From Fuerstiella sp. (lineage in GTDB: Bacteria > Planctomycetota > Planctomycetia > Planctomycetales > Planctomycetaceae), in the NCBI GenBank assembly GCA_022843805.1, contig JALHMY010000039.1:1-64000 (forward strand): a stretch of 64,000 bases of DNA, in the 5' to 3' direction. Made by a program: the position numbers and the translations under genes. The notes below the pieces were generated by a model. It made no database searches and was not told the origin of the DNA. It worked only from the letters and a program-made list of their open reading frames with translations. Below, piece after piece: positions 1-64,000 of this stretch; position 1 is the first letter of the stretch, and each line of letters begins with the position of its first letter.

Positions 1-130
1 CAAACGTCCCGGAGGGTTGTGTCGAGAGCGGTCGATCTGCGGCGTCATCACTCCTCGACGACATTTGTCGCCTCGTCGCTCTTCCTTGCAGCTCAACCAC
101 TCTCGACACAACGCGGCCATGGAGGTTTTG

Positions 131-721
131 TTAGGGGTTCTCAACCAAATGCGTTTCCAGAAAATCACCTCGCAACACATAGCCGCGCGTCTCGTCCATC
201 TTTTCTACAAACCCATCCCTTTCCACCTTGTTAAAGAGTTTGCGCAACTTTCGATAAAACACATCAAACTCTTTGATGTTCTTCTCGACTCCACCCTGCT
301 CATACCATAGGGCGAAGGCGGTCTGCTTTGCGCTCACATGGCGGATGTTGCTAAACTGATTGTGGCGGTAGACCACCCCCAGCGCGGCTTTTGCCATTTC
401 ATCAAGTTGATCAAAAGCATCACCAAACAACTCACGAAGTTCGCGAGTGTAGGTGCGCTGCACCAGCGCCCGGTCTGCTATGTAGATTGGGTATGCAGCG
501 GTACTTAGCGCGTGCTTGCTGATCAGTCCCACCTGTTCGAGACGACGGAGAGCAGTATAGTGATTGTTGTCCGGTGTCAGCAGAATCGTGTAGCCAAGCT
601 GTTCATTAGCCCATTCTGACTTGATCAAATAAGCCAAAACCAGTTCTTGTTCCTCGGACAGAATTGCCCCTTCCAATTGTTCGGTGATGTACCGGTCGAA
701 GGACTTGAAAAGCCGTTCCAT
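131..721 (-). CDS. hypothetical protein, probable winged-helix fold
   Basis: A 196-residue protein that I do not recognise. It is helical and charged. The N-terminal third (LAYLIKSEWANEQLG... then ALRRLEQVGLISKH) reads like a winged-helix DNA-binding unit, and a second helical part ends in a basic stretch (FYRKLRKLFNKVERDGF). No signal peptide or membrane segment is visible. The frame stays open up to 856, but I chose the ATG at 721 because the extra 45 residues look non-coding and would overlap the start of the divergent HNH remnant at 850. That leaves a 128-bp divergent intergenic region. It lies in the decayed island beside HNH, restriction and integrase fragments, so an accessory or defence role is possible but only inferred from context. 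Confidence 0.55.
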   Translation of the reverse strand: MERLFKSFDRYITEQLEGAILSEEQELVLAYLIKSEWANEQLGYTILLTPDNNHYTALRRLEQVGLISKHALSTAAYPIYIADRALVQRTYTRELRELFGDAFDQLDEMAKAALGVVYRHNQFSNIRHVSAKQTAFALWYEQGGVEKNIKEFDVFYRKLRKLFNKVERDGFVEKMDETRGYVLRGDFLETHLVENP

Positions 722-849
722 CCGTTCGCCCACAAGCCTTCCGGCTCGAAGGTATAAGAGCGTAATGCTACCATTGAGTAATTCGGCATCGTGATGCTGC
801 CGAGAGTTCCGCTTTCGAGCCGTAAAATTTAGGACTCGTCGCCAACAAA

Positions 850-1038
850 ATGCCAAACTTCATCGACATCCAACCGACACTTGAGAACTACTGGCGTTCC
901 ATCATCCTGTCTGGGCGTAATGTCGCATCGTACAAGTTTGCGTTAGGGAAATCGCTGTTAGAGCTTTTCACGCTGCTGCAGGAAATTATTCCGCTTCAGC
1001 ACTTGCGAGTAGAGTCAGGTGCGAAGAAAGAAACATAG
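850..1038 (+). pseudogene. HNH endonuclease N-terminal fragment (truncated)
   Basis: A 62-codon frame beginning with ATG. Residues 5-36 (IDIQPTLENYWRSIIL, then GRNVASYKFALGKSLLEL) match from memory the conserved N-terminus of a family of HNH restriction-type endonucleases of roughly 300 residues. The frame then ends at a TAG after about 25 unrelated residues, and no His-Asn-His nuclease core is found downstream before the next gene starts at 1041. I read it as the 5' stub of a deleted nuclease gene. It is divergent from the winged-helix-like gene on its left and only 2 bp from the next frame on its right. A short free-standing protein cannot be excluded. Confidence 0.5.
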
Positions 1039-1040
1039 AC

Positions 1041-1250
1041 ATGATTGATTTGCAGCAAAGTACAGAGAGAGAGCCCAATGGTACAGACCGCCCGGTGTCA
1101 CGGACTGAACTCGACGTTGCAATGTTCGCCCAAGAACACCGGTTGTTCCGGATCATTCTCAACTTCATTAAGCGGGGGCAGTACGCAGAGTCTGATCCAC
1201 GCCGAGCGGCGATTGTTGAGGCGGTGGTTTGGCGCATCTGTTTGCCTTAA
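1041..1250 (+). CDS. small protein, possible 5' part of the pentapeptide gene
   Basis: A 69-residue frame with an ATG start 2 bp after the HNH remnant. It is hydrophilic, with a central helix around FAQEHRLFRIILNFIKRG, and ends VVWRICLP-stop at 1250. It overlaps the next gene by 22 bp in another frame. That next frame opens immediately after a TGA at 1217-1219, has only a TTG available upstream of its membrane segment, and starts with a hydrophobic stretch. A parsimonious reading is one original gene (soluble N-terminus, transmembrane helix, coiled coil, pentapeptide repeats) split by a frameshift near 1217-1250. A coupled two-gene arrangement is the alternative. No family is recognised. Confidence 0.4.
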   Translation: MIDLQQSTEREPNGTDRPVSRTELDVAMFAQEHRLFRIILNFIKRGQYAESDPRRAAIVEAVVWRICLP

Positions 1251-2350
1251 CACCTGTCGCAGCCGCAAGTACTGCGGGTGTCTTAGGACTGGTTGGGGTT
1301 TGGCTGGCATTTAATGCCAATGGGCTTACCGAGAATCAGAATCGGTTGATTGAATCGCAATCAACATTGATGCAAATACAAACAGATCTAATGACGGAGC
1401 AGAATCGACAGATTCTTCGACAGAATGAGTTGCTGCTACTGCAAAACAAGGCGATCAGCATCCAGACGGAACTCTCTGAGTCTAGCCGACGAGCCGCGAT
1501 TCATGCGGAACTTGTTGAACTTCTGGCATTGGTAACGGAGTTCATCAAGGCGCAGCCCAAGATCGACGGTTCGTCCACGGTGCGGAAATGGATGCTACCG
1601 GACGTGTACTATTCGCGCATCGTCAGCATACTTCGCGACATGCGCCCTTATCGCTATGTCAATCGTGACTTGGTAAAAACCGTCGGCTGGGAAGTGTGGT
1701 ATCCATCGGGCAGCCACACACATGTTATGAGAACACATATTGGGCCACTGTCAAAACCCGAAATGACTGAACCGGAGCTTAATGATCGGGCACTCAGCCC
1801 AGAGAGAGGCCAATTGCTGTACACGCTCGTCTTGATGCATGTCGATCTTGACCCTTTGCGTAACGGCGAAGCAATTTTTGCGGATTCAGACCTGAGCTTC
1901 ACTAATTTAACAAGTGCTGATCTGAGTTTGTTAACGCTCGATGGTTCAGTCTTTTGGTTTTCTGACCTGAGCAGTGCAATTCTTTCGGATGCGAGCCTTC
2001 AGCGATGTGATTTCCGGTATGCAAATCTTTCCAAGGCTAAGGTCGACCACGCCGATTTCGGGTTTGCCGACCTTCGTGCAACACAATTGACGGAACTTGA
2101 TCTTAGACATTGCAGCTTTTCAGCATCAAATGTCAGGCATGCCTGTATCGATCACATTGAATTTGATAAGGCGTCAAAATATGGATTTTTGTTCGGATCT
2201 GAGGAAGAGACTGGACTGCGCGAGGCAATGTTTGAAGTAGTAACCGAGACTATAGATGGAGAAGAACGATACTTCTGGAATCGACTACCGGATGTTCCGG
2301 GCAACGTCGAAATCGAGATGGTCCTAAAGGCAACGTCGGGGCGACACTGA
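1229..2350 (+). CDS. membrane-anchored pentapeptide-repeat protein
   Basis: 373 residues from a TTG start. Residues about 4-29 (FALTPVAAAST...GVWLAFNA) form one transmembrane helix. Residues 30-90 are rich in N, Q and E with heptad-like leucines (ENQNRLIESQSTL, RQNELLLLQNKA) and predict a coiled coil. Residues 210-315 contain A(D/N)LxF-type pentapeptide repeats (ADSDLSFTNLTSADLSLL, then DASLQRCDFRYANLSKAK), which fold as a right-handed beta helix. Proteins with a TM helix, coiled coil and pentapeptides are common in bacterial accessory regions, and the molecular role is usually unknown. The weak start codon and the overlap with the preceding 69-residue frame suggest a frameshifted gene whose true start is near 1041. 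Confidence 0.6.
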   Translation: MAHLFALTPVAAASTAGVLGLVGVWLAFNANGLTENQNRLIESQSTLMQIQTDLMTEQNRQILRQNELLLLQNKAISIQTELSESSRRAAIHAELVELLALVTEFIKAQPKIDGSSTVRKWMLPDVYYSRIVSILRDMRPYRYVNRDLVKTVGWEVWYPSGSHTHVMRTHIGPLSKPEMTEPELNDRALSPERGQLLYTLVLMHVDLDPLRNGEAIFADSDLSFTNLTSADLSLLTLDGSVFWFSDLSSAILSDASLQRCDFRYANLSKAKVDHADFGFADLRATQLTELDLRHCSFSASNVRHACIDHIEFDKASKYGFLFGSEEETGLREAMFEVVTETIDGEERYFWNRLPDVPGNVEIEMVLKATSGRH

Positions 2351-2525
2351 TCGTCGGCTTTACGCTTCCAGTTGCAAAGGAAACTCGCACTTTCGCACCC
2401 ATGCAAGTTGCACGGAAAGGGTAACTCCGGAAACTCCGGCACGAATTGAATGAGTCACACGTGAACAATTTTGTTGGCGGATGTTTAAACTCGCGTTAGT
2501 GCGATTGCCAACATTGTGGTTCTTG

Positions 2526-2807
2526 TTACCTGAAGCTTTTCACCACCAGACGTCGATTGAGTGGCTGAAGATCTCGGGCGTGATGTTCGGCGTACTGTTC
2601 AAGCTTCTCTGTGTCATCAGGGTTCACGAGTGCTTCGGACTTCATGACAAACCAACTGACGTCTTCTGAGAACGGAAAACTTGTCAGTGAGCCTTCGTAG
2701 TGAAACCAGTTCTGAAAGTCTGGAGCTTCAGCGGCAGGCAGTAAAGGGAAAAATGTGCAGGCATGATTTGGTGTTCCGTTGCCGCATGTGGCTGGATGAA
2801 CGACGCA
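2526..2807 (-). pseudogene. unrecognised C-terminal gene fragment
   Basis: An open frame of 93 codons on the minus strand, with an upstream stop at 2808-2810 and no ATG at its beginning; the first Met is about half-way. The encoded peptide is low in simple sequence and looks genuinely protein-like (APDFQNWFHYEGSLTSFPF, then ALVNPDDTEKLEQYAEHHA, ending VVKSFR). I do not recognise a family. Because it lacks a start and is surrounded by broken genes, I call it a 3' fragment of a deleted gene. It overlaps the opposite-strand integrase fragment, so one of the two frames may be fortuitous in the overlap. Confidence 0.3.
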
Positions 2808-2980
2808 TCAAGAAAACGAAAATGAACCCCAAAGGCCAACCACACGCTGAAAACACGAAGCGAAAGCACATGGACAACGCCAAGGTGTTTTTTAATGGGG
2901 CGAAACGTCGGGGTTTGGTTCAGTGCAATCCATTCGAATTTCAAGTTTCGAGTACCACGGCGAATCGTGAACGAGATTAA
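2681..2980 (+). pseudogene. tyrosine recombinase N-terminal (core-binding) fragment
   Basis: Residues about 50-99 of this frame (AENTKRKHMDNAKVFF, then GAKRRGLVQCNPFEF, TTANRERD) match the core-binding domain of planctomycete site-specific integrases, where a conserved ENTxRRxxxxAKxFF helix is followed by a basic helix, an NPF motif and NRER. In the intact family the catalytic domain follows directly. Here the frame stops at 2980, at the point where the opposite-strand hsdS sequence also ends. The C-terminal catalytic part of an integrase of this type is found at 7680-8251, so the two pieces may be halves of one gene split by the restriction-modification block. That link is inference. Confidence 0.5.
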
Positions 2981-3840
2981 TCAACGAGTCCTAGCGGACG
3001 TATTCGATGAATTGCTTTTTGGATCATCATGCCCGGAATCTGGTTTTTCCAGATTGCGCAACGGCCGGGTTCTCCACCCTCACACATCACGATATCGCCG
3101 TACCTCAGCCCGAAGGTTTCGATCTCGCTCTCTTCGAAACGCATCTCTCGAAGGTTCTCTAAATCGAACTCACCCCACCGGACGTTTATGTTCGCAAGAT
3201 ATGGCATCGGCTGGCCGCGGTTCTTGTTTTGATCCAGCATCTTGCCAAGTCGGAACTCTGCGATTTCGGGCATGCTCTTTCTCTCCCAACCCTTTGGCAC
3301 GCCGTTGGTGATTTAGACGTGTTCGTGGCCGGGGAAGCGGAGATGTACGAACCACTCCTTGTAAAGCAGCCTCGCCGCCTGCTCCAACAACTGAATCCGC
3401 CGCCGATTGTTTTCAATCAGGTCGTCGTAGGCGGAGAGGATTGCTGCCATACGACGCTGGGCGTGCAAGTCTCGCTCGAAGGGTACGTTGATCGAGCGGA
3501 GGATTCCGTGAGTTATTAGCGGCTGAGCAGCGCCTCCTGCATAACTGCGCAAAGGTGATGACTTAAGGCGGTAGTAAAGATATCGAAGATCTATTCCGTG
3601 CACCGGTTTGACAACGATAGTGTTGTCCGATGCCCAGAACTTGTCATGGCAGATTTCTACGGAACCACAGTACGCTCCAACACGCCCAAGTATAACTGCA
3701 TTTTCGTTGTTGAACTCGGCTGATCGCCCAATCGTCCCATTTGAGCCGTAGACAACAAATTCCCCTGTCTCAGTTGCGTTCGGCGCTTTCCCATTGAAAA
3801 ACCGGAGCACATCTCCGAGCGGGATATTTTGAATGCTCAT
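2977..3840 (-). pseudogene. hsdS: type I restriction specificity subunit, inactivated
   Basis: The specificity subunit of a type I restriction-modification enzyme; it would recognise DNA through two target-recognition domains (TRDs) separated by helical spacers. ATG at 3840 overlaps the stop of the hsdM tail copy (ATGA), the usual hsdM-hsdS junction. TRD1 ([28 protein letters not shown]) and the first spacer helix ([31 protein letters not shown]) are intact. An in-frame TAA at 3313-3315 then interrupts the reading. The same frame continues as ITNGVPKGWE, where TRD2 begins (AEFRLGKMLDQNK, CEGGEPGRCAIWK). The frame ends at 2977, far short of a full TRD2 and second spacer. Nonsense mutation plus 3' truncation make it inactive; about 285 codons remain of a usual 400 or more. 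Confidence 0.85.
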
Positions 3841-3905
3841 ATCCCCAACTCCTCGAAGTTCTTCCTGATCGTCGCGACGAGCGTGACGGCTTCGGTGTTG
3901 AGGTC
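3837..3905 (-). pseudogene. hsdM: second copy of the hsdM 3' end
   Basis: The last 22 codons of a type I methyltransferase subunit ([23 protein letters not shown]), placed directly before hsdS with an ATGA overlap. The same stretch recurs at 5063-5133 at the end of the hsdM remnant, with about 7 differences in 68 aligned bases by eye. The sequence upstream (3906-4066) has no recognisable methyltransferase content. This copy is probably the true partner end of the hsdS next to it, left when its hsdM body was lost or replaced during recombination between two related loci. Confidence 0.7.
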
Positions 3906-4066
3906 TTCCCCCGCAACATGCCCCCGGCTCAATGAGCATTGCCTGACAGTATTTTGAAGCGGTACGGCGCGAGCCGTCCGGTGAAGAGCGTTCTTCGATT
4001 CTCCGGAGAGCTTGCGTCCAGCCGCTTTGACACCAGGAAGCAAATGTTGGCATGGACATCCGAGGA

Positions 4067-4504
4067 TCACCTTTCGTCCTCCGATGTTATTGAACCTGGG
4101 CCGTTCGCGTGCCAGGCAGATTCGATCGAGGCGGCCAGCTTTGCAGCCAGTGAAAGCTGTTCGTCTTTACGAGCAGGATAACCAACGATATCGGCGTGGT
4201 TCGGGTTGTCCGGAAGGATCGGACTGGCAACAACACTCAGCGTCTGAATGCAGCAGGAACGAGTTCGAATATCCGCTCGCCCGAGCAACGTCTTGCCTCG
4301 CTGTGCCGCCACCTGTCGTCCAATGTTGGCGGTTTCTTCCACCGTCGCATCGCGATGACGGTTGACTGACAACTCCACTCGCTTGTACGGCAGGAACAAC
4401 TGCGGCCGAACTGTTCCATCCGCACGAACTTCATTTCCATTCACAATGAAGCGAGCCAGCAACTCGTCGGCTTCAACGGGTGGCAGGTGAGAAGGATCAA
4501 TCAT
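4067..4504 (-). CDS. conserved planctomycete hypothetical, second gene of coupled pair
   Basis: 145 residues. ATG at 4504 overlaps the stop of the preceding gene (ATGA), so the two are translationally coupled. It starts [19 protein letters not shown] and contains [18 protein letters not shown] and [19 protein letters not shown] recall this as a recurring small protein in planctomycete genomes, often beside restriction or defence loci, with no established function. No membrane segment, signal peptide or catalytic motif is visible. The pair lies between two copies of an hsdM 3' end, as if it had been inserted at, or carried along with, the hsdM-hsdS junction. A toxin-antitoxin-like role has been neither shown nor excluded. 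Confidence 0.6.
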
Positions 4505-4983
4505 CCGCAAACCAGACCGATCCAGTAAAGAAGTGTCGGCGGAAACTGCTCGGAAAACTGGCACGATCCACGAGGGTCCTCGGAATCAATCAACGCGGCC
4601 CAGTACAGTGTTCCTGTATTGCTGATACTGGTCGTCAGCAGGCGTCGCGGTGCCCGGTACCATTCGAAGTTGATCTGACCATCGGGTTCCGGAACAACTA
4701 CCGGCAGCGGCACGTCGCTCGGCAGAAGTTCCAGGAGCCGCCTTGCAATTGTCCGAGTTTGCGGTGAGATCGATTCGGCATCGGCGTGATCCCAGCCCGG
4801 TTGACTGCACCGCTGGCACATCTCATCGACTGTCTGAAGCAACGCCGATCGATCGGCATCGAATCCCGGTACCGGCTGAGAATCACGGACAACAATTTCC
4901 ACACTGTGACCAACCATGGATTTCAGTTCCGGCAGATGCAGAGTTTCTGATTCGAGGTTTCGTCTGAGCGTTATCGTTGACAT
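4501..4983 (-). CDS. conserved planctomycete hypothetical, first gene of coupled pair
   Basis: 160 residues from the ATG at 4983 (MSTITLRRNLESETLHLPEL), chosen over an upstream in-frame start at 5031 because the family begins at this point. The first 40 residues resemble short planctomycete proteins with an ETLHLPELKSMVG-type N-terminus followed by VEIVVRDSQP, reminiscent in layout of antitoxin-like proteins. The C-terminal half (FEWYRAPRRLLTTSISNTG, LYWAALIDSEDPRGSC) is conserved in the same genomic pair as I recall it. It overlaps the next gene by 4 bp. There is no signal or membrane region. The function is unknown. Confidence 0.6.
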   Translation of the reverse strand: MSTITLRRNLESETLHLPELKSMVGHSVEIVVRDSQPVPGFDADRSALLQTVDEMCQRCSQPGWDHADAESISPQTRTIARRLLELLPSDVPLPVVVPEPDGQINFEWYRAPRRLLTTSISNTGTLYWAALIDSEDPRGSCQFSEQFPPTLLYWIGLVCG

Positions 4984-5062
4984 GATGTTCCACTCTGCCC
5001 TGATTGCCGTGCCTGAATTCGCCGTGATCAACGGACCATAATACCAAAAGCTACAGACTCAC

Positions 5063-5967
5063 TCATATCCCCAACTCTTCAAAATTTTTCCTGATCGTTG
5101 CGGCGAGCGTGACGGCTTCGGCGTTGAGGTCTTCCAGTTCAACATGAATTTCACGCAGCGTTTCTTCGAAGTCGAAGTCTTCATCCACTTCTTCCGGTGC
5201 AACGCCGACATAACGGCCTGGCGTCAGGCTCCAGTCTTCGCTTTCGATCTTCTCGTGGTCGACCACTTTCACAAGGCCCGGAACATCGCACAGTTCGGCG
5301 TTCGGGAACCTTTCGGTCAGCCAATGAGCCTGCTTCCAGAAGTATCGCACCTGTTTCAACTGTTCGACTGCAAAGCCGCGAAGTTCATCGGCTGCCTTGC
5401 GAGCTTTCACGATGTCGCGTGCCACCCACGCATCGCTCTCTTTGGCATGGCATTCAGTTTCGCAGATCTCAATCACCCGAGTCGCCAGCTTGTAGGCCAG
5501 GTCAGCCTGCTTGATCAGGTCTCGGCTGGATTCTGCAATCGGTTCCAGTTGTTCCACCAGCCTGTTGAGTGCCGTGTTTGTTGCTCCCGCTTTGTCTCGT
5601 CGCTTCGCCCCCTTCTGAAGACGAGACTCAAACGCGGCGACATCGCCGTGATGACGGCCTTGACTCGGTCAGCGCTGTCAGGAAGCGACACGAGATGATC
5701 GAACTGAGCTTCGGGGCTCAGAAAGATGGCACTCTTTTGTGAGAAATGCTCCTTCGTCAAAGGCATGGTCACGCCACCACGTCTGGGCAGCGTGGGTTCA
5801 ATCTGAGCCTTCACCATCAGGAATCGACTGTAGGCATGCCGCAGAAAGATCAGCCCCATCACGGGCAGAAAGTATTCATTGCTGGCATAGTTCGAATTCG
5901 CCCGCAGCGTATCGGCTGCACCCCAAAGGCGTTTTTCGATGGCTTCGATATGTTCAAGTTGTGACAT
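5063..5967 (-). pseudogene. hsdM: type I methyltransferase subunit lacking catalytic core
   Basis: The methyltransferase subunit of a type I restriction-modification enzyme. From ATG 5967 the HsdM N-terminal helical domain is clear for about 105 codons (LEHIEAIEKRLWGAADTLRAN, LPVMGLIFLRHAYSRF, FDHLVSLPDSADRVKAV). Around 5640 the reading shifts frame and jumps straight to the C-terminal helical region ([56 protein letters not shown]). The central N6-adenine methylase domain with its SAM-binding and NPPY/F motifs is missing, a loss of a few hundred codons. The remnant cannot methylate DNA. After the stop an ATGA leads into a few hsdS-like codons before the unknown gene pair. Confidence 0.85.
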
Positions 5968-6030
5968 GGACCGGGAATCAGCTTTCGTTTTGTTCAGACA
6001 GGAGCTTCAGGAATAACGGGGCGGCAATGG

Positions 6031-6957
6031 TTAACCCAGACCGAGTAACTCAAGCAGTGATTTCCGCATCGAAGGACGGTGCTTTGGCGGCTGAAAGGCC
6101 TGGCATTTCTTGTCGAGTTCCAGGGCCACCTTTCGTGCGTGATCATACGAATCACCGAAGCGGTCTTTCAGAGTCCGAAAGTCGCGACGAGGATCCGTTG
6201 CGGCTTCAAATGCTGGCGATGGCGGCCAGACATTTTCGAATACAGGCGGAAGTGACTGTTCAAAGGCTTTCTCAACGTACTTCTGCAGGTTGCTTCGGTA
6301 CTGCTGATGGCGTCGGTCAGTGGCATTCAATAGAAAGCCGACCATTGCGGGGCTGCCGTTTCCAGCGACTGACTGAGCGTACTCGATCATATCCAGGGTG
6401 CGAGGCAGACCGCCGACGGAGATTCTCGTCGGCCGAATCGGGACCAGGACCATATCACTCATGACCAGACCGTTGATTGGAACTAGCGACCGCTTGGCGA
6501 TATTCGCTGGATGATCGACGATCACGTAGTCATACTCCTGTAATGCGGGCTTCAGGAGGTTCAAAAACAAGGCGGAGTCTTTGCGGACGCTCAGCTGCTC
6601 TTCCAGTTCGAACTGACGTGCCCCGTCCGGAACCAGAACGTCCAGCTTCGCCAGCGCCGAACCGCGGGCGTCTGTGGCTTCGCGAACGGAAATGAAGTCG
6701 GCAGTATTGGTGGGGATCTGTTTCTTTGCCCGAAGCTGGTTGATCAGATCGACTGATGTCCGTCGCTCCTCAATGGCCTTCACGACCTGCTTGTGCCCCA
6801 GAATGGCACTGGCGCTGGAGGCTTGGGCATCCAGATCGATCAACAGGACGCTCTTGTCACGATTTCCGGACAGGAACTCTGTGAGCCCGACAGTGACCGT
6901 AGATTTCCCCTCGCCGCCTTTGTTGTTGTAGATGGAAACAACTCGCATATGCCGCAT
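6031..6957 (-). CDS. ParA/MinD-family ATPase
   Basis: 308 residues. A deviant Walker A (KGGEGKST, residues 13-20), the second switch region LLIDLDAQASSA and a Walker B-like YDYVIVDHPANIA place it among ParA-type P-loop ATPases, which dimerise on ATP and bind DNA or membranes to position cargo. ATG at 6957 or the in-frame ATG at 6948 could be the start. No parB or centromere-like repeat array is visible nearby. ParA-like ATPases also occur as accessory genes in restriction islands and mobile elements, which fits its place between the broken hsdM and the integrase remnant. It appears intact, unlike its neighbours. The exact role is unknown. Confidence 0.8.
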   Translation of the reverse strand: MRHMRVVSIYNNKGGEGKSTVTVGLTEFLSGNRDKSVLLIDLDAQASSASAILGHKQVVKAIEERRTSVDLINQLRAKKQIPTNTADFISVREATDARGSALAKLDVLVPDGARQFELEEQLSVRKDSALFLNLLKPALQEYDYVIVDHPANIAKRSLVPINGLVMSDMVLVPIRPTRISVGGLPRTLDMIEYAQSVAGNGSPAMVGFLLNATDRRHQQYRSNLQKYVEKAFEQSLPPVFENVWPPSPAFEAATDPRRDFRTLKDRFGDSYDHARKVALELDKKCQAFQPPKHRPSMRKSLLELLGLG

Positions 6958-7360
6958 GACCTGTGAGTAGACTGCCTTTCATTCTCCAGAAACGCCGAAT
7001 GGGAAGCTACACCCCCATTAAGGCGGATGCAACCAAGGCGTGCCATTCAGCAATACAAATGGCCCACGAACTCCGGAAGTGGTTGCTCATTGAGGCGGCG
7101 GTGGTAGTGAATTGTGCTGCTGACCGGCGCTGAGCGGCGACGGTATGATGGTCGCGTGGGTGGTTTTTCGGGTTCGAAACCGAAAGGCCGAATGCGGAGC
7201 CGGGTTGAGTTGTTCACCTTTCCCGAACAACTCCCCCGCCCGGCCCGCTTTTGGGAAAGCGTGCGTGATGAAAGCCGACTTCGAGTCTGAAGGTGCAGAA
7301 TTCTGAGTAGAGCGGTGAAGTGCAAGACTCTGCCATTGGCGAGTTTCATTCAGAAAACGA
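6958..7360 (+). other. intergenic, no supported gene
   Basis: 403 bp between the ParA start and the integrase remnant. Short open frames exist on both strands, but none has recognisable content. One plus-strand stretch (about 6990-7140, reading GSYTPIKADATKACHSAIQM) is protein-like but unassigned and interrupted by a stop. This is probably decayed island DNA plus the parA promoter. Confidence 0.5.
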
Positions 7361-7554
7361 ATGAAACTTCGGGAAAGGGATAGAGCGGCTGATGAGTTTC
7401 AGCCCGATTCCAAAACCTTCAATGAAGAATTCCCGATATGGCAGCAGATGCCAAAACAACGCCAGAGCGTTTTCTCTGGAAAGCCGGGCATTGGAGACAT
7501 CAACAGGCTCACCGATACCATACGGCAGGCGATCAGAACCCCATCGGAGCACGT

Positions 7555-7672
7555 TCCAATGGCGTGGACTTAGTGTCGCCTTTCGCTCCGCGAAAGAAGC
7601 GTTTTCGAGTTTTTTTCGCGGAGCGAAAAACGACTATTGAAGCCCGCACGATGCTTAAGTCCACGCCATTGG
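7555..7672. mobile_element. 118-bp MITE inserted in the integrase
   Basis: Terminal inverted repeats CCAATGGCGTGGACTTA (7556-7572) and TAAGTCCACGCCATTGG (7656-7672) bound a non-coding element. It is flanked by the direct repeat GAGCACGT at 7547-7554 and 7673-7680, an 8-bp target-site duplication. An internal hairpin (TTTCGCTCCGCGAA paired with TTCGCGGAGCGAAA) fills the centre. The element plus one duplication is 126 bp, a multiple of three, and excision in silico restores the integrase frame. It encodes no transposase, so it must have been mobilised in trans by an insertion sequence with matching ends and 8-bp duplications. Peptides of the FRSAKE type from this element recur as false frames in planctomycete genomes. 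Confidence 0.8.
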
Positions 7673-8151
7673 GAGCACGTCCGGCTGCGATGGGACGACA
7701 TTCTTTGGGATCAGAACAAAATCGTGGTTCACTCCCCCAAAACCGAGCACCACGAGGGCAGAGCCTACCGCCATGTTCCTCTGTTTCCGGAACTCCTGCC
7801 ATTTCTGCTGGACGCTGCTGAGAGGGCAGACGACAGCGGTTTTGTGGTTACAAAGATTCGGGACAGCGAGAGCAACCTGAGGACCACGTTCCTGAAGATT
7901 ATCAAACGAGCAGGCCTGAAGCCCTGGCCGAAGTTGTTCCAGAACATGAGAGCCAGCAGGCAGACGGAACTGCAGGAAGAATATCCGACGCACGTTGTAT
8001 GCGCCTGGATGGGCAACAGCCCGAAGGTGGCCCAGAAGCACTACCTGCAGGTAACTGATGAGCATTTCAAAAAAGAGCAGCAAAAAGCTCAGCAGCAATC
8101 CGCCGCAAGCCCTGAAAATGCGCAGCAAAGCGCAGTAAGTCAAAAAGAAGA

Positions 8152-8190
8152 AACCCCGGAAAACGCTGCAAACCAGCATTTTCCGGGGTT
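8152..8190 (-). terminator. rho-independent terminator of tRNA-Met
   Basis: A stem AACCCCGGAAAA paired with TTTTCCGGGGTT, extended by GCTG/CAGC around a short loop. On the minus strand it is followed by a T-rich tract (TTTCTTCTTTTTG). It starts 7 bp after the tRNA 3' end. The same DNA codes on the plus strand for the last residues of the integrase remnant. Confidence 0.75.
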
Positions 8191-8196
8191 CAAAGA

Positions 8197-8222
8197 TAGC
8201 GGCGGAGGGATTCGAACCCCCG
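8197..8222. other. probable attachment site at tRNA-Met 3' end
   Basis: The integrase remnant ends inside the T-arm/acceptor end of the tRNA, the usual attB location for tyrosine-recombinase elements. The island would extend leftwards from here past the window start. The second copy of the repeat is not in the window, so the exact core cannot be fixed. Confidence 0.5.
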
Positions 8223-8270
8223 ACACGCGGATTATGATTCCGCTGCTCTAACCAGCTGAGCTACGCCGCC
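8197..8270 (-). tRNA. tRNA-Met (CAT)
   Basis: 74 nt on the minus strand from 8270 to 8197. The acceptor GGCGGCG pairs with CGCCGCT (first pair G-U), the D-arm is GCTCAGCTGGTTAGAGC, and the anticodon stem GCGGA/TCCGC encloses loop ATCATAA with anticodon CAT. The T-arm has TTCGAAT, and the discriminator base is A; CCA is not encoded. The strong resemblance to elongator tRNA-Met (GGCGGxGTAGCTCAGCTGG start) favours Met over the lysidine-modified Ile2 tRNA, which has the same gene anticodon. Confidence 0.9.
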
Positions 8271-8974
8271 ATTTCAACGCTATTCCCAGAAGAAATCCTG
8301 CCAAACCGTTGAGAACAACCGCATTTCGAAATGCGGTCATTTACCTTGTTTTGTCCGGAAACTGCTCTGGAACTCGCACAGTACCGGCAATCCCGTCGTT
8401 CGGTGTTCTGAAGGCCATTCTGAGAGAAAGACCTTTTGAACTCCGGGTTGGTTCACCAGGGGACGGGAAGTTTAGCAAAATCTGCCTCATCAACAACCGA
8501 CCCGGCGCAAAATGCGCGACTCGCTGTCCGTTGAGAACGATGCAGAGATTCCATGCCCGTTATCGGCATCAGAACGGGCTGAGGAGTATTGGAATTTTCG
8601 CCGATTTCAGTTACTCAGCAATCTGTTCAGAGATCGGGACTTTCAGCAGCAAAAACTGCCGAAATGCAGGATCTCTGATGGAATTCAGACATCCCCTCAT
8701 TTCGACTTCCACATCGTCCTCGTGAGCAGACACCACATGAGCTGCATGGGCGCATTCGGGTGTTCGTTAACCCTCGGTGATGGAGTGATAAATCGTGACG
8801 GTTTTGCCTGTGATGACGAATCTTCAGTGTCACAACAACAATCCGAATCAGCACGGCGTTGTCCGTGGTCCGATCGATCAAGTCAGGGAAGCCGGTTCGA
8901 CGAAGACAGACTCAGACTCTCTCTGGTCATTCGTCACCAGGTTTCACCTTTCAATTTCGTCGAGGTATAACGCA
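8271..8974 (+). other. 704-bp intergenic region
   Basis: Between tRNA-Met and the YTV gene. Frames of up to about 150 codons are open (8309-8725, 8512-8970) but their peptides have no protein-like or family features, and they overlap one another. The region must hold the tRNA promoter (minus strand, right of 8270) and the promoter/leader of the YTV gene. GAGG 9 nt before the ATG at 8975 is the likely ribosome-binding site. I see no RNA gene in it. Confidence 0.5.
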
Positions 8975-10318
8975 ATGAAAAGGCTCATGCTGGGAGCCGC
9001 GGTTGCAGTTGCCGTACTGCTTAACAGCGGTCTTTCGATGGCCGGGCTGTGCGGAACGGGCAGTTTTTCAAACTGTCCAACGGCAGCTTGTGCAGGCTCA
9101 GGCGACTTCGCAACAGCGTCATGCGGGACCGCACCGCAGTATCGGACAGTTCAGGAGGTCGTTTGGGAACAGCAGCAGTATTCCTGCATGAAAACGGTGT
9201 ACGATCAGTGCACCGAAACTGTTCCCGTCTCCTGTACAAGAAATGTTTACGAGACCTGCTACCGTGATGAATGCTACACGGTTTGCAAGCCGGTCTACGA
9301 AACGCACTACCGAACATGCACTTACAATGTGTGTCGGCCTGTTTATGAAACCTGCTACAAAGAGGTGACATGCACCATCCGACGGCCGGTCTACAACACC
9401 TGCTACAAAGATGTCTGCTACACAGTCTGCAAGCCGGTTTACACCACCTGTCATCGAACAGTGTGCTACACCGTCTGCAAGCCGGTTTATAACACCTGCT
9501 ACCGGGAAGTGTGCTGCACGACGTACAAGATGGAAGCAGAAACCTGCTACCGTGACTGCAGCTACACCATCTTCAAACCGGTGACTGAAACCAAAGTTGT
9601 TGATGTCTGCAGCGGCGAATGGGTGACTGAGACTCGTCACATCCCAGGGCCGATTGTTGAAAAATGTGTCTGCGACCCCTGCAATCCATGCTGCTGCCAG
9701 AAGGTTCAGGTTCAGTGCCCAGGTCGAACGATCTGCTGCCGCAAGTGGTGTCCTAAAATCGTTCAGAAAACGATCTGCTGCACTCGAATGGTTCCGGAAG
9801 TTTGCCACAAGCAGATTCCATACACAGTTTGCCGTCGGGTTCCTGTAACGACAACCAAACAGGTTCCTTACACGACATGCACATTCGTCAGCGAAACCTG
9901 CCAGAAGCAGGTTCCGTACACCGTTTGCACCATGGTTCAGCAGACCTGCACCAAAAAGGTTCCTTATACGACCTGCACATGGACACAGGAATGCGTAACG
10001 AAGAAGATTCCTTACACAACCTGCCGAATGGTTACGGAATGTGTTACGAAGCAGATTCCTTACACATGCTGCCGCATGGAACAGCAGACCTGCACTCGCA
10101 AGGTTCCGTACACAGTCTGCCGTCAGGTATGCGAAACCAAAATGGTTACAACGACGAAGTGTGTTCCTCGCCAGGTATGTGTGAACATGACCCGGTGCGT
10201 TCCACGAGTTGTCTGCCGACAGGTCGCCTGTGATCCCTGCCCAACGGTATGTGATCCATGTGTCAATGGTGCATGTGCACCAACCTGTGCTGTTCCTGGC
10301 GAAGTTAGCGTGCACTAA
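8975..10318 (+). CDS. YTV-domain cysteine-rich cell-wall protein
   Basis: 447 residues from ATG 8975 (MKRLMLGAAVAVAVLLNSGL), with a Sec signal peptide cleaved near residue 22. I rejected an upstream in-frame start because it would bury the signal peptide. The mature protein is built from about 20 short repeats of the type CYxxVCYTVCKPVYxTCYR and KKVPYTTCxxxxECV, with Cys at about one residue in six and frequent YTV/YTT triplets. This is the YTV family, described in Rhodopirellula baltica as components of the disulfide-rich planctomycete proteinaceous cell wall. The repeat type changes half-way, from CYR-CYTVCKPVY units to QVPYTxC units, with a CDPCNPCCCQ linker between. It is monocistronic, followed by a terminator. 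Confidence 0.88.
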   Translation: MKRLMLGAAVAVAVLLNSGLSMAGLCGTGSFSNCPTAACAGSGDFATASCGTAPQYRTVQEVVWEQQQYSCMKTVYDQCTETVPVSCTRNVYETCYRDECYTVCKPVYETHYRTCTYNVCRPVYETCYKEVTCTIRRPVYNTCYKDVCYTVCKPVYTTCHRTVCYTVCKPVYNTCYREVCCTTYKMEAETCYRDCSYTIFKPVTETKVVDVCSGEWVTETRHIPGPIVEKCVCDPCNPCCCQKVQVQCPGRTICCRKWCPKIVQKTICCTRMVPEVCHKQIPYTVCRRVPVTTTKQVPYTTCTFVSETCQKQVPYTVCTMVQQTCTKKVPYTTCTWTQECVTKKIPYTTCRMVTECVTKQIPYTCCRMEQQTCTRKVPYTVCRQVCETKMVTTTKCVPRQVCVNMTRCVPRVVCRQVACDPCPTVCDPCVNGACAPTCAVPGEVSVH

Positions 10319-10355
10319 ACGCGGGATGTGGAAACAGCGTTCTCAGTGAGCAAAT

Positions 10356-10387
10356 AACCAGCAGTTTCTCAACGTGAACTGCTGGTT
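10356..10387. repeat. inverted repeat after the YTV gene
   Basis: AACCAGCAGTT and AACTGCTGGTT, 11-bp arms separated by 10 bp, form a strong hairpin 37 bp after the YTV stop. No T-tract follows, so it is more likely an mRNA 3' stabilising or processing structure than a terminator. Confidence 0.6.
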
Positions 10388-10412
10388 CCACAACTCAGAG
10401 AAAAAGAATCCG

Positions 10413-10449
10413 AAGCGGAGGTTTGCGAATGCAGACCTCCGCTTTTTTG
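10413..10449 (+). terminator. rho-independent terminator of the YTV gene
   Basis: AAGCGGAGGT and ACCTCCGCTT, 10-bp arms with a 12-nt loop, are followed by TTTTTTG. It lies between the convergent YTV and response-regulator genes and serves the plus strand best. Confidence 0.85.
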
Positions 10450-10481
10450 TTTTGTCGGAAGTCCCCGATCAGTCATCATTT

Positions 10482-11672
10482 TCAGATGAGCAGATCCATG
10501 ATGGAGAAGTCGTCATCCAGAACGTCGCCACCCTTGAGTGTCCGTACGTAGCGAATCAGACGATCGAGAATATTGTCATCAGCATCGTCCGGCTGGGAGA
10601 TGAACTGCATGAACTCCCGAAACGACCATGTTCCGCCGTTTTGCTTATGAATCTCAAATGCCCCGTCACTGTACAGGAACAGCCGGGAGTTCTTTGGCAC
10701 TTCAATTTCCTGCTGTTCAAAATCGTCCAGTTCAAACATCCCCACTCCGGGGTTCTGTGATTCAAGTTCGATCGGAGCGCCGCTTCCGCCTCGAAGCAGC
10801 AGGGCGGATGGATGACCGCCGCCACTCCACGTCAGTTTTCGCGTCGTGTGATCGAATACTGCATACCACATCGTGAACGTCCGGCCTTCCTGATCTTCCA
10901 TACGAAAGCTTCGATTCAGGGCCGCAAGGACCTGAGCCGGCTGAGCCAGATCGGCTCCTCCAAGAGCTCGCGAACGCAGGACATTGCAGACAGATACGCC
11001 GAGCAGTGCAGATGCAAGGCCATGTCCGGTAACATCCAGCAGAAAGAACACGAAGCGGTCATTGTCGAGCGGAAAGTATCCGAGAGCATCTCCGCCGAGT
11101 TCCGCACTGGGGATGAATCGCCAGTCGATCCTGATTGGGGATGTGATGGGTACCGGCAGAAGTGAAGAGACATATCGAGCGCCGGTCGCCATTTCATGTG
11201 CCATGCGTTTTTCACTGACCTCCAGTGCTTCAAAAGCGGCATTGCGATCGAGCAGATTCATGTAGGCCTGGGAGTGATAGCGAATTCTGGCAATCAGCTC
11301 GAGGCGATCCGGCAGCTTCACAATGTAGTCATTTGCTCCCAGAGCAAATGCGCTGGCCTTCACAACCGGTTCTTCTGTGGAAGACAGAACAATCAGAGGA
11401 GTGTTCCGGGTTGCATTACTGGCGCGATAGAACCGAACCAGTGAGAGCCCGTCGATATCAGGCATGACGAGGTCCTGCAGGATAACGGTCGGCTTCAGGC
11501 TGGCTGCCATATCCAGAGCTTCAAACGGATTCACACAAAAGTGAAACTCGATATCCGGCTCCCCGGCAAGCATCCGACGTACGGCTTCCCCAACAATTGT
11601 CTGGTCGTCAACCAGTAAAACGATTGCTTTGCGCTGAGTTTGACGAGAGGCTAACGATGCGGATGATTGCAT
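10482..11672 (-). CDS. response regulator with PP2C-type (SpoIIE/RsbU) phosphatase output
   Basis: 396 residues. Residues 15-140 are a receiver domain: VLLVDDQTIVGEAVRRML with acidic DD, phosphoacceptor Asp in ILQDLVMPDIDG, and a VKLPDR segment carrying the conserved Lys. A short helix (EALEVSEKRMAHEM) links to a PP2C-like Ser/Thr phosphatase (about 165-395) with the metal-binding motifs AELGGDALG, DVTGHGLAS, SGGGHPSAL and YSDGAFE. Proteins of this layout dephosphorylate STAS-domain anti-sigma-antagonist proteins when the receiver is phosphorylated. It is transcribed divergently from the Hpt-STAS/CheA operon, whose first gene carries a STAS domain, so that STAS is the obvious substrate and CheA the obvious phosphate donor. 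That wiring is inference from domains and position. Confidence 0.88.
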   Translation of the reverse strand: MQSSASLASRQTQRKAIVLLVDDQTIVGEAVRRMLAGEPDIEFHFCVNPFEALDMAASLKPTVILQDLVMPDIDGLSLVRFYRASNATRNTPLIVLSSTEEPVVKASAFALGANDYIVKLPDRLELIARIRYHSQAYMNLLDRNAAFEALEVSEKRMAHEMATGARYVSSLLPVPITSPIRIDWRFIPSAELGGDALGYFPLDNDRFVFFLLDVTGHGLASALLGVSVCNVLRSRALGGADLAQPAQVLAALNRSFRMEDQEGRTFTMWYAVFDHTTRKLTWSGGGHPSALLLRGGSGAPIELESQNPGVGMFELDDFEQQEIEVPKNSRLFLYSDGAFEIHKQNGGTWSFREFMQFISQPDDADDNILDRLIRYVRTLKGGDVLDDDFSIMDLLI

Positions 11673-11905
11673 GGATTATTCAACTGTGTTGAAAAAGTGA
11701 GACGTTACCCGGAGTACATTCAGAAAATAGCCCCAAATTTTTAACGGCGCATGGTGGTCTGAACAGGAAATCAATTGCAACAGGTTTAATGAGGTTTAGA
11801 CTCAGACAGGCCAGACAAATTACAGAAACGTTGCCTGCCCGTCATAACATAACATCACTTGTGGTCTGTCACAGGGCCGGTCTGCCGCAGCAAGCGAAAA
11901 ACACG

Positions 11906-12745
11906 ATGAGTTTTGGTGCGAACGAGATGATGATGGACCTGTTTCGTTCGGAGGTGGAATCGCACTCCGAGACACTCTCGAATGCGCTCATGCAGCTGGA
12001 ACGCGATCCCAGCGATACATCCGTGTATGATTCGATGATGCGATCGGCCCATTCGATCAAGGGAGCTGCTCGAATTGTCAGAGTGGACGCGGCTGTCGAA
12101 CTTTCCCATGTGATGGAAGACTGTTTTGTTGCCGCCAGACGCGGTGAATTGCAGATTAAACCTCAGGATTTTGACGTGCTGCTGCAAGCCGTTGACCTGC
12201 TGGCACGAATCTCCGACGCGACCCGCGACAGCGAGACATCACCAGAATCTCTTGGTGACGAGGTAAGGGTTTGCGTTGATCAGCTGAAGAGTGTGCGTGG
12301 AATTACTGTAGCTGAGTCAGATGTACCGCCGATTCGGGGAAATCCAGATCCTGCCGGCAGCGATACGGTTTCAGTTGTGAAAGCTGTTCGTCAAACCCCA
12401 GCCGAATTCGCTCAACAAACGGCCCCGACGACAGCTTCAGAATCTCAAGCCGCAGAAAAACAGCCCGCCAGGCAGCAGCCGCGGGAGATTGTTCTGACCG
12501 CTGGCAGTTCGCTGTTCCAGTCAGATGCGGAAGTTCTTCGCCAGCAACTTCTTCACGAACTGAAGTCGGGAGTCAGCAGTATTCGTGTCGACATGGCTGC
12601 AACGCGAAACATCGATCCGACTGGTCTGGCATTTCTGGCGTCGGCATTGCAGCACGTGCGTGCGACCGGTGCGAGTCTGACGTTCTCTCCGATTTCCGAC
12701 GAAATGAAGGTTGTACTTCGGCTGACAGGACTCATACGGACATGA
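11906..12745 (+). CDS. Hpt-STAS two-domain signalling protein
   Basis: 279 residues from ATG 11906. Residues 1-110 are a histidine phosphotransfer domain, with phosphorylatable His49 in HSIKGAARIV. A Pro/Gln/Ala-rich linker (about 150-190) leads to a C-terminal STAS domain (about 192-279, IVLTAGSSLFQSDAEVL...). At the phosphoacceptor site of SpoIIAA-type STAS domains (D-S-S-G) this protein has D237-P-T239-G, so a phosphorylatable Thr sits directly before the Gly. Fusing Hpt to STAS on one chain would let a phosphorelay and partner switching meet in one molecule. It is the first gene of the chemosensory operon, and its stop overlaps the cheA start (ATGA). Confidence 0.85.
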   Translation: MSFGANEMMMDLFRSEVESHSETLSNALMQLERDPSDTSVYDSMMRSAHSIKGAARIVRVDAAVELSHVMEDCFVAARRGELQIKPQDFDVLLQAVDLLARISDATRDSETSPESLGDEVRVCVDQLKSVRGITVAESDVPPIRGNPDPAGSDTVSVVKAVRQTPAEFAQQTAPTTASESQAAEKQPARQQPREIVLTAGSSLFQSDAEVLRQQLLHELKSGVSSIRVDMAATRNIDPTGLAFLASALQHVRATGASLTFSPISDEMKVVLRLTGLIRT

Positions 12746-15700
12746 ACCAGCACCGAGCGGAATTCATCGTGGAGTCGCGTGAACATCTGGTGCAGTTTGA
12801 GCGATCTCTGCTCGCGCTGGAGAAAACCCGTGATGGTGAGCAGTCAAAGTCGCTCATTGAACAGGCACTGCGGGCGATTCACTCGCTAAAGGGCGATTCG
12901 GGATTTCTCGGATTTACGAAGCTGCGCGGCCTTGCACATGCAATGGAGAGTCTGCTGGAGGATTATCGCGACGGGACCATTCTGCCATCAGCCGAGGTGA
13001 TTGAGGCTCTGCTGGCCGCCGGTGATCGCCTTGCTGCCATGGTTGAAGATCCTGATCACAGTGAACTGAGCGACATCACTGATGTCGTGGACCGATTGCT
13101 GACGCTGGAAGGATCCCGTCGGCATTCGATTCCATTTGATATCAAAGTAAGCGAATGGCAGCGAAGCCATGGCAATCGTTCCCTCGTGGAACTTTTCCGC
13201 GAGCTCAGCACATTGGGAGCTGTTGGTAACCCCAGGCTTTCTGGTGTTCCTGAGCAGCTTGAAGAATGGACTGCCGGGACGAGGGCCGATGAACTCAGGT
13301 TCTCCGGAATACTGGTGGCTCACGGTTCCTCTGAGCATGCGTCTCAATTCCTGATGCCATTCCAATCTGAAAAGCACAATCCCACTGTCGTTAACTCGGA
13401 ACGCCATGATAAGAAGCAGGTGTCAGTTCAGCTTACGTTATGGCATCGGGAAACAGGAAAGTCCCTGACAGAACTATTTCGAGACATTGATCGAAGCTGT
13501 TCCGTGCAGGATCCACAGCTAATTCTGCCTGATCACCATCTGGCAGGCGGTCTGCCTTCCGGACTCATTGAATGGCGGGGAACGATTAACGCTGGTGAAG
13601 AGTTACCACTCGGCGAGTCACAGCCCGGTCTGACAACTCGGATTTCTGAACCAGCGCCGGTGCAAACGGCGACCGGGGACGAAACTCAGAAAACTGTTTC
13701 CGAGCCGGATCAGAATTCTGCAAAACCGCAAACAGCACCGACTTCTCAATCCGGACGCTCAAGTGATCCGATCAGCGAACTTGCTCCGGAAAAAACGATC
13801 CTCTCAGAGCAGAGGATCGTTGCTGAGAAGAGGATAAATGCCGACAAAGTTCCCACTGACACCGTCAGTCCTCGGGAAACCGTTGTACTTCCCGAAATGA
13901 CGTCCGGGCGTGTTTCGGTGAAGAATGATACTGAGCGTACCAGATCGCTTAGGATCAATGTTGAGCTGCTCGACCGGCTCATGAATCTGACGGGCGAGCT
14001 GACCCTGATTCGCAATCAGACACAGGTGGCATTTGCTGAGGAGCAGGGAGAATCCAGAACGCTGATTCAGCGACTCAACAACGTCACCTCGGAACTGCAG
14101 GAGACGGTTCTGCAGACACGCATGCAGCCTGTGGGAAACCTGTTTGGCCGATTTCCACGCATGGTACGCGATCTGGCACGGCAGCTGGGGCGTGAAGTGG
14201 AAATGGTGACAGTTGGCCAGGAGGTTGAGCTCGATAAGACAGTGCTTGAACGCCTTTCCGATCCATTAACGCATCTGATCCGAAACAGTATCGATCACGG
14301 ACTGGAGTCACCCGAGGTACGAGTCGCTGCCGGAAAACCACGAGCAGGGAAGATTCTGCTTTCGGCAACACCCGCGGACGGTCAGGTTTGTATTGAGATC
14401 CGGGATGATGGGAGGGGCATTGATCCGGTAGCCATTAAATCCCGCGCCGCAGCGACCGGATTGCGGACGGAAGCCGAATTGGAGCGAATGAGCACTCGTG
14501 AGCTGTTCTCGCTGATCCTTTTACCGGGATTCTCCACGGCCCGTACTGTTACGGACGTTTCGGGACGAGGTGTCGGCATGGATGTCGTCAAGACCAACGT
14601 GGAAGAACTGGAAGGCCACCTGACGATCGATTCCTGGCCTGGCCGCGGGACATCAATGGTGCTTCGAGTTCCGCTGACTCTGGCGATCGTCCCATGTCTT
14701 ATTGTCACTGTGGACCAGGACCGGTTCGCAGTGCCTCAGAGGGAACTCGAGGAGATCGTCTGTCTGCACCCAAACGGTAAACGTACGCTGGAGAACGCTT
14801 TTGATACTGAGGTGTTTCGGCTCCGGGATGTGTTGCTGCCGGTCATTCGGCTGAAGGATGTGCTGACCCATCGCCGTCCGTTTACGGCCTCGGAAAAAGC
14901 AGAAATCCTTGGCCGTCATACGATGAAGAGCGAGGATACCAACAGGATTTCCTACATCCTTGTGCTCCGAAGTAGTGGCAAGAGACTGGGCCTGCTGGTA
15001 GATCAGGTCGAGGGTCGGGAAGAAATCGTGGTGAAACCCATGCACCCCGCGCTGCGGCAACTGGCGATCTTTTCAGGTGCAACCCTGATGGGAGATGGTC
15101 GGGTTTCTCTGATTGCCAGTGTGGAAGGCATTGCCGAACATGCTCGCTGCATGGCGCTTGACGGTGATGAATTGCAGAAGACCACTACTCGTGACCCGCA
15201 CGAGGTTCATCGTGTGCTTCTGTTTGAGTATGGCGCTGATGAGCAATTTGCACTGCCTCTGATTCAGGTACGTCGAGTTGAAATGCTCGATATGAGTCGA
15301 GTCGAACACGTTGGGCAGCAGGAATTTGTCACTATTGATGGGCGATCCACCCGCATTCTGAGGCTTAGTGATGTCCTGGACGTCTCGACGCCGGAAGATT
15401 CATCGACGATGTTCCTCATACTTCCGAAGTTTGTGCCGGAACCAATGGGGATCCTGGCAAATCGTATCATAGACACGGAATCACTGGCGATTGAACTTCA
15501 GCCGCCGGGCGGCGATCGCGGAATTCTTGGAACGGCGATTATCCGCGGAAGGCTCTCCTTATTTCTGGATGTTCAGCGACTTCGTGAATTTACCTTCGGA
15601 ATCAGTCACACAACTGCAGAGAAACCAGAACCGCCTGAGTTAGCCAAAGGAATTCGTTCATTAGTTCCCAGAAGCATTTTGCTGGTTGACGATACTCCGT

Positions 15701-16047
15701 TCTTCCGTGAAATCGTTCGGAGATATCTGACGGACGACCAGACTGCAATCGTTACCGCGGTCGACGGTCAGCACGGCATGGAAATGCTGAGCACGCAGCA
15801 CTTTGATCTTGTTGTTTCTGACATCGAAATGCCCAACATGGATGGATGGCAGTTTTGCCGGTTGGCCAGGGAAAAAGGTTATCGAATGCCGTTTCTGGCA
15901 CTCACGTCACTGGCAAAAGCAGACTACGAACAGCAGGCGAAAGCGTGCGGATTCGATGACTTTGAGGAAAAACTGGATCACGATCGATTGAAACGCAAAG
16001 TTCTGCAATGGCTGGAATATTCGAAAGAAAGGGAGATCGCACAATGA
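12742..16047 (+). CDS. cheA: hybrid chemosensory histidine kinase CheA with two CheW-like domains and receiver
   Basis: 1101 residues. P1/Hpt at 1-105 with His47 (IHSLKGDSGFLG). A 130-290 region holds two copies of an unnamed module (SEWQRSHGNRSLVELFREL and LTLWHRETGKSLTELFRDI, each ending in an EW-x-G/A-T segment), then a disordered Ser/Thr/Gln linker. The dimerisation helices start LRINVELLDRLMNLTGEL. The HATPase N-box HLIRNSIDHGLE is near 510, with DDGRGID and GRGVGMDV. The first CheW-like domain spans about 650-800, a second diverged one about 820-950, and a receiver about 970-1095 has phosphoacceptor Asp1027 (VSDIEMPNMDG). It autophosphorylates His47 and should pass phosphate to receivers. 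ATGA overlaps join it to the Hpt-STAS gene before and cheW after. Confidence 0.93.
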   Translation: MNQHRAEFIVESREHLVQFERSLLALEKTRDGEQSKSLIEQALRAIHSLKGDSGFLGFTKLRGLAHAMESLLEDYRDGTILPSAEVIEALLAAGDRLAAMVEDPDHSELSDITDVVDRLLTLEGSRRHSIPFDIKVSEWQRSHGNRSLVELFRELSTLGAVGNPRLSGVPEQLEEWTAGTRADELRFSGILVAHGSSEHASQFLMPFQSEKHNPTVVNSERHDKKQVSVQLTLWHRETGKSLTELFRDIDRSCSVQDPQLILPDHHLAGGLPSGLIEWRGTINAGEELPLGESQPGLTTRISEPAPVQTATGDETQKTVSEPDQNSAKPQTAPTSQSGRSSDPISELAPEKTILSEQRIVAEKRINADKVPTDTVSPRETVVLPEMTSGRVSVKNDTERTRSLRINVELLDRLMNLTGELTLIRNQTQVAFAEEQGESRTLIQRLNNVTSELQETVLQTRMQPVGNLFGRFPRMVRDLARQLGREVEMVTVGQEVELDKTVLERLSDPLTHLIRNSIDHGLESPEVRVAAGKPRAGKILLSATPADGQVCIEIRDDGRGIDPVAIKSRAAATGLRTEAELERMSTRELFSLILLPGFSTARTVTDVSGRGVGMDVVKTNVEELEGHLTIDSWPGRGTSMVLRVPLTLAIVPCLIVTVDQDRFAVPQRELEEIVCLHPNGKRTLENAFDTEVFRLRDVLLPVIRLKDVLTHRRPFTASEKAEILGRHTMKSEDTNRISYILVLRSSGKRLGLLVDQVEGREEIVVKPMHPALRQLAIFSGATLMGDGRVSLIASVEGIAEHARCMALDGDELQKTTTRDPHEVHRVLLFEYGADEQFALPLIQVRRVEMLDMSRVEHVGQQEFVTIDGRSTRILRLSDVLDVSTPEDSSTMFLILPKFVPEPMGILANRIIDTESLAIELQPPGGDRGILGTAIIRGRLSLFLDVQRLREFTFGISHTTAEKPEPPELAKGIRSLVPRSILLVDDTPFFREIVRRYLTDDQTAIVTAVDGQHGMEMLSTQHFDLVVSDIEMPNMDGWQFCRLAREKGYRMPFLALTSLAKADYEQQAKACGFDDFEEKLDHDRLKRKVLQWLEYSKEREIAQ

Positions 16048-16532
16048 GTGAACGCGAAACACTCTATTGCACCTTCCGAACTGCAGACCGTCTTTTCGGA
16101 GTTCGTGTACTGGACGTCAGAGAAGTCACTACGGAATCCCGTTTTACAAAGATTCCTCATGCTCCGGACGAAGTTCTGGGCCTGGCCAATATCCGCGGAC
16201 ATATTTTTCTGGCGTTGAATCTGGCAACTCTGCTGGGAATTCGTGATCACTCGCCACCAGCAGATTCTCAGTTCGTCATCTTTAAACCAGCCGTCGGACC
16301 AGCATTCGGGATTGTTGTCGATCAGGTTGGTGACATCGTTTCTGTGTCCGGCAAACAGACCGAGGTCCTGTCGCCCGATGACCATGGTGTTCCGGACTTT
16401 AGTGACCGGAGTGTGTTCGTTTCCAGCGTCTGCAAACTGGATCAGCAGCTGTTGATTATTCTGGATCCTTACCGATTTTTGCCCTGTGTCGAAAATTCCA
16501 TTACGACAATTCTGAATACAGGGCCAGATTGA
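16044..16532 (+). CDS. cheW: CheW coupling protein
   Basis: 162 residues, one CheW (SH3-like double barrel) domain: TLYCTFRTADRLFGVRVLDV, then IPHAPDEVLGLANIRGHIFLA with the conserved N-I-R-G turn, then FGIVVDQVGDIV. CheW links the receptor tip to CheA in chemosensory arrays on the inner face of the membrane. The start ATG overlaps the cheA stop (ATGA); an upstream in-frame start at 16008 was rejected. GAAAGGGAG lies just upstream as ribosome-binding site. With the two CheW-like domains in CheA, three such domains are encoded in this locus. Confidence 0.93.
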   Translation: MSERETLYCTFRTADRLFGVRVLDVREVTTESRFTKIPHAPDEVLGLANIRGHIFLALNLATLLGIRDHSPPADSQFVIFKPAVGPAFGIVVDQVGDIVSVSGKQTEVLSPDDHGVPDFSDRSVFVSSVCKLDQQLLIILDPYRFLPCVENSITTILNTGPD

Positions 16533-16688
16533 AGTCAGATGTTTGTGCTTCGAATCCGGTGGTGTCTGCTTTCTGACCACCGCGAGTGATGGAGAACGAA
16601 CAGATGCAACCGGAATATCCCGGATTTTCGATTAAACGTATCTCTCGACTGAATTCGTCAAAGCTGCTTTCTAACAGGCCCAACAGCC

Positions 16689-18950
16689 ATGAATTCGACT
16701 TTTCTAAGTGCCAGCATGAAGAACGCTAAACTCAGCAGTAAATTCCTGTTTCTGACAATCATATTGCTGGCAGTCTCAGTATTCATAGCCTGGGTGGGAA
16801 TCAGCCGCCTTCGCACCCTGAATGCCAAAGTTGAACAACTAGGCAGTCGGACCATGCAAAACGCAGTGACTGCCGGCACCATTCGGACCAGGCTGCTCCT
16901 GGCAATTCGATCGCAGAAGAACTCCATCCTCGCCACAACGACTGCGGATTCGATCAGGGAAGCGGAATTATCCCGGAAGCACTTTTCGGACATCAACAGG
17001 GAAACTCGGCTATTGTCAACATTGGCCAGCGGAGCCGAAAAGGCTTTGTTTGACGAGTTTGAAGTGGCACTGGAGGAGTTCCGTAAAATGAATGAGAGCT
17101 GCCTGGAGATGTCGGTGCTGAATACCAACATCGCGGCAAAGGCAGAACTCTATGGCAGAGCTGCAGATGCGTTGTCACGAATACTTAGTACGTTGAAGAC
17201 CTCTGCACTGACGATAAAGAGCAAGGCTCCGGCTGACAGTGGTCGTGACGAGACGCTGGAATCTATTCGCGAATTCACCGACCTGACGCACGAAATCTTC
17301 CGTATTGCTGCTCAGCACATCGATACTTCAGCAGGCGAAAGTCGCTTCACGGAAATCGACCAGCGCCTTCGTGAAATGCTTGAGATGTTGCCCAGAAACT
17401 CCGAGCGGGTGCAGGAAAGTATCCAGACGGCTGGCATTCCTGCCAATGATCTGTCAGCCGCCGCAACGGCGTTACGTTCCAGCATCGCTGAGATCCTGCG
17501 ACTGTCAACGATCGACTCGAACAACAAATCTGTTGAGATGAGTCTGGCAGGCAGACAGAAGACCGATGCTGCGATAGCCTCAATTGATGAACTTGTCGGT
17601 CTGCTGACTGCTGCCGCCGAACGTGATGTTGCCGAGAGCGGCAACATCTACAGTCAGGGACTGATGTTTATCGTGGCTACCTGTGTGGCCGGCCTGTTAC
17701 TGGGATTCTGGGCGTCATTTTCAATTTCCAAATCGATTACCCAGCCAATCACTATGGTGCGTGACGTAACTCGGGATATGGCAACCGGCGACCTTGAATC
17801 ACGCATTCAGCTGTCCCAGCAGGATGAAGTGGGAGAACTGGCATGCGCAACGGACGCACTCGCAGATGCTCTGACAGCGATTATTGTTGAAATACAAAAG
17901 ACGTCCGTCGTACTTGCGGAGTCATCATCAAATCTGGGGGAGATTTCCGGCGGGCTTGCCGGGCAGAGCGAGGAAACATCACTTCGGTCCAGCAGTGTGG
18001 CCGCCGCAGCCGAAGAACTATCGACAAATATCAACACGATGAGTGCTGCGGCCGAACAGATGAGCATGAATTTCTCGTCGATTTCATCCGCCACTGAAGA
18101 ACTGAGTGTGAGCGTGGGAGCAATTTCTTCCGCCGCTGAACAAACGTCTTCAAACGTGACCAATGTGTCGGGTGCCGTGCAGAGCATTTCCAGCTCGTTC
18201 GGAGATGTACTGAGAGATGTGAAAGAGGGAGCCCGAATCGCGGGTGACGCTTCTCAGATGGCCGATACCGCCGGACGAACAATGCGGGATCTGGACCAGT
18301 CGAGCTCAGAAATCAGTAAGTTCACCGAAACCATCAAAATGATTGCTCTGCAGACCAATCTGCTGGCCCTGAATGCCACCATTGAGGCGACATCCGCGGG
18401 TGAGGCGGGAAAAGGGTTTGCGGTGGTGGCACATGAAATCAAAGAACTGGCAAACCAGAGTGCGAAGGCTGCCGAAGACATCGCAAGAAAGATTGAAGGC
18501 GTTCAAAGCGGAACTCGACAGGCTGTTGGTGTGATTCGGGAAATCGCAGATGTCATCAGGAACATCAATCAGTCGGCCGACAGAATATCGATGTCTGTCG
18601 AAAACCAGAATGTTTCAGCGCAAACGATTTCCCGAAACATTGCCGAGGCAAACCAGGGAGTTGGTCATATTGCCCGGTCAATTTCAGAAGTGGCATCGAC
18701 CGCCAATCTGATGGCCCGGAACATTGCGGAGGCATCACGAGGAGCGGTCGATGTGTCGCGAAATGTGGGCGAAGCTGCTCGCGCTTCAAGCGGAATTTCT
18801 CAGAGCATCTCCCGAGTCAGCGCTGCGGCGAAGGAGACAAACTCTTCTGCGGCTGGCGTCACTGAAGCAGCAAAGCAACTGGATCAGATCGCTGCGGAGT
18901 TGCGAAATCTGATTTCAAAGTTCAAGATCTCGCGTAATGGAAACGCCTGA
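16689..18950 (+). CDS. methyl-accepting chemotaxis protein
   Basis: 753 residues. TM1 at about 18-38, a periplasmic helical bundle of about 280 residues with no recognised ligand-binding family, TM2 at about 322-345 ([19 protein letters not shown]), HAMP at about 347-398, then a long cytoplasmic coiled coil. The kinase-control hairpin tip is near 553 ([16 protein letters not shown], then [17 protein letters not shown]), matching the family consensus. The C-terminus ends [12 protein letters not shown], without an NWETF-type CheR tether. Alternating Ala/Ser/Glu repeats ([20 protein letters not shown]) provide methylation-type Glu pairs. It lies 156 bp after cheW and overlaps cheB by 14 bp, so this receptor is the dedicated input of the locus. 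Confidence 0.93.
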
Positions 18951-20055
18951 ACCAATTCGAATTCTGATTGTGGATGATTCCCGGATCTTTCGCAGCGTGC
19001 TGCAGTCAGTTCTGGAAGAAATCCCTGATGTTCGCGTCGTTGGATCCGTTTTCAGCGGCGAAAAGGCAATCGAATTTATTGATAAAACTCCCCCCGATCT
19101 GGTGACGCTTGACGTCGAAATGCCAGGGCTGGGGGGGCTTGGTACACTGCGGGAAATTGTGCAGCGCAACCAGACTCGCCGCCTGACGCCCCCTGTTGAC
19201 ACGATTCTGGTCAGTGCGCTAACGAAAACGGGATCCCGGGTCACGGTCGAAGGCCTGCAGCTGGGAGCCCTGGACTTTGTCTGCAAACCGTCTGAGTCGA
19301 CAGAACACGCGAATCGGGAAGCGTTGCGGCTGGCGATCGAACAAAAGCTGGGGGCCGTGAGACAACGGCGATTTGCGTTGCGAAGAAAAGCGGCAAGCGG
19401 GAATTCGGACTCCGCGCGCGTCGCCTCTGTTACACGGTTTCCGGCAGAAGCCAGCGGACAACGAACCAGCAAATATCGGGCGATCGCCATCGGCGCTTCC
19501 ACAGGCGGTCCAGAAGCGCTCAGTCAGTTATTGCCGTCGCTGACCCGGCAATCAATGGTGCCTGTGTTTATTGTGCAGCACATTCTGCAGGGACTAAGCG
19601 GTTACCTGGCCGACAGCCTTTCGGCCAAATGTGGTCGGGCCGTCATGGAAGCCAGAGATGATCTTGAGATAACGCCCGGGGGAATCTATCTGGCCGTGAG
19701 TGGTAAGCATATGCTGGTCCGCAGTCATGGCGGAAATTTGAAGATTGGAGTTTCGTCTGCTCCTCCGGAGAATGGCTTTCGACCGTCAATTGATGTATTC
19801 CTGAAATCTGCGTCAGCCGCCTATGGCCAGCGGCTGGTCGCCGTCATTCTCACCGGGATGGGCAATGATGGGTCAGACGGTATTCGATCCGTGCAGCGTG
19901 CAGGTGGCTACGTGATTGCTCAGGATGAATCCAGCAGTGTCGTGTGGGGTATGCCGCGAGCAGCGGCCGAAACGGGGGCAGTTCACGAAGTGCTGCCACT
20001 CAACCGAATGGCTGACTGCCTGGCAGGACTTGTGTCCACCGGAGCAAGTCGATGA
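18937..20055 (+). CDS. cheB: chemoreceptor methylesterase/glutamine deamidase
   Basis: 372 residues. Receiver domain 8-125 ([16 protein letters not shown], phosphoacceptor in [22 protein letters not shown] Lys), a basic linker, and a C-terminal CheB methylesterase domain from about 180. Its catalytic Ser lies in [10 protein letters not shown] (about 188), His in IVQHIL (about 214) and Asp in GMGNDGSDG (about 310). It removes methyl groups from receptor Glu residues and is activated by phosphorylation from CheA. The start overlaps the MCP stop by 14 bp and the stop overlaps cheR (ATGA), so adaptation enzymes are co-translated with their receptor. Confidence 0.95.
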
Positions 20056-20915
20056 ACCTGACTCAGCACGAGTTCGATGTCATCCGACAGTTCGTTCATT
20101 TGCAGAGCGGACTGGCTCTGGCTGCAGACAAGCAATATTTGATTCTCACACGCCTGAAACCGGTGGCCGAACGACACGGACTGCGATCGTTTGCGGAAAT
20201 CATCAACCGCCTGCAGGACCGCCAGAATGTCGCTTTTCGCGATGAAGTTGTTGAAGCACTGCTCACGAATGAAACATCATTCAATCGCGATGTTCACCCG
20301 TTTGATGAACTGCGGCGTGTGATCCTTCCTCAAATGGTCGAACTTCTGAAAGAACGCAAACTGCGATCAGGACTTCCATTCCCGCGAATTCGGATCTGGT
20401 CAGTGGCGGCTTCGACCGGTCAGGAACCATACAGCATCGCGATGGCGATTCTCGACTTCCTGCAACTCAATTCCCATACCGGGCTGACGGCCGAGCACTT
20501 CTGGATCCTTGCGAGCGACATCTCCGAGAAGTCTCTGCAGATTGCCCGCACTGGCGTGTACTGGGATCGTGAAATCGAGCGAGGTGTTACTCCGGATCAA
20601 AAACTCAGATACTTTGCGCAGCATGGACAACAGTGGATTGTTACTCCCGCAGTGCGGAAGCTGGTTGAATTCCGGCGGGTGAATGTGTTGCAGAATATCG
20701 CCGACCTGAGCGGCTTTGATCTGGTCTTTTGTCGCAATCTGCTCATCTATTTTGATGAACCTGCTCGCATCCTGGTTTGCAGGAAACTGGCTGACAGCAT
20801 GAACCCCGACGGAATACTGCTTCTCGGTTCGTCTGAAGGATTGCCAGCAAATCTGGAGTCGACGTTTCGTCAGAAACTCTATGGGCGAACGGTAGGGTTT
20901 GTGAAGGTGCGATGA
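20052..20915 (+). CDS. cheR: chemoreceptor methyltransferase
   Basis: 287 residues. An N-terminal helical CheR_N domain (1-75, LTQHEFDVIRQFVHLQSGLA) precedes a SAM-dependent methyltransferase domain. Motif I is IWSVAASTGQEPYSIAM (usual WSAGCSSGEEPYS, here with G-Q for G-E), then ILASDISEKSLQIAR and VFCRNLLIYFD, the CheR signature. It methylates receptor glutamates using SAM. No C-terminal TPR extension is present, in line with the lack of a tether pentapeptide on the receptor. It is the last gene of the operon (ATGA overlap with cheB). No cheD, cheY or flagellar gene follows. Confidence 0.95.
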   Translation: MNLTQHEFDVIRQFVHLQSGLALAADKQYLILTRLKPVAERHGLRSFAEIINRLQDRQNVAFRDEVVEALLTNETSFNRDVHPFDELRRVILPQMVELLKERKLRSGLPFPRIRIWSVAASTGQEPYSIAMAILDFLQLNSHTGLTAEHFWILASDISEKSLQIARTGVYWDREIERGVTPDQKLRYFAQHGQQWIVTPAVRKLVEFRRVNVLQNIADLSGFDLVFCRNLLIYFDEPARILVCRKLADSMNPDGILLLGSSEGLPANLESTFRQKLYGRTVGFVKVR

Positions 20916-21057
20916 AAACAGGATGAGGCGACCGGACTGGGAAATTCGCCGAATTTCAGTGATGCCTGACAACCGCTTTCCTTGAATCCATTGCAGGTGC
21001 CTGTCAGGCTACGCCGTTGATGAATATTCTGCCAGCCTGCTGTTGTGGAGTGTCCTG

Positions 21058-22803
21058 ATGAAATGCCGTTCCCTGTGTGCCTGCCTTACTGTCCTGATCG
21101 CCTGCGTTCTTTGCGACATCTCGTCAGCGGCAGCTCTGCAGGATACCTGGCCGATTCCACCTGAAGCCAGTGAAGTGGCCGATGTGCCAAAGGGCAAAGT
21201 GTCCGGACCGTTTGAGTTTCGAAGTCAGCTGTTTCCGGGAACCGTGCGAAAGTACTGGGTCTATATTCCTGCCCAATATGATCCTGCAAAGCCGCCTGCA
21301 CTGATGATCGTTCAGGATGGGCTGGGAATGGCGAATGGCTGGAAGCTTCCCACGATCCTCGACAACATGATTCATGCCGGTCAGATCCCTGTCCAGCTGG
21401 GTATCTTTGTTGACCATGGTCAGGTGCCGGCTCCAAACGACCAGTCACAGCCTCGATTCAATCGCAGCTTTGAATACGATGGACTGGGCGATCTTTATGC
21501 CCGGTTCCTGATTGAAGAGCTGTTGCCCGAGGTGGCCGGTAAATGGAAATTCAGTGAAAACCCGGATGACCGCTGTATTGCCGGCGCAAGTTCGGGCGGC
21601 ATTTGCGCGTTCAATGCTGCATGGGAACGCCCTGATGCGTTTCGAAGAGTGCTCTGCACGATCGGCACCTTTGTGTCGCTCCGTGGCGGAGATCAGTTCC
21701 CGGCACTTGTTCGAAAGGTGGAACCAAAACCTCTTCGCGTGTTTTTGCAGGATGGCAGCAATGACCTCGATATCTACGCAGGCAGCTGGTGGCATGCCAA
21801 TCAAAGCATGCTGTCGGCCCTGCAGTATGCCGGTTACGACGTTCATCATATCTGGGGCGACGGCGGTCATAATGCGAAACACGGTGCTGCTGTCCTGCCG
21901 GATGCTCTGCGCTGGCTGTGGCGGGACTATCCTGCACCCCTGAAGACCGGTAAGGCGAAGGAACGCCGTGTCGATCTGATGATTGATGGCGAAGACTGGC
22001 AGCTTGTCAGTACCGGACACAGCTTTACGGAAGGCCCTGCGGTGAACAGTGATGGAGAAGTCTTCTTCACCGATATTCCAAAGAATCTGATCCACAAAAT
22101 CAGTGCCGATGGTAAAGTCTCGGTCTTTGCCGAAGATACTGCAGGAACGAACGGTCTGATGTTTGGTCCGGACGGAAAGTTGTATGGCTGCCGCACCAAT
22201 GATGCTCAGATTGTTCGGTATTCACCTGACGGTAAGTCTATGGAGGTCTTTGTCGAAGGCATTAAAGCCAATGACCTCGTTGTTCTGGCTGACGGAAGCG
22301 GGTACTGCACAGAACCTGTCACAAAGAATGTCTGGCATTTTAGCGCCACTGGCGAAAAGTCCAAAGTCGATTCGGGTATTGAGTTCCCCAACGGAGTGAT
22401 CACCTCACCCGATCAGACGCTGCTGAATGTCTCAGATACAAGAGGCAGATTCGTCTATTCGTTCCACATCGAACCGGACGGAAAGCTTTCTTCTAAGCAA
22501 AAATACGGCTGGTTACATGTGACCGATGATCTTCAGTCCGGAGCAGATGGCATGGCAGTAGATACTGCCGGAAGGATTTACGTCACAACGGCGATGGGAG
22601 TGCAGGTGCTCGACCAGCTGGGACGAGTCAACTTTATCTTTGGAAAACCCAAAGCGGCATGGCATTCCAACGTCGTTTTCGCAGGAGTCGATCGTGACAT
22701 TCTTGTGCTGACATGCGGGGACAGCGTTTACCGCCGAAAGATTCGGGCAACCGGCGTTGATCCATGGAAATCGCCTGTTGCTCCGCCAAAGCCTGGTCTG
22801 TAG
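21058..22803 (+). CDS. secreted esterase-gluconolactonase fusion
   Basis: 581 residues from ATG 21058, with a signal peptide (MKCRSLCACLTVLIACVLCD, cleavage near ISSAAA). Residues about 50-300 are an alpha/beta-hydrolase of the esterase D type (PALMIVQDGLGMANGWK, nucleophile Ser in GASSGGICAFN, HIWGDGGHNAKHG carrying the catalytic His). Residues about 315-575 form an SMP-30/gluconolactonase-like beta propeller (FTEGPAVNSDGEVFFTD, NGLMFGPDGKLYG, FPNGVITSPDQTLL). The two activities fused in one exported protein suggest deacylation of a sugar ester or uptake substrate followed by lactone hydrolysis; the substrate is unknown. This fusion is seen in planctomycete genomes. It is a stand-alone gene. 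Confidence 0.85.
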   Translation: MKCRSLCACLTVLIACVLCDISSAAALQDTWPIPPEASEVADVPKGKVSGPFEFRSQLFPGTVRKYWVYIPAQYDPAKPPALMIVQDGLGMANGWKLPTILDNMIHAGQIPVQLGIFVDHGQVPAPNDQSQPRFNRSFEYDGLGDLYARFLIEELLPEVAGKWKFSENPDDRCIAGASSGGICAFNAAWERPDAFRRVLCTIGTFVSLRGGDQFPALVRKVEPKPLRVFLQDGSNDLDIYAGSWWHANQSMLSALQYAGYDVHHIWGDGGHNAKHGAAVLPDALRWLWRDYPAPLKTGKAKERRVDLMIDGEDWQLVSTGHSFTEGPAVNSDGEVFFTDIPKNLIHKISADGKVSVFAEDTAGTNGLMFGPDGKLYGCRTNDAQIVRYSPDGKSMEVFVEGIKANDLVVLADGSGYCTEPVTKNVWHFSATGEKSKVDSGIEFPNGVITSPDQTLLNVSDTRGRFVYSFHIEPDGKLSSKQKYGWLHVTDDLQSGADGMAVDTAGRIYVTTAMGVQVLDQLGRVNFIFGKPKAAWHSNVVFAGVDRDILVLTCGDSVYRRKIRATGVDPWKSPVAPPKPGL

Positions 22804-22834
22804 GCTGCTGTCGAGCTGCTTTATTGCCAGCGGG

Positions 22835-24361
22835 TTATGATGGCTGCCGAAACTGCAGCAGAATGCGATCTGCAGCGTCACGGCCGCTGGCAATGCTGTC
22901 GGGAATTCCCACGCCGTGATAAGCACTTCCGGCAAGGTACAAACCTTTCAGGGCATCACATTGCTGTTCGATTGTCTGCACTCGGGCGTTATGCCCCACG
23001 TGGTATTGGGGCATCGCGTTGTTATACCGAACGACGCTGGAAAAGACCGGAGTGCCTGACATGCCCAGAATGGACTTCAGTTCATCGCTGACCATACGGA
23101 GAATGGTATCGTCATCGTGGTTCAGCAGCTCGGGCTGCATGGCACCGCCCACAAATGTACGAAGCAGTACATGGCCATCCGGAGCACGACCGGGGAATTT
23201 TCTGCTGGAAAATGACACTGCGAGAATCTTTCGATCTTCGAGATCCGGGATAACCAGACCGAAGGCATCGAGAGGGTGCTGAAAATCGCTGAGTCGATGT
23301 CCGCTGACAACAATCGCACTGGATGCATACTCGATCGCCCGCAGCGAAGTACAAAGGCTCTGGCAGTCCTTATCGACCAGCAGATTTGCGGCAGCATGTG
23401 TCGGCAGCGTGATGACGACCGCGTCGAAATGCCGGGGTGCCGATTCTCCCTGCAATTGCACGTTCCAGCCTTCTGATGTGAGCAGCGCGGACGAAGCCGC
23501 GTCAGATGACTGGCCCGAAACACGGGTTAATGATTCAATTTTCTGATTCAGTTTCCAGGTGACGCGACCGGTCTCCGAGCACGCCTGTGCTACGGCATCC
23601 ATCATCTGGCTGAGACCTTCCCGAGCGGTGAGGAAGAGTGCGTAGCGAGCACCGCTGCCTGAATTCTGTCCGCCGGCAGGATGTTTCTTCTGTCGAAGTG
23701 TCGCCCGAATCACGCTGCCGTGTTGCCGTTCCATTTCGGGAAACCGTGGCAGGGTCGCCTCAAGGCTCAGCTTTTCCGGATCCGATGTGTAGATGCCGCC
23801 AACCAGTGGCTGTACCAGCCGTTCCAGAGCCTCCTGTCCGAAGCGTCTGCGGACGAAGCTGGCGAGGGATTCGTCATCTTCTGACTTTTTAGCCCGCACA
23901 AAGGCCTCGGCCAGCAGTCGCAGCTTTCCGGGCAGCGAAAGCACAGGAGTTGTCAGGATGGCCCACGGGCTGCCGGGTGCCATCAGCATAAAGCCTTCCG
24001 GGACAGGTCGGGGCTTCCCGTTTCGCAATACCAGTGACCGCCGCCAGCTTTCATCGGTGGGAATCAAATGGTCCAGAAAACCGATTTCGCGGCACAGGTC
24101 GATGGCACCCGGTTTATTGGTAATAAACGAGTCGGGTCCCATTTCCACGAGGAATCCATCTCGTTTTACCGTGCGAACTATGCCGCCGATTCGGTCAGAT
24201 GCTTCAAAAACGGTAATGGAAATGCCGAGCCCGGAATCACTGTTGAGCTTCTGCGAGGCCAGACGATGAGCGGTTGCAAGTCCGGTGATCCCAGCACCAA
24301 TAACGGCAACATTGATGGATTTTGTCGCGGTTGTCTGCAATTCAGCGGGCACCCAGTTCAT
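22835..24361 (-). CDS. hemG: protoporphyrinogen oxidase (FAD, HemY type)
   Basis: 508 residues. The FAD-binding dinucleotide fold is at the N-terminus ([17 protein letters not shown], then [24 protein letters not shown]). A central membrane/substrate region includes [19 protein letters not shown] and MERQHGSV, and the C-terminal FAD motif is [20 protein letters not shown]. It oxidises protoporphyrinogen IX to protoporphyrin IX, the penultimate haem step, with oxygen as acceptor. The ATG at 24361 overlaps the hemE stop by 20 bp; an in-frame ATG at 24388 is an alternative. The gene is in one operon with hemE. The symbol hemY is also used for this FAD type. Confidence 0.92.
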
Positions 24362-25400
24362 GTACAATTTCCACCAGCGCTTTGACATGATTGGGATTCA
24401 TGTCGGGCATGACACCATGTCCAAGATTGAAAATATGACCGGGACGACGTTCAGCCGCGTTGAGGACATCTGCGGCCCGCTGTCTGAGCACAGGCAGATC
24501 GGCATAGAGAGAAACCGGATCCATGTTGCCCTGAACAGCCACATCGTATCCAAAGATCTTCCATGCATCCTGAAGATCAATCCTCCAGTCGAGCCCCATC
24601 ACGCTGCCTCCCGCTTCCTTTTGCAATGGAAGCAGAGCGGGGTTGCCCGTCAGAAAATTAATCACGGGTGCGTCTGTAATGACCGCTTCGATCAAACGTT
24701 TTGTGTACGGAAGCACATAACGACGGTAGTCCGATGGCGAAAGGCAGCCAGCCCAGCTGTCGAACATCTGAACTGCCTGGCAACCTGCCTGAATCTGGGC
24801 CTTCAGATAGAGACTTACCGTATCCACCAGACGTGTCATCAGCTCATGCCATGCTCCGGGATCGTTATACATCATCGACTTTGTGTGGATGTAATTCTTT
24901 GAGCCGCCGCCTTCGATACAGTAGGACGCCAGGGTAAACGGAGCACCCGCAAAGCCCAGCAGTGGAATATTTGCTGGCAGTGCCGAACGGATCATTCGGA
25001 CGGCCTGAAAAACGTAGTCGACAGACTCCATCGACTGCAGTGCCTGCAGCCGATCCACATCCTTTCCCTGTCGCAGGGGATTGTGAATGACGGGACCTTC
25101 GCCCTTGAGATATTCCAGATCAATGCCCATCGGCTCAAGAATTGGAAGCAGATCGGCGAACAGAATGGCGGCGTCCACTCCAAGAACCTGCTGAGCCGTC
25201 ACGGTGACTTCACAGGCGAGCTCCGGGGTTTTGCAGAGCTCCATGAATGTGACTTTGTTTCGTACGGCCATGTACTCCGGAAGATACCGGCCAGCCTGCC
25301 TCATAATCCAGAGCGGCGTCGTATCAACAGGCTCTCGCCGAACGGCCTTCATGAACCGGCTGTTGTGGAGTTCAGCGCTCAATGCCTGATGGGATGGCAC
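24342..25400 (-). CDS. hemE: uroporphyrinogen decarboxylase
   Basis: 352 residues from a GTG at 25400, preceded by AGGAAAG about 10 nt upstream. The frame is open to 25514, but homologues start close to [14 protein letters not shown], so the extension is rejected. Signature regions are [17 protein letters not shown] (catalytic Arg/coproporphyrinogen cleft), [30 protein letters not shown] and [13 protein letters not shown]. It decarboxylates uroporphyrinogen III to coproporphyrinogen III in the cytosol. The length is normal for the family. It is followed directly by the protoporphyrinogen oxidase gene with overlap, giving a two-gene haem operon. Confidence 0.95.
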
Positions 25401-25581
25401 AAGAATTCTTTCCTGCAGGGATGCTGATTTCAAAGGATTACTAAAATGACGCAACAGATCTGCAATGCCCGGACTGCGGCAGTATAACGCGGCAGGCCGT
25501 CGAGAGAACAGCACAGAGCCGCGTCAGGAAAGCGAACTGCCGGTAGTCTCAGAAATTGCAAGTCTCAGAAATTACATTCGT

Positions 25582-26313
25582 TCAGGCATCCGCTGCAGGC
25601 AACGAAACTGCCTGCTTTTTCTGTTGTGCGTTCCATGCTTCAATCATCCGGTGCACCTTACGCAGGAACTCGGGGGAAAAATTTCCCAGGATAAACAGGC
25701 CGTCAGCCATTCCCAGGACCTTCGGTCGCACAGAGGCACGCATCATCAGAGCGGAAGCAATTCCCGAGACCACGGCAATGACGAGCAGCCCGGGAATGTT
25801 CTGCATTCCTGACAGAATCATCAGCACGGCCAGAACTGCCAGAATGATGGCCTGGTTGCGAAGATGAGTTCGAACGATTCGGGCACGACGGCTGGGGCTG
25901 ATACACCAGGAGACTGTGATGTTTTGCCGCAACACCCACGCACCCAGCGTGGTGAGAATGGACAGTCCCGTCAATGCAAAAACGAAAATCAGTCTCCCAT
26001 CACTCGGAAGGGTGCCCTGTGCGATTCTGGTTATTTGATGAAACCAGTGCGTAAGCTCGGAAATCAGCCCGGAACACCAGACCCCGACAACGAAATTGCG
26101 AGTAACAGCAATCCAGCGAGGGCTCCAGCGGAATCGCTGTTCGCTCCTCAGCAAACTGGTTGTTTCTCCTGAAAGAATACAAACATCCGGCAATCGAACG
26201 TATGACGCTGCTGCCACGTATGAATCACTGACAAGGAACTCGGTGTCTGACGGCAGAATGGGAAGGTCGTCGAATGACGTGGTCGGGGAATAGGGATTCT
26301 CTGGCATGACCAT
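25582..26313 (-). CDS. hypothetical membrane protein
   Basis: 243 residues that I do not recognise. ATG at 26313, with GGGAA 7 nt upstream; a second ATG at 26307 is possible. The first 70 residues are soluble. Four hydrophobic segments follow: around 75-90 (ITRNFVVGVWCSGLI), 108-130 (LIFVFALTGLSILTTLGAWVL), 152-166 (AIILAVLAVLMILSG) and 168-190 (IPGLLVIAVVSGIASALMM). A basic stretch (SPSRRARIVRTHLRNQ) separates the second and third. The C-terminus (FILGNFSPEFLRKVHRMIEA) is soluble and resembles small planctomycete membrane proteins of unknown function. It lies upstream of hemE on the same strand with a 181-bp gap, probably separately transcribed. Confidence 0.65.
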   Translation of the reverse strand: MVMPENPYSPTTSFDDLPILPSDTEFLVSDSYVAAASYVRLPDVCILSGETTSLLRSEQRFRWSPRWIAVTRNFVVGVWCSGLISELTHWFHQITRIAQGTLPSDGRLIFVFALTGLSILTTLGAWVLRQNITVSWCISPSRRARIVRTHLRNQAIILAVLAVLMILSGMQNIPGLLVIAVVSGIASALMMRASVRPKVLGMADGLFILGNFSPEFLRKVHRMIEAWNAQQKKQAVSLPAADA

Positions 26314-26430
26314 GCGAACATTCCCGATTTTGTGCTTTGCTTTTTCCTGCTCGAAACTGCCTCACAAGGTTGTCCGGATAATCGTTCAGATACCTGCCGC
26401 GCAGGACCTGTGGTATTGCAGAACCGCCAG

Positions 26431-27186
26431 CTACTGCGGAGGCCTCGGCGGCGATGGCGGCGTCGAGTCTCCTGCCGGTCCGGAACCAGGAGGGTAGTCC
26501 CAGAAACCTCCATCGGGCTGAGCCGGACCGGATGGTGCTGAACCGGGAGGAAACTGTGGGGGCGATGGATTTACCTGGGGCGTTTGTGGCGACGGGGATT
26601 GTGGCGGGGTTGGCAGTCCTCTCACCCGCTGCTGAAACTGCTGAAACGAATGAATGAGCGATTCCAGCAGTCTTTTGGCATTGGGCGATGCAAGGAAGAC
26701 TCGCTGAGAGACGGCAGATCGCGGAAAAAACGTCGTAATGAAGTCGAAGGAAAATTCCGTGGGAGTGTGGCCAATCATCACAGCGTTGGCATAACTTCCG
26801 GACATCACGTCTTCAGACAACTTTAGTTGCTCGTACAGGTCCTGAGCGGACTGACGAGGTGAGCCGGGTTCCGGCGGGGGAATCGCCGGCAGGGCTATGA
26901 CACCAAAGCGTTCTTCATATTTTTGCAGGTTATCCTGCAGTGCCTGAATAAACTGAGCAACAACCCCCGGGGGCAGAACCACTCGAGCCGCCACCTGTTG
27001 TGGCTGCTGCATTCTCAATAAAAAGTCGACGATGAATTCGTGCTGGCCCTGCAGGACCACGGCCCCCGTACTAAACGTACCTCGGGCAACGTGGGCCGGA
27101 ACCAGTGCGCCGATATGGCTGTGGCGAATTTCCTGACTGTGGGGCCCATCCTGCGGGCTACCTTCAGGGTGCGGTTGACTATTCAT
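26431..27186 (-). CDS. DUF3467-related protein with Pro-rich tail
   Basis: 251 residues from ATG 27186, preceded by AGGA 5 nt upstream; a longer frame to 27459 was rejected. Two segments resemble DUF3467: QHEFIVDFLLRMQQPQQVAA with VVLPPGVVAQFIQALQDNL, and ANAVMIGHTPTEFSFDFITT with PNAKRLLESLIHSFQQF, so the module seems duplicated in tandem. The last 60 residues are almost only Pro, Ser, Gly and Gln. DUF3467 is a small bacterial family without assigned function. The gene lies 306 bp after a shorter DUF3467 gene on the same strand, suggesting paralogues by local duplication. Confidence 0.65.
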   Translation of the reverse strand: MNSQPHPEGSPQDGPHSQEIRHSHIGALVPAHVARGTFSTGAVVLQGQHEFIVDFLLRMQQPQQVAARVVLPPGVVAQFIQALQDNLQKYEERFGVIALPAIPPPEPGSPRQSAQDLYEQLKLSEDVMSGSYANAVMIGHTPTEFSFDFITTFFPRSAVSQRVFLASPNAKRLLESLIHSFQQFQQRVRGLPTPPQSPSPQTPQVNPSPPQFPPGSAPSGPAQPDGGFWDYPPGSGPAGDSTPPSPPRPPQ

Positions 27187-27340
27187 TGATATCCTGCATT
27201 CAGCGAACGCAGCCCTCTGCCAGCACTCGGAACTCGCTGCGCCAAAAAGCCACTTATTCTTCGAACGAATAACTCGTTCCGGAAAACCCCTTGTCATAAA
27301 GATCTGACTGAAGTTTACCGGCTTGCGAATCCATGGCAAA

Positions 27341-27365
27341 CGGGCCGCAGAATTTCTGCGGCCCG
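27341..27365. repeat. GC-rich inverted repeat between DUF3467 genes
   Basis: CGGGCCGCAGAA and TTCTGCGGCCCG, 12-bp arms with a one-base centre. It lies in the 306-bp region 27187-27492, which otherwise shows no gene. It may end transcription of the upstream DUF3467 gene (minus strand), although only a weak T-tract follows. Confidence 0.5.
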
Positions 27366-27492
27366 TACATGTTTTCACTGCTTTACGACAGATAACCGGA
27401 ACAAAGCGTGGCGCCAGCAGATCGAACCCGCCCTGCGGCTTCAAACTGCTCGTCAACACATCCGGTCAGACGAAACGTTCAGTTTCGGCCAA

Positions 27493-27840
27493 TTAGCTGC
27501 CAGCAGGCCCGCCGGTAAATTTCACTCGCTTGCGAACATCAGTTTCAAGCACTCCAAATGCCTGCTCATGTCGCTGAAGTGCCATCGACAATGCCTGCCA
27601 AAGCCGCTTTGCCGTAAAATGATTCAGAATGATTCGCTGAGTGACCTTCACGTCGACCTTCCCTGTCGCGTAGGGAGTTGGATTCAATCCCAGGTCCAGA
27701 ATCAGCTCTTCCGGAGTACTGGAGACTCGACAGAAGTTGGCGTAACCGGCATTTGCATGGGAGTCGTCTACAGTCACTTCCTGCATCTGCTGTTGTGGAG
27801 CTCCTTCTGGTCCACGAGATTCTTCTTTCTCTTCACTCAC
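27493..27840 (-). CDS. DUF3467 protein
   Basis: 115 residues from a GTG at 27840, chosen because GGGAG lies 8 nt upstream and the family usually starts just before its acidic Glu-rich N-terminus (SEEKEESRGPEG). The conserved core follows: VDDSHANAGYANFCRVSSTP, EELILDLGLNP, VKVTQRIILNHFTAKRL, ALQRHEQAFG. This is DUF3467, about 100 residues, common in bacteria and of unknown role. It is likely the ancestor of the longer, diverged paralogue downstream. Confidence 0.8.
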   Translation of the reverse strand: MSEEKEESRGPEGAPQQQMQEVTVDDSHANAGYANFCRVSSTPEELILDLGLNPTPYATGKVDVKVTQRIILNHFTAKRLWQALSMALQRHEQAFGVLETDVRKRVKFTGGPAGS

Positions 27841-28131
27841 TGTGCTTACTCCCAAAGATTTCTTCGCCAACTCAGGAAAAATAGTCACTCTGCCCAGTCT
27901 GGCGCCTGAACCGGGTCACTTTTAAAGGATCCACATGATTGCGCTGATCCCTGCCCCCAAAAGAATGGCAGCACACGCCTTATAGCAATCGGGTGGATTT
28001 GGGGCAACATCTGTGCCACCCGGGACACCGACGGCACCGCACGCAATCAAACATCAGGGTGAAATACAGAAAAATGGGAGGTATGGGATGCATGGGAATA
28101 AGAGGAGTGGCGGAATGGCCTGAATTATTCA

Positions 28132-29130
28132 CTATAAATTAGTGGCGCCGGACGCCTCAAGACGGTCCATCCACCTCTGTACCTGAATGGCGTCTTCGTA
28201 GGTCGCTCCCACGGGAACTTTTTGCTGACCTCTGACAACGCGACAAAAGCATCGAAGTTCCTCGGCCAGCATTCCCGAAGGCGCGCCGGCGCCGGCCCGA
28301 ATTTCCAGAGTCAGTGGCCAGCGAGCCTGAGTGTCCCAGACCTCGAACGGTCGTGGATTCGTGTCTGCCCGAGCGGCCCAGCCGTCTCCAAACACCTCCA
28401 TTCGATCAAATCCGCGAGCCGCCATTCCTGTCGGAGTCAGATACGATGCTGCAAACGCGGCAACCGGACCATTCTGCCAGCTGATCCGGGAAAGTGCCAA
28501 ATCAATTTCGCCGGACTTTGTTCGATGGTACACGGTACTGAAGCCTTCCGGTTCCGCACGCTGCAGCAGACACTGGACGGAGTAGAGATCGTGGATCATG
28601 ACGGCATGCAACGGGTTTTCCCCGGCAAACTGCTTCACAATCGATGCAGGTCGGTGACGGACACAGTCGATGAACGCGATCGGTCCGCGGTTTTGTACTT
28701 CTTCCCGCAGCTGCTGAAACTCACTGTTGAACAACACAATGTGTCCCACCATCAGATTTGCTGAATCAGGCTGAATAAGAGGGGCCAGACTGACCGCATC
28801 CGCCAGATTGTCCGAGACCGGCTTTTCCAGCAGCACTTTTTTTCCTGCGGAGAGAAGCGTTCGGGTGACCGACACATGCGAAGTTGTTGAACAGGCGACA
28901 ACCCACGCCTCCGCCCCCGATTCTTCAATCGCCTGTTCAAGGTTTGTCCAGCCACGGATCCCCGGCAATTCCGCTGCCATCGCGTTCAGACTATCCTGCC
29001 GTCGCGCCACCACACCTGCCAGAGCTGATTCGGCCAGACCGGCGAGCGTCAGGGCATGCAGGCGGCCGAACCGTCCCAGACCAACGACTCCAATTCGAAC
29101 CGGATCAGGTGGCCGCAAAGTTTTCAGCAT
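28132..29130 (-). CDS. Gfo/Idh/MocA-family oxidoreductase
   Basis: 332 residues from ATG 29130 (MLKTLRPPDPVRIGVVGLGR); an open extension to 29217 would overlap the upstream gene and was rejected. The NAD(P)-binding fold GVVGLGRFGRLHALTL is followed by the family motif EKPVSDN (residues about 112-118), whose Lys contacts substrate and cofactor. A C-terminal alpha/beta domain contains AVMIHDLYSVQCLL. These enzymes oxidise or reduce sugars, inositols and their derivatives; the substrate is not predictable here. Planctomycetes carry many paralogues. It is cytosolic, without a Tat signal. It lies 73 bp after a hypothetical gene on the same strand, perhaps in one operon. Confidence 0.88.
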   Translation of the reverse strand: MLKTLRPPDPVRIGVVGLGRFGRLHALTLAGLAESALAGVVARRQDSLNAMAAELPGIRGWTNLEQAIEESGAEAWVVACSTTSHVSVTRTLLSAGKKVLLEKPVSDNLADAVSLAPLIQPDSANLMVGHIVLFNSEFQQLREEVQNRGPIAFIDCVRHRPASIVKQFAGENPLHAVMIHDLYSVQCLLQRAEPEGFSTVYHRTKSGEIDLALSRISWQNGPVAAFAASYLTPTGMAARGFDRMEVFGDGWAARADTNPRPFEVWDTQARWPLTLEIRAGAGAPSGMLAEELRCFCRVVRGQQKVPVGATYEDAIQVQRWMDRLEASGATNL

Positions 29131-29203
29131 CCTGAACTTCTCCACATCACAACGAATGTTGGCCGACTGCATTCCTGGCCACATTCCCACCCGGAAAGAG
29201 TCA

Positions 29204-30055
29204 CTACAAAACGGCAATCATGCGATTCACGGCTTTAACCTTCAGTACTTTCGAGTAATGGTTGACGCTGAGTTCGTGACCTATTGGAGTTGGCACATTC
29301 AGGAGCAGTTCCGTACAGCCGAGCGTATTGTGGGCGATAAAGGCCAGTCGCATTTCAGAAATTGCGTGAACTCCATCGAATGCTGATCGGTCTGGCACAA
29401 GCACCGGACCTGTATCGACCTGGTAAAACATCTCTCGCTCACTCGCATTGATCACTTTCACCGGATACTCAATAAATACCTGTGAGCCTTCTGCCGTTAC
29501 GTACTCCGTCTGTGAAACAATGGGCCGATTGTTCAGCACTGCTGAGACAATTTCTTCCGTCGACGTCAGCAGCTGACCAGCTGTTTCACGCCGATCAATC
29601 AGCAGATTCGTAAACGCGTCACGACATTTTCCTGCCTGTCGTTCCGGCTGAGGGCCCAGTGTGGGCGGACTCAGCATCACGCCTCTGTTATTGCGGTCCC
29701 AGCTTTTGATAACAAGAAATTCGTCCTGAGACGCTGCAAGGCACATGTCTGCAGCAGGATCGTGCCAGATATCCTGACGCACATGCACCTGCTCGGCCTT
29801 GCAGGAGGCACCCAGTACATATTCGGCACTGGCAGCAGTCGTCTGCCCGTCACCAGCTGCCATGGCACCGCTGGCCGAGACTCGACAAAAACACTCCAGC
29901 GGAAATCGGGCATTGTTGAGAGTAAACGGTGGCGGCTGACTGACAGTTCTTGGCTGAGTAATATTCAGGTCAATGCGAAATCTGACGAACGAACGGTAGA
30001 AGTCCGTGACCGTTACTCGATTGTCCGCTGACGATCCGGCGACAATATCGCTCAT
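29204..30055 (-). CDS. conserved hypothetical protein
   Basis: 283 residues from ATG 30055. No signal peptide, membrane helix or known motif. It is rich in short beta-like stretches (FVRFRIDLNITQ, FIEYPVKVINASEREMFYQ, MRLAFIAHNTLGCTELLLN, PTPIGHELSVNHYSKVLKVK), so an all-beta or mixed fold is likely. Three Cys in CFCRVSASG and GASCKAEQ are notable but form no clear metal site. I do not recognise a family. It is upstream of the Gfo/Idh/MocA gene on the same strand, with no sign of functional coupling beyond proximity. Confidence 0.6.
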   Translation of the reverse strand: MSDIVAGSSADNRVTVTDFYRSFVRFRIDLNITQPRTVSQPPPFTLNNARFPLECFCRVSASGAMAAGDGQTTAASAEYVLGASCKAEQVHVRQDIWHDPAADMCLAASQDEFLVIKSWDRNNRGVMLSPPTLGPQPERQAGKCRDAFTNLLIDRRETAGQLLTSTEEIVSAVLNNRPIVSQTEYVTAEGSQVFIEYPVKVINASEREMFYQVDTGPVLVPDRSAFDGVHAISEMRLAFIAHNTLGCTELLLNVPTPIGHELSVNHYSKVLKVKAVNRMIAVL

Positions 30056-30432
30056 TTCCGTTCCACTTTCAGGGAAGGGCAGACGCCCTTAATCTGCCGT
30101 TTGATCAAACTGCTAAACGCATACGATAAATGCCAGTGTCATCACAGGCGAACTGTGTCATCACTGGCGAACGAGGGCCGGTCTCACCGCGTGAGGAGAT
30201 TATCGGAATGATTCAGCGGAATCCACCGCCAGCGAATGAAGATGAAAATGTGAGTTCCGCCGGACATGCAAATCCCAGGGATTGGCAAACGCCAGTTTTT
30301 CGGATAAATACTGCCCGAGAGCTGTCAGTCGGAACGTATCGTCAGTCGGAACGTATCAGCGTCTCGTCCTGAACGTTCTGTATGTAACAATCATTCCTCC
30401 GCGGCAAGCGGGTACGATGGGAGTCTGTTTCA
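30056..30432. other. divergent intergenic region with cruciform and tandem duplication
   Basis: 377 bp between divergent genes. It contains an imperfect inverted repeat at 30132-30168 (GCCAGTG and CACTGGC outer arms, TCAT/TCAT internal bulge, CACAG/CTGTG inner arms, loop GCGAA). A perfect 17-bp tandem duplication follows (GTCAGTCGGAACGTATC at 30324-30340 and 30341-30357). Both could be regulator-binding or structural elements. No gene is seen. Confidence 0.55.
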
Positions 30433-31158
30433 ATGCAACGAATTAGAACACTGTTACTTTGTGTGGCTGCCGGACTGGTGACCGTCTCGGGAGCTGGTCT
30501 CTGTCGCAATGCCGACGCGGCTCCTCCTGAGGGCTTCGTGTCGCTGTTCAATGGCAAAGACCTGAGCGGCTGGAAAGGACTTGTTGCCGATCCCAAAAAG
30601 CGTGCAGCAATGAAGCCGGAAGAGCTGGCCGCAGAACAGAAGAAGGCCGACGAACGTATGAAGGCTCACTGGAAGGTGGTCGATGGCGAACTTGTTTTCG
30701 ACGGCATGGGCGACAGCCTTTGCACGATCAAAGATTATGGTGATTTCGAATTGTACGTCGACTGGAAGATCCTTGAAGGTGGAGACAGCGGGATCTATCT
30801 GCGTGGCAGTCCGCAGGTTCAAATCTGGGACACAACGTTTAAGAAATACGAATCTCTGGGAGCTGACAAAGGTTCCGGCTCGCTTTGGAACAACAAAGAC
30901 AATCCACGTTTTCCTCTGGTTAAGGCCGACAAGCCAGTCGGCGAATGGAATACGTTCCATTTGAAAATGGTGGGGGAAAAACTGACGGTAAAGCTTAATG
31001 GCGTGCTCGTCACGGACAATGTCACGATGGAGAACTACTGGGAACGGGACAAGCCCATTTATCCGACCGGGCAGATCGAACTTCAGAATCACGGTAATAC
31101 GCTTTGGTTCCGAAATATCTATCTTCGGGAACTCAGGGCGGATGGTTCGCCCAAATAG
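30433..31158 (+). CDS. DUF1080 family protein (3-keto-disaccharide hydrolase-like)
   Basis: 241 residues with a Sec signal peptide (MQRIRTLLLCVAAGLVTVSG, cleavage near NADA). The DUF1080 domain follows: FVSLFNGKDLSGWKGL at its start, then WKVVDGELVFDGMGDSL, DYGDFELYVDWKI, GDSGIYLRGSPQVQIWD, GEWNTFHLKM, GQIELQNHGNTLWFRNIYLREL. The fold is a concanavalin-like beta sandwich. Members have been linked to hydrolysis of 3-keto glycosides, and many in Planctomycetes are glycan-related exported proteins. It is followed on the same strand by tagaturonate-epimerase and aldo/keto reductase genes, giving a possible sugar-processing cluster. Confidence 0.88.
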   Translation: MQRIRTLLLCVAAGLVTVSGAGLCRNADAAPPEGFVSLFNGKDLSGWKGLVADPKKRAAMKPEELAAEQKKADERMKAHWKVVDGELVFDGMGDSLCTIKDYGDFELYVDWKILEGGDSGIYLRGSPQVQIWDTTFKKYESLGADKGSGSLWNNKDNPRFPLVKADKPVGEWNTFHLKMVGEKLTVKLNGVLVTDNVTMENYWERDKPIYPTGQIELQNHGNTLWFRNIYLRELRADGSPK

Positions 31159-31306
31159 AGTCTGAACTGCAGGATTAAGCCTGCAGCACTGACTCGCGAC
31201 AGATCCAAATCCTGATACTCTGCGGCTCAAAGGGCTGTCTGCCTTTTGAGCCATTTTTGATTTGATGTACTGCTAAGAATGCCGACATTCTCAGAAAGAC
31301 TGCGTT

Positions 31307-32557
31307 ATGCTGGCTCTTGAACGATTTACTTTTGGAGTTGGGGACCGCTTCGCTCACCAGGCAAAAGCCCAGCTGCGGGCGTTTCAAAAATTGTTGGCGG
31401 ATGGGATCGAAGTGATCCCCGTCTGGAACAAATCCAATCGCGAGCATACGTTTACGGGTTCTGAGCCACAGAGTGTTTACGATGCGGCCGCAGAGGCCGT
31501 CGACGAACTGAAATGGACCAAAGGCTGGCATGTTGATGCCGACCATATCCGTATGGAGACAGTTGACCGTTTTCTCGACTGTTCTGACTTCTTCACAATT
31601 GACGTGGCCGATTCCATTGGCGGTCAGATATCTTCGGGTGACGTTCAGGATTTTTCCCGCCGACATCCGGAGCTGACGGGCACTCTGGAATTGCCTGGTC
31701 TCAGCCAGCCGTTCACAACCACCCGCGACGATGTCGCACGTGTGGCTGCGAAATACCTTCCCGCTGTTAAGGAAGCTGCCAGAATCTACCGCTATATTGC
31801 GGAGAAAAAGGGGGCGTCCCGGCTGATTGCAGAAGTTTCCATGGACGAAACAGATGCGCCTCAGACTCCGCCCGAGTTGCTGGTTATTCTCGCGGCGATG
31901 GCGGATGAACAAGTCCCTCTGCAAACCATTGCACCTAAGTTCACGGGGAGATTCAACAAGGGAGTTGACTACGTGGGAGATCCTGATCAGTTTGAAAAGG
32001 AATTCAACGATGATCTCGCCGTGATTGCTCATGCCATTCATCAATATGGACTGCCTGCGAGCCTGAAGCTCAGCGTCCACAGCGGCAGCGACAAATTCAG
32101 CCTTTACCCGATTATACGGCGAGCACTTGCCAGGACCGGCGCGGGACTGCATTTGAAGACGGCTGGCACGACATGGCTTGAGGAACTCATTGGGCTTGCG
32201 GAATCCGGTGGCGACGGACTAACTCTTGCTCAGGACATTTACTCGTATGCACTGGAGCACGTTGAAGAGCTTTGCACGCCTTATGCGAGCGTGATCAGCA
32301 TTGATCGTCGGAATCTGCCGACAACAGAAGAGGTTAACAGCTGGACAGGCGCCGACCTCGCAAGCGCGATGCGGCATATTCCCGGTCACCCAAAGTTCAA
32401 TGCAGACCTCAGGCAGCTGCTGCATGTTTCGTTTAAAGTCGCAGCAAAGGCCGGTACCCGTTATACCGACCTTCTGAAGGCTAATGAAGAGATCGTCGCG
32501 AAACAGGTCACAGAGAACATCTACGATCGCCATATGCGGCCTCTGTTCATTGGATAA
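31307..32557 (+). CDS. uxaE: tagaturonate epimerase family protein
   Basis: 416 residues, cytosolic. The sequence (FGVGDRFAHQAKAQLRAF, DHIRMETVDRFLDCSDFF, TIAPKFTGRFNKGVDYVGD, LKLSVHSGSDKFSLYPII, HLKTAGTTWLEELIGLA) matches the family of UxaE, which epimerises D-tagaturonate to D-fructuronate so that galacturonate can enter the glucuronate branch. Conserved Asp/His residues (VDADH, SVHSGSDKF) are candidate metal ligands. The length is close to the usual 400-500. It lies 31 bp before the aldo/keto reductase gene and is probably co-transcribed, suggesting uronate or aldose handling. The exact substrate of this member is unproven. Confidence 0.8.
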   Translation: MLALERFTFGVGDRFAHQAKAQLRAFQKLLADGIEVIPVWNKSNREHTFTGSEPQSVYDAAAEAVDELKWTKGWHVDADHIRMETVDRFLDCSDFFTIDVADSIGGQISSGDVQDFSRRHPELTGTLELPGLSQPFTTTRDDVARVAAKYLPAVKEAARIYRYIAEKKGASRLIAEVSMDETDAPQTPPELLVILAAMADEQVPLQTIAPKFTGRFNKGVDYVGDPDQFEKEFNDDLAVIAHAIHQYGLPASLKLSVHSGSDKFSLYPIIRRALARTGAGLHLKTAGTTWLEELIGLAESGGDGLTLAQDIYSYALEHVEELCTPYASVISIDRRNLPTTEEVNSWTGADLASAMRHIPGHPKFNADLRQLLHVSFKVAAKAGTRYTDLLKANEEIVAKQVTENIYDRHMRPLFIG

Positions 32558-32587
32558 TTTTGTCGAACCCAAAGGAAGTCAATTGTT

Positions 32588-33520
32588 ATGGAAACTCGAC
32601 CCCTTGGTAAAACCGGACTGAAGCTTCCTGTGCTCAGTTTCGGGGCATCGTCACTCGGGCAGGAATTCCGCAGTGTCCAGCTGGATGAAGCAGTCCGCAG
32701 TGTTCATGTGGCACTGGAATGCGGGCTGAATTTCATCGACACATCACCCTTCTATGGTCGCGGTATGAGTGAAGTACTGCTTGGTATCGCTCTGCGATCA
32801 ATCCCCAGGAAAAGCTATACGTTGTGTACAAAGCTGGGGCGATACGATATCGGTCACTTCGACTTTAGTGCAAAGCGAGTCGCTGAAAGCGTGGATGTCA
32901 GTCTGCACAGACTTGGAACGGACCATCTGGATATTGTGCTCTGTCACGACATCGAGTTTGTTCCGATGCAGCAGATCGTGGATGAGACGTTACCTGCTCT
33001 CAGAAAGATTCAGCAGGCAGGTAAAGTCAGGCTGGTAGGATTCAGCGGTTATCCTCAGAAGATTTTCCGGTTCATTTGCGATCAAACTGATGTCGACTGT
33101 GTTTTGTCGTACAATCAGTACACTCTGCAGAACACGCGATTCGCGGATGAGACGATTCCATGGCTGAAGGAGAAGCAGATCGGCATCATGAATGCCGGGC
33201 CATTCTCAGCCAGACTGCTCACCAATGCTCCTTTGCCGGCCTGGCTGAAGGAACCGCAATCTGTGAAAGATGCAGCAGTAAAGGCGGCTGCGTACTGTTC
33301 AAAGCATGGTGAAGACATTGCAAAGCTGGCTCTTCAGTTTTCCTGCAGCAATGCGGACATCACAACAAACATTGCTGGCAGTGCAAATCCTGAGAACATT
33401 CGAAACTGGGCCAAATGGCTGACCGAACCCATTGATCAGCAATTGTTGAAAGACGTTCTGTCAATCTTTGCGCCAGTGATGAATGTTGGCCACACGGAAG
33501 GCCTGCCGGAAAACAACTGA
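32588..33520 (+). CDS. aldo/keto reductase (L-galactose/L-fucose dehydrogenase-like)
   Basis: 310 residues. TIM-barrel NAD(P)-dependent oxidoreductase. The tetrad is visible: Asp and Tyr in NFIDTSPFYGRGMSE, Lys in LCTKLG, His in IVLCHDIEF. The N-terminus METRPLGKTGLKLPVLSFGA and the IDTSPFYG-RG-SE pattern are those of the AKR subgroup with plant L-galactose dehydrogenase and bacterial L-fucose dehydrogenase. The cofactor-binding C-terminal loop (NIAGSANPENIRNW) is present. AAGGAAG lies about 10 nt before the ATG. It lies 31 bp after uxaE; with that gene and DUF1080 it suggests aldose/uronate catabolism, the specific sugar being inferred only loosely. Confidence 0.85.
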   Translation: METRPLGKTGLKLPVLSFGASSLGQEFRSVQLDEAVRSVHVALECGLNFIDTSPFYGRGMSEVLLGIALRSIPRKSYTLCTKLGRYDIGHFDFSAKRVAESVDVSLHRLGTDHLDIVLCHDIEFVPMQQIVDETLPALRKIQQAGKVRLVGFSGYPQKIFRFICDQTDVDCVLSYNQYTLQNTRFADETIPWLKEKQIGIMNAGPFSARLLTNAPLPAWLKEPQSVKDAAVKAAAYCSKHGEDIAKLALQFSCSNADITTNIAGSANPENIRNWAKWLTEPIDQQLLKDVLSIFAPVMNVGHTEGLPENN

Positions 33521-33570
33521 AGCTGCAGCAAATTACCAAAAGTTAGCCTCGCTGTCTTCAAAGAATTGTC

Positions 33571-34515
33571 TCAGCGATGGGAGGTTCCGGCGGCGACGTT
33601 CAGCGGGCCGCGGAGCCATGCGTGAGGACCAATCGTACAGTTTTCGCCAATCACGACCGGCCCTTCAATGACGCTGAACGGTCGAACGACCGTGTCCCGA
33701 CCAATCTGAACTCCAAAGTCGATGCTGGTCTGTGACGGATCTTCAATCGTCACTCCTGACAACATCAGTTCATTCAGTAAAGTCTGCTGAATGCTGGCTC
33801 GGACCTCAGACAGCTGCACTCGAGTATTCACACCGAGCGCCTCTTCGAGCGTCAGGCTGCAGATCGCGGAAACTCGATGCCCCTGATCCATCAGGATACG
33901 AGGACAATCTGTCAGGTAATACTCAGACTGTACGTTATTCGGCCGTACCTGTCTCAGTGAGGAGAGCAGTAACGGAATGTCGAACGCATAACACCCCGTG
34001 TTGATCTCCGTGATTTTACGCTGCTCCGGAGTTGCATCCTTTTGTTCAACGATCGCCTGAAACGTACCCTGACTGTCTCTGACAATTCGCCCGAGTCCTT
34101 CGTTTCTGATCGTGTCTGCCGTGCCGACAACACAGGCGGCACCCTGTGTCTGCTGAGCATCAAGCAGTGCTTTCAGAGAGCTGCCTTTCAGCAGAGGTGT
34201 GTCTCCCGCAAGAATTAATACCGATCCGGTTTGACCCTGCAGTTCAGACTCGCACATCATCACCGCATGACCGGTCCCCTTTTGCTCCGTCTGTTCGGCA
34301 AAGACCACATCTTTGTGCGCTGACAGTGCACTGCGGACCAGGTCCGCGCGATGCCCAACGACCACGATCAGACGCTCAGTCCCGGCTGCCCGGGCTGCAT
34401 CCAATACGTACTCAATCATTAGCCGACCGCAGACTTTGTGCAGGACCTTCGGAATCTCCGACTTCATTCGGGTACTCCGTCCGGCAGCCAGAATCACAGC
34501 GACGGAAGCAGTCAT
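33571..34515 (-). CDS. GlmU-like NTP transferase lacking the acetyltransferase half
   Basis: 314 residues from ATG 34515. The nucleotidyltransferase domain (VAVILAAGRSTRMKSEIPKV, VVVGHRADLVRSAL, QTEQKGTGHAVMMCE, LILAGDTPLL, EINTGCYAFD) matches the uridylyltransferase half of GlmU, which makes UDP-GlcNAc from GlcNAc-1-P. After it come only a few hexapeptide-like turns (IDFGVQIGRDTVVRPFSVI, VVIGENCTIGPHAWLRG), then the protein stops at about 314 residues against about 450 for full GlmU. The acetyltransferase active-site region is therefore absent. It may act on a pre-acetylated sugar phosphate, with a separate enzyme supplying acetylation. The start is next to a long hairpin-repeat array that replaces a normal upstream region. 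Confidence 0.85.
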   Translation of the reverse strand: MTASVAVILAAGRSTRMKSEIPKVLHKVCGRLMIEYVLDAARAAGTERLIVVVGHRADLVRSALSAHKDVVFAEQTEQKGTGHAVMMCESELQGQTGSVLILAGDTPLLKGSSLKALLDAQQTQGAACVVGTADTIRNEGLGRIVRDSQGTFQAIVEQKDATPEQRKITEINTGCYAFDIPLLLSSLRQVRPNNVQSEYYLTDCPRILMDQGHRVSAICSLTLEEALGVNTRVQLSEVRASIQQTLLNELMLSGVTIEDPSQTSIDFGVQIGRDTVVRPFSVIEGPVVIGENCTIGPHAWLRGPLNVAAGTSHR

Positions 34516-34523
34516 ATTGAAAC

Positions 34524-35624
34524 CTCCCATGTGGTTTTTCTGTACCGGGAGGGCGAGGCTCCTGCCGAGCCGTGCAGTTTCCGGCTCAGCGGGAGCTTCG
34601 CCCTCCCATGTGGTGTTCTGTGCCGGGAGGGCGAGGCTCCCGCCGAGCCGTTCCGTTTCCGGCTCAGCGGGAGCTTCGCCCTCCCATATGGTGTTCTGTA
34701 CCGGGAGGGCGAGGCTCCTGCCGAGCCGTTCCGTTTCCGGCTCAGCGGGAGCTTCGCCCTCCCATGTGGTGTTCTGTACCGGAAGGGCGAGGCTCCTGCC
34801 GAGCCGTGCTGTTCACGGCTCAGCGGGAGCTTCGCCCTCCCATATGGTGTTCTGTACCGGGAGGGCGAGGCTCCTGCCGAGCCGTGCTGTTTCCGGCTCA
34901 GCGGGAGCTTCGCCCTCCCATGTGGTGTTCTGTGCCGGGAGGGCGAGGCTCCTGCCGAGCCGTGCTGTTTCCGGCTCAGCGGGAGCTTCGCCCTCCCATG
35001 TGGTGTTCTGTACCGGGAGGGCGAGGCTCCTGCCGAGCCGTGCTGTTCACGGCTCAGCGGGAGCTTCGCCCTCCCATATGGTGTTCTGTACCGGGAGGGC
35101 GAGGCTCCTGCCGAACCGTGCTGTTTTCGGCTCAGCGGGAGCTTCGCCCTCCCATATGGTGTTCTGTACCGGGAGGGCGAGGCTCCTGCCGAACCGTGTT
35201 GTTTTCGGCTCAGCGGGAGCTTCGCCCTCCCATATGGTGTTCTGTACCGGGAGGGCGAGGCTCCTGCCGAACCGTGTTGTTTGCGGCTCAGCGGGAGCTT
35301 CGCCCTCCCATATGGTGTTCTGTACCGGGAGGGCGAGGCTCCTGCCGAACCGTGCTGTTCGCGGCTCAGCGGGAGCTTCGCCCTCCCATGTGGTGTTCTG
35401 TGCCGGGAGGGCGAGGCTCCTGCCGAGCCGTGCAGTTTCCGGCTCAGCGGGAGCTTCGCCCTCCCAAATGGTGTTCTGGTACCGGGAGGGCGAGGCTCCT
35501 GCCGAGCCGTGCTGATTCCGGCTCAGGGGGAGCTTCGCCCTCCCATGTGGTGTTCTGTACCGGGAGGGCGAGGCTCCTGCCGAACCGTGCTGTTCACGGC
35601 TCAGCGGGAGCTTCGCCCTCCCAT
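34524..35624. repeat. 14 tandem copies of a 78-bp hairpin unit
   Basis: Each unit reads CTCCCATRTGGTGTTCTG, then GGGAGGGCGAGGCTCC with TGCCGAGCCG, a variable 8-9 bp loop (TGCTGTTTC and variants), then CGGCTCAGCG with GGAGCTTCGCCCTCCC. The two arms are near-perfect inverse complements over about 26 bp. Period 78 bp, 14 units; one unit is 79 bp. Because 78 is divisible by 3, several frames stay open across the array and give repetitive peptides (GEAPAEP, RLSGSFALP, WEGEAPAEP), which I do not regard as genes. Variation is concentrated in the loop and at the PAEP/PAEP-like AGC/AAC position. The array separates two minus-strand genes. It resembles REP/BIME arrays, with unknown function. Confidence 0.93.
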
Positions 35625-35662
35625 TTGTCGCGGTGACGGGTATGTTTTCACCGGCCGGTTGC

Positions 35663-36991
35663 CTAATAACGCAAACCGATCTGCCCGATGAAACCATCCT
35701 GCAGTCCGTAACTCGGGACTGCTGCATTCGCGAATTCGACGTTTCGGTCGAAAACGTAGCCGCCTTCGAAGAACCAGCTGTAATAACCAGAGTCCATGTT
35801 CAGTCCCATCAGCACGCGGTAATCTTCGATCTGCACCTGATCGTCGGCAGTGACTCCGCCAAAACCACGGTTCACGCCATAAGATTCCACGTGGTATTCA
35901 CCTCGAACATACAGCCATTTCGACCAGAACGCCTCGTTGCCGAGAAACAGACTAACCTTTGCCTCGGGGTACATCAGACGCCATTCCCAGTAGTCATCCC
36001 GATAAATGAATCCCGCCCAGGGAATCACGATGTCGTCGACTCGGTCCCAGTACATGGCTCCAAGTCCCAGCGTCCAGTACTGATCGAGCTGCATCAGCAG
36101 TATGCCGCGACCATCCAGCTGGAATCCCTCACTGCTCGAAGCTTCAAAATCCGTATTGAGCGAAGGTGTAATGCCGAGGCTGATGCTCCAGGGACCTGCC
36201 TGAGGAGTTTCCATTTCAAAGTCCATTCCAAGCCGAAACAGGTCTGATGGCAGGGTCAGTCCCGCATCAGGACCATTCCAGTTTCGGTAGCTAAACTGGT
36301 TGGTCCAGTTGAGAATCCAGCCAGGAATAAACGGGGTTGTATAACCCAGTCGATAATCAACTCCAAGAATATCCATATCGCCGGTAATGCCAGCAGGAGC
36401 ACCTGTCGCACTTCCACCGGGCAGCCATGAGACATCCACAGCGTTGCTCCAGCCATATCGATAGGGTTTCGCACCATTCGCGCCGAATGTTGACAGTCCC
36501 TGCGGAGGGATGCTTTGCTGAGTACCTCCATAGGGAGAGTACGGAGCATAGGGCGAAGGCTGCATGCCGCCGAATCCTGGCTGAGGCCCGTAGCCTGGCA
36601 TTGCACCAGGCCCCGGCTGAGCGACAAACGGATCGGGTGGATACTGCGGGGAAAACGCATTCCATGTCATATTGTCCGGGTAGGCCGGCATTGACATATC
36701 CGGCGTGACAAACATGGAATCCGCCATCGGTGCGTTGTATTCGTCGCCAGTGATAAACTCCGGCGATACCGATGTTGAAGACGGAGCCGATACTGCAGGG
36801 GCCGTTTCCCCAGGCTGGACTGGCATTGGCACTCCGCCAGCATCGGGTGACTGGCCTCGAAACACTGTCCCAACAGTCAGCGATTTGCGGAACAAAGACC
36901 GAGAATTCTGTGCGGCCACATGATCGCTTACGATCAGTGTTACCGCCATTACCGAAATCGCAGATATCAGCGACAGGTGGAAGGATTTCAC
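35663..36991 (-). CDS. outer-membrane beta-barrel protein (DUF6268-like)
   Basis: 442 residues with a signal peptide (MKSFHLSLISAISVMAVTLI, cleavage after VAA). Residues 50-170 are low-complexity and rich in Pro, Gly, Gln and Met (AQPGPGAMPGYGPQPGFGG). The C-terminal 260 residues alternate hydrophobic and polar residues in amphipathic strands (GWILNWTNQFSYRNWNG, LFRLGMDFEMETP, YWTLGLGAMYWDRVDD, WLYVRGEYHVESYG, YYSWFFEGGYVFDRN). The protein ends GQIGLRY, with a terminal aromatic as in BAM-inserted barrels. This fits the DUF6268 group of planctomycete outer-membrane proteins. The function is unknown; transport or surface-structural. It is a single gene with a 385-bp upstream region. Confidence 0.78.
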   Translation of the reverse strand: MKSFHLSLISAISVMAVTLIVSDHVAAQNSRSLFRKSLTVGTVFRGQSPDAGGVPMPVQPGETAPAVSAPSSTSVSPEFITGDEYNAPMADSMFVTPDMSMPAYPDNMTWNAFSPQYPPDPFVAQPGPGAMPGYGPQPGFGGMQPSPYAPYSPYGGTQQSIPPQGLSTFGANGAKPYRYGWSNAVDVSWLPGGSATGAPAGITGDMDILGVDYRLGYTTPFIPGWILNWTNQFSYRNWNGPDAGLTLPSDLFRLGMDFEMETPQAGPWSISLGITPSLNTDFEASSSEGFQLDGRGILLMQLDQYWTLGLGAMYWDRVDDIVIPWAGFIYRDDYWEWRLMYPEAKVSLFLGNEAFWSKWLYVRGEYHVESYGVNRGFGGVTADDQVQIEDYRVLMGLNMDSGYYSWFFEGGYVFDRNVEFANAAVPSYGLQDGFIGQIGLRY

Positions 36992-37376
36992 AAGGTCACC
37001 TGCTGTCAGAAAGGGAAAGGAGTGCGAGGTGTGATGGGGTCAGAATTTTCGCTTTTCTGCGATAATTTTGACCAGTTTCCATGTTTCGGCTAAAGACAGG
37101 ACATTGAACACCGAAGCCATGGAGCTTGAGGAGAAGTTAGCGGATTTTCGGGATTCCCCGGATTACGTCAACACCAACTAGCGGGATTGAGGCATATCCA
37201 GCCGGTGCGACGGAGTTCTGATGGCGGCGACTGGCAGGTTTTCGGCCCATTTTGCCGAATTCGTGCAGCAATCGGGCAAACTTGACCGGAAACAACGGCA
37301 ACACGGCACTCGGTTTGACGGAATCTGTGGTTCATAAGCCTGTCGAAAGGCAGAACCAGGATCTCGAAAACGGTCG
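36992..37376. other. intergenic region, no supported gene
   Basis: 385 bp between the outer-membrane protein start and the ABC permease end, both on the minus strand. It must hold the promoter of the outer-membrane gene. I see no RNA gene, repeat or convincing reading frame; a 20-codon plus-strand frame near 37120 is too short to support. Confidence 0.5.
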
Positions 37377-38732
37377 CTATCCCTGCAGAGCATCCGCCAC
37401 GTTCGTTCGGTATGCTGTCATCGCTGGCAGGAAACCGACGAGGACTGCCAGGACAAGTAACAGTGGAAACAATACGAATTCCCACGAATTGACTGACCAT
37501 GGATTCAGCAGCAGTCCGGTACGGGCAGAAATCGTCGGAGATGCCAGCACGGCGATTCCATGCCCGGCCAGCCAGCCGAACATACCGCCTCCAAGGCACA
37601 GTACGGCCGACTCTGCCACAATAATCGCAAATACGCTTGTTCGCTGTGCCCCCAGAGCCCGCATAATGCCTATTTCGCGACGGCGATCAGACATCGAATT
37701 GTAAATACTGACAAAGATACTGACACCGGAAACGGCGATGATCATCGCCGTGAGCACTACGAGGGCCTTTTGGATGTTTCCAAGCACATTCTCCATCAGT
37801 CGCTGAATGGGACGAACGGGATTCACTGCCATCGCCTGAAATCCTTTTTTCAGGTCACCCTGCAGATTGATGGCATCGAAAGCGGACCGGGTTTTTACGA
37901 AAACGGCGGTAACTTCCTTCATGGCATCCGGGCTGTCATAGGTGACGGGGGGCAACTTTCCGGCACCTCCGCCCTCTGCCGGTGGAAGTGATTTCTGTTT
38001 CACTCGAACCTGTTCCAGCTGACCGAGTGCGGTCGCCAGAGTTTCGGGTTCGCCCGCGTAAAAGTCTTTCAGCCGTTTTTCGATTTCGTCGATGGGTTTC
38101 TCGTGACCATCAATGGCATAAAAACCATCCAGATTCAGAAACACAGATCGATCGTTGGCGGTCCCTGTCGGGGCGAGTACAGCGACAACGGTAAATTGTT
38201 CATCGTGGATTTTTTCACTGTCTGCCCCGCCATGCTTAATCGTAAACTTTGATCCGATGTCCCAGCCATTCTGACGGGCAACTTCAGCGCCGATGATTGA
38301 ATCAAACAGTTTCTGCATCCGTTCACCACGAATACTGAAGCTGAAACCGGGCGCGTAATCATTTTCAAAGTATTCGCTGGTTGTGCCAACAATCGGAAAG
38401 GCGCCCTGTTCGGTAACGTCACCAAACGCGAGCGGCACAGCGGTCGTAATTCGTTTATCCTTTTTCAGCTGAGTCAGGTACATATAGGGCAGGTTCTCAA
38501 TTGGTGGCTGAACCCGATAAACGGAACTCAGTACCAGCTGCAGATCACTTCCTTTAGGGCCGACAATCAGATCATAACCAACGGAACGCTGGTTGAATGC
38601 CTGCTCAATGGCGCCTGAAATTACGAGTACCAGCACCATCAGCATGACGCCCAGCGCAATGCTCAGCGCTGTCAGGCCGGAGGCAAGACTGCGCTGTCGA
38701 ACACTCTTCCATGCAATCGTAAACAGGTTCAT
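37377..38732 (-). CDS. ABC transporter permease (MacB/LolC-FtsX type)
   Basis: 451 residues from ATG 38732, overlapping the ATPase stop (ATGA). Topology is that of MacB-like permeases: TM1 near residues 18-42 (ALSIALGVMLMVLVLVISGA), a large periplasmic domain of about 250 residues with the MacB_PCD-type start (GYDLIVGPKGSDLQLVLSSV), then three C-terminal TM helices (LTAMIIAVSGVSIFVSIY, FAIIVAESAVLCLGGGMFGW, FPLLLVLAVLVGFLPAMTA). The MSDRRREIGIMRALGA segment after TM2 is the FtsX-family coupling motif. With the adjacent ATPase it forms a mechanotransmission-type complex for lipoprotein or export functions; the substrate is unknown. No membrane-fusion protein is adjacent. Confidence 0.9.
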   Translation of the reverse strand: MNLFTIAWKSVRQRSLASGLTALSIALGVMLMVLVLVISGAIEQAFNQRSVGYDLIVGPKGSDLQLVLSSVYRVQPPIENLPYMYLTQLKKDKRITTAVPLAFGDVTEQGAFPIVGTTSEYFENDYAPGFSFSIRGERMQKLFDSIIGAEVARQNGWDIGSKFTIKHGGADSEKIHDEQFTVVAVLAPTGTANDRSVFLNLDGFYAIDGHEKPIDEIEKRLKDFYAGEPETLATALGQLEQVRVKQKSLPPAEGGGAGKLPPVTYDSPDAMKEVTAVFVKTRSAFDAINLQGDLKKGFQAMAVNPVRPIQRLMENVLGNIQKALVVLTAMIIAVSGVSIFVSIYNSMSDRRREIGIMRALGAQRTSVFAIIVAESAVLCLGGGMFGWLAGHGIAVLASPTISARTGLLLNPWSVNSWEFVLFPLLLVLAVLVGFLPAMTAYRTNVADALQG

Positions 38733-39418
38733 GCTGCTGACTCCTGCCCGCACAATTCAGGCCTGTTAAATTCCTGCAGACGATCGACTCGTGTAAAAGT
38801 CCCGGCCACTTCTGTGGCATGTGTGACCATAAGCAGAGTGACATTGTTCTCCCGGCAGGTGTCCCGAATCAGATTCAGGACCAGCTGCTGGTTGGACGGA
38901 TCCACGTTTGCCGTCGGCTCATCCGCAAGCAGCAGCACCGGCTTATTCGCAAGAGCCCGAGCCACTGCAACTCTCTGCTGTTCCCCAACGGACAAACGCT
39001 GTGGCGACTGATTAATTCGGTGGCCCAGGCCAACTCGTTCGAGCAGCTGAGTGGCAAAAGTTCGATCCACAGGTCGACCGGAAAATGACATACCGAGCAG
39101 AACATTTTCCAGGGCAGAAAATGCTGGAAGCAAATTGAACGTCTGAAAGACAATACCGATTCGAGACGCTCGAAATCGGTCACGGGCCGGTTCGGACATC
39201 TGAGTGATATCTCGCCCGTCAATTTTGACGGAACCGGAGTCTGGCAGCAGGATGCCGGAAATCACATTCAGCAGAGTTGTCTTGCCTCCGCCACTCGATC
39301 CGATCAGGGCCACCTGTTCGCCCTGCTGCAGCTCGAAATGTTCGATCCCCAGCACCGGCAGGCGAAGGCCGTCCGGCTGTCGGTACGTCTTGCGAATATC
39401 TTTCAGCAGTAATGACAT
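38729..39418 (-). CDS. ABC transporter ATP-binding protein (MacB/LolD type)
   Basis: 229 residues. Walker A is GSSGGGKTTLL (residues 39-49), the Q-loop is in GIVFQTFNLLPAFSALENV, the signature is LSVGEQQRVAVARAL, Walker B with catalytic Glu is LLLADEPTANVD, and the H-loop is MVTHATEV. The FQTFNLLP-type Q-loop and short length are those of LolD/MacB ATPases pairing with FtsX-type permeases. The signature has LSVGE instead of LSGGE, a mild variation. Start ATG at 39418. It is coupled to the permease downstream by an ATGA overlap, so the two form one operon. Confidence 0.92.
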   Translation of the reverse strand: MSLLLKDIRKTYRQPDGLRLPVLGIEHFELQQGEQVALIGSSGGGKTTLLNVISGILLPDSGSVKIDGRDITQMSEPARDRFRASRIGIVFQTFNLLPAFSALENVLLGMSFSGRPVDRTFATQLLERVGLGHRINQSPQRLSVGEQQRVAVARALANKPVLLLADEPTANVDPSNQQLVLNLIRDTCRENNVTLLMVTHATEVAGTFTRVDRLQEFNRPELCGQESAA

Positions 39419-39536
39419 ATCGTGCGGTTCATTTGTAAGAAGTTCGTTTCACAACATCAGTTCGCGAGTCATGTCCGGAAAAAACCTGACAATCCCGCGA
39501 CGAAAAGTGGCGAGGATTGCCAGGCTGATCGAATGA

Positions 39537-40769
39537 CTACTGAGCGGAATCGGCCGCGGGCAGGCCGGATCGGAATCGGTACAGCATTCCGAAAGGTGTG
39601 GTGAAGTATGTTTCGCCAGCTTCATCTTCACCGAACGACATCACCGGCTGTTTTTCCCCGGTTAATGAGTAGTTGGCCACAACGTGTCCTTTGGCTTCGT
39701 CATATTCCAGTGCCCAGAGCAGACCGGTGACGTAATCGGCGTACACATATTTGCCCACCAGCTCAGGAACTTTGCTTCCGCGATAGACGTTGCCACCGGT
39801 GATGGATTTTCCGATGGAGTGATGATATTCCCAGATCGGATCGATCAGGTCTTTACGATCAACATCATTGCCATCAGGGCGGAACCAGTGCTTTGCTTCA
39901 CGAATATTCCAGCCGTAATTTCCGCCACTTTTTACGATGTTGATCTCTTCCCAGAGGTTCTGACCCACATCGGCGACCCAAAAGGTGCCCGTCTTTCGGT
40001 CAAATGACATTCTCCAGACGTTCCGCAGACCCCATGCGAAGATCTCTTCCTTCACGGGAATCGATTCGCCTCGACGTCCGACGACTGTTTTGCCGATCAT
40101 CGGGTTGTCTTTGGGAATCGCGTAGTTCTTTCCTTCGCTCTTATGGTCAACATCGATTCGCAGGATTGATCCCAGCAGCGTTGTCAGGTTTTGTCCATTG
40201 CCTTCCGGGTCATTGCCGCTGCCGCCATCTCCCAGGCCGATGTACAGCATCCCGTCGGGGCCAAAACAGATTGTGCCACCATTGTGGTTCCAGAACGGCT
40301 GAGGAATTCGCAGGATTTCCTCTTCAGACGCGGGATCAGCTGTGTTCGGATCGCTTTTCGAAACGCGGAAGCGGGAAATAACTGATGTATGCTCGGCGGT
40401 TGACGTTGTGTAATAGACGAAGAACTGGCCGTTCTCTTTGAACTTTGGATGAAAGGTGAATCCCAGCAGGCCTTCTTCGTTTTGGTTATCCTTGTAAACC
40501 ACGCGTTCGTCGATATCGAGAAAGACGGCAGCCTCTTCCACGTCATCGCTATTGGGCATCACCTTTATGATGCCGTCCTGTTCGGCCACAAATACTCGGT
40601 TGGAACCATCATTGGCATGAGTCACCACAATGGGTCGTTCAAACACGACATTTGGAAATGCGCGTTCCACACTGACTGCCAGGGGCTTGTCCTTAACCTG
40701 ATCATCACCATCAGCATTTGGGACCGCGATGGCGGCCACCATTCCCAGAATGGCAAATACTTTCTTCAC
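39537..40769 (-). CDS. secreted PQQ-type sugar dehydrogenase (GSDH family)
   Basis: 410 residues with a signal peptide (MKKVFAILGMVAAIAVPNADG). The rest is a GSDH/HIPL-type six-bladed propeller: FERPIVVTHANDGSNRVFV, EEGLLGFTFHPKFKENGQF, WNHNGGTICFGPDGMLYIG with LGDGGSGNDPEGNGQ, FAWGLRNVWRMSFDRKTG, WVADVGQNLWEEI, GNYGWNIREAKHWF, SITGGNVYRG. The Asn/His, Arg-Asn and GDGG segments align with the PQQ and calcium sites of soluble glucose dehydrogenase-like proteins. Aldose oxidation in the periplasm is probable, but many family members have no proven cofactor. Monocistronic, divergent from the TIM-barrel gene at 41100. Confidence 0.88.
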   Translation of the reverse strand: MKKVFAILGMVAAIAVPNADGDDQVKDKPLAVSVERAFPNVVFERPIVVTHANDGSNRVFVAEQDGIIKVMPNSDDVEEAAVFLDIDERVVYKDNQNEEGLLGFTFHPKFKENGQFFVYYTTSTAEHTSVISRFRVSKSDPNTADPASEEEILRIPQPFWNHNGGTICFGPDGMLYIGLGDGGSGNDPEGNGQNLTTLLGSILRIDVDHKSEGKNYAIPKDNPMIGKTVVGRRGESIPVKEEIFAWGLRNVWRMSFDRKTGTFWVADVGQNLWEEINIVKSGGNYGWNIREAKHWFRPDGNDVDRKDLIDPIWEYHHSIGKSITGGNVYRGSKVPELVGKYVYADYVTGLLWALEYDEAKGHVVANYSLTGEKQPVMSFGEDEAGETYFTTPFGMLYRFRSGLPAADSAQ

Positions 40770-41099
40770 TGCGATCTCCCTCGATCTTTTAGTCTCTGAT
40801 GCGTTTTGCCGTACAGGATCTACGGTCCTGCGGCGATTCCATGAGAATCAAAAATCAGCCTGCTCAATCACTTTTGCAAAATCATTGCAAATATGCTCCG
40901 GGCAGGGCACCCGGACGGTCTGATCCGTGTTTTCCCGGCATGAACGTAGTCTCCCGGCTCTCAGAAATCAAACGGCTGGCATTCAGCGGTATGCGTGAAA
41001 GTTCTGATTGGCTTGATTACACTGGCGGTCGGCGTTCCGGAATTTGAGCGACAAAGGTTCAGAGGCCAGCCACCCAGCCGCGGCCAGTGAGGGGGAAGT
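40770..41099. other. divergent intergenic region
   Basis: 330 bp between two divergent sugar-related genes. It should contain both promoters. No repeats, RNA genes or supported frames are seen. GAGGGGGAAGT lies just before the ATG at 41100 as ribosome-binding site. Confidence 0.5.
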
Positions 41100-42065
41100 A
41101 TGTCTGCCGAAAGTAATCGTCGAGGATTTCTTGCCGCGTCTGCTGTGGGAGTTGGGGCAGCACTATCAGCGCCTGCTGCTTTGGCAATGACGGGGCCTGC
41201 GCTTGGCCAGGGCCAGTCCGCCGGTCAGACATCCGTAAAGCTGGCCTCGTCAGCAAAGCCTGCAACCGAGCTGGCGGGGGCTGTGAAAAGCGATATTCCG
41301 TTTTCGCTGGGAATTGTGACGTACAACATTGCCGCAGAATGGGATCTCGACACGATTCTTAAAGTCCTTCCAAAGACAAATGTGCGACATGTGGAGTTTC
41401 GGACCACGCACAAACATGGCGTGGAGCCGACGCTATCCAAACAACAGAGACAGGACGTTAAAAAACGCTGTGCTGACGCGGGAATCACGATCTGGGGACT
41501 GGGTTCAGTCTGTGAATTCCACAGTCCCGACGCAAATGTGGTGAAGGAACACATCGAGTCATGCAAGCGTTTTCTGGAGCTCGCACACGATCTCGACGCG
41601 CGAGGCGTAAAAATACGCCCGAATGGTTTGCGCAAGGATATTTCGGAAGAGCAGACACTGGAGCAAATTGGGAAGGCACTGATTCCCTGCGGAAAAGCGG
41701 CCGGCGATCTGGGGCGTGAAGTCTGGGTGGAAGTTCACGGCTCTGAAACGGCCAAACCGCCCCGGATGAAAGCCATTATGGATCATTGCGGTCATTCCAG
41801 CGTCGGAATTTGCTGGAACTCCAATCGCGACGATCTTGTTGACGGATCCATTCAGACATCGTTTGACCTTCTGGCCCCATGGATCAAATCGTGCCACATT
41901 AATACCCTTTACTCAGATTACCCTTATCGGGAACTGTTCAGGAATCTGAAAAGCATTGGGTACGATCGCGTCACTCTGATTGAAATCGGGGAGAAGCTCG
42001 ATCCGCAAAACGGAGAACTTCTGCTGAAGTATTATCACCGACTTTGGCATGAATTGTGTTCGTGA
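41100..42065 (+). CDS. Tat-exported sugar isomerase/epimerase-like TIM barrel
   Basis: 321 residues. The N-terminus SNRRGFLAASAVGVGAALSA is a twin-arginine signal (RR followed by FLA). The mature part is a xylose-isomerase-like TIM barrel: FSLGIVTYNIAAEWDLDTIL, FRTTHKHGVEPTLSKQQR, GITIWGLGSVCEFHSPD, GREVWVEVHGSETAKPP, GHSSVGICWNSNRDDLVDG, SCHINTLYSDYPYRELF, VTLIEIGEKLDPQNG. Glu, His, Asp and Asn residues at strand ends (VEVHG, CWNSN, SCHIN) could bind a divalent metal. Exported members of this superfamily are abundant in Planctomycetes; the substrates are mostly unknown. It is followed 94 bp later by the ATPase-TOPRIM cassette, with no evident link. Confidence 0.85.
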   Translation: MSAESNRRGFLAASAVGVGAALSAPAALAMTGPALGQGQSAGQTSVKLASSAKPATELAGAVKSDIPFSLGIVTYNIAAEWDLDTILKVLPKTNVRHVEFRTTHKHGVEPTLSKQQRQDVKKRCADAGITIWGLGSVCEFHSPDANVVKEHIESCKRFLELAHDLDARGVKIRPNGLRKDISEEQTLEQIGKALIPCGKAAGDLGREVWVEVHGSETAKPPRMKAIMDHCGHSSVGICWNSNRDDLVDGSIQTSFDLLAPWIKSCHINTLYSDYPYRELFRNLKSIGYDRVTLIEIGEKLDPQNGELLLKYYHRLWHELCS

Positions 42066-42159
42066 GCGCCATGTCAATAACCTCGAATCTCATGTTCAGT
42101 GGTGCAAAGAATTCGAGCGACTGGCAACGAGCGTTTCGTAATTTTTCGGAGATGGCAGT

Positions 42160-43314
42160 ATGTACGTGTCGAGGGTCCGAATCAGGAACTGGAGGAATTT
42201 TCGGGAAGTCGATGTGGCCCTTTCCGAAATCACGTGCCTGATTGGACCCAATGCATCAGGGAAATCAAATTTCCTTGATGTTTTTCGATTCATGAGAGAC
42301 CTCTCGAATCCCAGCGGAGGAGGCCTGCAGCAGTCTGTGGAGTCACGTGGTGGGCTGAAAAAACTGCGTTGTCTGGCTGCACGTCAGGATTCGAATATTG
42401 AATTTGAGTTTGACCTAAGGCATTCCCTGACGAAACAGAAAGGGCCACCGGACTGGCAATATCAGCTGGCCTTTGGAAATGAGACAGGAGGAAAGCGACG
42501 CGCAACAATTAAAAGTGAGTCTGTCAGGTCACGTGGTAAGACGGTGCTTGAAAGGCCGAACAATGAAGATTCGCAGGATCCGGAGCGACTTACCGAGACT
42601 TTTTTGGAGCAGGTAAACTCAAACAGGGAATTTCGCGAAATCTCGCAGTTCTTTGCAAGAACGCTCTACTTGCATCTGGTGCCACAATTTCTGAAGTTCA
42701 GTGAAAAATTGGCAGCTCGTTCACTTGATTCTGACCCATTTGGACAGGGATTTCTTGATGAAATTGCATCCGTAACGGCAAAGGTAAGGACGACCCGATT
42801 AAAGCGAACAGAAGCCATTCTGAAGCAGGTGATACCAGGTTTTGCAGAGCTTCGTTTTCTGAAAGACGCAGTCACGGGCCGCCCACATCTCGAAATGCGA
42901 TACTCGCACTGGCGTCCTAATGCCGCGTGGCAACGGGAGGACCAGTTTTCCGATGGCACTTTGAGACTGATCGCATTGATATGGACGCTTCTTGCGACAG
43001 ACAATCTGATTCTTCTGGAAGAGCCCGAGTTATCACTTCATCGGAAAATTGTGGAACAAATACCCGGACTGATTGTCAGGGCTCGAAGATCGCTGAAGGC
43101 GGCTGGGGGGCAGGTATTTATTTCCACGCATAGCGGAGCGTTGATGTCGAATGATAGTTTTCCGGGCAGCTTTCTAATGTTAAAGCCCGGTGAGAACGGT
43201 GAGCCAACGACCATTCAGATGCCATCGGAAGCTGACCTGCTGGCGATGCAGTCGGGTATGACCCCCGCGGATGTACTTCTGCCTCAAACTGCAGAATCGA
43301 TCGGAATGCTATAG
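42160..43314 (+). CDS. AAA/ABC-type ATPase of a two-gene cassette
   Basis: 384 residues. N-terminal RecF/SMC-like ATPase start MYVSRVRIRNWRNFREVDVA with Walker A GPNASGKSNFLD (residues about 29-40). The signature-like FSDGTLRLIALIWTLL and Walker B with catalytic Glu (LILLEEPELSLHRK) follow, then the His switch (VFISTHSGALMS). The middle is helical (ISQFFARTLYLHLVPQFLK). There is no fused TOPRIM domain, unlike single-chain OLD nucleases. GGAGATGG precedes the ATG. The next gene, one base after the TAG, encodes a TOPRIM-like protein. ATPases of this type act with small effectors in PARIS, OLD/Gabija-like and related defence systems. The defence role here is inference from domain pairing. Confidence 0.85.
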   Translation: MYVSRVRIRNWRNFREVDVALSEITCLIGPNASGKSNFLDVFRFMRDLSNPSGGGLQQSVESRGGLKKLRCLAARQDSNIEFEFDLRHSLTKQKGPPDWQYQLAFGNETGGKRRATIKSESVRSRGKTVLERPNNEDSQDPERLTETFLEQVNSNREFREISQFFARTLYLHLVPQFLKFSEKLAARSLDSDPFGQGFLDEIASVTAKVRTTRLKRTEAILKQVIPGFAELRFLKDAVTGRPHLEMRYSHWRPNAAWQREDQFSDGTLRLIALIWTLLATDNLILLEEPELSLHRKIVEQIPGLIVRARRSLKAAGGQVFISTHSGALMSNDSFPGSFLMLKPGENGEPTTIQMPSEADLLAMQSGMTPADVLLPQTAESIGML

Positions 43315-43315
43315 A

Positions 43316-43948
43316 ATGGACGACATTCAGTGTTTTGCATATGCGGAAGATGCGCTGACATGTCAATCGTTACGCTCGCTTGTGGCATATCAAAATCTCA
43401 ACAGCGAATCTGGCGTTCTGATCCGACTCCGAGAGGGCTTTCCCGCGAACTTACAGGGTAGCGGAACCCTTAAGAAACGGATCCCAGCGATATTGAAAAT
43501 GGCAGAAAAAGGAATTCCGACTCTCGTCCTCACTGATCTCGATACCTTTCCCTGTCCGAGTAGCCTCATTACTGATTGGTTCAGAAAGAGTCCAAAAGAG
43601 ATTTGTGCGCATCCGAATATGTTCTTTCGGGTCGCTGTGCGCGAGATCGAGGCATGGATTATGGCGGATCGACATGCTCTGGCCGACTTCCTTGCAATTC
43701 CGTCCGCAAATTTTGTGCGAGATCCTGATCGTCTCGTCGACCCGAAAACATTCCTGATCAATGTAGTTCGAAAAAAAGGACGTAAGGCCATACACCGTCA
43801 CATGTTGCCAGCCGGTAACGCACGCATCGGAGTGGAATACAATACAGTTCTGTCTCGGTTCATCTCTGAGCGATGGTCACCAGAGCGGGCCGCAGGGAAT
43901 TCACCCAGCCTGCAGCGAGCTCTGTCGGCACTTTCGAAATTCCATTAG
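43316..43948 (+). CDS. TOPRIM-like (DUF4276-like) partner of the ATPase
   Basis: 210 residues from ATG 43316, one base after the ATPase stop (upstream in-frame start at 43271 rejected). TOPRIM hallmarks: a conserved Glu early (CFAYAEDALTCQSLRSLVA) and the DxD pair after a hydrophobic strand (TLVLTDLDTFPC). The C-terminal half has VREIEAWIMADRHALADFL, which I recognise from DUF4276-type proteins. TOPRIM folds bind Mg2+ and cleave or bind nucleic acids. The tight coupling to an AAA ATPase resembles the two-gene layout of PARIS (AriA/AriB) and other ATPase-TOPRIM defence pairs, although AriB is DUF4435, so this would be a different branch. Confidence 0.75.
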   Translation: MDDIQCFAYAEDALTCQSLRSLVAYQNLNSESGVLIRLREGFPANLQGSGTLKKRIPAILKMAEKGIPTLVLTDLDTFPCPSSLITDWFRKSPKEICAHPNMFFRVAVREIEAWIMADRHALADFLAIPSANFVRDPDRLVDPKTFLINVVRKKGRKAIHRHMLPAGNARIGVEYNTVLSRFISERWSPERAAGNSPSLQRALSALSKFH

Positions 43949-43994
43949 TTGATGTTTCGTATCGCTGGCAAGTGCGGCGCAGAAAGGTACAGCA

Positions 43995-45095
43995 GTGTCG
44001 AATATCGGAATGAATTCGGAAGATGTGGTTAAAAAAAACGAATCTGTTTCCCCCGGGTCGGTCCTGAGTCAGCTGCTGTATGGTCTGTCGCTTCCCGAAC
44101 GAATCGTGCGAAGTGCCGTTGGCGTGACGGCTGGTACAGCAAAAGAGATTGCCGATTTTCTGATTCCGGAAGCATTTCAGGACTCGACCAGCTATCAGGT
44201 GGCCGTGCGGAATTCTCTTGGGTTTCTTGTATCAGGCGTAGGTACACTGGCCAGCCAGAATGATCCAAAGGCTGGAAATTCCGAAAGCGAAATACTGCCA
44301 GTTCCTGTTTCATCGCAGCCGGGCTGCGAAGATACGGCGGCCGATAGTCCGGGAGCGTTCATTGCTCGCAAAGCCGCCGGGAATTTTATTGACATTGCCG
44401 GACTTGCCACATTGCACGTCTCACCACTCTGGGTTCTGGCGATCGTCAGTGATGTGGCATACGGCACAAAGAGTTACGTTGCCGAGCTGGCCGCTGAATT
44501 GCAAAAACAGGGGCTGATTGACGATACATCGACCATCCATCGCGTGGATGACCTGCTTGATGCAGTCAAAAAGACGAGCGGAACGGCGGCCAGTACGTTT
44601 GAAACTCCTCCTTTGTCACTGGATGAACTGCGCCAGAGTGTGGAGCAGACTCGGCAGGCACTCAGAAATGTTGACCCAACTCAACTGATTCCGGAAGCAG
44701 AAATTCGCCGCTACTGGGACGAAATGAAACAGATTGCTTCTCAGGAACATGTCAGTCTTCTGGGGGTTTCCGGGGCCGTTGCAATGCAGACGATCGAAAC
44801 GATCAGGGACGTATCCAGCGGAACAATGACGGGTTTGTTTGTGGCCGGGCAGATCGTCAACCGGAATATCTTCATGCACTATGCGAATGCTCTGACGGGT
44901 ATTCGGGAACAGGGGATCTGGACGAGCGTTCGAAATACGTATGAGCCGTATGTCGATCTGGCCTGGAGTAACTTCATGTCGTGCCGAAAGACATGGACAG
45001 AGCAGGTGCTTGACCCCGGCCGGTTTGCTCGATTCTGGGCAGCGGTCAGGAAGCTGTTCGCTCGCAAGCCAGCCACGCAGCACAAAAATGCCTGA
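43995..45095 (+). CDS. conserved planctomycete hypothetical protein
   Basis: 366 residues from a GTG at 43995, preceded by AAAGG 7 nt upstream; an ATG at 44010 is the alternative. I do not recognise a family. Residues about 20-80 (VLSQLLYGLSLPERIVRSAV, GTAKEIADFLIPEAFQ) and about 135-165 (DIAGLATLHVSPLWVLAIVSD) are mildly hydrophobic and could touch a membrane. The rest is helical with Gln/Glu-rich stretches (ELRQSVEQTRQALRNVD). The basic C-terminus (WAAVRKLFARKPATQHKN) is exposed-like. It starts 46 bp after the TOPRIM-like gene on the same strand. Whether it belongs to that cassette is open; its composition looks more like a core planctomycete protein. Confidence 0.6.
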   Translation: MSNIGMNSEDVVKKNESVSPGSVLSQLLYGLSLPERIVRSAVGVTAGTAKEIADFLIPEAFQDSTSYQVAVRNSLGFLVSGVGTLASQNDPKAGNSESEILPVPVSSQPGCEDTAADSPGAFIARKAAGNFIDIAGLATLHVSPLWVLAIVSDVAYGTKSYVAELAAELQKQGLIDDTSTIHRVDDLLDAVKKTSGTAASTFETPPLSLDELRQSVEQTRQALRNVDPTQLIPEAEIRRYWDEMKQIASQEHVSLLGVSGAVAMQTIETIRDVSSGTMTGLFVAGQIVNRNIFMHYANALTGIREQGIWTSVRNTYEPYVDLAWSNFMSCRKTWTEQVLDPGRFARFWAAVRKLFARKPATQHKNA

Positions 45096-45141
45096 TTCGA
45101 ATAAAAGCCTTTACCTCGCAGCCAGCATTTGTGGTCAGGAG

Positions 45142-46728
45142 CTAACTGGCTTTATCGAGCGATGCAGTCGCTTTCTGCGGCGGCCGGGACATCGCCCATT
45201 TTAGCAGAGGTGGAGTGACCATGGTGGTAATCATCACCATCACCACAATTGCGGAATTGGTGTTGCGGTCAATCACCGGCGTTCCTTCAGCAGTCAATAG
45301 CCGAGCTCCCTCTGCGGCAAAAATCAGACCCACTTCACCTCGCGGAATCATACCAAGTCCAACTGCCAGACGATTCAGTCCCTTGTCGAGTATTCCGAAA
45401 CAGCACGCAAGCTTTCCAATGATTGCTGCCACGGTCAGCCCTGTCGCCAGCAGCCAGACCGATGAGTTTGCAAAAGCGGACAGATCAACCGACATGCCCA
45501 TCGCCACAAAGAAGATCGGCACCATCAGAGTCGCCAGGGGCGCCAGAGAATCCTCCAGATGATGGTGGGTCCACTTTTCGCTCACGTCCTGATAATGGGT
45601 TCCTTCGAGGATTAAGCCGGCGGCAAATGCACCGATGATTGGTGCCAGCCCAATCTCGCTGGCAGCCCAGGAAAACGTAAAGCAGATCACCAGAGCAGTC
45701 ACGATCAGCATTCCCTGTCCCTGAAGGAAACTGGCCATGCGAAACATGGCTCGGGGCAGCTGTACTGCTCCCAGCGTCAGCGCTACTGCCAGAAATCCAA
45801 AAGACAGGCCCACCGTTTTAAACAGGCTGAAAGCATCAAAGTCAGCCCCTTCCTTAATGACACCGGAAACAACAGCCAGAACAATCAGCCCAAGAACATC
45901 GTCAATAACCGCCGCGCCAAGGATGATTCGGGATTCGCGGTCTGAACTGCGTCCCATATCTTTAATCACCCTCGCCGTGATGCCAACGCTTGTCGCACAT
46001 AACGTTGCACCAAGAAACGCCGGGACCTGCCAGTCCGCAATCGAGTCACTTAACAGAAGGTAACCCACAATAAAGCCAAGAATCATTGGGGCAATGACGC
46101 CAAGCACTGCAACAACAAGAGACGAAACGCCCACGGACATCATGTCTCTGACTCGAGTTTCAAGACCAACTTCAAACAGCAGCAGCACAACTCCGATACG
46201 GGACAACATATCAAGAACATTGCCCGTCATCGCCTCGGGATGCCCTGCCGAAGGTTTCAGAAACGTAACAGTCTCCATTCCTGTAAGCAGGGCCCAGTTG
46301 CCAAGCAGAATGCCGACTGTCAGCTCCCCCAGAACCGCAGGCATATGCACTCGCTCAAACAGTTCTCCTGCCCCCTTCGCCGCCAGAAGTACAATCGTGA
46401 TTGCCAGTAAGACCTCAGCGACAGGATCCTGATGACCACCTTCGTGGCCGCCGCTGTGTTCCGATTCGTTCGTCGGGAGTGCACCACCAGCATCGACACC
46501 TGTGCCCGATGCTGGCGCAGAATGCAATGGCTGGGAATTCAATGGAGCATTTGCTTCACCGACCGTCGCCGAATCACTGACGGTCCCGGTTTCATCAGCT
46601 CTGACAGAGGGAACTGAACTTAATAAGCGGACCGGCTGAACGGAATATGCACACAGAGTCAAAACTGCCGACAGGAGTACGATCTTCCAGGTCATCAGCG
46701 GACGATGTCGTTTGGAAAGACTCAACAT
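45142..46728 (-). CDS. cation/proton antiporter (CPA2/KefB-type), with extracytoplasmic N-terminus
   Basis: 528 residues from ATG 46728. The ABC gene upstream on the same strand ends at 46763, 35 bp away. A hydrophobic signal-like segment (LMTWKIVLLSAVLTLCAYSV) precedes about 65 Ser/Ala/Gly/His-rich residues (ESEHSGGHEGGHQDPVAE). The CPA2 transporter core then follows: EVLLAITIVLLAAKGAGELF, PAVLGELTVGILLGNWALL, VLLLFEVGLETRVRDMM, PAFLGATLCATSVGITARVI with VIDDVLGLIVLAVVSGVI (the ion-binding Asp pair), and GLAPIIGAFAAGLIL. The C-terminus lacks a TrkA-N regulatory domain. It exchanges Na+ or K+ for H+. The His-rich N-terminal segment is unusual and might bind metal. Confidence 0.87.
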   Translation of the reverse strand: MLSLSKRHRPLMTWKIVLLSAVLTLCAYSVQPVRLLSSVPSVRADETGTVSDSATVGEANAPLNSQPLHSAPASGTGVDAGGALPTNESEHSGGHEGGHQDPVAEVLLAITIVLLAAKGAGELFERVHMPAVLGELTVGILLGNWALLTGMETVTFLKPSAGHPEAMTGNVLDMLSRIGVVLLLFEVGLETRVRDMMSVGVSSLVVAVLGVIAPMILGFIVGYLLLSDSIADWQVPAFLGATLCATSVGITARVIKDMGRSSDRESRIILGAAVIDDVLGLIVLAVVSGVIKEGADFDAFSLFKTVGLSFGFLAVALTLGAVQLPRAMFRMASFLQGQGMLIVTALVICFTFSWAASEIGLAPIIGAFAAGLILEGTHYQDVSEKWTHHHLEDSLAPLATLMVPIFFVAMGMSVDLSAFANSSVWLLATGLTVAAIIGKLACCFGILDKGLNRLAVGLGMIPRGEVGLIFAAEGARLLTAEGTPVIDRNTNSAIVVMVMITTMVTPPLLKWAMSRPPQKATASLDKAS

Positions 46729-46762
46729 TCGTTGTGAAAACAATTCCGATTCCTCCAGTCGA

Positions 46763-48571
46763 CTAATGTTGTGCAAATCGTCGATACAGCGCTGCGTAGA
46801 TCTCATCGTGCTGCAACAGTTCTTCATGACGACCACGTTCCACAATGCGACCATGATCGAGCACCAGAACCTGGGTTGCGTTGCGAATAGTACTAAGCCG
46901 ATGTGCGACAACAAAACTGGTTCGACCTGTCAGCAGAATATTGAGTGCCTTTTGCAAACGCGCCTCCGTCGCGCAGTCAATACTGCTGGTCGCTTCATCC
47001 AGAATCAGAATTGACGGATTTGCCAGCATTGCCCGAGCAAAGCAAATGAGCTGCCGCTGGCCGGACGACAGCGACGCCCCGCCTTCGCCGACCGAGGTTT
47101 GCAGCCCGTCGGGCAGTGAGGTCAGCAGATCCTCGCAGTCCAGCTGCTGCAGCACCTCGATAATCTGCTGATCGGAGGCTTTGGGGTTTCCGCAGCGAAT
47201 ATTGTCGGCGACGGTGCCATGAAACAGAAAGTTTTGCTGCAGAACAATTCCCATTCGGCGGTGCAGCGATTCGCCCGCAATCTCCCGAATGTCATGCCCA
47301 TCAATCAGAACTTTACCCTTGTTGGGAAGGTAGAACCTTGAAACCAGATTGATAATGGACGACTTCCCGCTGCCCGTATGTCCGACGAGTGCAATGGTAT
47401 CGCCGGGCCTGGCGACAAAACTGATATCCGACAATACGGGTCTGTCCGGATCGTAACCGAATGTCACATTACGAAATTCGACCATGCCGTTAACGTTCTG
47501 CAGCTGAATCGGATCGGGAATATCGGTCCATTCCGGTTCGGTATCCAGCAGTCGAAAGAGCCGTTCAGCTCCGGCCATCGCGGTCATGGCCTGATTGTAC
47601 TGGTTTCCGAGGATCGAAATGGGTGAGAAGAACAGATTGGCCATAAAGAAGAAGCCAACCATATCACCAATCTCTGTGGAATGTCCGGGGGTCAGCACGC
47701 GATAACCGCCGACAAGCAGCAGCAGAGCAATAAACAGCTGACTGTTGAGTTCTAGGAGAGGGAGAAACGTCCCCTGAGTCTTAAGCACTGCGGTATTGTA
47801 TCGAGAATGATCTTCAGCCAGAAAAGCGAATACTCGGGAGTTCTCATGCTGACGCACAAATGCCTGAGTCACCCGAATACCGCACACTGATTCCACAAGC
47901 GTGGCGGTGACACGACTGAATGACTCACGCATGTCCCGCAATCCATCACTCAGCAGTCGGTGAAAATGCTGATTCGTAAACCAGATCACCGGGGCCAGGC
48001 CCAGTACAATCAGAAACAGAGTCCAGTCGAACCAGAGCATTGCGGCCGCTGCGATCATCATCTGGCAGAACTGCACCAGTGAAACGTAAAGAATTTCCTG
48101 AACGCCGATACGAATGTCTTCCATGTCGGAGGTCATGCGGCTGATCACTCTGCCGATTCGGTTGGTATGAAACCAGCGCATGGGCATTCGCTGCATATGT
48201 GCAAACAGCGTGTTTCGCAGATCACTGACGACGGATTCTCCCAGCTCAAGTGCAAGTCGCTGCCGATAGTGCAGTACGATCTGGGTTGAAACGGCCAGCA
48301 GAGCGAAGAAGACAGCACCATAAACAACGCCCTGGACATTACCCTCCGCTACGGGGCCGCGAATAATGGCGGCAACGACCCACGTCAGAGCGGGCATTTG
48401 TATGGCCCGCATCAGTACAGTCACCGTCAGCCAGAAGCGTTTTTGCGCGTATGGACGAGTGTATTCCAGCATGCGGGCAATCAGCCGGAAATCCAGTGGC
48501 CGCTGACGGGGTTCATCTTCCCGGTCGATATGACGGGTGAGGGCACGTGCAGATATGGAAACTCGTGACAT
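46763..48571 (-). CDS. ABC exporter half-transporter, catalytic subunit of a probable heterodimer
   Basis: 602 residues. A six-helix type I exporter domain (about 45-340) precedes a C-terminal nucleotide-binding domain. Walker A is ALVGHTGSGKSSII, the signature is LSSGQRQLICFARAM (LSSGQ instead of LSGGQ), Walker B with catalytic Glu is SILILDEATSSID, and the H-loop is FVVAHRLSTI. The Glu marks a functional ATP site, whereas the upstream neighbour has Asp there. Such asymmetry, plus a deviating signature, is the hallmark of heterodimeric exporters of the TM287/288 and BmrC/D kind. The two genes are 96 bp apart on the same strand. The substrate (drug or lipid) is unknown. Confidence 0.9.
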   Translation of the reverse strand: MSRVSISARALTRHIDREDEPRQRPLDFRLIARMLEYTRPYAQKRFWLTVTVLMRAIQMPALTWVVAAIIRGPVAEGNVQGVVYGAVFFALLAVSTQIVLHYRQRLALELGESVVSDLRNTLFAHMQRMPMRWFHTNRIGRVISRMTSDMEDIRIGVQEILYVSLVQFCQMMIAAAAMLWFDWTLFLIVLGLAPVIWFTNQHFHRLLSDGLRDMRESFSRVTATLVESVCGIRVTQAFVRQHENSRVFAFLAEDHSRYNTAVLKTQGTFLPLLELNSQLFIALLLLVGGYRVLTPGHSTEIGDMVGFFFMANLFFSPISILGNQYNQAMTAMAGAERLFRLLDTEPEWTDIPDPIQLQNVNGMVEFRNVTFGYDPDRPVLSDISFVARPGDTIALVGHTGSGKSSIINLVSRFYLPNKGKVLIDGHDIREIAGESLHRRMGIVLQQNFLFHGTVADNIRCGNPKASDQQIIEVLQQLDCEDLLTSLPDGLQTSVGEGGASLSSGQRQLICFARAMLANPSILILDEATSSIDCATEARLQKALNILLTGRTSFVVAHRLSTIRNATQVLVLDHGRIVERGRHEELLQHDEIYAALYRRFAQH

Positions 48572-48667
48572 TGAAAACGGAGTTCAGCGGAAATTCGACC
48601 GTATTCGCCAGAACACGGACAAGGCAGAAACGACCGGCGTCCTGGCGTACGCGGCTGTTTGCACGTG

Positions 48668-50563
48668 CTAAAACGTACTCACCGTCGACTCCGCAGGAGT
48701 CATTGGCAGAGCAGTGACTGGCAGGCAGTGCAGATCGTCGGCAAACTCCGTAAACTGCAGTTCCGCCATTTCTCGATAATACTCGCAGGTTTGCATGAGC
48801 TGTTCGTGCGTTCCAGCGGCAGCAATGCTCCCGTCTTTAAGGACAACGATCCGATCGGCTCGACGCAATGTACTCAGTCTGCTCGAGACAACAATCGTTG
48901 TTCGACCTTTCATTGCCGAGACGATTGCTTCCCGAATTTCATGTTCTGTTTCAGGATCCACCGAGGCTGTTGCATCGTCCAGCAGCAGAATAGCGGGATC
49001 GGCCAGAAGAGCGCGAGCCAGTGAAAGACGTTGTCTCTGGCCGCCCGAAAGATTTGATCCATGTTCGCCGACCATGGATTCGTATCCCTCCGGCAGTTCC
49101 TGAATAAATCCGTCTGCTGAGGCAGTGACCGCTGCCTGCCGAATCCGTTCGATGGACGCCTCAGGGTCTCCAAACGCGATATTGGCGGCTACTGTGTTGC
49201 TGAAAAGGAAGCTTTCCTGAAAGACGATTCCGATACTGTGCCGAACATCGTCCAGATACAGACGGCGGATGTCTTTACCATCAAGCCGAATGGCCCCGTG
49301 GGTAACGTCATAGAATCGCATCAGCAGAGCGAGCAGGGTGGTCTTGCCGCTGCCTGTTGGCCCCACAATTCCGATACATTCGCCTGACGCAATCTTCAGA
49401 CTGATGTCTGTAAGCACGGGTTTCTCAGGCGAATAACCAAAGTTCACATGTTCGAGCTCAATGGCGCCTGTCGCTGCCGGCAACCGCACAGCATCCGGCG
49501 AACTCATAATTTGTACAGGGGCATCCAGCACTTCAAACACTCGATCAGCACTGGCAAGGCTGGACTGAATTGAGTTGACGATGTTTGTAATCTGACCAAC
49601 CTGATTGGCAAATTCATGCAGCAGATTTGCAAAGACAAACAGCCCTGACCCCAGCGCCAGTTCGCCGCGAATGACCAGCATTCCGCCATAGGAAATCAGG
49701 ACCAGCATATTGAACTGAGTGATCAGCCCCATTACGGGCTGAAATGTCGAGACACTGAAAAAGATCGACTCCTTCAGACTGCGAATATTCTGATTCGCCT
49801 GCTGAAATTTCTCGGCCTGTTCAGTTTCGCGGGCAAATCCCTTCACAACCTGAATCCCCTGGAGATTCTCCACAAGGGTTCGAATCATGGTATCTCCCAG
49901 ATCGCTGGCCTGCCGATATGCCGGCTGCACTTTTCTGGAGAACAGGACAGCTCCCACCCACAGAAGCGGGGTCGTTGCAAGGCAGCAGACCGTCAGCATC
50001 ACATGTGTCTGCAGCATATAGAAGAGGTACACCGCCAGCGTCAGAGCGACGGTCAGAACGCGAATTACAACACCATCAATGAAGCTGCGAACGGAATTCG
50101 CATCACCGGCAGCGCGATTAATAATCGAACTGCTTTCTCCGGCATCATAAAATGAGAAATTCAGCTGCTGGAGTTTTGCATAGATCTCCGTCCTCATCCG
50201 TATCAGCACTTCCTGTGAAAGTGCAGCCGCAGCAATGGCGGCAACATATTTCATCAGAGCGGTCAGCAGCGCTACGGCCAGAATCACACCGGACAGTGCT
50301 GCAACAACCGTGACCGGCGTCCAGGAAGCGGGCGGCACGATTCCCAGCGGCCACCGGACAGCTTCGGCACCGGGTACAACGACGGAGCGAAGATAGTCAA
50401 TCGCCAGCCCTGTTAAACCAAGCGTGGACAACCCCAGGGCAACCAGCAGAAACTGTAGAAAAACCACGTGAAAGCATGGTCGACGATATTCCAGCGTTAA
50501 CTTCAAAAGTCGCCGCAGCAACTGCCGCGACGAACCCGGGCCGCTTTTCCTTCGATTATTCAC
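48668..50563 (-). CDS. ABC exporter half-transporter, degenerate-site subunit
   Basis: 631 residues from a GTG at 50563 (VNNRRKSGPGSSRQLLRRLL). The frame is open to a TTG at 50704, but the extension is basic and non-conserved in appearance. Six TM helices (QFLLVALGLSTLGLTGLAID, VVAALSGVILAVALLTALM, ...) precede the nucleotide-binding domain: Walker A GIVGPTGSGKTTLLALLMRF, signature LSGGQRQRLSLARAL, Walker B ILLLDDATASVDPETE, H-loop VVSSRLSTLRR. The catalytic Glu is replaced by Asp, and the H-loop position reads Ser instead of His (SSRLS for AHRLS). Both changes identify the non-hydrolytic site contributor of a heterodimeric exporter. It is the first gene of the operon, with the catalytic partner next. 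Confidence 0.88.
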   Translation of the reverse strand: MNNRRKSGPGSSRQLLRRLLKLTLEYRRPCFHVVFLQFLLVALGLSTLGLTGLAIDYLRSVVVPGAEAVRWPLGIVPPASWTPVTVVAALSGVILAVALLTALMKYVAAIAAAALSQEVLIRMRTEIYAKLQQLNFSFYDAGESSSIINRAAGDANSVRSFIDGVVIRVLTVALTLAVYLFYMLQTHVMLTVCCLATTPLLWVGAVLFSRKVQPAYRQASDLGDTMIRTLVENLQGIQVVKGFARETEQAEKFQQANQNIRSLKESIFFSVSTFQPVMGLITQFNMLVLISYGGMLVIRGELALGSGLFVFANLLHEFANQVGQITNIVNSIQSSLASADRVFEVLDAPVQIMSSPDAVRLPAATGAIELEHVNFGYSPEKPVLTDISLKIASGECIGIVGPTGSGKTTLLALLMRFYDVTHGAIRLDGKDIRRLYLDDVRHSIGIVFQESFLFSNTVAANIAFGDPEASIERIRQAAVTASADGFIQELPEGYESMVGEHGSNLSGGQRQRLSLARALLADPAILLLDDATASVDPETEHEIREAIVSAMKGRTTIVVSSRLSTLRRADRIVVLKDGSIAAAGTHEQLMQTCEYYREMAELQFTEFADDLHCLPVTALPMTPAESTVSTF

Positions 50564-50851
50564 GACAATTTTTTTCCGCACAGGTGCAGAGGGAGCTACT
50601 GAAATGACAGACGCTGTTTTGACGAAATGATCAGCTGGTTTTATCCGAGAATTGAATCCGAGAACAGATTTCTTTTTTAGACGCCGAGCCAAACTGCTGC
50701 ACAAGCGCCCTCCTGATCAGTTGCCCCCAAACCGTTCAGTTCGTAGGATCGCCAGTTCAGAACCTGTCCGGGAATGTCCGGTGACTGCCGGAACTGACAT
50801 AGTACGCAGACAGGTACGCCATTTTTCGCTGAAAATCGGAGAATCTTATCC

Positions 50852-53800
50852 GTGAAAATCGTTCTGCACTTTTTAGCCTGCATGATTCCGGGACTATTAA
50901 TTGCCTCTGCAGATCCCGTGAACGCTCAGTCACCTTCCAAAGAGACTGCAAAAAAAATTCTGGCCCTGCCTGCCAGACCCGCTCGCGCGGCACTGCCGCC
51001 GAGTCAGCTGCCTCTGCAGTTTCTCAGGGGTGAACGTATCGGACTGCTCGGTAATTCTCTGGCTGAACGTATGAACCTGTTTGGCCATTTTGAGACGCTT
51101 CTGCACATTCGATTTCCTGGTCAGCAGCTCATCGTACGAAATTTCGCCCGACCTGCGGAAGAAGTGAGCATTCAGCAGCGGTCTTCAGACTACACAGCCC
51201 TGGATGATCCGCTCGCTGCTTTTGGTGCAGACACGTATTTTTGCTTCTTTGGCTACAACGAATCGTTTGCCGGAGTTGAGGGGATTGAGAAATTCAAGGC
51301 CGACTATCTGCAATTCCTGGACCAGATCACTGCAAAGTATCCGCGTGACGATACCAGGGCAGCCCCACGATTCATTCTTGTGTCGCCAATCGCATTTGAG
51401 CCGACTGGTGTGTCGCTGCTTCCCGATGCTGACGGTGAGAACGAGCGACTTCGGCTTTATTCCGCAGCTGTCGCTGAAGTGGCACAAAAAAGGCAAATCG
51501 CCTTTGTCGATGTGTTTGAAGCATCTCTGAAACTTTTGTCGGCTGAAACCGGGATGCAGTACACGATCAACGGGTGCCATCTGAATAACGAAGGTGACCG
51601 GGAAGTCGCCCGACTTCTGGACGAGGAACTCTTCGGAAATGCCTCGCCTGCAAGTTTTGGGAGCGCCGAGTACGAGCGTCTGAGAGCTGCGATCAACGAC
51701 AAGTCATGGGTTCATCAGCAGGATTATCGCATGCTGAACGGCTGGTATGTTTACGGGGGACGGCGCACGTTTGATACCGAAACGTTCCCGCGGGAATACG
51801 ACAAAATTCGAAAAATGGCAGCCGTTCGTGATCAGTATGTCTGGGACATGGCTCAGGGAAAAAGTGTTCCGGACAAGCCCGATGATTCCGGCACGGGAGA
51901 ATTGTTCGTACCGGAAACTCGGTTTGGAGACCCCCGGCAAAAGTATTCGGAGGCTGCCGAACTGCGTTATCTTTCACCGACAGAGTTTCTGAAAACGGTC
52001 ACCGTTCCCTCCGGTTTTGCCATTCAGCCATTTGCTGACGAAACCATGTTTCCGGAACTGGCAAAACCGGTGCAGCTGAACTTTGACAACAAAGGCCGTC
52101 TGTGGGTGGCGTGTATGCCTACCTACCCGCAATGGAAGCCGGGAGATTCAAAGCCTGATGACAGACTGCTCATTCTGGAAGATACCAACCAGGACGGGAC
52201 TGCCGATACGTGCAAAGTATTCTACGATCAGCTGCATTGTCCGACCGGTTTCGAGTTCTGGAATGGCGGCGTCATCGTCGTCGATCAGCCAAGACTTCTT
52301 TTCCTGAAGGACACTGACGGCGATGACAAAGCCGATCAGGTGGTTCATCTGCTGGATGGCTGGGCATCGGACGACACACATCATACCTGTGGCGCTTTTG
52401 AATGGAGCCACTCGGGCAAGCTTCATATGCTGGAAGGAATTGCGACCAGCACAACTCTGGAGACACCATGGGGCCCGCATCGCAGTCAGGGAGCAGGCGG
52501 CGCTTATGTGATGGATCCTCGCACACTGAAAATTCGACAGTTTGCTCTGCCCGGTCAGTACAACATGTGGTGTTATGTGTTTAACGGGTGGGGACAGGGA
52601 ATCGTTGGCGACGGCACAACGGCCAATCAGGCCTGGGATACTCCATTATCCGGAGCCCAGCTGCGAGGTCGCACCGGGCTGAATTTCGTCTTCAATAATG
52701 AGGGTATGCGGCCAGCGCTGGGCAGTGAGTTCCTCGTGAGTCGACACTTCCCGGACAATATGCAGGGTCAGTTCACCTATGCCTGTGTGATCAACATGAA
52801 TGGCCTGCCTCGCTTTACCGTCGAGGATCAGGGTGGCGGATACGCGGGTGCCCGGCTGAAAAATTCCGATGGAAGTCCGGATGACCTGATTCGTTCCACC
52901 GACAAGCATTTTCGTCCGGCAGACCCGCAGATTGGGCCGGATGGTGCACTGTGGTTTGGAGACTGGGCGAATGCTCTGATTGGACACATGCAGTATAGTC
53001 AGCGTGACCCGAATCGTGATCATACACGGGGCCGCATCTACCGACTTATCTATCCTGATCGCCCACTCACGAAACCGGTTACTCAGTTTAAAAAGTCGAT
53101 TCCGGAACTGCTCGAACAGCTCAGAGAATATGAGTGGCGAACTCGATATCGGGCTCGTCGGGAGCTGCGTGATCGCCCGACGGGTGAAATGCTGGACGCC
53201 GTTTCGACATGGCTGACCTCACTCAAACCACAGGATCCGGAATTTGACCGGCTTCGGACTGAAGCTCTCTGGATTCAGCAGTCTCATCACAGGCTGGACC
53301 CCGTACTGCTTTCAGAAGTTCTCACTGATTCAATGGATTTCAACGCGCGAGCTGCTGCGGCCCGGATTGTGGCGGATGAGCGCGAATCTATTCCCGGAGC
53401 AGTGGATCTGCTGGTCAAAGCATCTCAGGACTCACATCCACGAGTCCGCACCGAATCAGCTCGAGGTCTGAGTTTCTATCCGGACATCCGGGTTGCTCGA
53501 GCTTTAATGGCGATGACGTCCATGGATGCTGACTATTGGGTTGACTACACGATTCAACATGCACTCGCAGCAAACGAATCGATTTGGCGAGCGGATTTTG
53601 TGACCGGCCGAATTCCTGAGGCCGGGCCTCGGGCCAATGAGATTGTGGCTCAGCTGATGGCCGCATCAAAATCCGGCGCCGCAGCTCTGCCTTTCCTGCA
53701 GACTCTGCTGAGCCAGCAGCCGAAACCGGATGAGGAACGTAATAAGGCAATGACCGCACTTGCTGATCTGCAGGGAGGTGATACCAATCGTGGTCGAGAG

Positions 53801-54199
53801 GTATTCGTGCGGAACTGTACGGCCTGTCATAAGGTTGGAAACGGCGAAGGACGCGAATATGGTCCCAATCTGGCTGGTGTGGCCAAACGATCCAATCGCT
53901 TTAAGATCGTGCAGTCGGTGATTGACCCCAACGCTGAAGTGGACGCCAAATACCGTTCAACTCTGCTGGTGACCAATGATGGCATGCCGGTGGCCGGTCT
54001 TGTTGTCAGTGAAAATGATCAGGAAATTGAAATTTTTGATGGCAAAGCTCTGCGGAAGATCGCGAAAGCTGACATTGAAGAACGAGTGACTCAGCAGCAG
54101 AGCAGTATGCCGGAAGGGGCGGCCGCGACACTGGCTCCGTCCGAATTCGTTGACCTGATCGAGTACCTCGGCGCACAGAATCAGGATGTGAAGCCATGA
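50852..54199 (+). CDS. PVC-type dehydrogenase with SGNH hydrolase, HEAT-like and cytochrome c modules
   Basis: 1115 residues from a GTG, with a signal peptide (FLACMIPGLLIASADPVNA). Residues 55-290 are an SGNH/GDSL hydrolase-like domain: GERIGLLGNSLAERMNLFG carrying the block I Ser, FFGYNESFAG with the block III Asn, and GCHLNNEGDREVARLL with the block V His. Residues about 370-745 form a GSDH-like propeller of the membrane-bound dehydrogenase type found in Planctomycetes (FAIQPFADETMFPELAKPVQ, NKGRLWVACMPTYPQWKPGD, GPDGALWFGDW). Residues about 755-960 look like HEAT/ARM repeats (ARAAAARIVADERES, HPRVRTESARGLSFYPD). A C-terminal cytochrome c domain has RNCTACHKVGNGEG with the haem CxxCH. The protein probably oxidises a carbohydrate in the periplasm with electron transfer through its own haem. 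Coupled to an aldose epimerase by ATGA overlap. Confidence 0.9.
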   Translation: MKIVLHFLACMIPGLLIASADPVNAQSPSKETAKKILALPARPARAALPPSQLPLQFLRGERIGLLGNSLAERMNLFGHFETLLHIRFPGQQLIVRNFARPAEEVSIQQRSSDYTALDDPLAAFGADTYFCFFGYNESFAGVEGIEKFKADYLQFLDQITAKYPRDDTRAAPRFILVSPIAFEPTGVSLLPDADGENERLRLYSAAVAEVAQKRQIAFVDVFEASLKLLSAETGMQYTINGCHLNNEGDREVARLLDEELFGNASPASFGSAEYERLRAAINDKSWVHQQDYRMLNGWYVYGGRRTFDTETFPREYDKIRKMAAVRDQYVWDMAQGKSVPDKPDDSGTGELFVPETRFGDPRQKYSEAAELRYLSPTEFLKTVTVPSGFAIQPFADETMFPELAKPVQLNFDNKGRLWVACMPTYPQWKPGDSKPDDRLLILEDTNQDGTADTCKVFYDQLHCPTGFEFWNGGVIVVDQPRLLFLKDTDGDDKADQVVHLLDGWASDDTHHTCGAFEWSHSGKLHMLEGIATSTTLETPWGPHRSQGAGGAYVMDPRTLKIRQFALPGQYNMWCYVFNGWGQGIVGDGTTANQAWDTPLSGAQLRGRTGLNFVFNNEGMRPALGSEFLVSRHFPDNMQGQFTYACVINMNGLPRFTVEDQGGGYAGARLKNSDGSPDDLIRSTDKHFRPADPQIGPDGALWFGDWANALIGHMQYSQRDPNRDHTRGRIYRLIYPDRPLTKPVTQFKKSIPELLEQLREYEWRTRYRARRELRDRPTGEMLDAVSTWLTSLKPQDPEFDRLRTEALWIQQSHHRLDPVLLSEVLTDSMDFNARAAAARIVADERESIPGAVDLLVKASQDSHPRVRTESARGLSFYPDIRVARALMAMTSMDADYWVDYTIQHALAANESIWRADFVTGRIPEAGPRANEIVAQLMAASKSGAAALPFLQTLLSQQPKPDEERNKAMTALADLQGGDTNRGREVFVRNCTACHKVGNGEGREYGPNLAGVAKRSNRFKIVQSVIDPNAEVDAKYRSTLLVTNDGMPVAGLVVSENDQEIEIFDGKALRKIAKADIEERVTQQQSSMPEGAAATLAPSEFVDLIEYLGAQNQDVKP

Positions 54200-55179
54200 A
54201 AACTGAAGGGATGAGCACAGTCATCATTCGCGATCCAAAGTCTGGTTCGACGGCATCGATTGCCGTGGACTGCGGCTTCAACTGTTTTCGTTTTGTCGCG
54301 AGACTCAGTTCCGGTGAATCTGTGGATGTTATTGCGGCTGCGGAAGGTTTCGAAAATGGGAGCCTTCCTGCAAGCCACAATGGGATTCCAATTCTGTTCC
54401 CGTTTACAAATCGCATCCGCGATGGACGTTTCAGCTGGGATGGCCAGACTTACTACCTTCCGCCTTCGCTTGTCCCGTACGACAATACGGGAAACGCGAT
54501 TCACGGATTCTGCTCGGATGTCCCCTGGAGAATCGTCGCACAGCAGGAAGACTCTGTAACCGGTGAGTTTCAGCTGAGTGTTGACGCGCCGGATCGGCTG
54601 CCACTGTGGCCGACAGATGCGGTGATTCAGATACAGTATACCGTAACTGGTTCCGCTCTGCGGACTCGAATCACGGTCAGGAACCCATCATCAAAACCCC
54701 TTCCATGGGGTTTTGGAACGCACCCCTATTTTCGGGTACCACTGTCCGCAAAAAGTGATCCGGCAAAGTGCACGGTTCTTGTTCCGGTATCGAAAGTCTG
54801 GGAACTGGAAGAGTTTCTGCCCACGGGACGAATTGTGGATCCGCCACAGGGAGAAGCTCTGGATGATGCGCCGTTCTTCGACTCGCTGAAAGTAGATGCC
54901 GTCTATACGAAAGTCAGGCTGAAGGATGGTGTGTCAGTCTGTCAGATTATGGATCAGGAAGCGGGAATTCAGGTGGAGCAAAAGAGCTCGTCCGATTTTC
55001 GGGATATCGTGGTCTTTACTCCCCCGTGGATGAGCGCTATTTGTATGGAACCGTACACCTGCGTTACAGATGCAATCAATTTGCAGCAGAAGGGAATCGA
55101 TGCGGGTCTTCAGATATTGAGCCCAGGAGGCACATGGACGGGATTCATCGACATTGAAGCAGGCCCGGTTGTCTGCTGA
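54196..55179 (+). CDS. aldose 1-epimerase
   Basis: 327 residues. Beta-sandwich mutarotase family: PILFPFTNRIRDGRFSWDG at the sugar-binding edge, catalytic-type His in GNAIHGFCSDVPWR and in WGFGTHPYFRVP, and Glu near the C-terminus in ICMEPYTCVTDA. It interconverts alpha and beta anomers of aldoses. No signal peptide, so it is cytosolic as written. The start ATG overlaps the stop of the PVC-type dehydrogenase gene (ATGA), indicating translational coupling and a joint role in sugar oxidation or uptake. Confidence 0.88.
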   Translation: MKTEGMSTVIIRDPKSGSTASIAVDCGFNCFRFVARLSSGESVDVIAAAEGFENGSLPASHNGIPILFPFTNRIRDGRFSWDGQTYYLPPSLVPYDNTGNAIHGFCSDVPWRIVAQQEDSVTGEFQLSVDAPDRLPLWPTDAVIQIQYTVTGSALRTRITVRNPSSKPLPWGFGTHPYFRVPLSAKSDPAKCTVLVPVSKVWELEEFLPTGRIVDPPQGEALDDAPFFDSLKVDAVYTKVRLKDGVSVCQIMDQEAGIQVEQKSSSDFRDIVVFTPPWMSAICMEPYTCVTDAINLQQKGIDAGLQILSPGGTWTGFIDIEAGPVVC

Positions 55180-55306
55180 AGAACCCGGGTGACCGTCAAA
55201 ATCGGCAAATTCTGTGTGTGTTTGTCCAGTCGAAATCAAAATTGAACGTTTTTGAATCACTTTCGCAACATTTCTGGTGTTCGAGGTAGCTCAGGAAACG
55301 GCCTCC

Positions 55307-56014
55307 ATGTACGTCTCGGCGGCGGCTACCATGAAAGACCCAATTGCTCACGGACTTGAAATTCTGACAGTCGGCCTGCGTCCTTATGTCGCCGAACGGA
55401 TCGCCGCTGCGCGTCGACTGGATATCTCCGATGTCGAATCGGAACTGTTTGACGCGAAGTCGGTGTTGCTGTGCCTCTGGGAAAACTGGAATGACGTTTT
55501 TCGCAAACACCTGACATACATGGAACGCAGTCTGGTCAGTGAACTGCGTGAATCTCGTAATCGCTGGGCTCATCAGCATGCGTTTTCTGAGGACGACACC
55601 TTCAGGTTTCTTGACGGCGTCGAGCGTCTGCTGGACGCTACCGGATCTATTGAAGCGTCACAGATTCGGGAACTTCGTCTCAAGTCGCTGAAACGCCTTT
55701 ACGAGTCACAGATTGTTGTTGAGACGAATGAAACGCGGTTCGGTCGAATATGGCCACTGGTGCTTTGTCTTTCCTGTGCGGGTGTTCTTGACTTCGCGCT
55801 GATCAGCACCTTTTCTTCACCACTGATCACGATACTCGCCGTGCTGATTACAATTTTGCTGGGACGAATCGGCTTTCTTCTGACTCAGCGTCACATCGTC
55901 CCTGCTACCGGACCACATGAGTGTGCTTCCTGTGACCGCATCATTTACACCGCGGACTGTCCGTATTGCCAGCCGGCCAGATTACAGCAATTGCAGGCCG
56001 TAAGTGGACGATGA
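55307..56014 (+). CDS. membrane-anchored Swt1-type HEPN protein with zinc-finger-like tail
   Basis: 235 residues from ATG 55307, chosen because AGGAAA lies 8 nt upstream; GTG 55277 and ATG 55331 are alternatives. Residues about 10-125 match the HEPN_Swt1 domain: DPIAHGLEILTVGLRPYVAE, LLCLWENWNDVFRKHL, and MERSLVSELRESRNRWAHQH with the Rx4H motif (RNRWAH) of HEPN ribonucleases. Two TM helices follow (IWPLVLCLSCAGVLDFALIS, PLITILAVLITILLGRIGFL). A short C-terminus has CxxC pairs (CASCDR and CPYC), a zinc-ribbon-like unit. A HEPN nuclease or RNA-binding unit tied to the membrane is unusual; the role is unknown. Stand-alone gene. Confidence 0.72.
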   Translation: MYVSAAATMKDPIAHGLEILTVGLRPYVAERIAAARRLDISDVESELFDAKSVLLCLWENWNDVFRKHLTYMERSLVSELRESRNRWAHQHAFSEDDTFRFLDGVERLLDATGSIEASQIRELRLKSLKRLYESQIVVETNETRFGRIWPLVLCLSCAGVLDFALISTFSSPLITILAVLITILLGRIGFLLTQRHIVPATGPHECASCDRIIYTADCPYCQPARLQQLQAVSGR

Positions 56015-56140
56015 TCGGCTTGAGCGTTATGCTTTTGCGATGACGCTGGCGACCAGTGTTTCAGTCGCCCGCACATAACCTGTTGTGTTCTGAAACCAGT
56101 AAGTTTTGCCTTTGATGCAGCTTCGTTCAGGAGAATTCCT

Positions 56141-56644
56141 ATGGATCGCCGTAGAGTGCTGAAATCACTATGGAGTGTTGCCGCAGGGACCTCTTTGTTC
56201 AGTGTTGCAGCTAAAGACAGCACGAGTCTGGCGGATGATTCCTTTCAGTCCGCACGCGGTGCCGCTGATCGCTCCCAAACCGTGACGCCGTCTTCCGGGG
56301 GGATCGACGATACGCCGCTGGAACGGGTGCTGACGCAGTGTCAGCGGCAGTGTCTGGCGACGACGACTTCCATTAAGGATCGCAGTCCTGCAGCCGTTGC
56401 TAATGCAGATCTCCTGCGGCAGGCGGCAGAGATCTGCGGTGCCGCAGTCTGGCTGTCCCGAAGTACACAGCACGTTTCTCCCGCATTGCTTCAGGGGTGT
56501 GCAGATGCATGTCATCGCGCAGCCGGAATTTTTTCTTCAATTTCCAGTGCAGCAACGTTTGGCCGAACGAAAGAGCTGCTGACACAGGCAGCGGAAGCCT
56601 GTTTGAATCACCTGAATCAATCCGCGCGTCAGGCCGCGTCCTGA
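56141..56644 (+). CDS. exported Cys-rich four-helix protein, copper-storage (Csp)-like
   Basis: 167 residues. The N-terminus MDRRRVLKSLWSVAAGTSLF looks like a twin-arginine signal. The mature part (about 55-165) is all-helical, with six Cys placed at helix-like spacings: Cys67 and Cys71 (QCQRQCL), Cys99, Cys120 and Cys124 (GCADACHRAAG), Cys154 (AEACLNH). The CxxxC and CADAC pattern recalls the DUF326/Csp four-helix bundle proteins, whose core Cys residues store Cu(I). Six Cys is fewer than in Csp1 or Csp3, so copper storage is possible but not certain. The 3' end overlaps the convergent CPBP gene by 16 bp. Confidence 0.6.
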   Translation: MDRRRVLKSLWSVAAGTSLFSVAAKDSTSLADDSFQSARGAADRSQTVTPSSGGIDDTPLERVLTQCQRQCLATTTSIKDRSPAAVANADLLRQAAEICGAAVWLSRSTQHVSPALLQGCADACHRAAGIFSSISSAATFGRTKELLTQAAEACLNHLNQSARQAAS

Positions 56645-57402
56645 GGGGATGCCAGCAGAACTCCTACCAGCAAATCATAAGCGGCATGACATCCTACCGT
56701 GATGCCAAATCCACGCAGGAAGAACACGGTGGCGAAGAAAATCCCGGCTGCCGCGCGAAACGAAAATGTGAACAGGTTGAATGCGTCAGCCGATGGGCCG
56801 ATATGGTGGGCAAGTGCAAACAGAAAACTGGTTGAAATCGCTGACATCATTGCTGCCCATGCTGGCGGAAATTCAAACATCCTGAATCCCACGAATGCAG
56901 CAGGGACCAGCAGCAGACGAAACATCACTTCTTCGTAGACCCCGGCTCCGATAAAAGACACCGCCCGCGTAAGATTTCCATTGATGGCATTCAGCAGCAA
57001 ACGTTCAGGCACTTCCCGCTGCTGAAAATGGCGAAACAGCAGATCGTGCGCCTGTCCCACCGCAATCAGCACAATCGCCAGCAGCAAACTCTCCGCCAGC
57101 ATTCCCATCAGCGTCTCAGGACGGACGCGCCAGGGATATCGCCTCACAACATGCCACACAAGCAGGATCGAAAATACCAGAAGCGGGAGCAGCAACGCCT
57201 GTCCCAGACCAGCCTCTGAGAGAAACGATCGCATCCAGAAATCGGCTCCGTTGCGAAGCCCATTAGCCTGCTCGCCCGCCAAAATCAGAATTCCCGCTTC
57301 ATACGCGGCAATCCAGGGGATCACGAACAACAAACTGGAAAGTGGCGCTCGTGCGTCATTCCAGTAATCGTTCTCCATGTCGATGTCTGCCTGTTCATCC
57401 AT
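56629..57402 (-). CDS. CPBP family intramembrane metalloprotease
   Basis: 257 residues with about seven hydrophobic segments (LSSLLFVIPWIAAYEAGILI, ALLLPLLVFSILLVWHVV, LLLAIVLIAVGQAH, AGIFFATVFFLRGFGI). The CPBP motifs are present: EEVMFR (motif 1 Glu-Glu and Arg, around residue 158), ALAHHIG (His motif) and GCHAAYDLLVG near the C-terminus with His and Asp in place of the usual His/Asn. This family includes CAAX prenyl endopeptidases and bacteriocin-immunity-type proteases; in bacteria the targets are mostly unknown. ATG at 57402. Its 3' end overlaps the convergent Csp-like gene by 16 bp. Confidence 0.85.
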   Translation of the reverse strand: MDEQADIDMENDYWNDARAPLSSLLFVIPWIAAYEAGILILAGEQANGLRNGADFWMRSFLSEAGLGQALLLPLLVFSILLVWHVVRRYPWRVRPETLMGMLAESLLLAIVLIAVGQAHDLLFRHFQQREVPERLLLNAINGNLTRAVSFIGAGVYEEVMFRLLLVPAAFVGFRMFEFPPAWAAMMSAISTSFLFALAHHIGPSADAFNLFTFSFRAAAGIFFATVFFLRGFGITVGCHAAYDLLVGVLLASPQDAA

Positions 57403-57838
57403 CAGTCGATTGCTCGCAGGACAAAATGTCGGACCGCTGCTGCTCCCAGACAGTTATCGGAAATTTCTATAGCGGCGGTATGCTTTTCGTAAATCAAACC
57501 ACCTTTCATCGGCTGGATTCGTCATTCTTCATCGACGGGGTTTCCCGTCTGTTCCTCGGTCCTTGTCTGAAACGCAACGACTCGCGTCGCGACTCTCGCA
57601 GGTTTTGTTGCGAAAATCTTAAGATGGGAGGTATAGGGGGTCTTCATCCGGTTCTGCGGATTTTAGTTCCTGCAGCACCTGGACCAGCAGATCGCACAAT
57701 TCGCAATCTGCCTGTCTTGCAGAATGGTATGTCGGACTGCCGATCTTTCAGGTGACCATGTATTGCCACTTCTGTTGGATCGCCATTGTTGGCGCTCCCA
57801 TATTTTGGCCATGCCACCGACTCGACTGAGATAAATTC
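57403..57838. other. divergent intergenic region, no supported gene
   Basis: 436 bp between the CPBP gene and cysE. It contains the divergent promoters. Open frames here are antisense or shifted and not protein-like. No repeat, riboswitch or RNA gene could be recognised. A CTCAT run before the ATG at 57839 gives no obvious ribosome-binding site. Confidence 0.5.
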
Positions 57839-58774
57839 ATGAATCAGGATGCCGATGAGCAATTTTCTCCGGATCAAATCGTCGCGGCTCTCCTTGATCA
57901 GTCCGGTTGCAGTGTCTGTTTATCGTCAGACTCAGTCGCGCTTCCGTCAGTGGAGGGAGTTTTGGCCGTTGTTGACGACGTTCGGGAGCTGATGTTTCCG
58001 GGCATACATCGCACGCGCATGCCGCCATTGTCTGATGCGGCCAATCATTACTATAGCCTGCTTGAACAGCTCCAGTCGCGACTTCGGGTGGAAATTGGAC
58101 GTGCCATGGCGCATTCCCGAGCCGCACGGCTGCGTATTCATGGTCGTCTGACGGGCTCTTCGGATGCTCCGCTGCCGTCAGCGGCCCGAATCACCAATCA
58201 GTTTCTGAATCGAATTCCCGAGCTTCGCCGAATTCTTAATACCGACGTGAACGCCGCATTTAACGGCGATCCGGCAGCAAAGACACACGAAGAGATTCTG
58301 CTCTGCTATCCCGGAATTGAAGCCGTCTATGTTTATCGAATTGCTCATGAGCTGCTGCTGCTGGGAGTGCCTTATCTTCCGAGGATTATGACGGAGTGGG
58401 CTCACAGAGAAACTGGAATCGATATTCACCCTGGTGCAGCCATCGGCGAGTCGTTCTTTATTGACCATGGGACAGGGGTGGTCATCGGTGAAACATGCGT
58501 TATTGGAAAGTCGGTAACCCTGTATCAGGGTGTGACTTTGGGGGCATGGTCGTTTCCAAGAGACGAAGAGGGCAATCTGATCCGAGGCACGAAACGGCAT
58601 CCAACACTGGAAGATGATGTTATCGTCTATTCCAATGCCACTATACTTGGAGGCACAACTGTGATTGGAACAGGATCACGGATAGGTTCCAGTGTGTCTT
58701 TGAATCGCAGTGTCCCGGCAAATACGATCGTAACAATTGAACGTCCGTCACTGCGGTTTCGTGAAGCTGCCTGA
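57839..58774 (+). CDS. cysE: serine O-acetyltransferase
   Basis: 311 residues. The N-terminal helical domain (ELMFPGIHRTRMPPLSDAAN, LEQLQSRLRVEIGRAM) and the C-terminal left-handed beta helix of hexapeptide repeats match the EpsC-like SAT subfamily: RIAHELLLLGVPYLPRIM, ETGIDIHPGAAIGESFFI, DHGTGVVIGETCVIGKSV, KRHPTLEDDVIVYSNATILG. Catalytic His/Asp are in DIHPGA and DHGTGV. It makes O-acetylserine from serine and acetyl-CoA for cysteine synthesis. The C-terminal tail after the last hexapeptide (NRSVPANTIVTIERPSLR) is short. The N-terminal 40 residues are less conserved. Single gene. Confidence 0.92.
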   Translation: MNQDADEQFSPDQIVAALLDQSGCSVCLSSDSVALPSVEGVLAVVDDVRELMFPGIHRTRMPPLSDAANHYYSLLEQLQSRLRVEIGRAMAHSRAARLRIHGRLTGSSDAPLPSAARITNQFLNRIPELRRILNTDVNAAFNGDPAAKTHEEILLCYPGIEAVYVYRIAHELLLLGVPYLPRIMTEWAHRETGIDIHPGAAIGESFFIDHGTGVVIGETCVIGKSVTLYQGVTLGAWSFPRDEEGNLIRGTKRHPTLEDDVIVYSNATILGGTTVIGTGSRIGSSVSLNRSVPANTIVTIERPSLRFREAA

Positions 58775-58865
58775 GCACGAGCCTGTATCCTGCATTTGCT
58801 GAACATCACCCACGGCATTCACGACCCTGTCTTTACGTTCGGTACAATTTCGCTCGGCCTACGTC

Positions 58866-59381
58866 ATGTCCGTTCATCGAATTCGACTCGCCGGCCCATG
58901 GGAACTGGCGGTCGACGAGTCGTCTGGAGTATCCACAATCGCTGAACAGCTTTCGGACTTTCCTGAATGGCTGTTTTCGGGAAAGTCGGAAGGCCGGCCG
59001 CGGCCGTACGGACTGCGCCGAGTGCAATTGCCTTACAGTTTGGAGGCAACAGACGCTTTCACGCTGCCGGAGAACAACTTCTGGCTTTGTCGAGCGTTTC
59101 ACCGGCCAAATGGGTTGACTGATCGAACGAGTGTTCGCCTGGTGGTTGCGTATACAGGATCTGTTCGGCGTGTCGTCCTTAACAGCGTCGACCTGACAGA
59201 TTTGACGCCACCCGAGCCAGGCGGCCAGACTTTGCCAGCAGATACGAGAACGGCCGTATTTTGCATAACCGAACACCTGCAGACATTTAATCGGATGGCC
59301 GTTTGTCTGAAACCAGCTAAGATTTCCTCGCAAAATGCATCGTTAAACTCCGTGACGCTGGAAATCGAAGAAAAATCATAG
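58866..59381 (+). CDS. conserved planctomycete hypothetical protein
   Basis: 171 residues from ATG 58866. No signal peptide. The content is beta-rich: IRLAGPWELAVDES, RRVQLPYSLEATDAFTLPE, FWLCRAFHRPNGLTDRTSV, RLVVAYTGSVRRVVLNSVD. The layout (W-x-L, then a strand with RRVQLP, then LCRAFHRP) recalls the galactose-binding-like N-terminal module of glycoside hydrolase family 2 in miniature, but catalytic modules are missing. I would call it a jelly-roll-like small protein. 92 bp after cysE, same strand; a functional link is not evident. Confidence 0.6.
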   Translation: MSVHRIRLAGPWELAVDESSGVSTIAEQLSDFPEWLFSGKSEGRPRPYGLRRVQLPYSLEATDAFTLPENNFWLCRAFHRPNGLTDRTSVRLVVAYTGSVRRVVLNSVDLTDLTPPEPGGQTLPADTRTAVFCITEHLQTFNRMAVCLKPAKISSQNASLNSVTLEIEEKS

Positions 59382-59654
59382 GGATTTGCGTGGAAAGCAG
59401 CTCATTGGTGCATTTTTTGCAGTCAGCATTTTCCTGAAAGCTGCTTTTTGGCTTCCGTGGCTGCCAATGTGGATCCTGGTCTGCAAGCCTGCCTTTACCT
59501 GTCTTGACAGGATCGCATAGAATTCCCCGCCTGTCCTGACGAGAAACGACAAGAAGGCCGACGAATCTATCGGATTCGCAGATTGTGAAGCCGGGAGAGT
59601 CTCTCAGGACTCCTGAAACCAGTTATTAGCCCATCTTCTGAATTGGTGATTCGG

Positions 59655-61421
59655 ATGAACAGAATACTGCCAGCACTCATACTCGCGTCCTTCGCTGGAA
59701 TCTCATTGCAACATGAGCTGAAGGCACAGGAAGCTCATCATTCCCGTATTTCAATTGTTCACCCGGGATTTGATTTTCTGAAGGCTGACACAAAGGCCCT
59801 GATTGACCTTACGACTGCTGAAGAGCAGAAGCAATGGGTCAATATACAGGACTATATTGACATGTTCCAGATTGGTATCGACGGAAGCCGTCCCGTACGA
59901 ATGGACGTGCTGACCGGTCTGGTACCAACCGCATATGTGACATGGGTTCCTCTGGCTCCGCCGGAAGATAAGAAAAAGGCTCTGATCGATGAATTTCGGG
60001 ACAACCTGAATGCGTTTGGCTACGGTACTACACGCGATCCCCAGGATCGCAATCTGTATCGCATGGAAAACGCTGAAGATGAAGCCGATACCGGCTGGCT
60101 GCGCGTGATACCGGATCTGCGTTATGCGCTGTTCGTGCAGACTATGGACAAGCAGGATATGGTCATTCTGAAGCAGTTGCTGCAGAAGGCCGGCGATCCC
60201 CTGTCGGATGTCGCGGACATTCTGGCGGCTAAACCTGGCATCGGTGTGGAAGGAGTCAACACAGCCGACACTGCTGCGGACCAGGCGAAACGTCGCGAAG
60301 CGTTTGCAGAACTTCGTAAAACCAGCATGGAAACAATTCAGAAGCGTCCTGAAGAGGCCACTACCGAATACGAATTGCGGAAAGCACTGCTGGAACATCA
60401 GCTGGATGAAGGCGAACGGCTGATGGTGGAAGCCCGGCTTATTCGGATGATGGGCTCTCTGGATCTGAAGAATCACACTGCGTCAATGGGTTTCACCGCG
60501 ACAGCCATTCCCTCAACATCTCTTGCGGCCAGCATTGAATCGTTCGGACAGCAGCCTGATGCATTTGCGAGTGTTGCCAAATCCCCAGGCTCGGCGCTGT
60601 CTTTAAGGCTGAATCATCCCATTGATGCCATGCGTCAGGAAAACGCAATGGAAACGCTTTCTCTGACGAAGATGGATATTGATGTCCGGATTGACGCATC
60701 GAAGGAAATGACGGCCGCCGAAAAGGACTCTGCGAAGAAGATGCTTTCGGGCATTCTTGAGGTGATTCAGGACGGTATCCGGACCGGCAATGTCAATGCG
60801 TTTGTAGAATCTGTACCCAATGACAAGGGGGAATTTTCCACTATCGGTGCTGTATCAGCCCCTGGTGCCTCACGTTTGAATGACATTCTTCCGCTGCTGG
60901 CGAATTCCGGCAAAGACAATATGGTGCAGATGAATGCAGATAAGGCTGGCGATATCCCCATTCATAAAGTTCAGCTGGCCGAAGGCTTCGTGACACTGAT
61001 CGATCGAATCTTTGGTGTGAAGCAGGAATTATATGTTGGCGTGGCGGAATCCCATGTCTGGCTGGCTTCTGGTCCCGGGGGCCTTGAGTCAATGAAAAAT
61101 GCCATTGGTTCACTGGGAGCTGCGGCTGTCAGTCCCACATGCATTCATATTGAGCTAAAAGCGTTGCCCTGGGTGCGCCACCTTGAAAAAATTGCGAAAA
61201 CGTCTGACGAAGGAAAGACTCTCGAAGAGAAAGAGCAGCAGCGATCACTGAAACGGACACGAGACCGTGCCATCATTGCAATGGAAGGCGACAGCGACCA
61301 GATAACTCTGGATGTCAGGGTGGAAAAAGGCGTCGTAACGGGTACTGTCAGTCTGGATCGCGGGATCGTGCGATTTGCTGGAAAGATGCTGGCCGCATTT
61401 TCAAAAGAAAATCTGGACTGA
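59655..61421 (+). CDS. secreted hypothetical protein, planctomycete type
   Basis: 588 residues from ATG 59655, with a signal peptide (MNRILPALILASFAGISLQH, cleavage near LKAQ). The mature protein shows two internally similar halves in outline. The first (about 30-215) carries FDFLKADTKALIDLTTAEEQ, VLTGLVPTAYVTWVPL and YALFVQTMDKQDMV; the second (about 270-480) has SLAASIESFGQQPDAFASV, SALSLRLNHPIDAMRQENAM and LYVGVAESHVWLASGPGG. This is typical of large exported planctomycete proteins without a named domain. The C-terminal quarter is basic/acidic helical (EKIAKTSDEGKTLEEKEQQR). The function is unknown. 48 bp before scpB on the same strand. Confidence 0.7.
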   Translation: MNRILPALILASFAGISLQHELKAQEAHHSRISIVHPGFDFLKADTKALIDLTTAEEQKQWVNIQDYIDMFQIGIDGSRPVRMDVLTGLVPTAYVTWVPLAPPEDKKKALIDEFRDNLNAFGYGTTRDPQDRNLYRMENAEDEADTGWLRVIPDLRYALFVQTMDKQDMVILKQLLQKAGDPLSDVADILAAKPGIGVEGVNTADTAADQAKRREAFAELRKTSMETIQKRPEEATTEYELRKALLEHQLDEGERLMVEARLIRMMGSLDLKNHTASMGFTATAIPSTSLAASIESFGQQPDAFASVAKSPGSALSLRLNHPIDAMRQENAMETLSLTKMDIDVRIDASKEMTAAEKDSAKKMLSGILEVIQDGIRTGNVNAFVESVPNDKGEFSTIGAVSAPGASRLNDILPLLANSGKDNMVQMNADKAGDIPIHKVQLAEGFVTLIDRIFGVKQELYVGVAESHVWLASGPGGLESMKNAIGSLGAAAVSPTCIHIELKALPWVRHLEKIAKTSDEGKTLEEKEQQRSLKRTRDRAIIAMEGDSDQITLDVRVEKGVVTGTVSLDRGIVRFAGKMLAAFSKENLD

Positions 61422-61469
61422 CGATGCCGGATGGCCGGATTTTCTGGCCATGATACTTCGGAGAATGGG

Positions 61470-62264
61470 ATGTCCGGGGACGACGATCAGACTGTTCCGT
61501 CCGATACCGAAGGTATCGCTGACATTGAACTTGCCTATCGCCAGGCTCTTGAAGCTCTCGACGAAGCGGAGCGTCAGGTCGGTTCGGCTCTGGTCGATTT
61601 CGCGGAAGACCAGCAATCCACTTCAGAGGATGATCGGGCAGGTTCCGGACTCTCCATTGGAGAACAGCTTGCGCAGGATCTCGACGCGGCGCGTTCCGGC
61701 GATGCAGCGGAATCGGGAATGCTGGTTGAGGGTATTCGCCGCGTAACGCCAAGACAGGTCATCGAAGCAGCCGTGTTTGTTGGCGGGGACGTGGCCCTGA
61801 CGGCTCGAAAACTGGCATCTCTGATTGGTCAGGATGTGGATCCTCGTGTCGCCGTTTCGCTCGTTGATTCACTGAATCTGACTTACTCACGGGAAAATCG
61901 ACCCTACGAAATCCGGTTGCACGAAGGAGGCTATCGACTCGAACTCAGAGAACAGTTTCGCGACATTTCCATGCGAACCTTCGGTATGGGTCCCCGCGAA
62001 GTTCGGCTCTCTCCGGAGGTGCTCGAAGTCCTTGCTTATGTTGCATACAACCAGCCTCTCACGAAGGAGGAGATTGGTCAGCTGGATCGACCGAACGCAA
62101 TGTCGATCCTGAGGCAGTTGCTTCGGCTGCAGCTGGTGGAACTTCAGAGGACTGGATCAAAACGCACGGATGTCTCTTACGGAACAACTACCCGTTTTCT
62201 GAAACTGTTTGGATTGCGAGCGATCTCCGATCTTCCAACGGCAGATATTTTTTCCTTCAAGTAA
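61470..62264 (+). CDS. scpB: segregation and condensation protein B
   Basis: 264 residues from ATG 61470, preferred over 61431 because GGAG lies 6 nt upstream. An acidic N-terminal extension of about 85 residues (IADIELAYRQALEALDEA, FAEDQQSTSEDDRAGSG) precedes the two winged-helix domains of ScpB: TPRQVIEAAVFVGGDVALTA, SLIGQDVDPRVAVSLVDSLN, PYEIRLHEGGYRLELREQF, LSPEVLEVLAYVAYNQPLTK. ScpB binds ScpA and the SMC ATPase to form the condensin that organises the chromosome. The N-terminal extension is longer than in model bacteria and seems a planctomycete feature. No scpA in the window. Confidence 0.85.
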   Translation: MSGDDDQTVPSDTEGIADIELAYRQALEALDEAERQVGSALVDFAEDQQSTSEDDRAGSGLSIGEQLAQDLDAARSGDAAESGMLVEGIRRVTPRQVIEAAVFVGGDVALTARKLASLIGQDVDPRVAVSLVDSLNLTYSRENRPYEIRLHEGGYRLELREQFRDISMRTFGMGPREVRLSPEVLEVLAYVAYNQPLTKEEIGQLDRPNAMSILRQLLRLQLVELQRTGSKRTDVSYGTTTRFLKLFGLRAISDLPTADIFSFK

Positions 62265-62338
62265 ACCGGCGATCATGAAAGCCGGAAGCCGCACCAGTCA
62301 TGTGTGAGGTGTCGGAACGCCCCCCTCCCGCGCAAAAA

Positions 62339-62937
62339 CCTCCCCTCCCGCGCAGCGAAGCGGAGTGGGAGGGGTCGGCCGAAGGCCGGGGGAGGGCCCG
62401 CCGCGTGTAGCACTCAACGCCGTCCCAACAACACCCTCGTCCCTCCGTTCACCATCCCCCTCCCGATCTCGCTGCCGCTCGCTCGACCTCCCCCAACTTC
62501 GTTGGGGGAGGAGGTTTTAAAAACCCTCCCCTCCCGCGGAGCGAAGCGAAGTGGGAGGGGTCGGCCGAAGGCCGGGGGAGGGCCCGCCGCGTGTAGCACT
62601 CAACGCCGTCCCAACAACACCCGGGTCCCTGCGTTCACCATCCCCCTCCCGATCTTGCTTCGCTCGATCGACCTCCCCCAACTTTGTTGGGGGAGGAGGT
62701 ATTAAAACTCCTCCCCTCCCGCGCAGCGAAGCGAAGTGGGAGGGGTCGGCCGAAGGCCGGGGGAGGGCCCGCCGCGTGTAGCACTCAACGCCGTCCCAAC
62801 AACGCCCGGGTCCCTCCGTTCACCATCCCCCTCCCGATCTCGCTGCCGCTCGCTCGACCTCCCCCGGCTTCGCCGGGAGAGGAGGTTTTGGAAACCCTCC
62901 CCTGCCGCGGAGCGAAGCGGAGTGGGAGGGGTCGGCG
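62339..62937. repeat. GC-rich tandem repeat, period about 186 bp
   Basis: Units begin CCTCCCCTCCCGCG-(C/G)-AGCGAAGC at 62339, 62524 and 62710, with a partial fourth at 62896 (periods 185, 186 and 186 bp). Each unit has GTGGGAGGGGTCGGCCGAAG, GCCGGGGGAGGGCCCGCC, GTGTAGCACTCAACGCCGTC, CCGTTCACCATCCCCCTCCC and CTCGACCTCCCCCAACTTCG segments, ending GGGGGAGGAGGT. The internal (CTCCCGCG)/(GTGGGAG) and (CCTCCCCC)/(GGGGGAGG) pairs form hairpins. The region lies between convergent scpB and thrC. All frames here are repetitive and I do not call them genes. The unit resembles a GC-rich dispersed repeat seen in other planctomycetes. Confidence 0.9.
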
Positions 62938-62989
62938 GTGTCGTGTTGACAGAAAATCCGATCTGCGAGGGAACATCAGTCGTCGCTGG

Positions 62990-64000
62990 TCAGCTCACTG
63001 ACATCAGTTGATCAAGAACAGCAGGATCCCTGTGATCCAGCCGTGTCAGACCGTCGGCTTTCAGCAAATGGTTGTACTTGACCGCCGCGCCGGTATTAAA
63101 CAAAACGACCGTCTCATCAGATCGGATCCACCCTTCCTTCTGAAGTTGTGCGGCTGCCATCCAGATCGCTCCTCCTTCTGGTGCTGCGTGCACACCCTGC
63201 CATCGAGCCAGCTCGCCGACTCCCGCCATCAGCTGGGAATCGGTCACTGTGACCGCAGTTCCGCCGCTGCGCCGGACAATGTCCAGCATAAGAAAATCGC
63301 CCACGGCGGCGGGTACTCGCAGTCCTGAAGCAATCGTATCGGCATTCGGAAACAATGACGCCGAGGTCGCTCCCTCCCGAAAAGCTTTTACAATTGGTGC
63401 ACAGCCCTCTGCCTGAACAACGACCATTCTCGGACGCTGCGGGCCTATCCACCCGAGCTGTTCCATTTCATCGAAGGCCTTCCACATACCAATCAGACCA
63501 GTACCTCCGCCCGTTGGATAAAGGATGACGTCCGGCAACTGCAGATCGCTGGTTCGGCGGTAATCTGCCAAATCAAATGCCAGTTCATAGCCCATTGTTT
63601 TCTTTCCTTCGAGTCGAAACGGTTCCTTGAGTGTCGACAGATCGAACCAGCCGAAACGGTCACATGCTGATCGACAAATTCTTCCGCAGTCACTAATCAG
63701 ACCATTGACCAGATACACGGTTGCTCCGCCACAGACAGACTCGAGGATATTTGCGGGTGGCGTATCGTCGGGGACGAAGATCACGCACTTCATGCCTGCT
63801 CGGGCAGCGTAAGCAGCCGCAGCCCCTGCGGCGTTTCCGGCGGAAGGCAATGCCACTGTTTTCACGCCAAAGGCGGAGGCCCGAGTCACTGCTGCTGACA
63901 TGCCGCGTGCCTTGAAGCTCTGCGTGGGATTAAAACTCTCATCTTTAATCAGCAGGTCGCCAAAAGCACTAAACGGGCCAGTGGGCTGGCATTTCAGCAG
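62990..64000 (-). CDS. thrC: threonine synthase (partial, cut by window end)
   Basis: 336 residues are inside the window; the N-terminus lies beyond 64000. PLP-dependent fold type II. Just before the first internal Met comes LIKDESFNPTQSFKARG, whose Lys forms the Schiff base with PLP; it sits about 25 residues from the window edge. Other family features are LPSAGNAAGAAAAYAARAG, GKKTMGYELAFDLADYR and the phosphate loop YPTGGGTGLIGMWKAF. It converts O-phospho-L-homoserine to threonine. Threonine dehydratase-like enzymes share much of this, but the K-T-M-G-Y-E-L-A segment and the cleft motif favour threonine synthase. Convergent with scpB across the GC-rich repeat. Confidence 0.85.
   Translation of the reverse strand: MLKCQPTGPFSAFGDLLIKDESFNPTQSFKARGMSAAVTRASAFGVKTVALPSAGNAAGAAAAYAARAGMKCVIFVPDDTPPANILESVCGGATVYLVNGLISDCGRICRSACDRFGWFDLSTLKEPFRLEGKKTMGYELAFDLADYRRTSDLQLPDVILYPTGGGTGLIGMWKAFDEMEQLGWIGPQRPRMVVVQAEGCAPIVKAFREGATSASLFPNADTIASGLRVPAAVGDFLMLDIVRRSGGTAVTVTDSQLMAGVGELARWQGVHAAPEGGAIWMAAAQLQKEGWIRSDETVVLFNTGAAVKYNHLLKADGLTRLDHRDPAVLDQLMSVS

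Follow-up and report, generated by a model that had tools for sequence, protein, structure and literature searches.

We describe a chemosensory operon of the planctomycete Fuerstiella sp. that is headed by a gene for a single chain joining a CheA P1-type Hpt domain to a STAS domain without a phospho-acceptor. Upstream and divergent lies a gene for a receiver-PP2C phosphatase, and the order of the operon is conserved in the orthologous loci. The window, that is, the whole stretch of DNA analyzed, comprises positions 1 to 64,000 of contig JALHMY010000039.1 (assembly GCA_022843805.1). The best explanation we can offer, to which we give a probability of roughly 0.6, is that the Hpt domain is a detached P1 that would be phosphorylated by the CheA of its own operon and would feed the receiver-PP2C, with the degenerate STAS domain acting as a tether.

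Table 1. Features of the Hpt-STAS protein and of the genes around it (window coordinates)
Feature	Coordinates	Strand	Basis
Receiver-PP2C phosphatase, divergent neighbor, WspR-type receiver	10482..11672	-	Pfam Response_reg + SpoIIE
Hpt-STAS protein, 279 aa	11906..12745	+	ORF, Pfam, 26 distinct homologues including the window protein
Hpt domain, residues 9-100, CheA P1 type	11930..12205	+	Pfam Hpt; CheA P1 domains lead the fold matches
His49, phospho-acceptor of Hpt	12050-12052	+	within HSIKG
Pro/Gln/Ala-rich flexible linker, residues 134-190	12305..12475	+	pLDDT <50
STAS domain without phospho-acceptor, residues 188-277	12467..12736	+	Pfam STAS/STAS_2; profile matches SpoIIAA, RsbV
D237-P238-T239-G240 of STAS	12614..12625	+	acceptor position Pro238, then Thr239
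CheA: own P1, dimerization, kinase, two CheW-like domains, C-terminal receiver	12742..16047	+	Pfam
CheW	16008..16532	+	Pfam
Chemoreceptor (4HB_MCP_1, HAMP, MCPsignal)	16689..18950	+	Pfam
CheB	18937..20055	+	Pfam
CheR-like methyltransferase	20052..20915	+	ORF, named by eye

The Hpt-STAS gene and the affinity of its Hpt domain

Both halves of the protein score above their Pfam cut-offs (Hpt, 54.3 bits against 24.6; STAS_2, 44.9 against 29.2; STAS, 38.7 against 22.6), which bears out the fusion proposed in an earlier note on this DNA. The Pro/Gln-rich linker described there is likewise present, its Pro-, Gln- and Ala-rich residues being predicted to be disordered. We place the start of the gene at 11906 and not at 11789, where a longer frame opens, because the orthologues align from 11906; in one of these (L015) the start codon is not ATG. 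The stop codon of the Hpt-STAS gene and the start codon of the CheA gene share an ATGA, a 4-base overlap, and the P1 is thus carried on an open reading frame separate from that of the kinase. This overlap, the conserved operon order and the existence of 25 other distinct homologues of the same architecture argue that the fusion is not due to chance. No NCBIfam model above its cut-off names an Hpt-STAS fusion, and the VIA-align fold list for the protein holds no family beyond those already seen in its sequence.

The 26 distinct Hpt-STAS proteins comprise 12 orthologues, 11 proteins from a class-wide search, and three from a check of short frames. Seven class-wide matches were dropped as repeats: six repeat an earlier row letter for letter along their length, and L172 was read as a twin of L015 without a string match. 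Because near-copies are retained (L010 and L011 are 100% identical, L013 and L014 92%, and L196 and L197 differ little), the 26 proteins are not 26 independent cases. For the last pair, the STAS_2 score is 29.8 in L196, just above the Pfam cut-off of 29.2, and 26.3 in L197, below it. The genes recovered from short frames belong to G419, G569 (contig 7), and G651; short frames of G657 and G569 (contig 8) gave no STAS match, nor did the frames of G192 (L113) and G204 (L110), which run to the ends of their loci and may be cut short before a STAS domain. Hpt-STAS occurs in at least 22 of the 397 genomes sampled from the class; among 392 genomes sampled from the phylum, the whole fusion is found in the window's genome alone, and two further matches run off the ends of their sequences. 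The one search for relatives that reached beyond the planctomycetes gave 154, of which we took 80. All fusions examined from that search are planctomycete, its remaining relatives being judged by match range and frame length, and the fusion is so far found in planctomycete genomes only. The homologue of L178 (G463) lies in an open frame of 539 residues, longer than the others, its extra length being possibly an extra domain or an upstream-extended frame.

When the Hpt domains are aligned with CheA P1 structures, H49, K52, H68, and E71 are found to be kept in all 26 proteins. The CheA-type Lys, His, and Glu are the partners of the P1 acceptor His, and the phospho-His is apparently usable. In VIA-align comparisons, the fold matches 1i5n with a Z of 19.2 (rmsd 2.1 over 127) and 3kyi with a Z of 17.6 (rmsd 2.5 over 128). 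By sequence comparison, the domain is a CheA P1 of the sort carried by Wsp-type kinases and differs from the P1 of the CheA encoded next to it: the window Hpt is 46% identical to a Collimonas CheA P1 and 23% identical to the P1 of its own neighbor. We compared the 12 first-set Hpt domains with 101 other P1 domains and found mean identities of 24% to the P1 domains of the adjacent CheAs (12 rows), 27% to seven additional CheAs from the genome and genus of the window, and 45% to the P1 domains of planctomycete CheAs that go with a receiver-PP2C (12 rows). For the remaining 70 CheAs, drawn from cyanobacteria, proteobacteria, and further groups, the mean is 48%, a value biased upward because those 70 were fetched for their likeness to the Hpt-STAS protein. 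The P1 tree places the Hpt-STAS domains in one group (98) and the P1 domains of the adjacent CheAs in another (90), but it is built on few columns and an AU test does not reject the two as one clade (p-AU 0.56), so the assignment rests on the identities and not on the tree. Strong PP2C partners (>170 bits) are encoded at 3 of 70 loci, many of them cut short (L021, L035, and L043 among L020 to L089), and other members of this P1 lineage therefore seem to serve other outputs.

In one genome (G614), an Hpt domain of the Hpt-STAS type and an operon-type CheA are carried on a single chain of 1,079 residues (L201, 1796-5032). After the Hpt domain (126 bits, residues 50-149) come a linker rich in Pro and a second P1, which aligns with that of the window CheA at 64 bits; the kinase core beyond them can be aligned with residues 395-1083 of the window CheA at 694 bits. 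The receiver-PP2C gene is divergent and adjoins the fusion gene, and no STAS was found in the 1,079-residue chain. This one genome ties the Hpt domain to an operon-type CheA, and the STAS domain is absent where the link is covalent.

The acceptor position of the STAS domain

The D-P-T-G motif, present as the earlier note had read it, falls on the D-S-T-G of RsbV (6m36) in a single-sequence alignment and on the D-S-S-G of SpoIIAA in a ten-sequence profile, which matches SpoIIAA with an E of 1.4e-6; the fold matches RsbV 6m36 with a Z of 11.2 (rmsd 2.3 over 88; VIA-align). In SypA, the phosphosite is S56, the primers for S56A and S57A reading D-A-S-G and D-S-A-G, and the account of these residues gives S57 a part in stabilizing the phosphorylation step but not the role of acceptor (PMC10120452). 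Since the phosphorylated residue directly follows the Asp, as does S56 of SypA, the acceptor position here is Pro238, and Thr239 corresponds to SypA S57. Alignment with SpoIIAA and RsbV thus keeps Thr239 inside the phosphosite loop but sets it one residue past the acceptor, and the phosphosite Thr of the earlier note turns out to be the residue after the acceptor position.

The acceptor column of the 26 homologues holds A in 14, V in 6, and P in 6, with Ser or Thr in none. The Thr239 column is looser (T 9, V 6, Q 5, A 3, and I, P, and M 1 each); Thr stood there in 2 of the first 12 orthologues, in 9 of a later 23, and in 9 of the final 26. Judged from these columns, the Hpt-STAS family as a whole has lost its Ser/Thr switch. 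Of the eight STAS domains encoded in the window's genome, five carry Ser at the acceptor column; Ser is missing from Hpt-STAS itself, from one further domain, and from a STAS that stands alone in a second che cluster. That cluster (L135, 3225-7402 of contig C7) comprises genes for this single STAS protein, whose motif reads D-V-S-A, for a chemoreceptor-like protein, for a CheY-like protein, and for a CheA.

A reading in which Thr239 is phosphorylated as in stressosome proteins, so that a His phosphate and a Thr phosphate would sit on one chain, can call on the right loop, on a PP2C phosphatase encoded next door, and on a Thr kept in 9 homologues. It is opposed by the Pro at the acceptor, by the lack of Ser or Thr there throughout the 26, and by the absence of Thr239 from 17 of them, on which grounds we rejected Thr239 as the phosphosite and regard the reading as very improbable. 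The His half of the double phosphorylation thus appears sound, given the four conserved Hpt residues, and the Thr half falls with the acceptor column. We assume that T171 and T205 of RsbRA and S59 of RsbS lie in the same loop. These are the stressosome phosphosites named in the text of PMC3944199, and an acceptor Thr or Ser of that type is absent from the loop here, as judged by the RsbV and SpoIIAA alignments. The proposed likeness to RsbR-like stressosome proteins also fails on the rest of the chain and on its surroundings, for the N-terminal domain is a CheA P1 and not a globin-type sensor, and no RsbT-like kinase is among the six operon proteins scanned with Pfam.

A STAS domain that is permanently free of Ser/Thr phosphate could act as an antagonist that binds an anti-sigma factor, with the Hpt phosphate gating the binding in cis. 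The STAS fold does match RsbV and SpoIIAA, and the genome encodes HATPase_c_2 (RsbW-type) domains elsewhere (eight matches listed, four of them over the cut-off), but none of the eight listed lies on the window's contig. The position two before the Asp, at which kinase-switched STAS proteins have an aromatic interface residue, is aromatic in none of the 26 Hpt-STAS proteins (D 20, E 4, N 1, H 1), and the anti-sigma-antagonist model TIGR00377 gives 26.9 bits against a cut-off of 53.45. We hold this reading to be quite unlikely. Just as doubtful, in our estimate, is a STAS switch in which the His phosphate of the same chain has taken over from the Ser/Thr phosphate and through which the array would directly gate the binding of a STAS partner; if true, a STAS domain gated by His phosphate would merge two-component and partner-switch signaling in one molecule.

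The receiver-PP2C partner and the operon

Two structures that we take to be WspR match the receiver of the receiver-PP2C: 3i5a, whose entry is named response regulator/GGDEF, at 191 bits, and 3bre at 177 bits. The entry 3eq2, RssB-like by NCBIfam, follows at 123 bits, and receivers outside the WspR and RssB-like groups reach about 50 bits at best.

The receiver-PP2C is present in 21 of the 22 other genomes with Hpt-STAS and, by coordinates, is adjacent and divergent in 15 of the 22 (18 and 12, respectively, of 19 genomes, together with three in which it is always adjacent and divergent). It was not found in G402, which holds the lowest-scoring Hpt-STAS of the class-wide set. At 3 of the 11 first-set loci, it is not adjacent but lies elsewhere in the genome, in one of the three (L127) after a CheR-like frame on another contig, as read by eye. 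The suggestion from these three loci that the receiver-PP2C is dispensable was rejected, since it was found in all six genomes searched, those three included.

Across the 397 genomes of the class, the P1 lineage occurs in 109, the receiver-PP2C in 116, and both in 104, counts that take the best 6 and 4 candidates per genome and ignore shared ancestry. About 95 class genomes have the receiver-PP2C with no detected Hpt-STAS, so the phosphatase does not need the fusion. Across the 392 genomes of the phylum sample, the Hpt-STAS profile matches in 20 (E 1e-30) and the receiver-PP2C in 26 (E 1e-60); 18 genomes have both, 16 of them on one contig, and the 19 profile matches outside the window all end by model position 208 of 277. 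We fetched the loci of 12 of the 17 non-window genomes that have both. All 12 sister loci encode a CheA with a P1 of the Hpt-STAS type, then CheB, then the receiver-PP2C; CheR was recognized in 10, CheR and CheW lie mostly ahead of CheA, and a search with one profile at E up to 1 found STAS in none of the 12. Two genomes, G720 (L172 and contig C57) and G496, hold an Hpt-STAS gene and, in addition, a CheA of the same P1 lineage that by coordinates is a few kilobases from a receiver-PP2C.

This co-occurrence bears on another reading of the protein. CheS of Sinorhizobium meliloti, a single-domain STAS protein of rhizobial che clusters, binds CheA, as portrayed in PMC12654446, and has no Hpt domain; the Hpt-STAS protein might similarly have as its main task, in place of feeding the receiver-PP2C, to bind the operon CheA and redirect its phosphate, for example towards dephosphorylation, with the Hpt domain acting between the CheA receiver and CheB as a phosphate shuttle or sink. 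The C-terminal receiver of the window CheA suits such a role, as does the lone STAS of the second che cluster, which also lacks the acceptor Ser. The association of the P1 lineage with the receiver-PP2C would go unexplained, however, and CheS is likened to Hpt-STAS by description and not by sequence; we consider this reading unlikely.

The CheR-like homologue holds the same place in 9 of the 11 orthologous loci, and the other two (L004 and L019) end before it. Residues 101-400 of the window CheA have no Pfam match; two similar segments of about 60 residues lie at residues ~130-285 (about 13130-13600), between P1 and the dimerization domain, and are perhaps divergent P2-like domains. Elsewhere in the window, positions 8795-10318 (+) encode a repeat protein rich in Cys, in which Pfam YTV matches seven stretches (167 bits). 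The repeats at positions 34313-35691 can be read in several frames of either strand (EGEAPAEP and GRARLLPSRA peptides) and probably form an array between genes rather than a gene.

A detached phosphodonor and its known counterparts

Under the reading that we prefer, that of a detached P1, His49 would be phosphorylated in trans by the array of chemoreceptor, CheW, and CheA whose genes lie downstream, and the Hpt domain would hand the phosphoryl group on to the receiver-PP2C, the divergent neighbor, at its WspR-type receiver. The phosphorylated receiver would then switch the Ser/Thr phosphatase, whose output is perhaps another STAS-type protein. The STAS domain of the fusion, its own switch lost, would most likely serve as a tether in place of a covalent link. 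It could dock P1 on CheA, as CheS binds CheA, or could itself dock on the PP2C as a pseudo-substrate that lacks the site. The L201 chain leads us to lean towards docking on CheA. We infer the phosphorylation in trans, the transfer to the receiver-PP2C, and the tethering role; against the scheme it counts that L201 is a single case and that the window CheA, which has its own P1, may not need a second donor.

Parts of this scheme have precedents. In the Wsp system, WspE passes phosphate to WspR, as PMC9758175 relates, and the P1 lineage and the WspR-type receiver are the same here. The output, however, is a PP2C and not a GGDEF domain, this P1 shares its chain with STAS and not with the kinase, and the adjacent CheA is of another type; the Wsp-type Collimonas locus (L064) ends in receiver-GGDEF, and the sister planctomycete loci largely share its gene order. 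In the CheA3/CheA4 pair of Rhodobacter sphaeroides, and where the Hpt domain of CheA is split off within an operon, a P1 phosphodonor works away from the kinase domain, with no STAS mentioned in the sections of PMC10782961 that treat them. The P1 of CheA3 is a close fold match of the Hpt domain of Hpt-STAS, whose resident CheA, in contrast to those systems, keeps its own P1.

The HptB-HsbR-HsbA pathway of Pseudomonas aeruginosa likewise combines an Hpt protein, a receiver-PP2C regulator, and a STAS protein, as outlined in PMC6482189. In the window, by contrast, a single chain holds both Hpt and STAS, the regulator is without a kinase/anti-sigma domain, the STAS domain lacks the Ser that HsbA has (S56), and the input is a chemoreceptor array. 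Similar parts are joined as separate proteins in the F7 stage-1 clusters (PMC7184735) and in Shewanella Che1 with CrsR/CrsA (PMC9855816); the antagonist is a separate protein in both, and the descriptions of these systems in the two papers include no Hpt-STAS fusion. We found no paper in the open-licence literature that names such a fusion, which therefore appears to be new as an arrangement of parts known elsewhere as separate proteins.

If the detached-P1 reading is true, a chemosensory phosphodonor has left its kinase and gained a docking domain of its own, and a single array could then serve a Ser/Thr phosphatase while its kinase stayed as it was. It would also carry a warning, for a STAS protein encoded beside a PP2C need not be the substrate of that phosphatase: the site may go and the fold stay.
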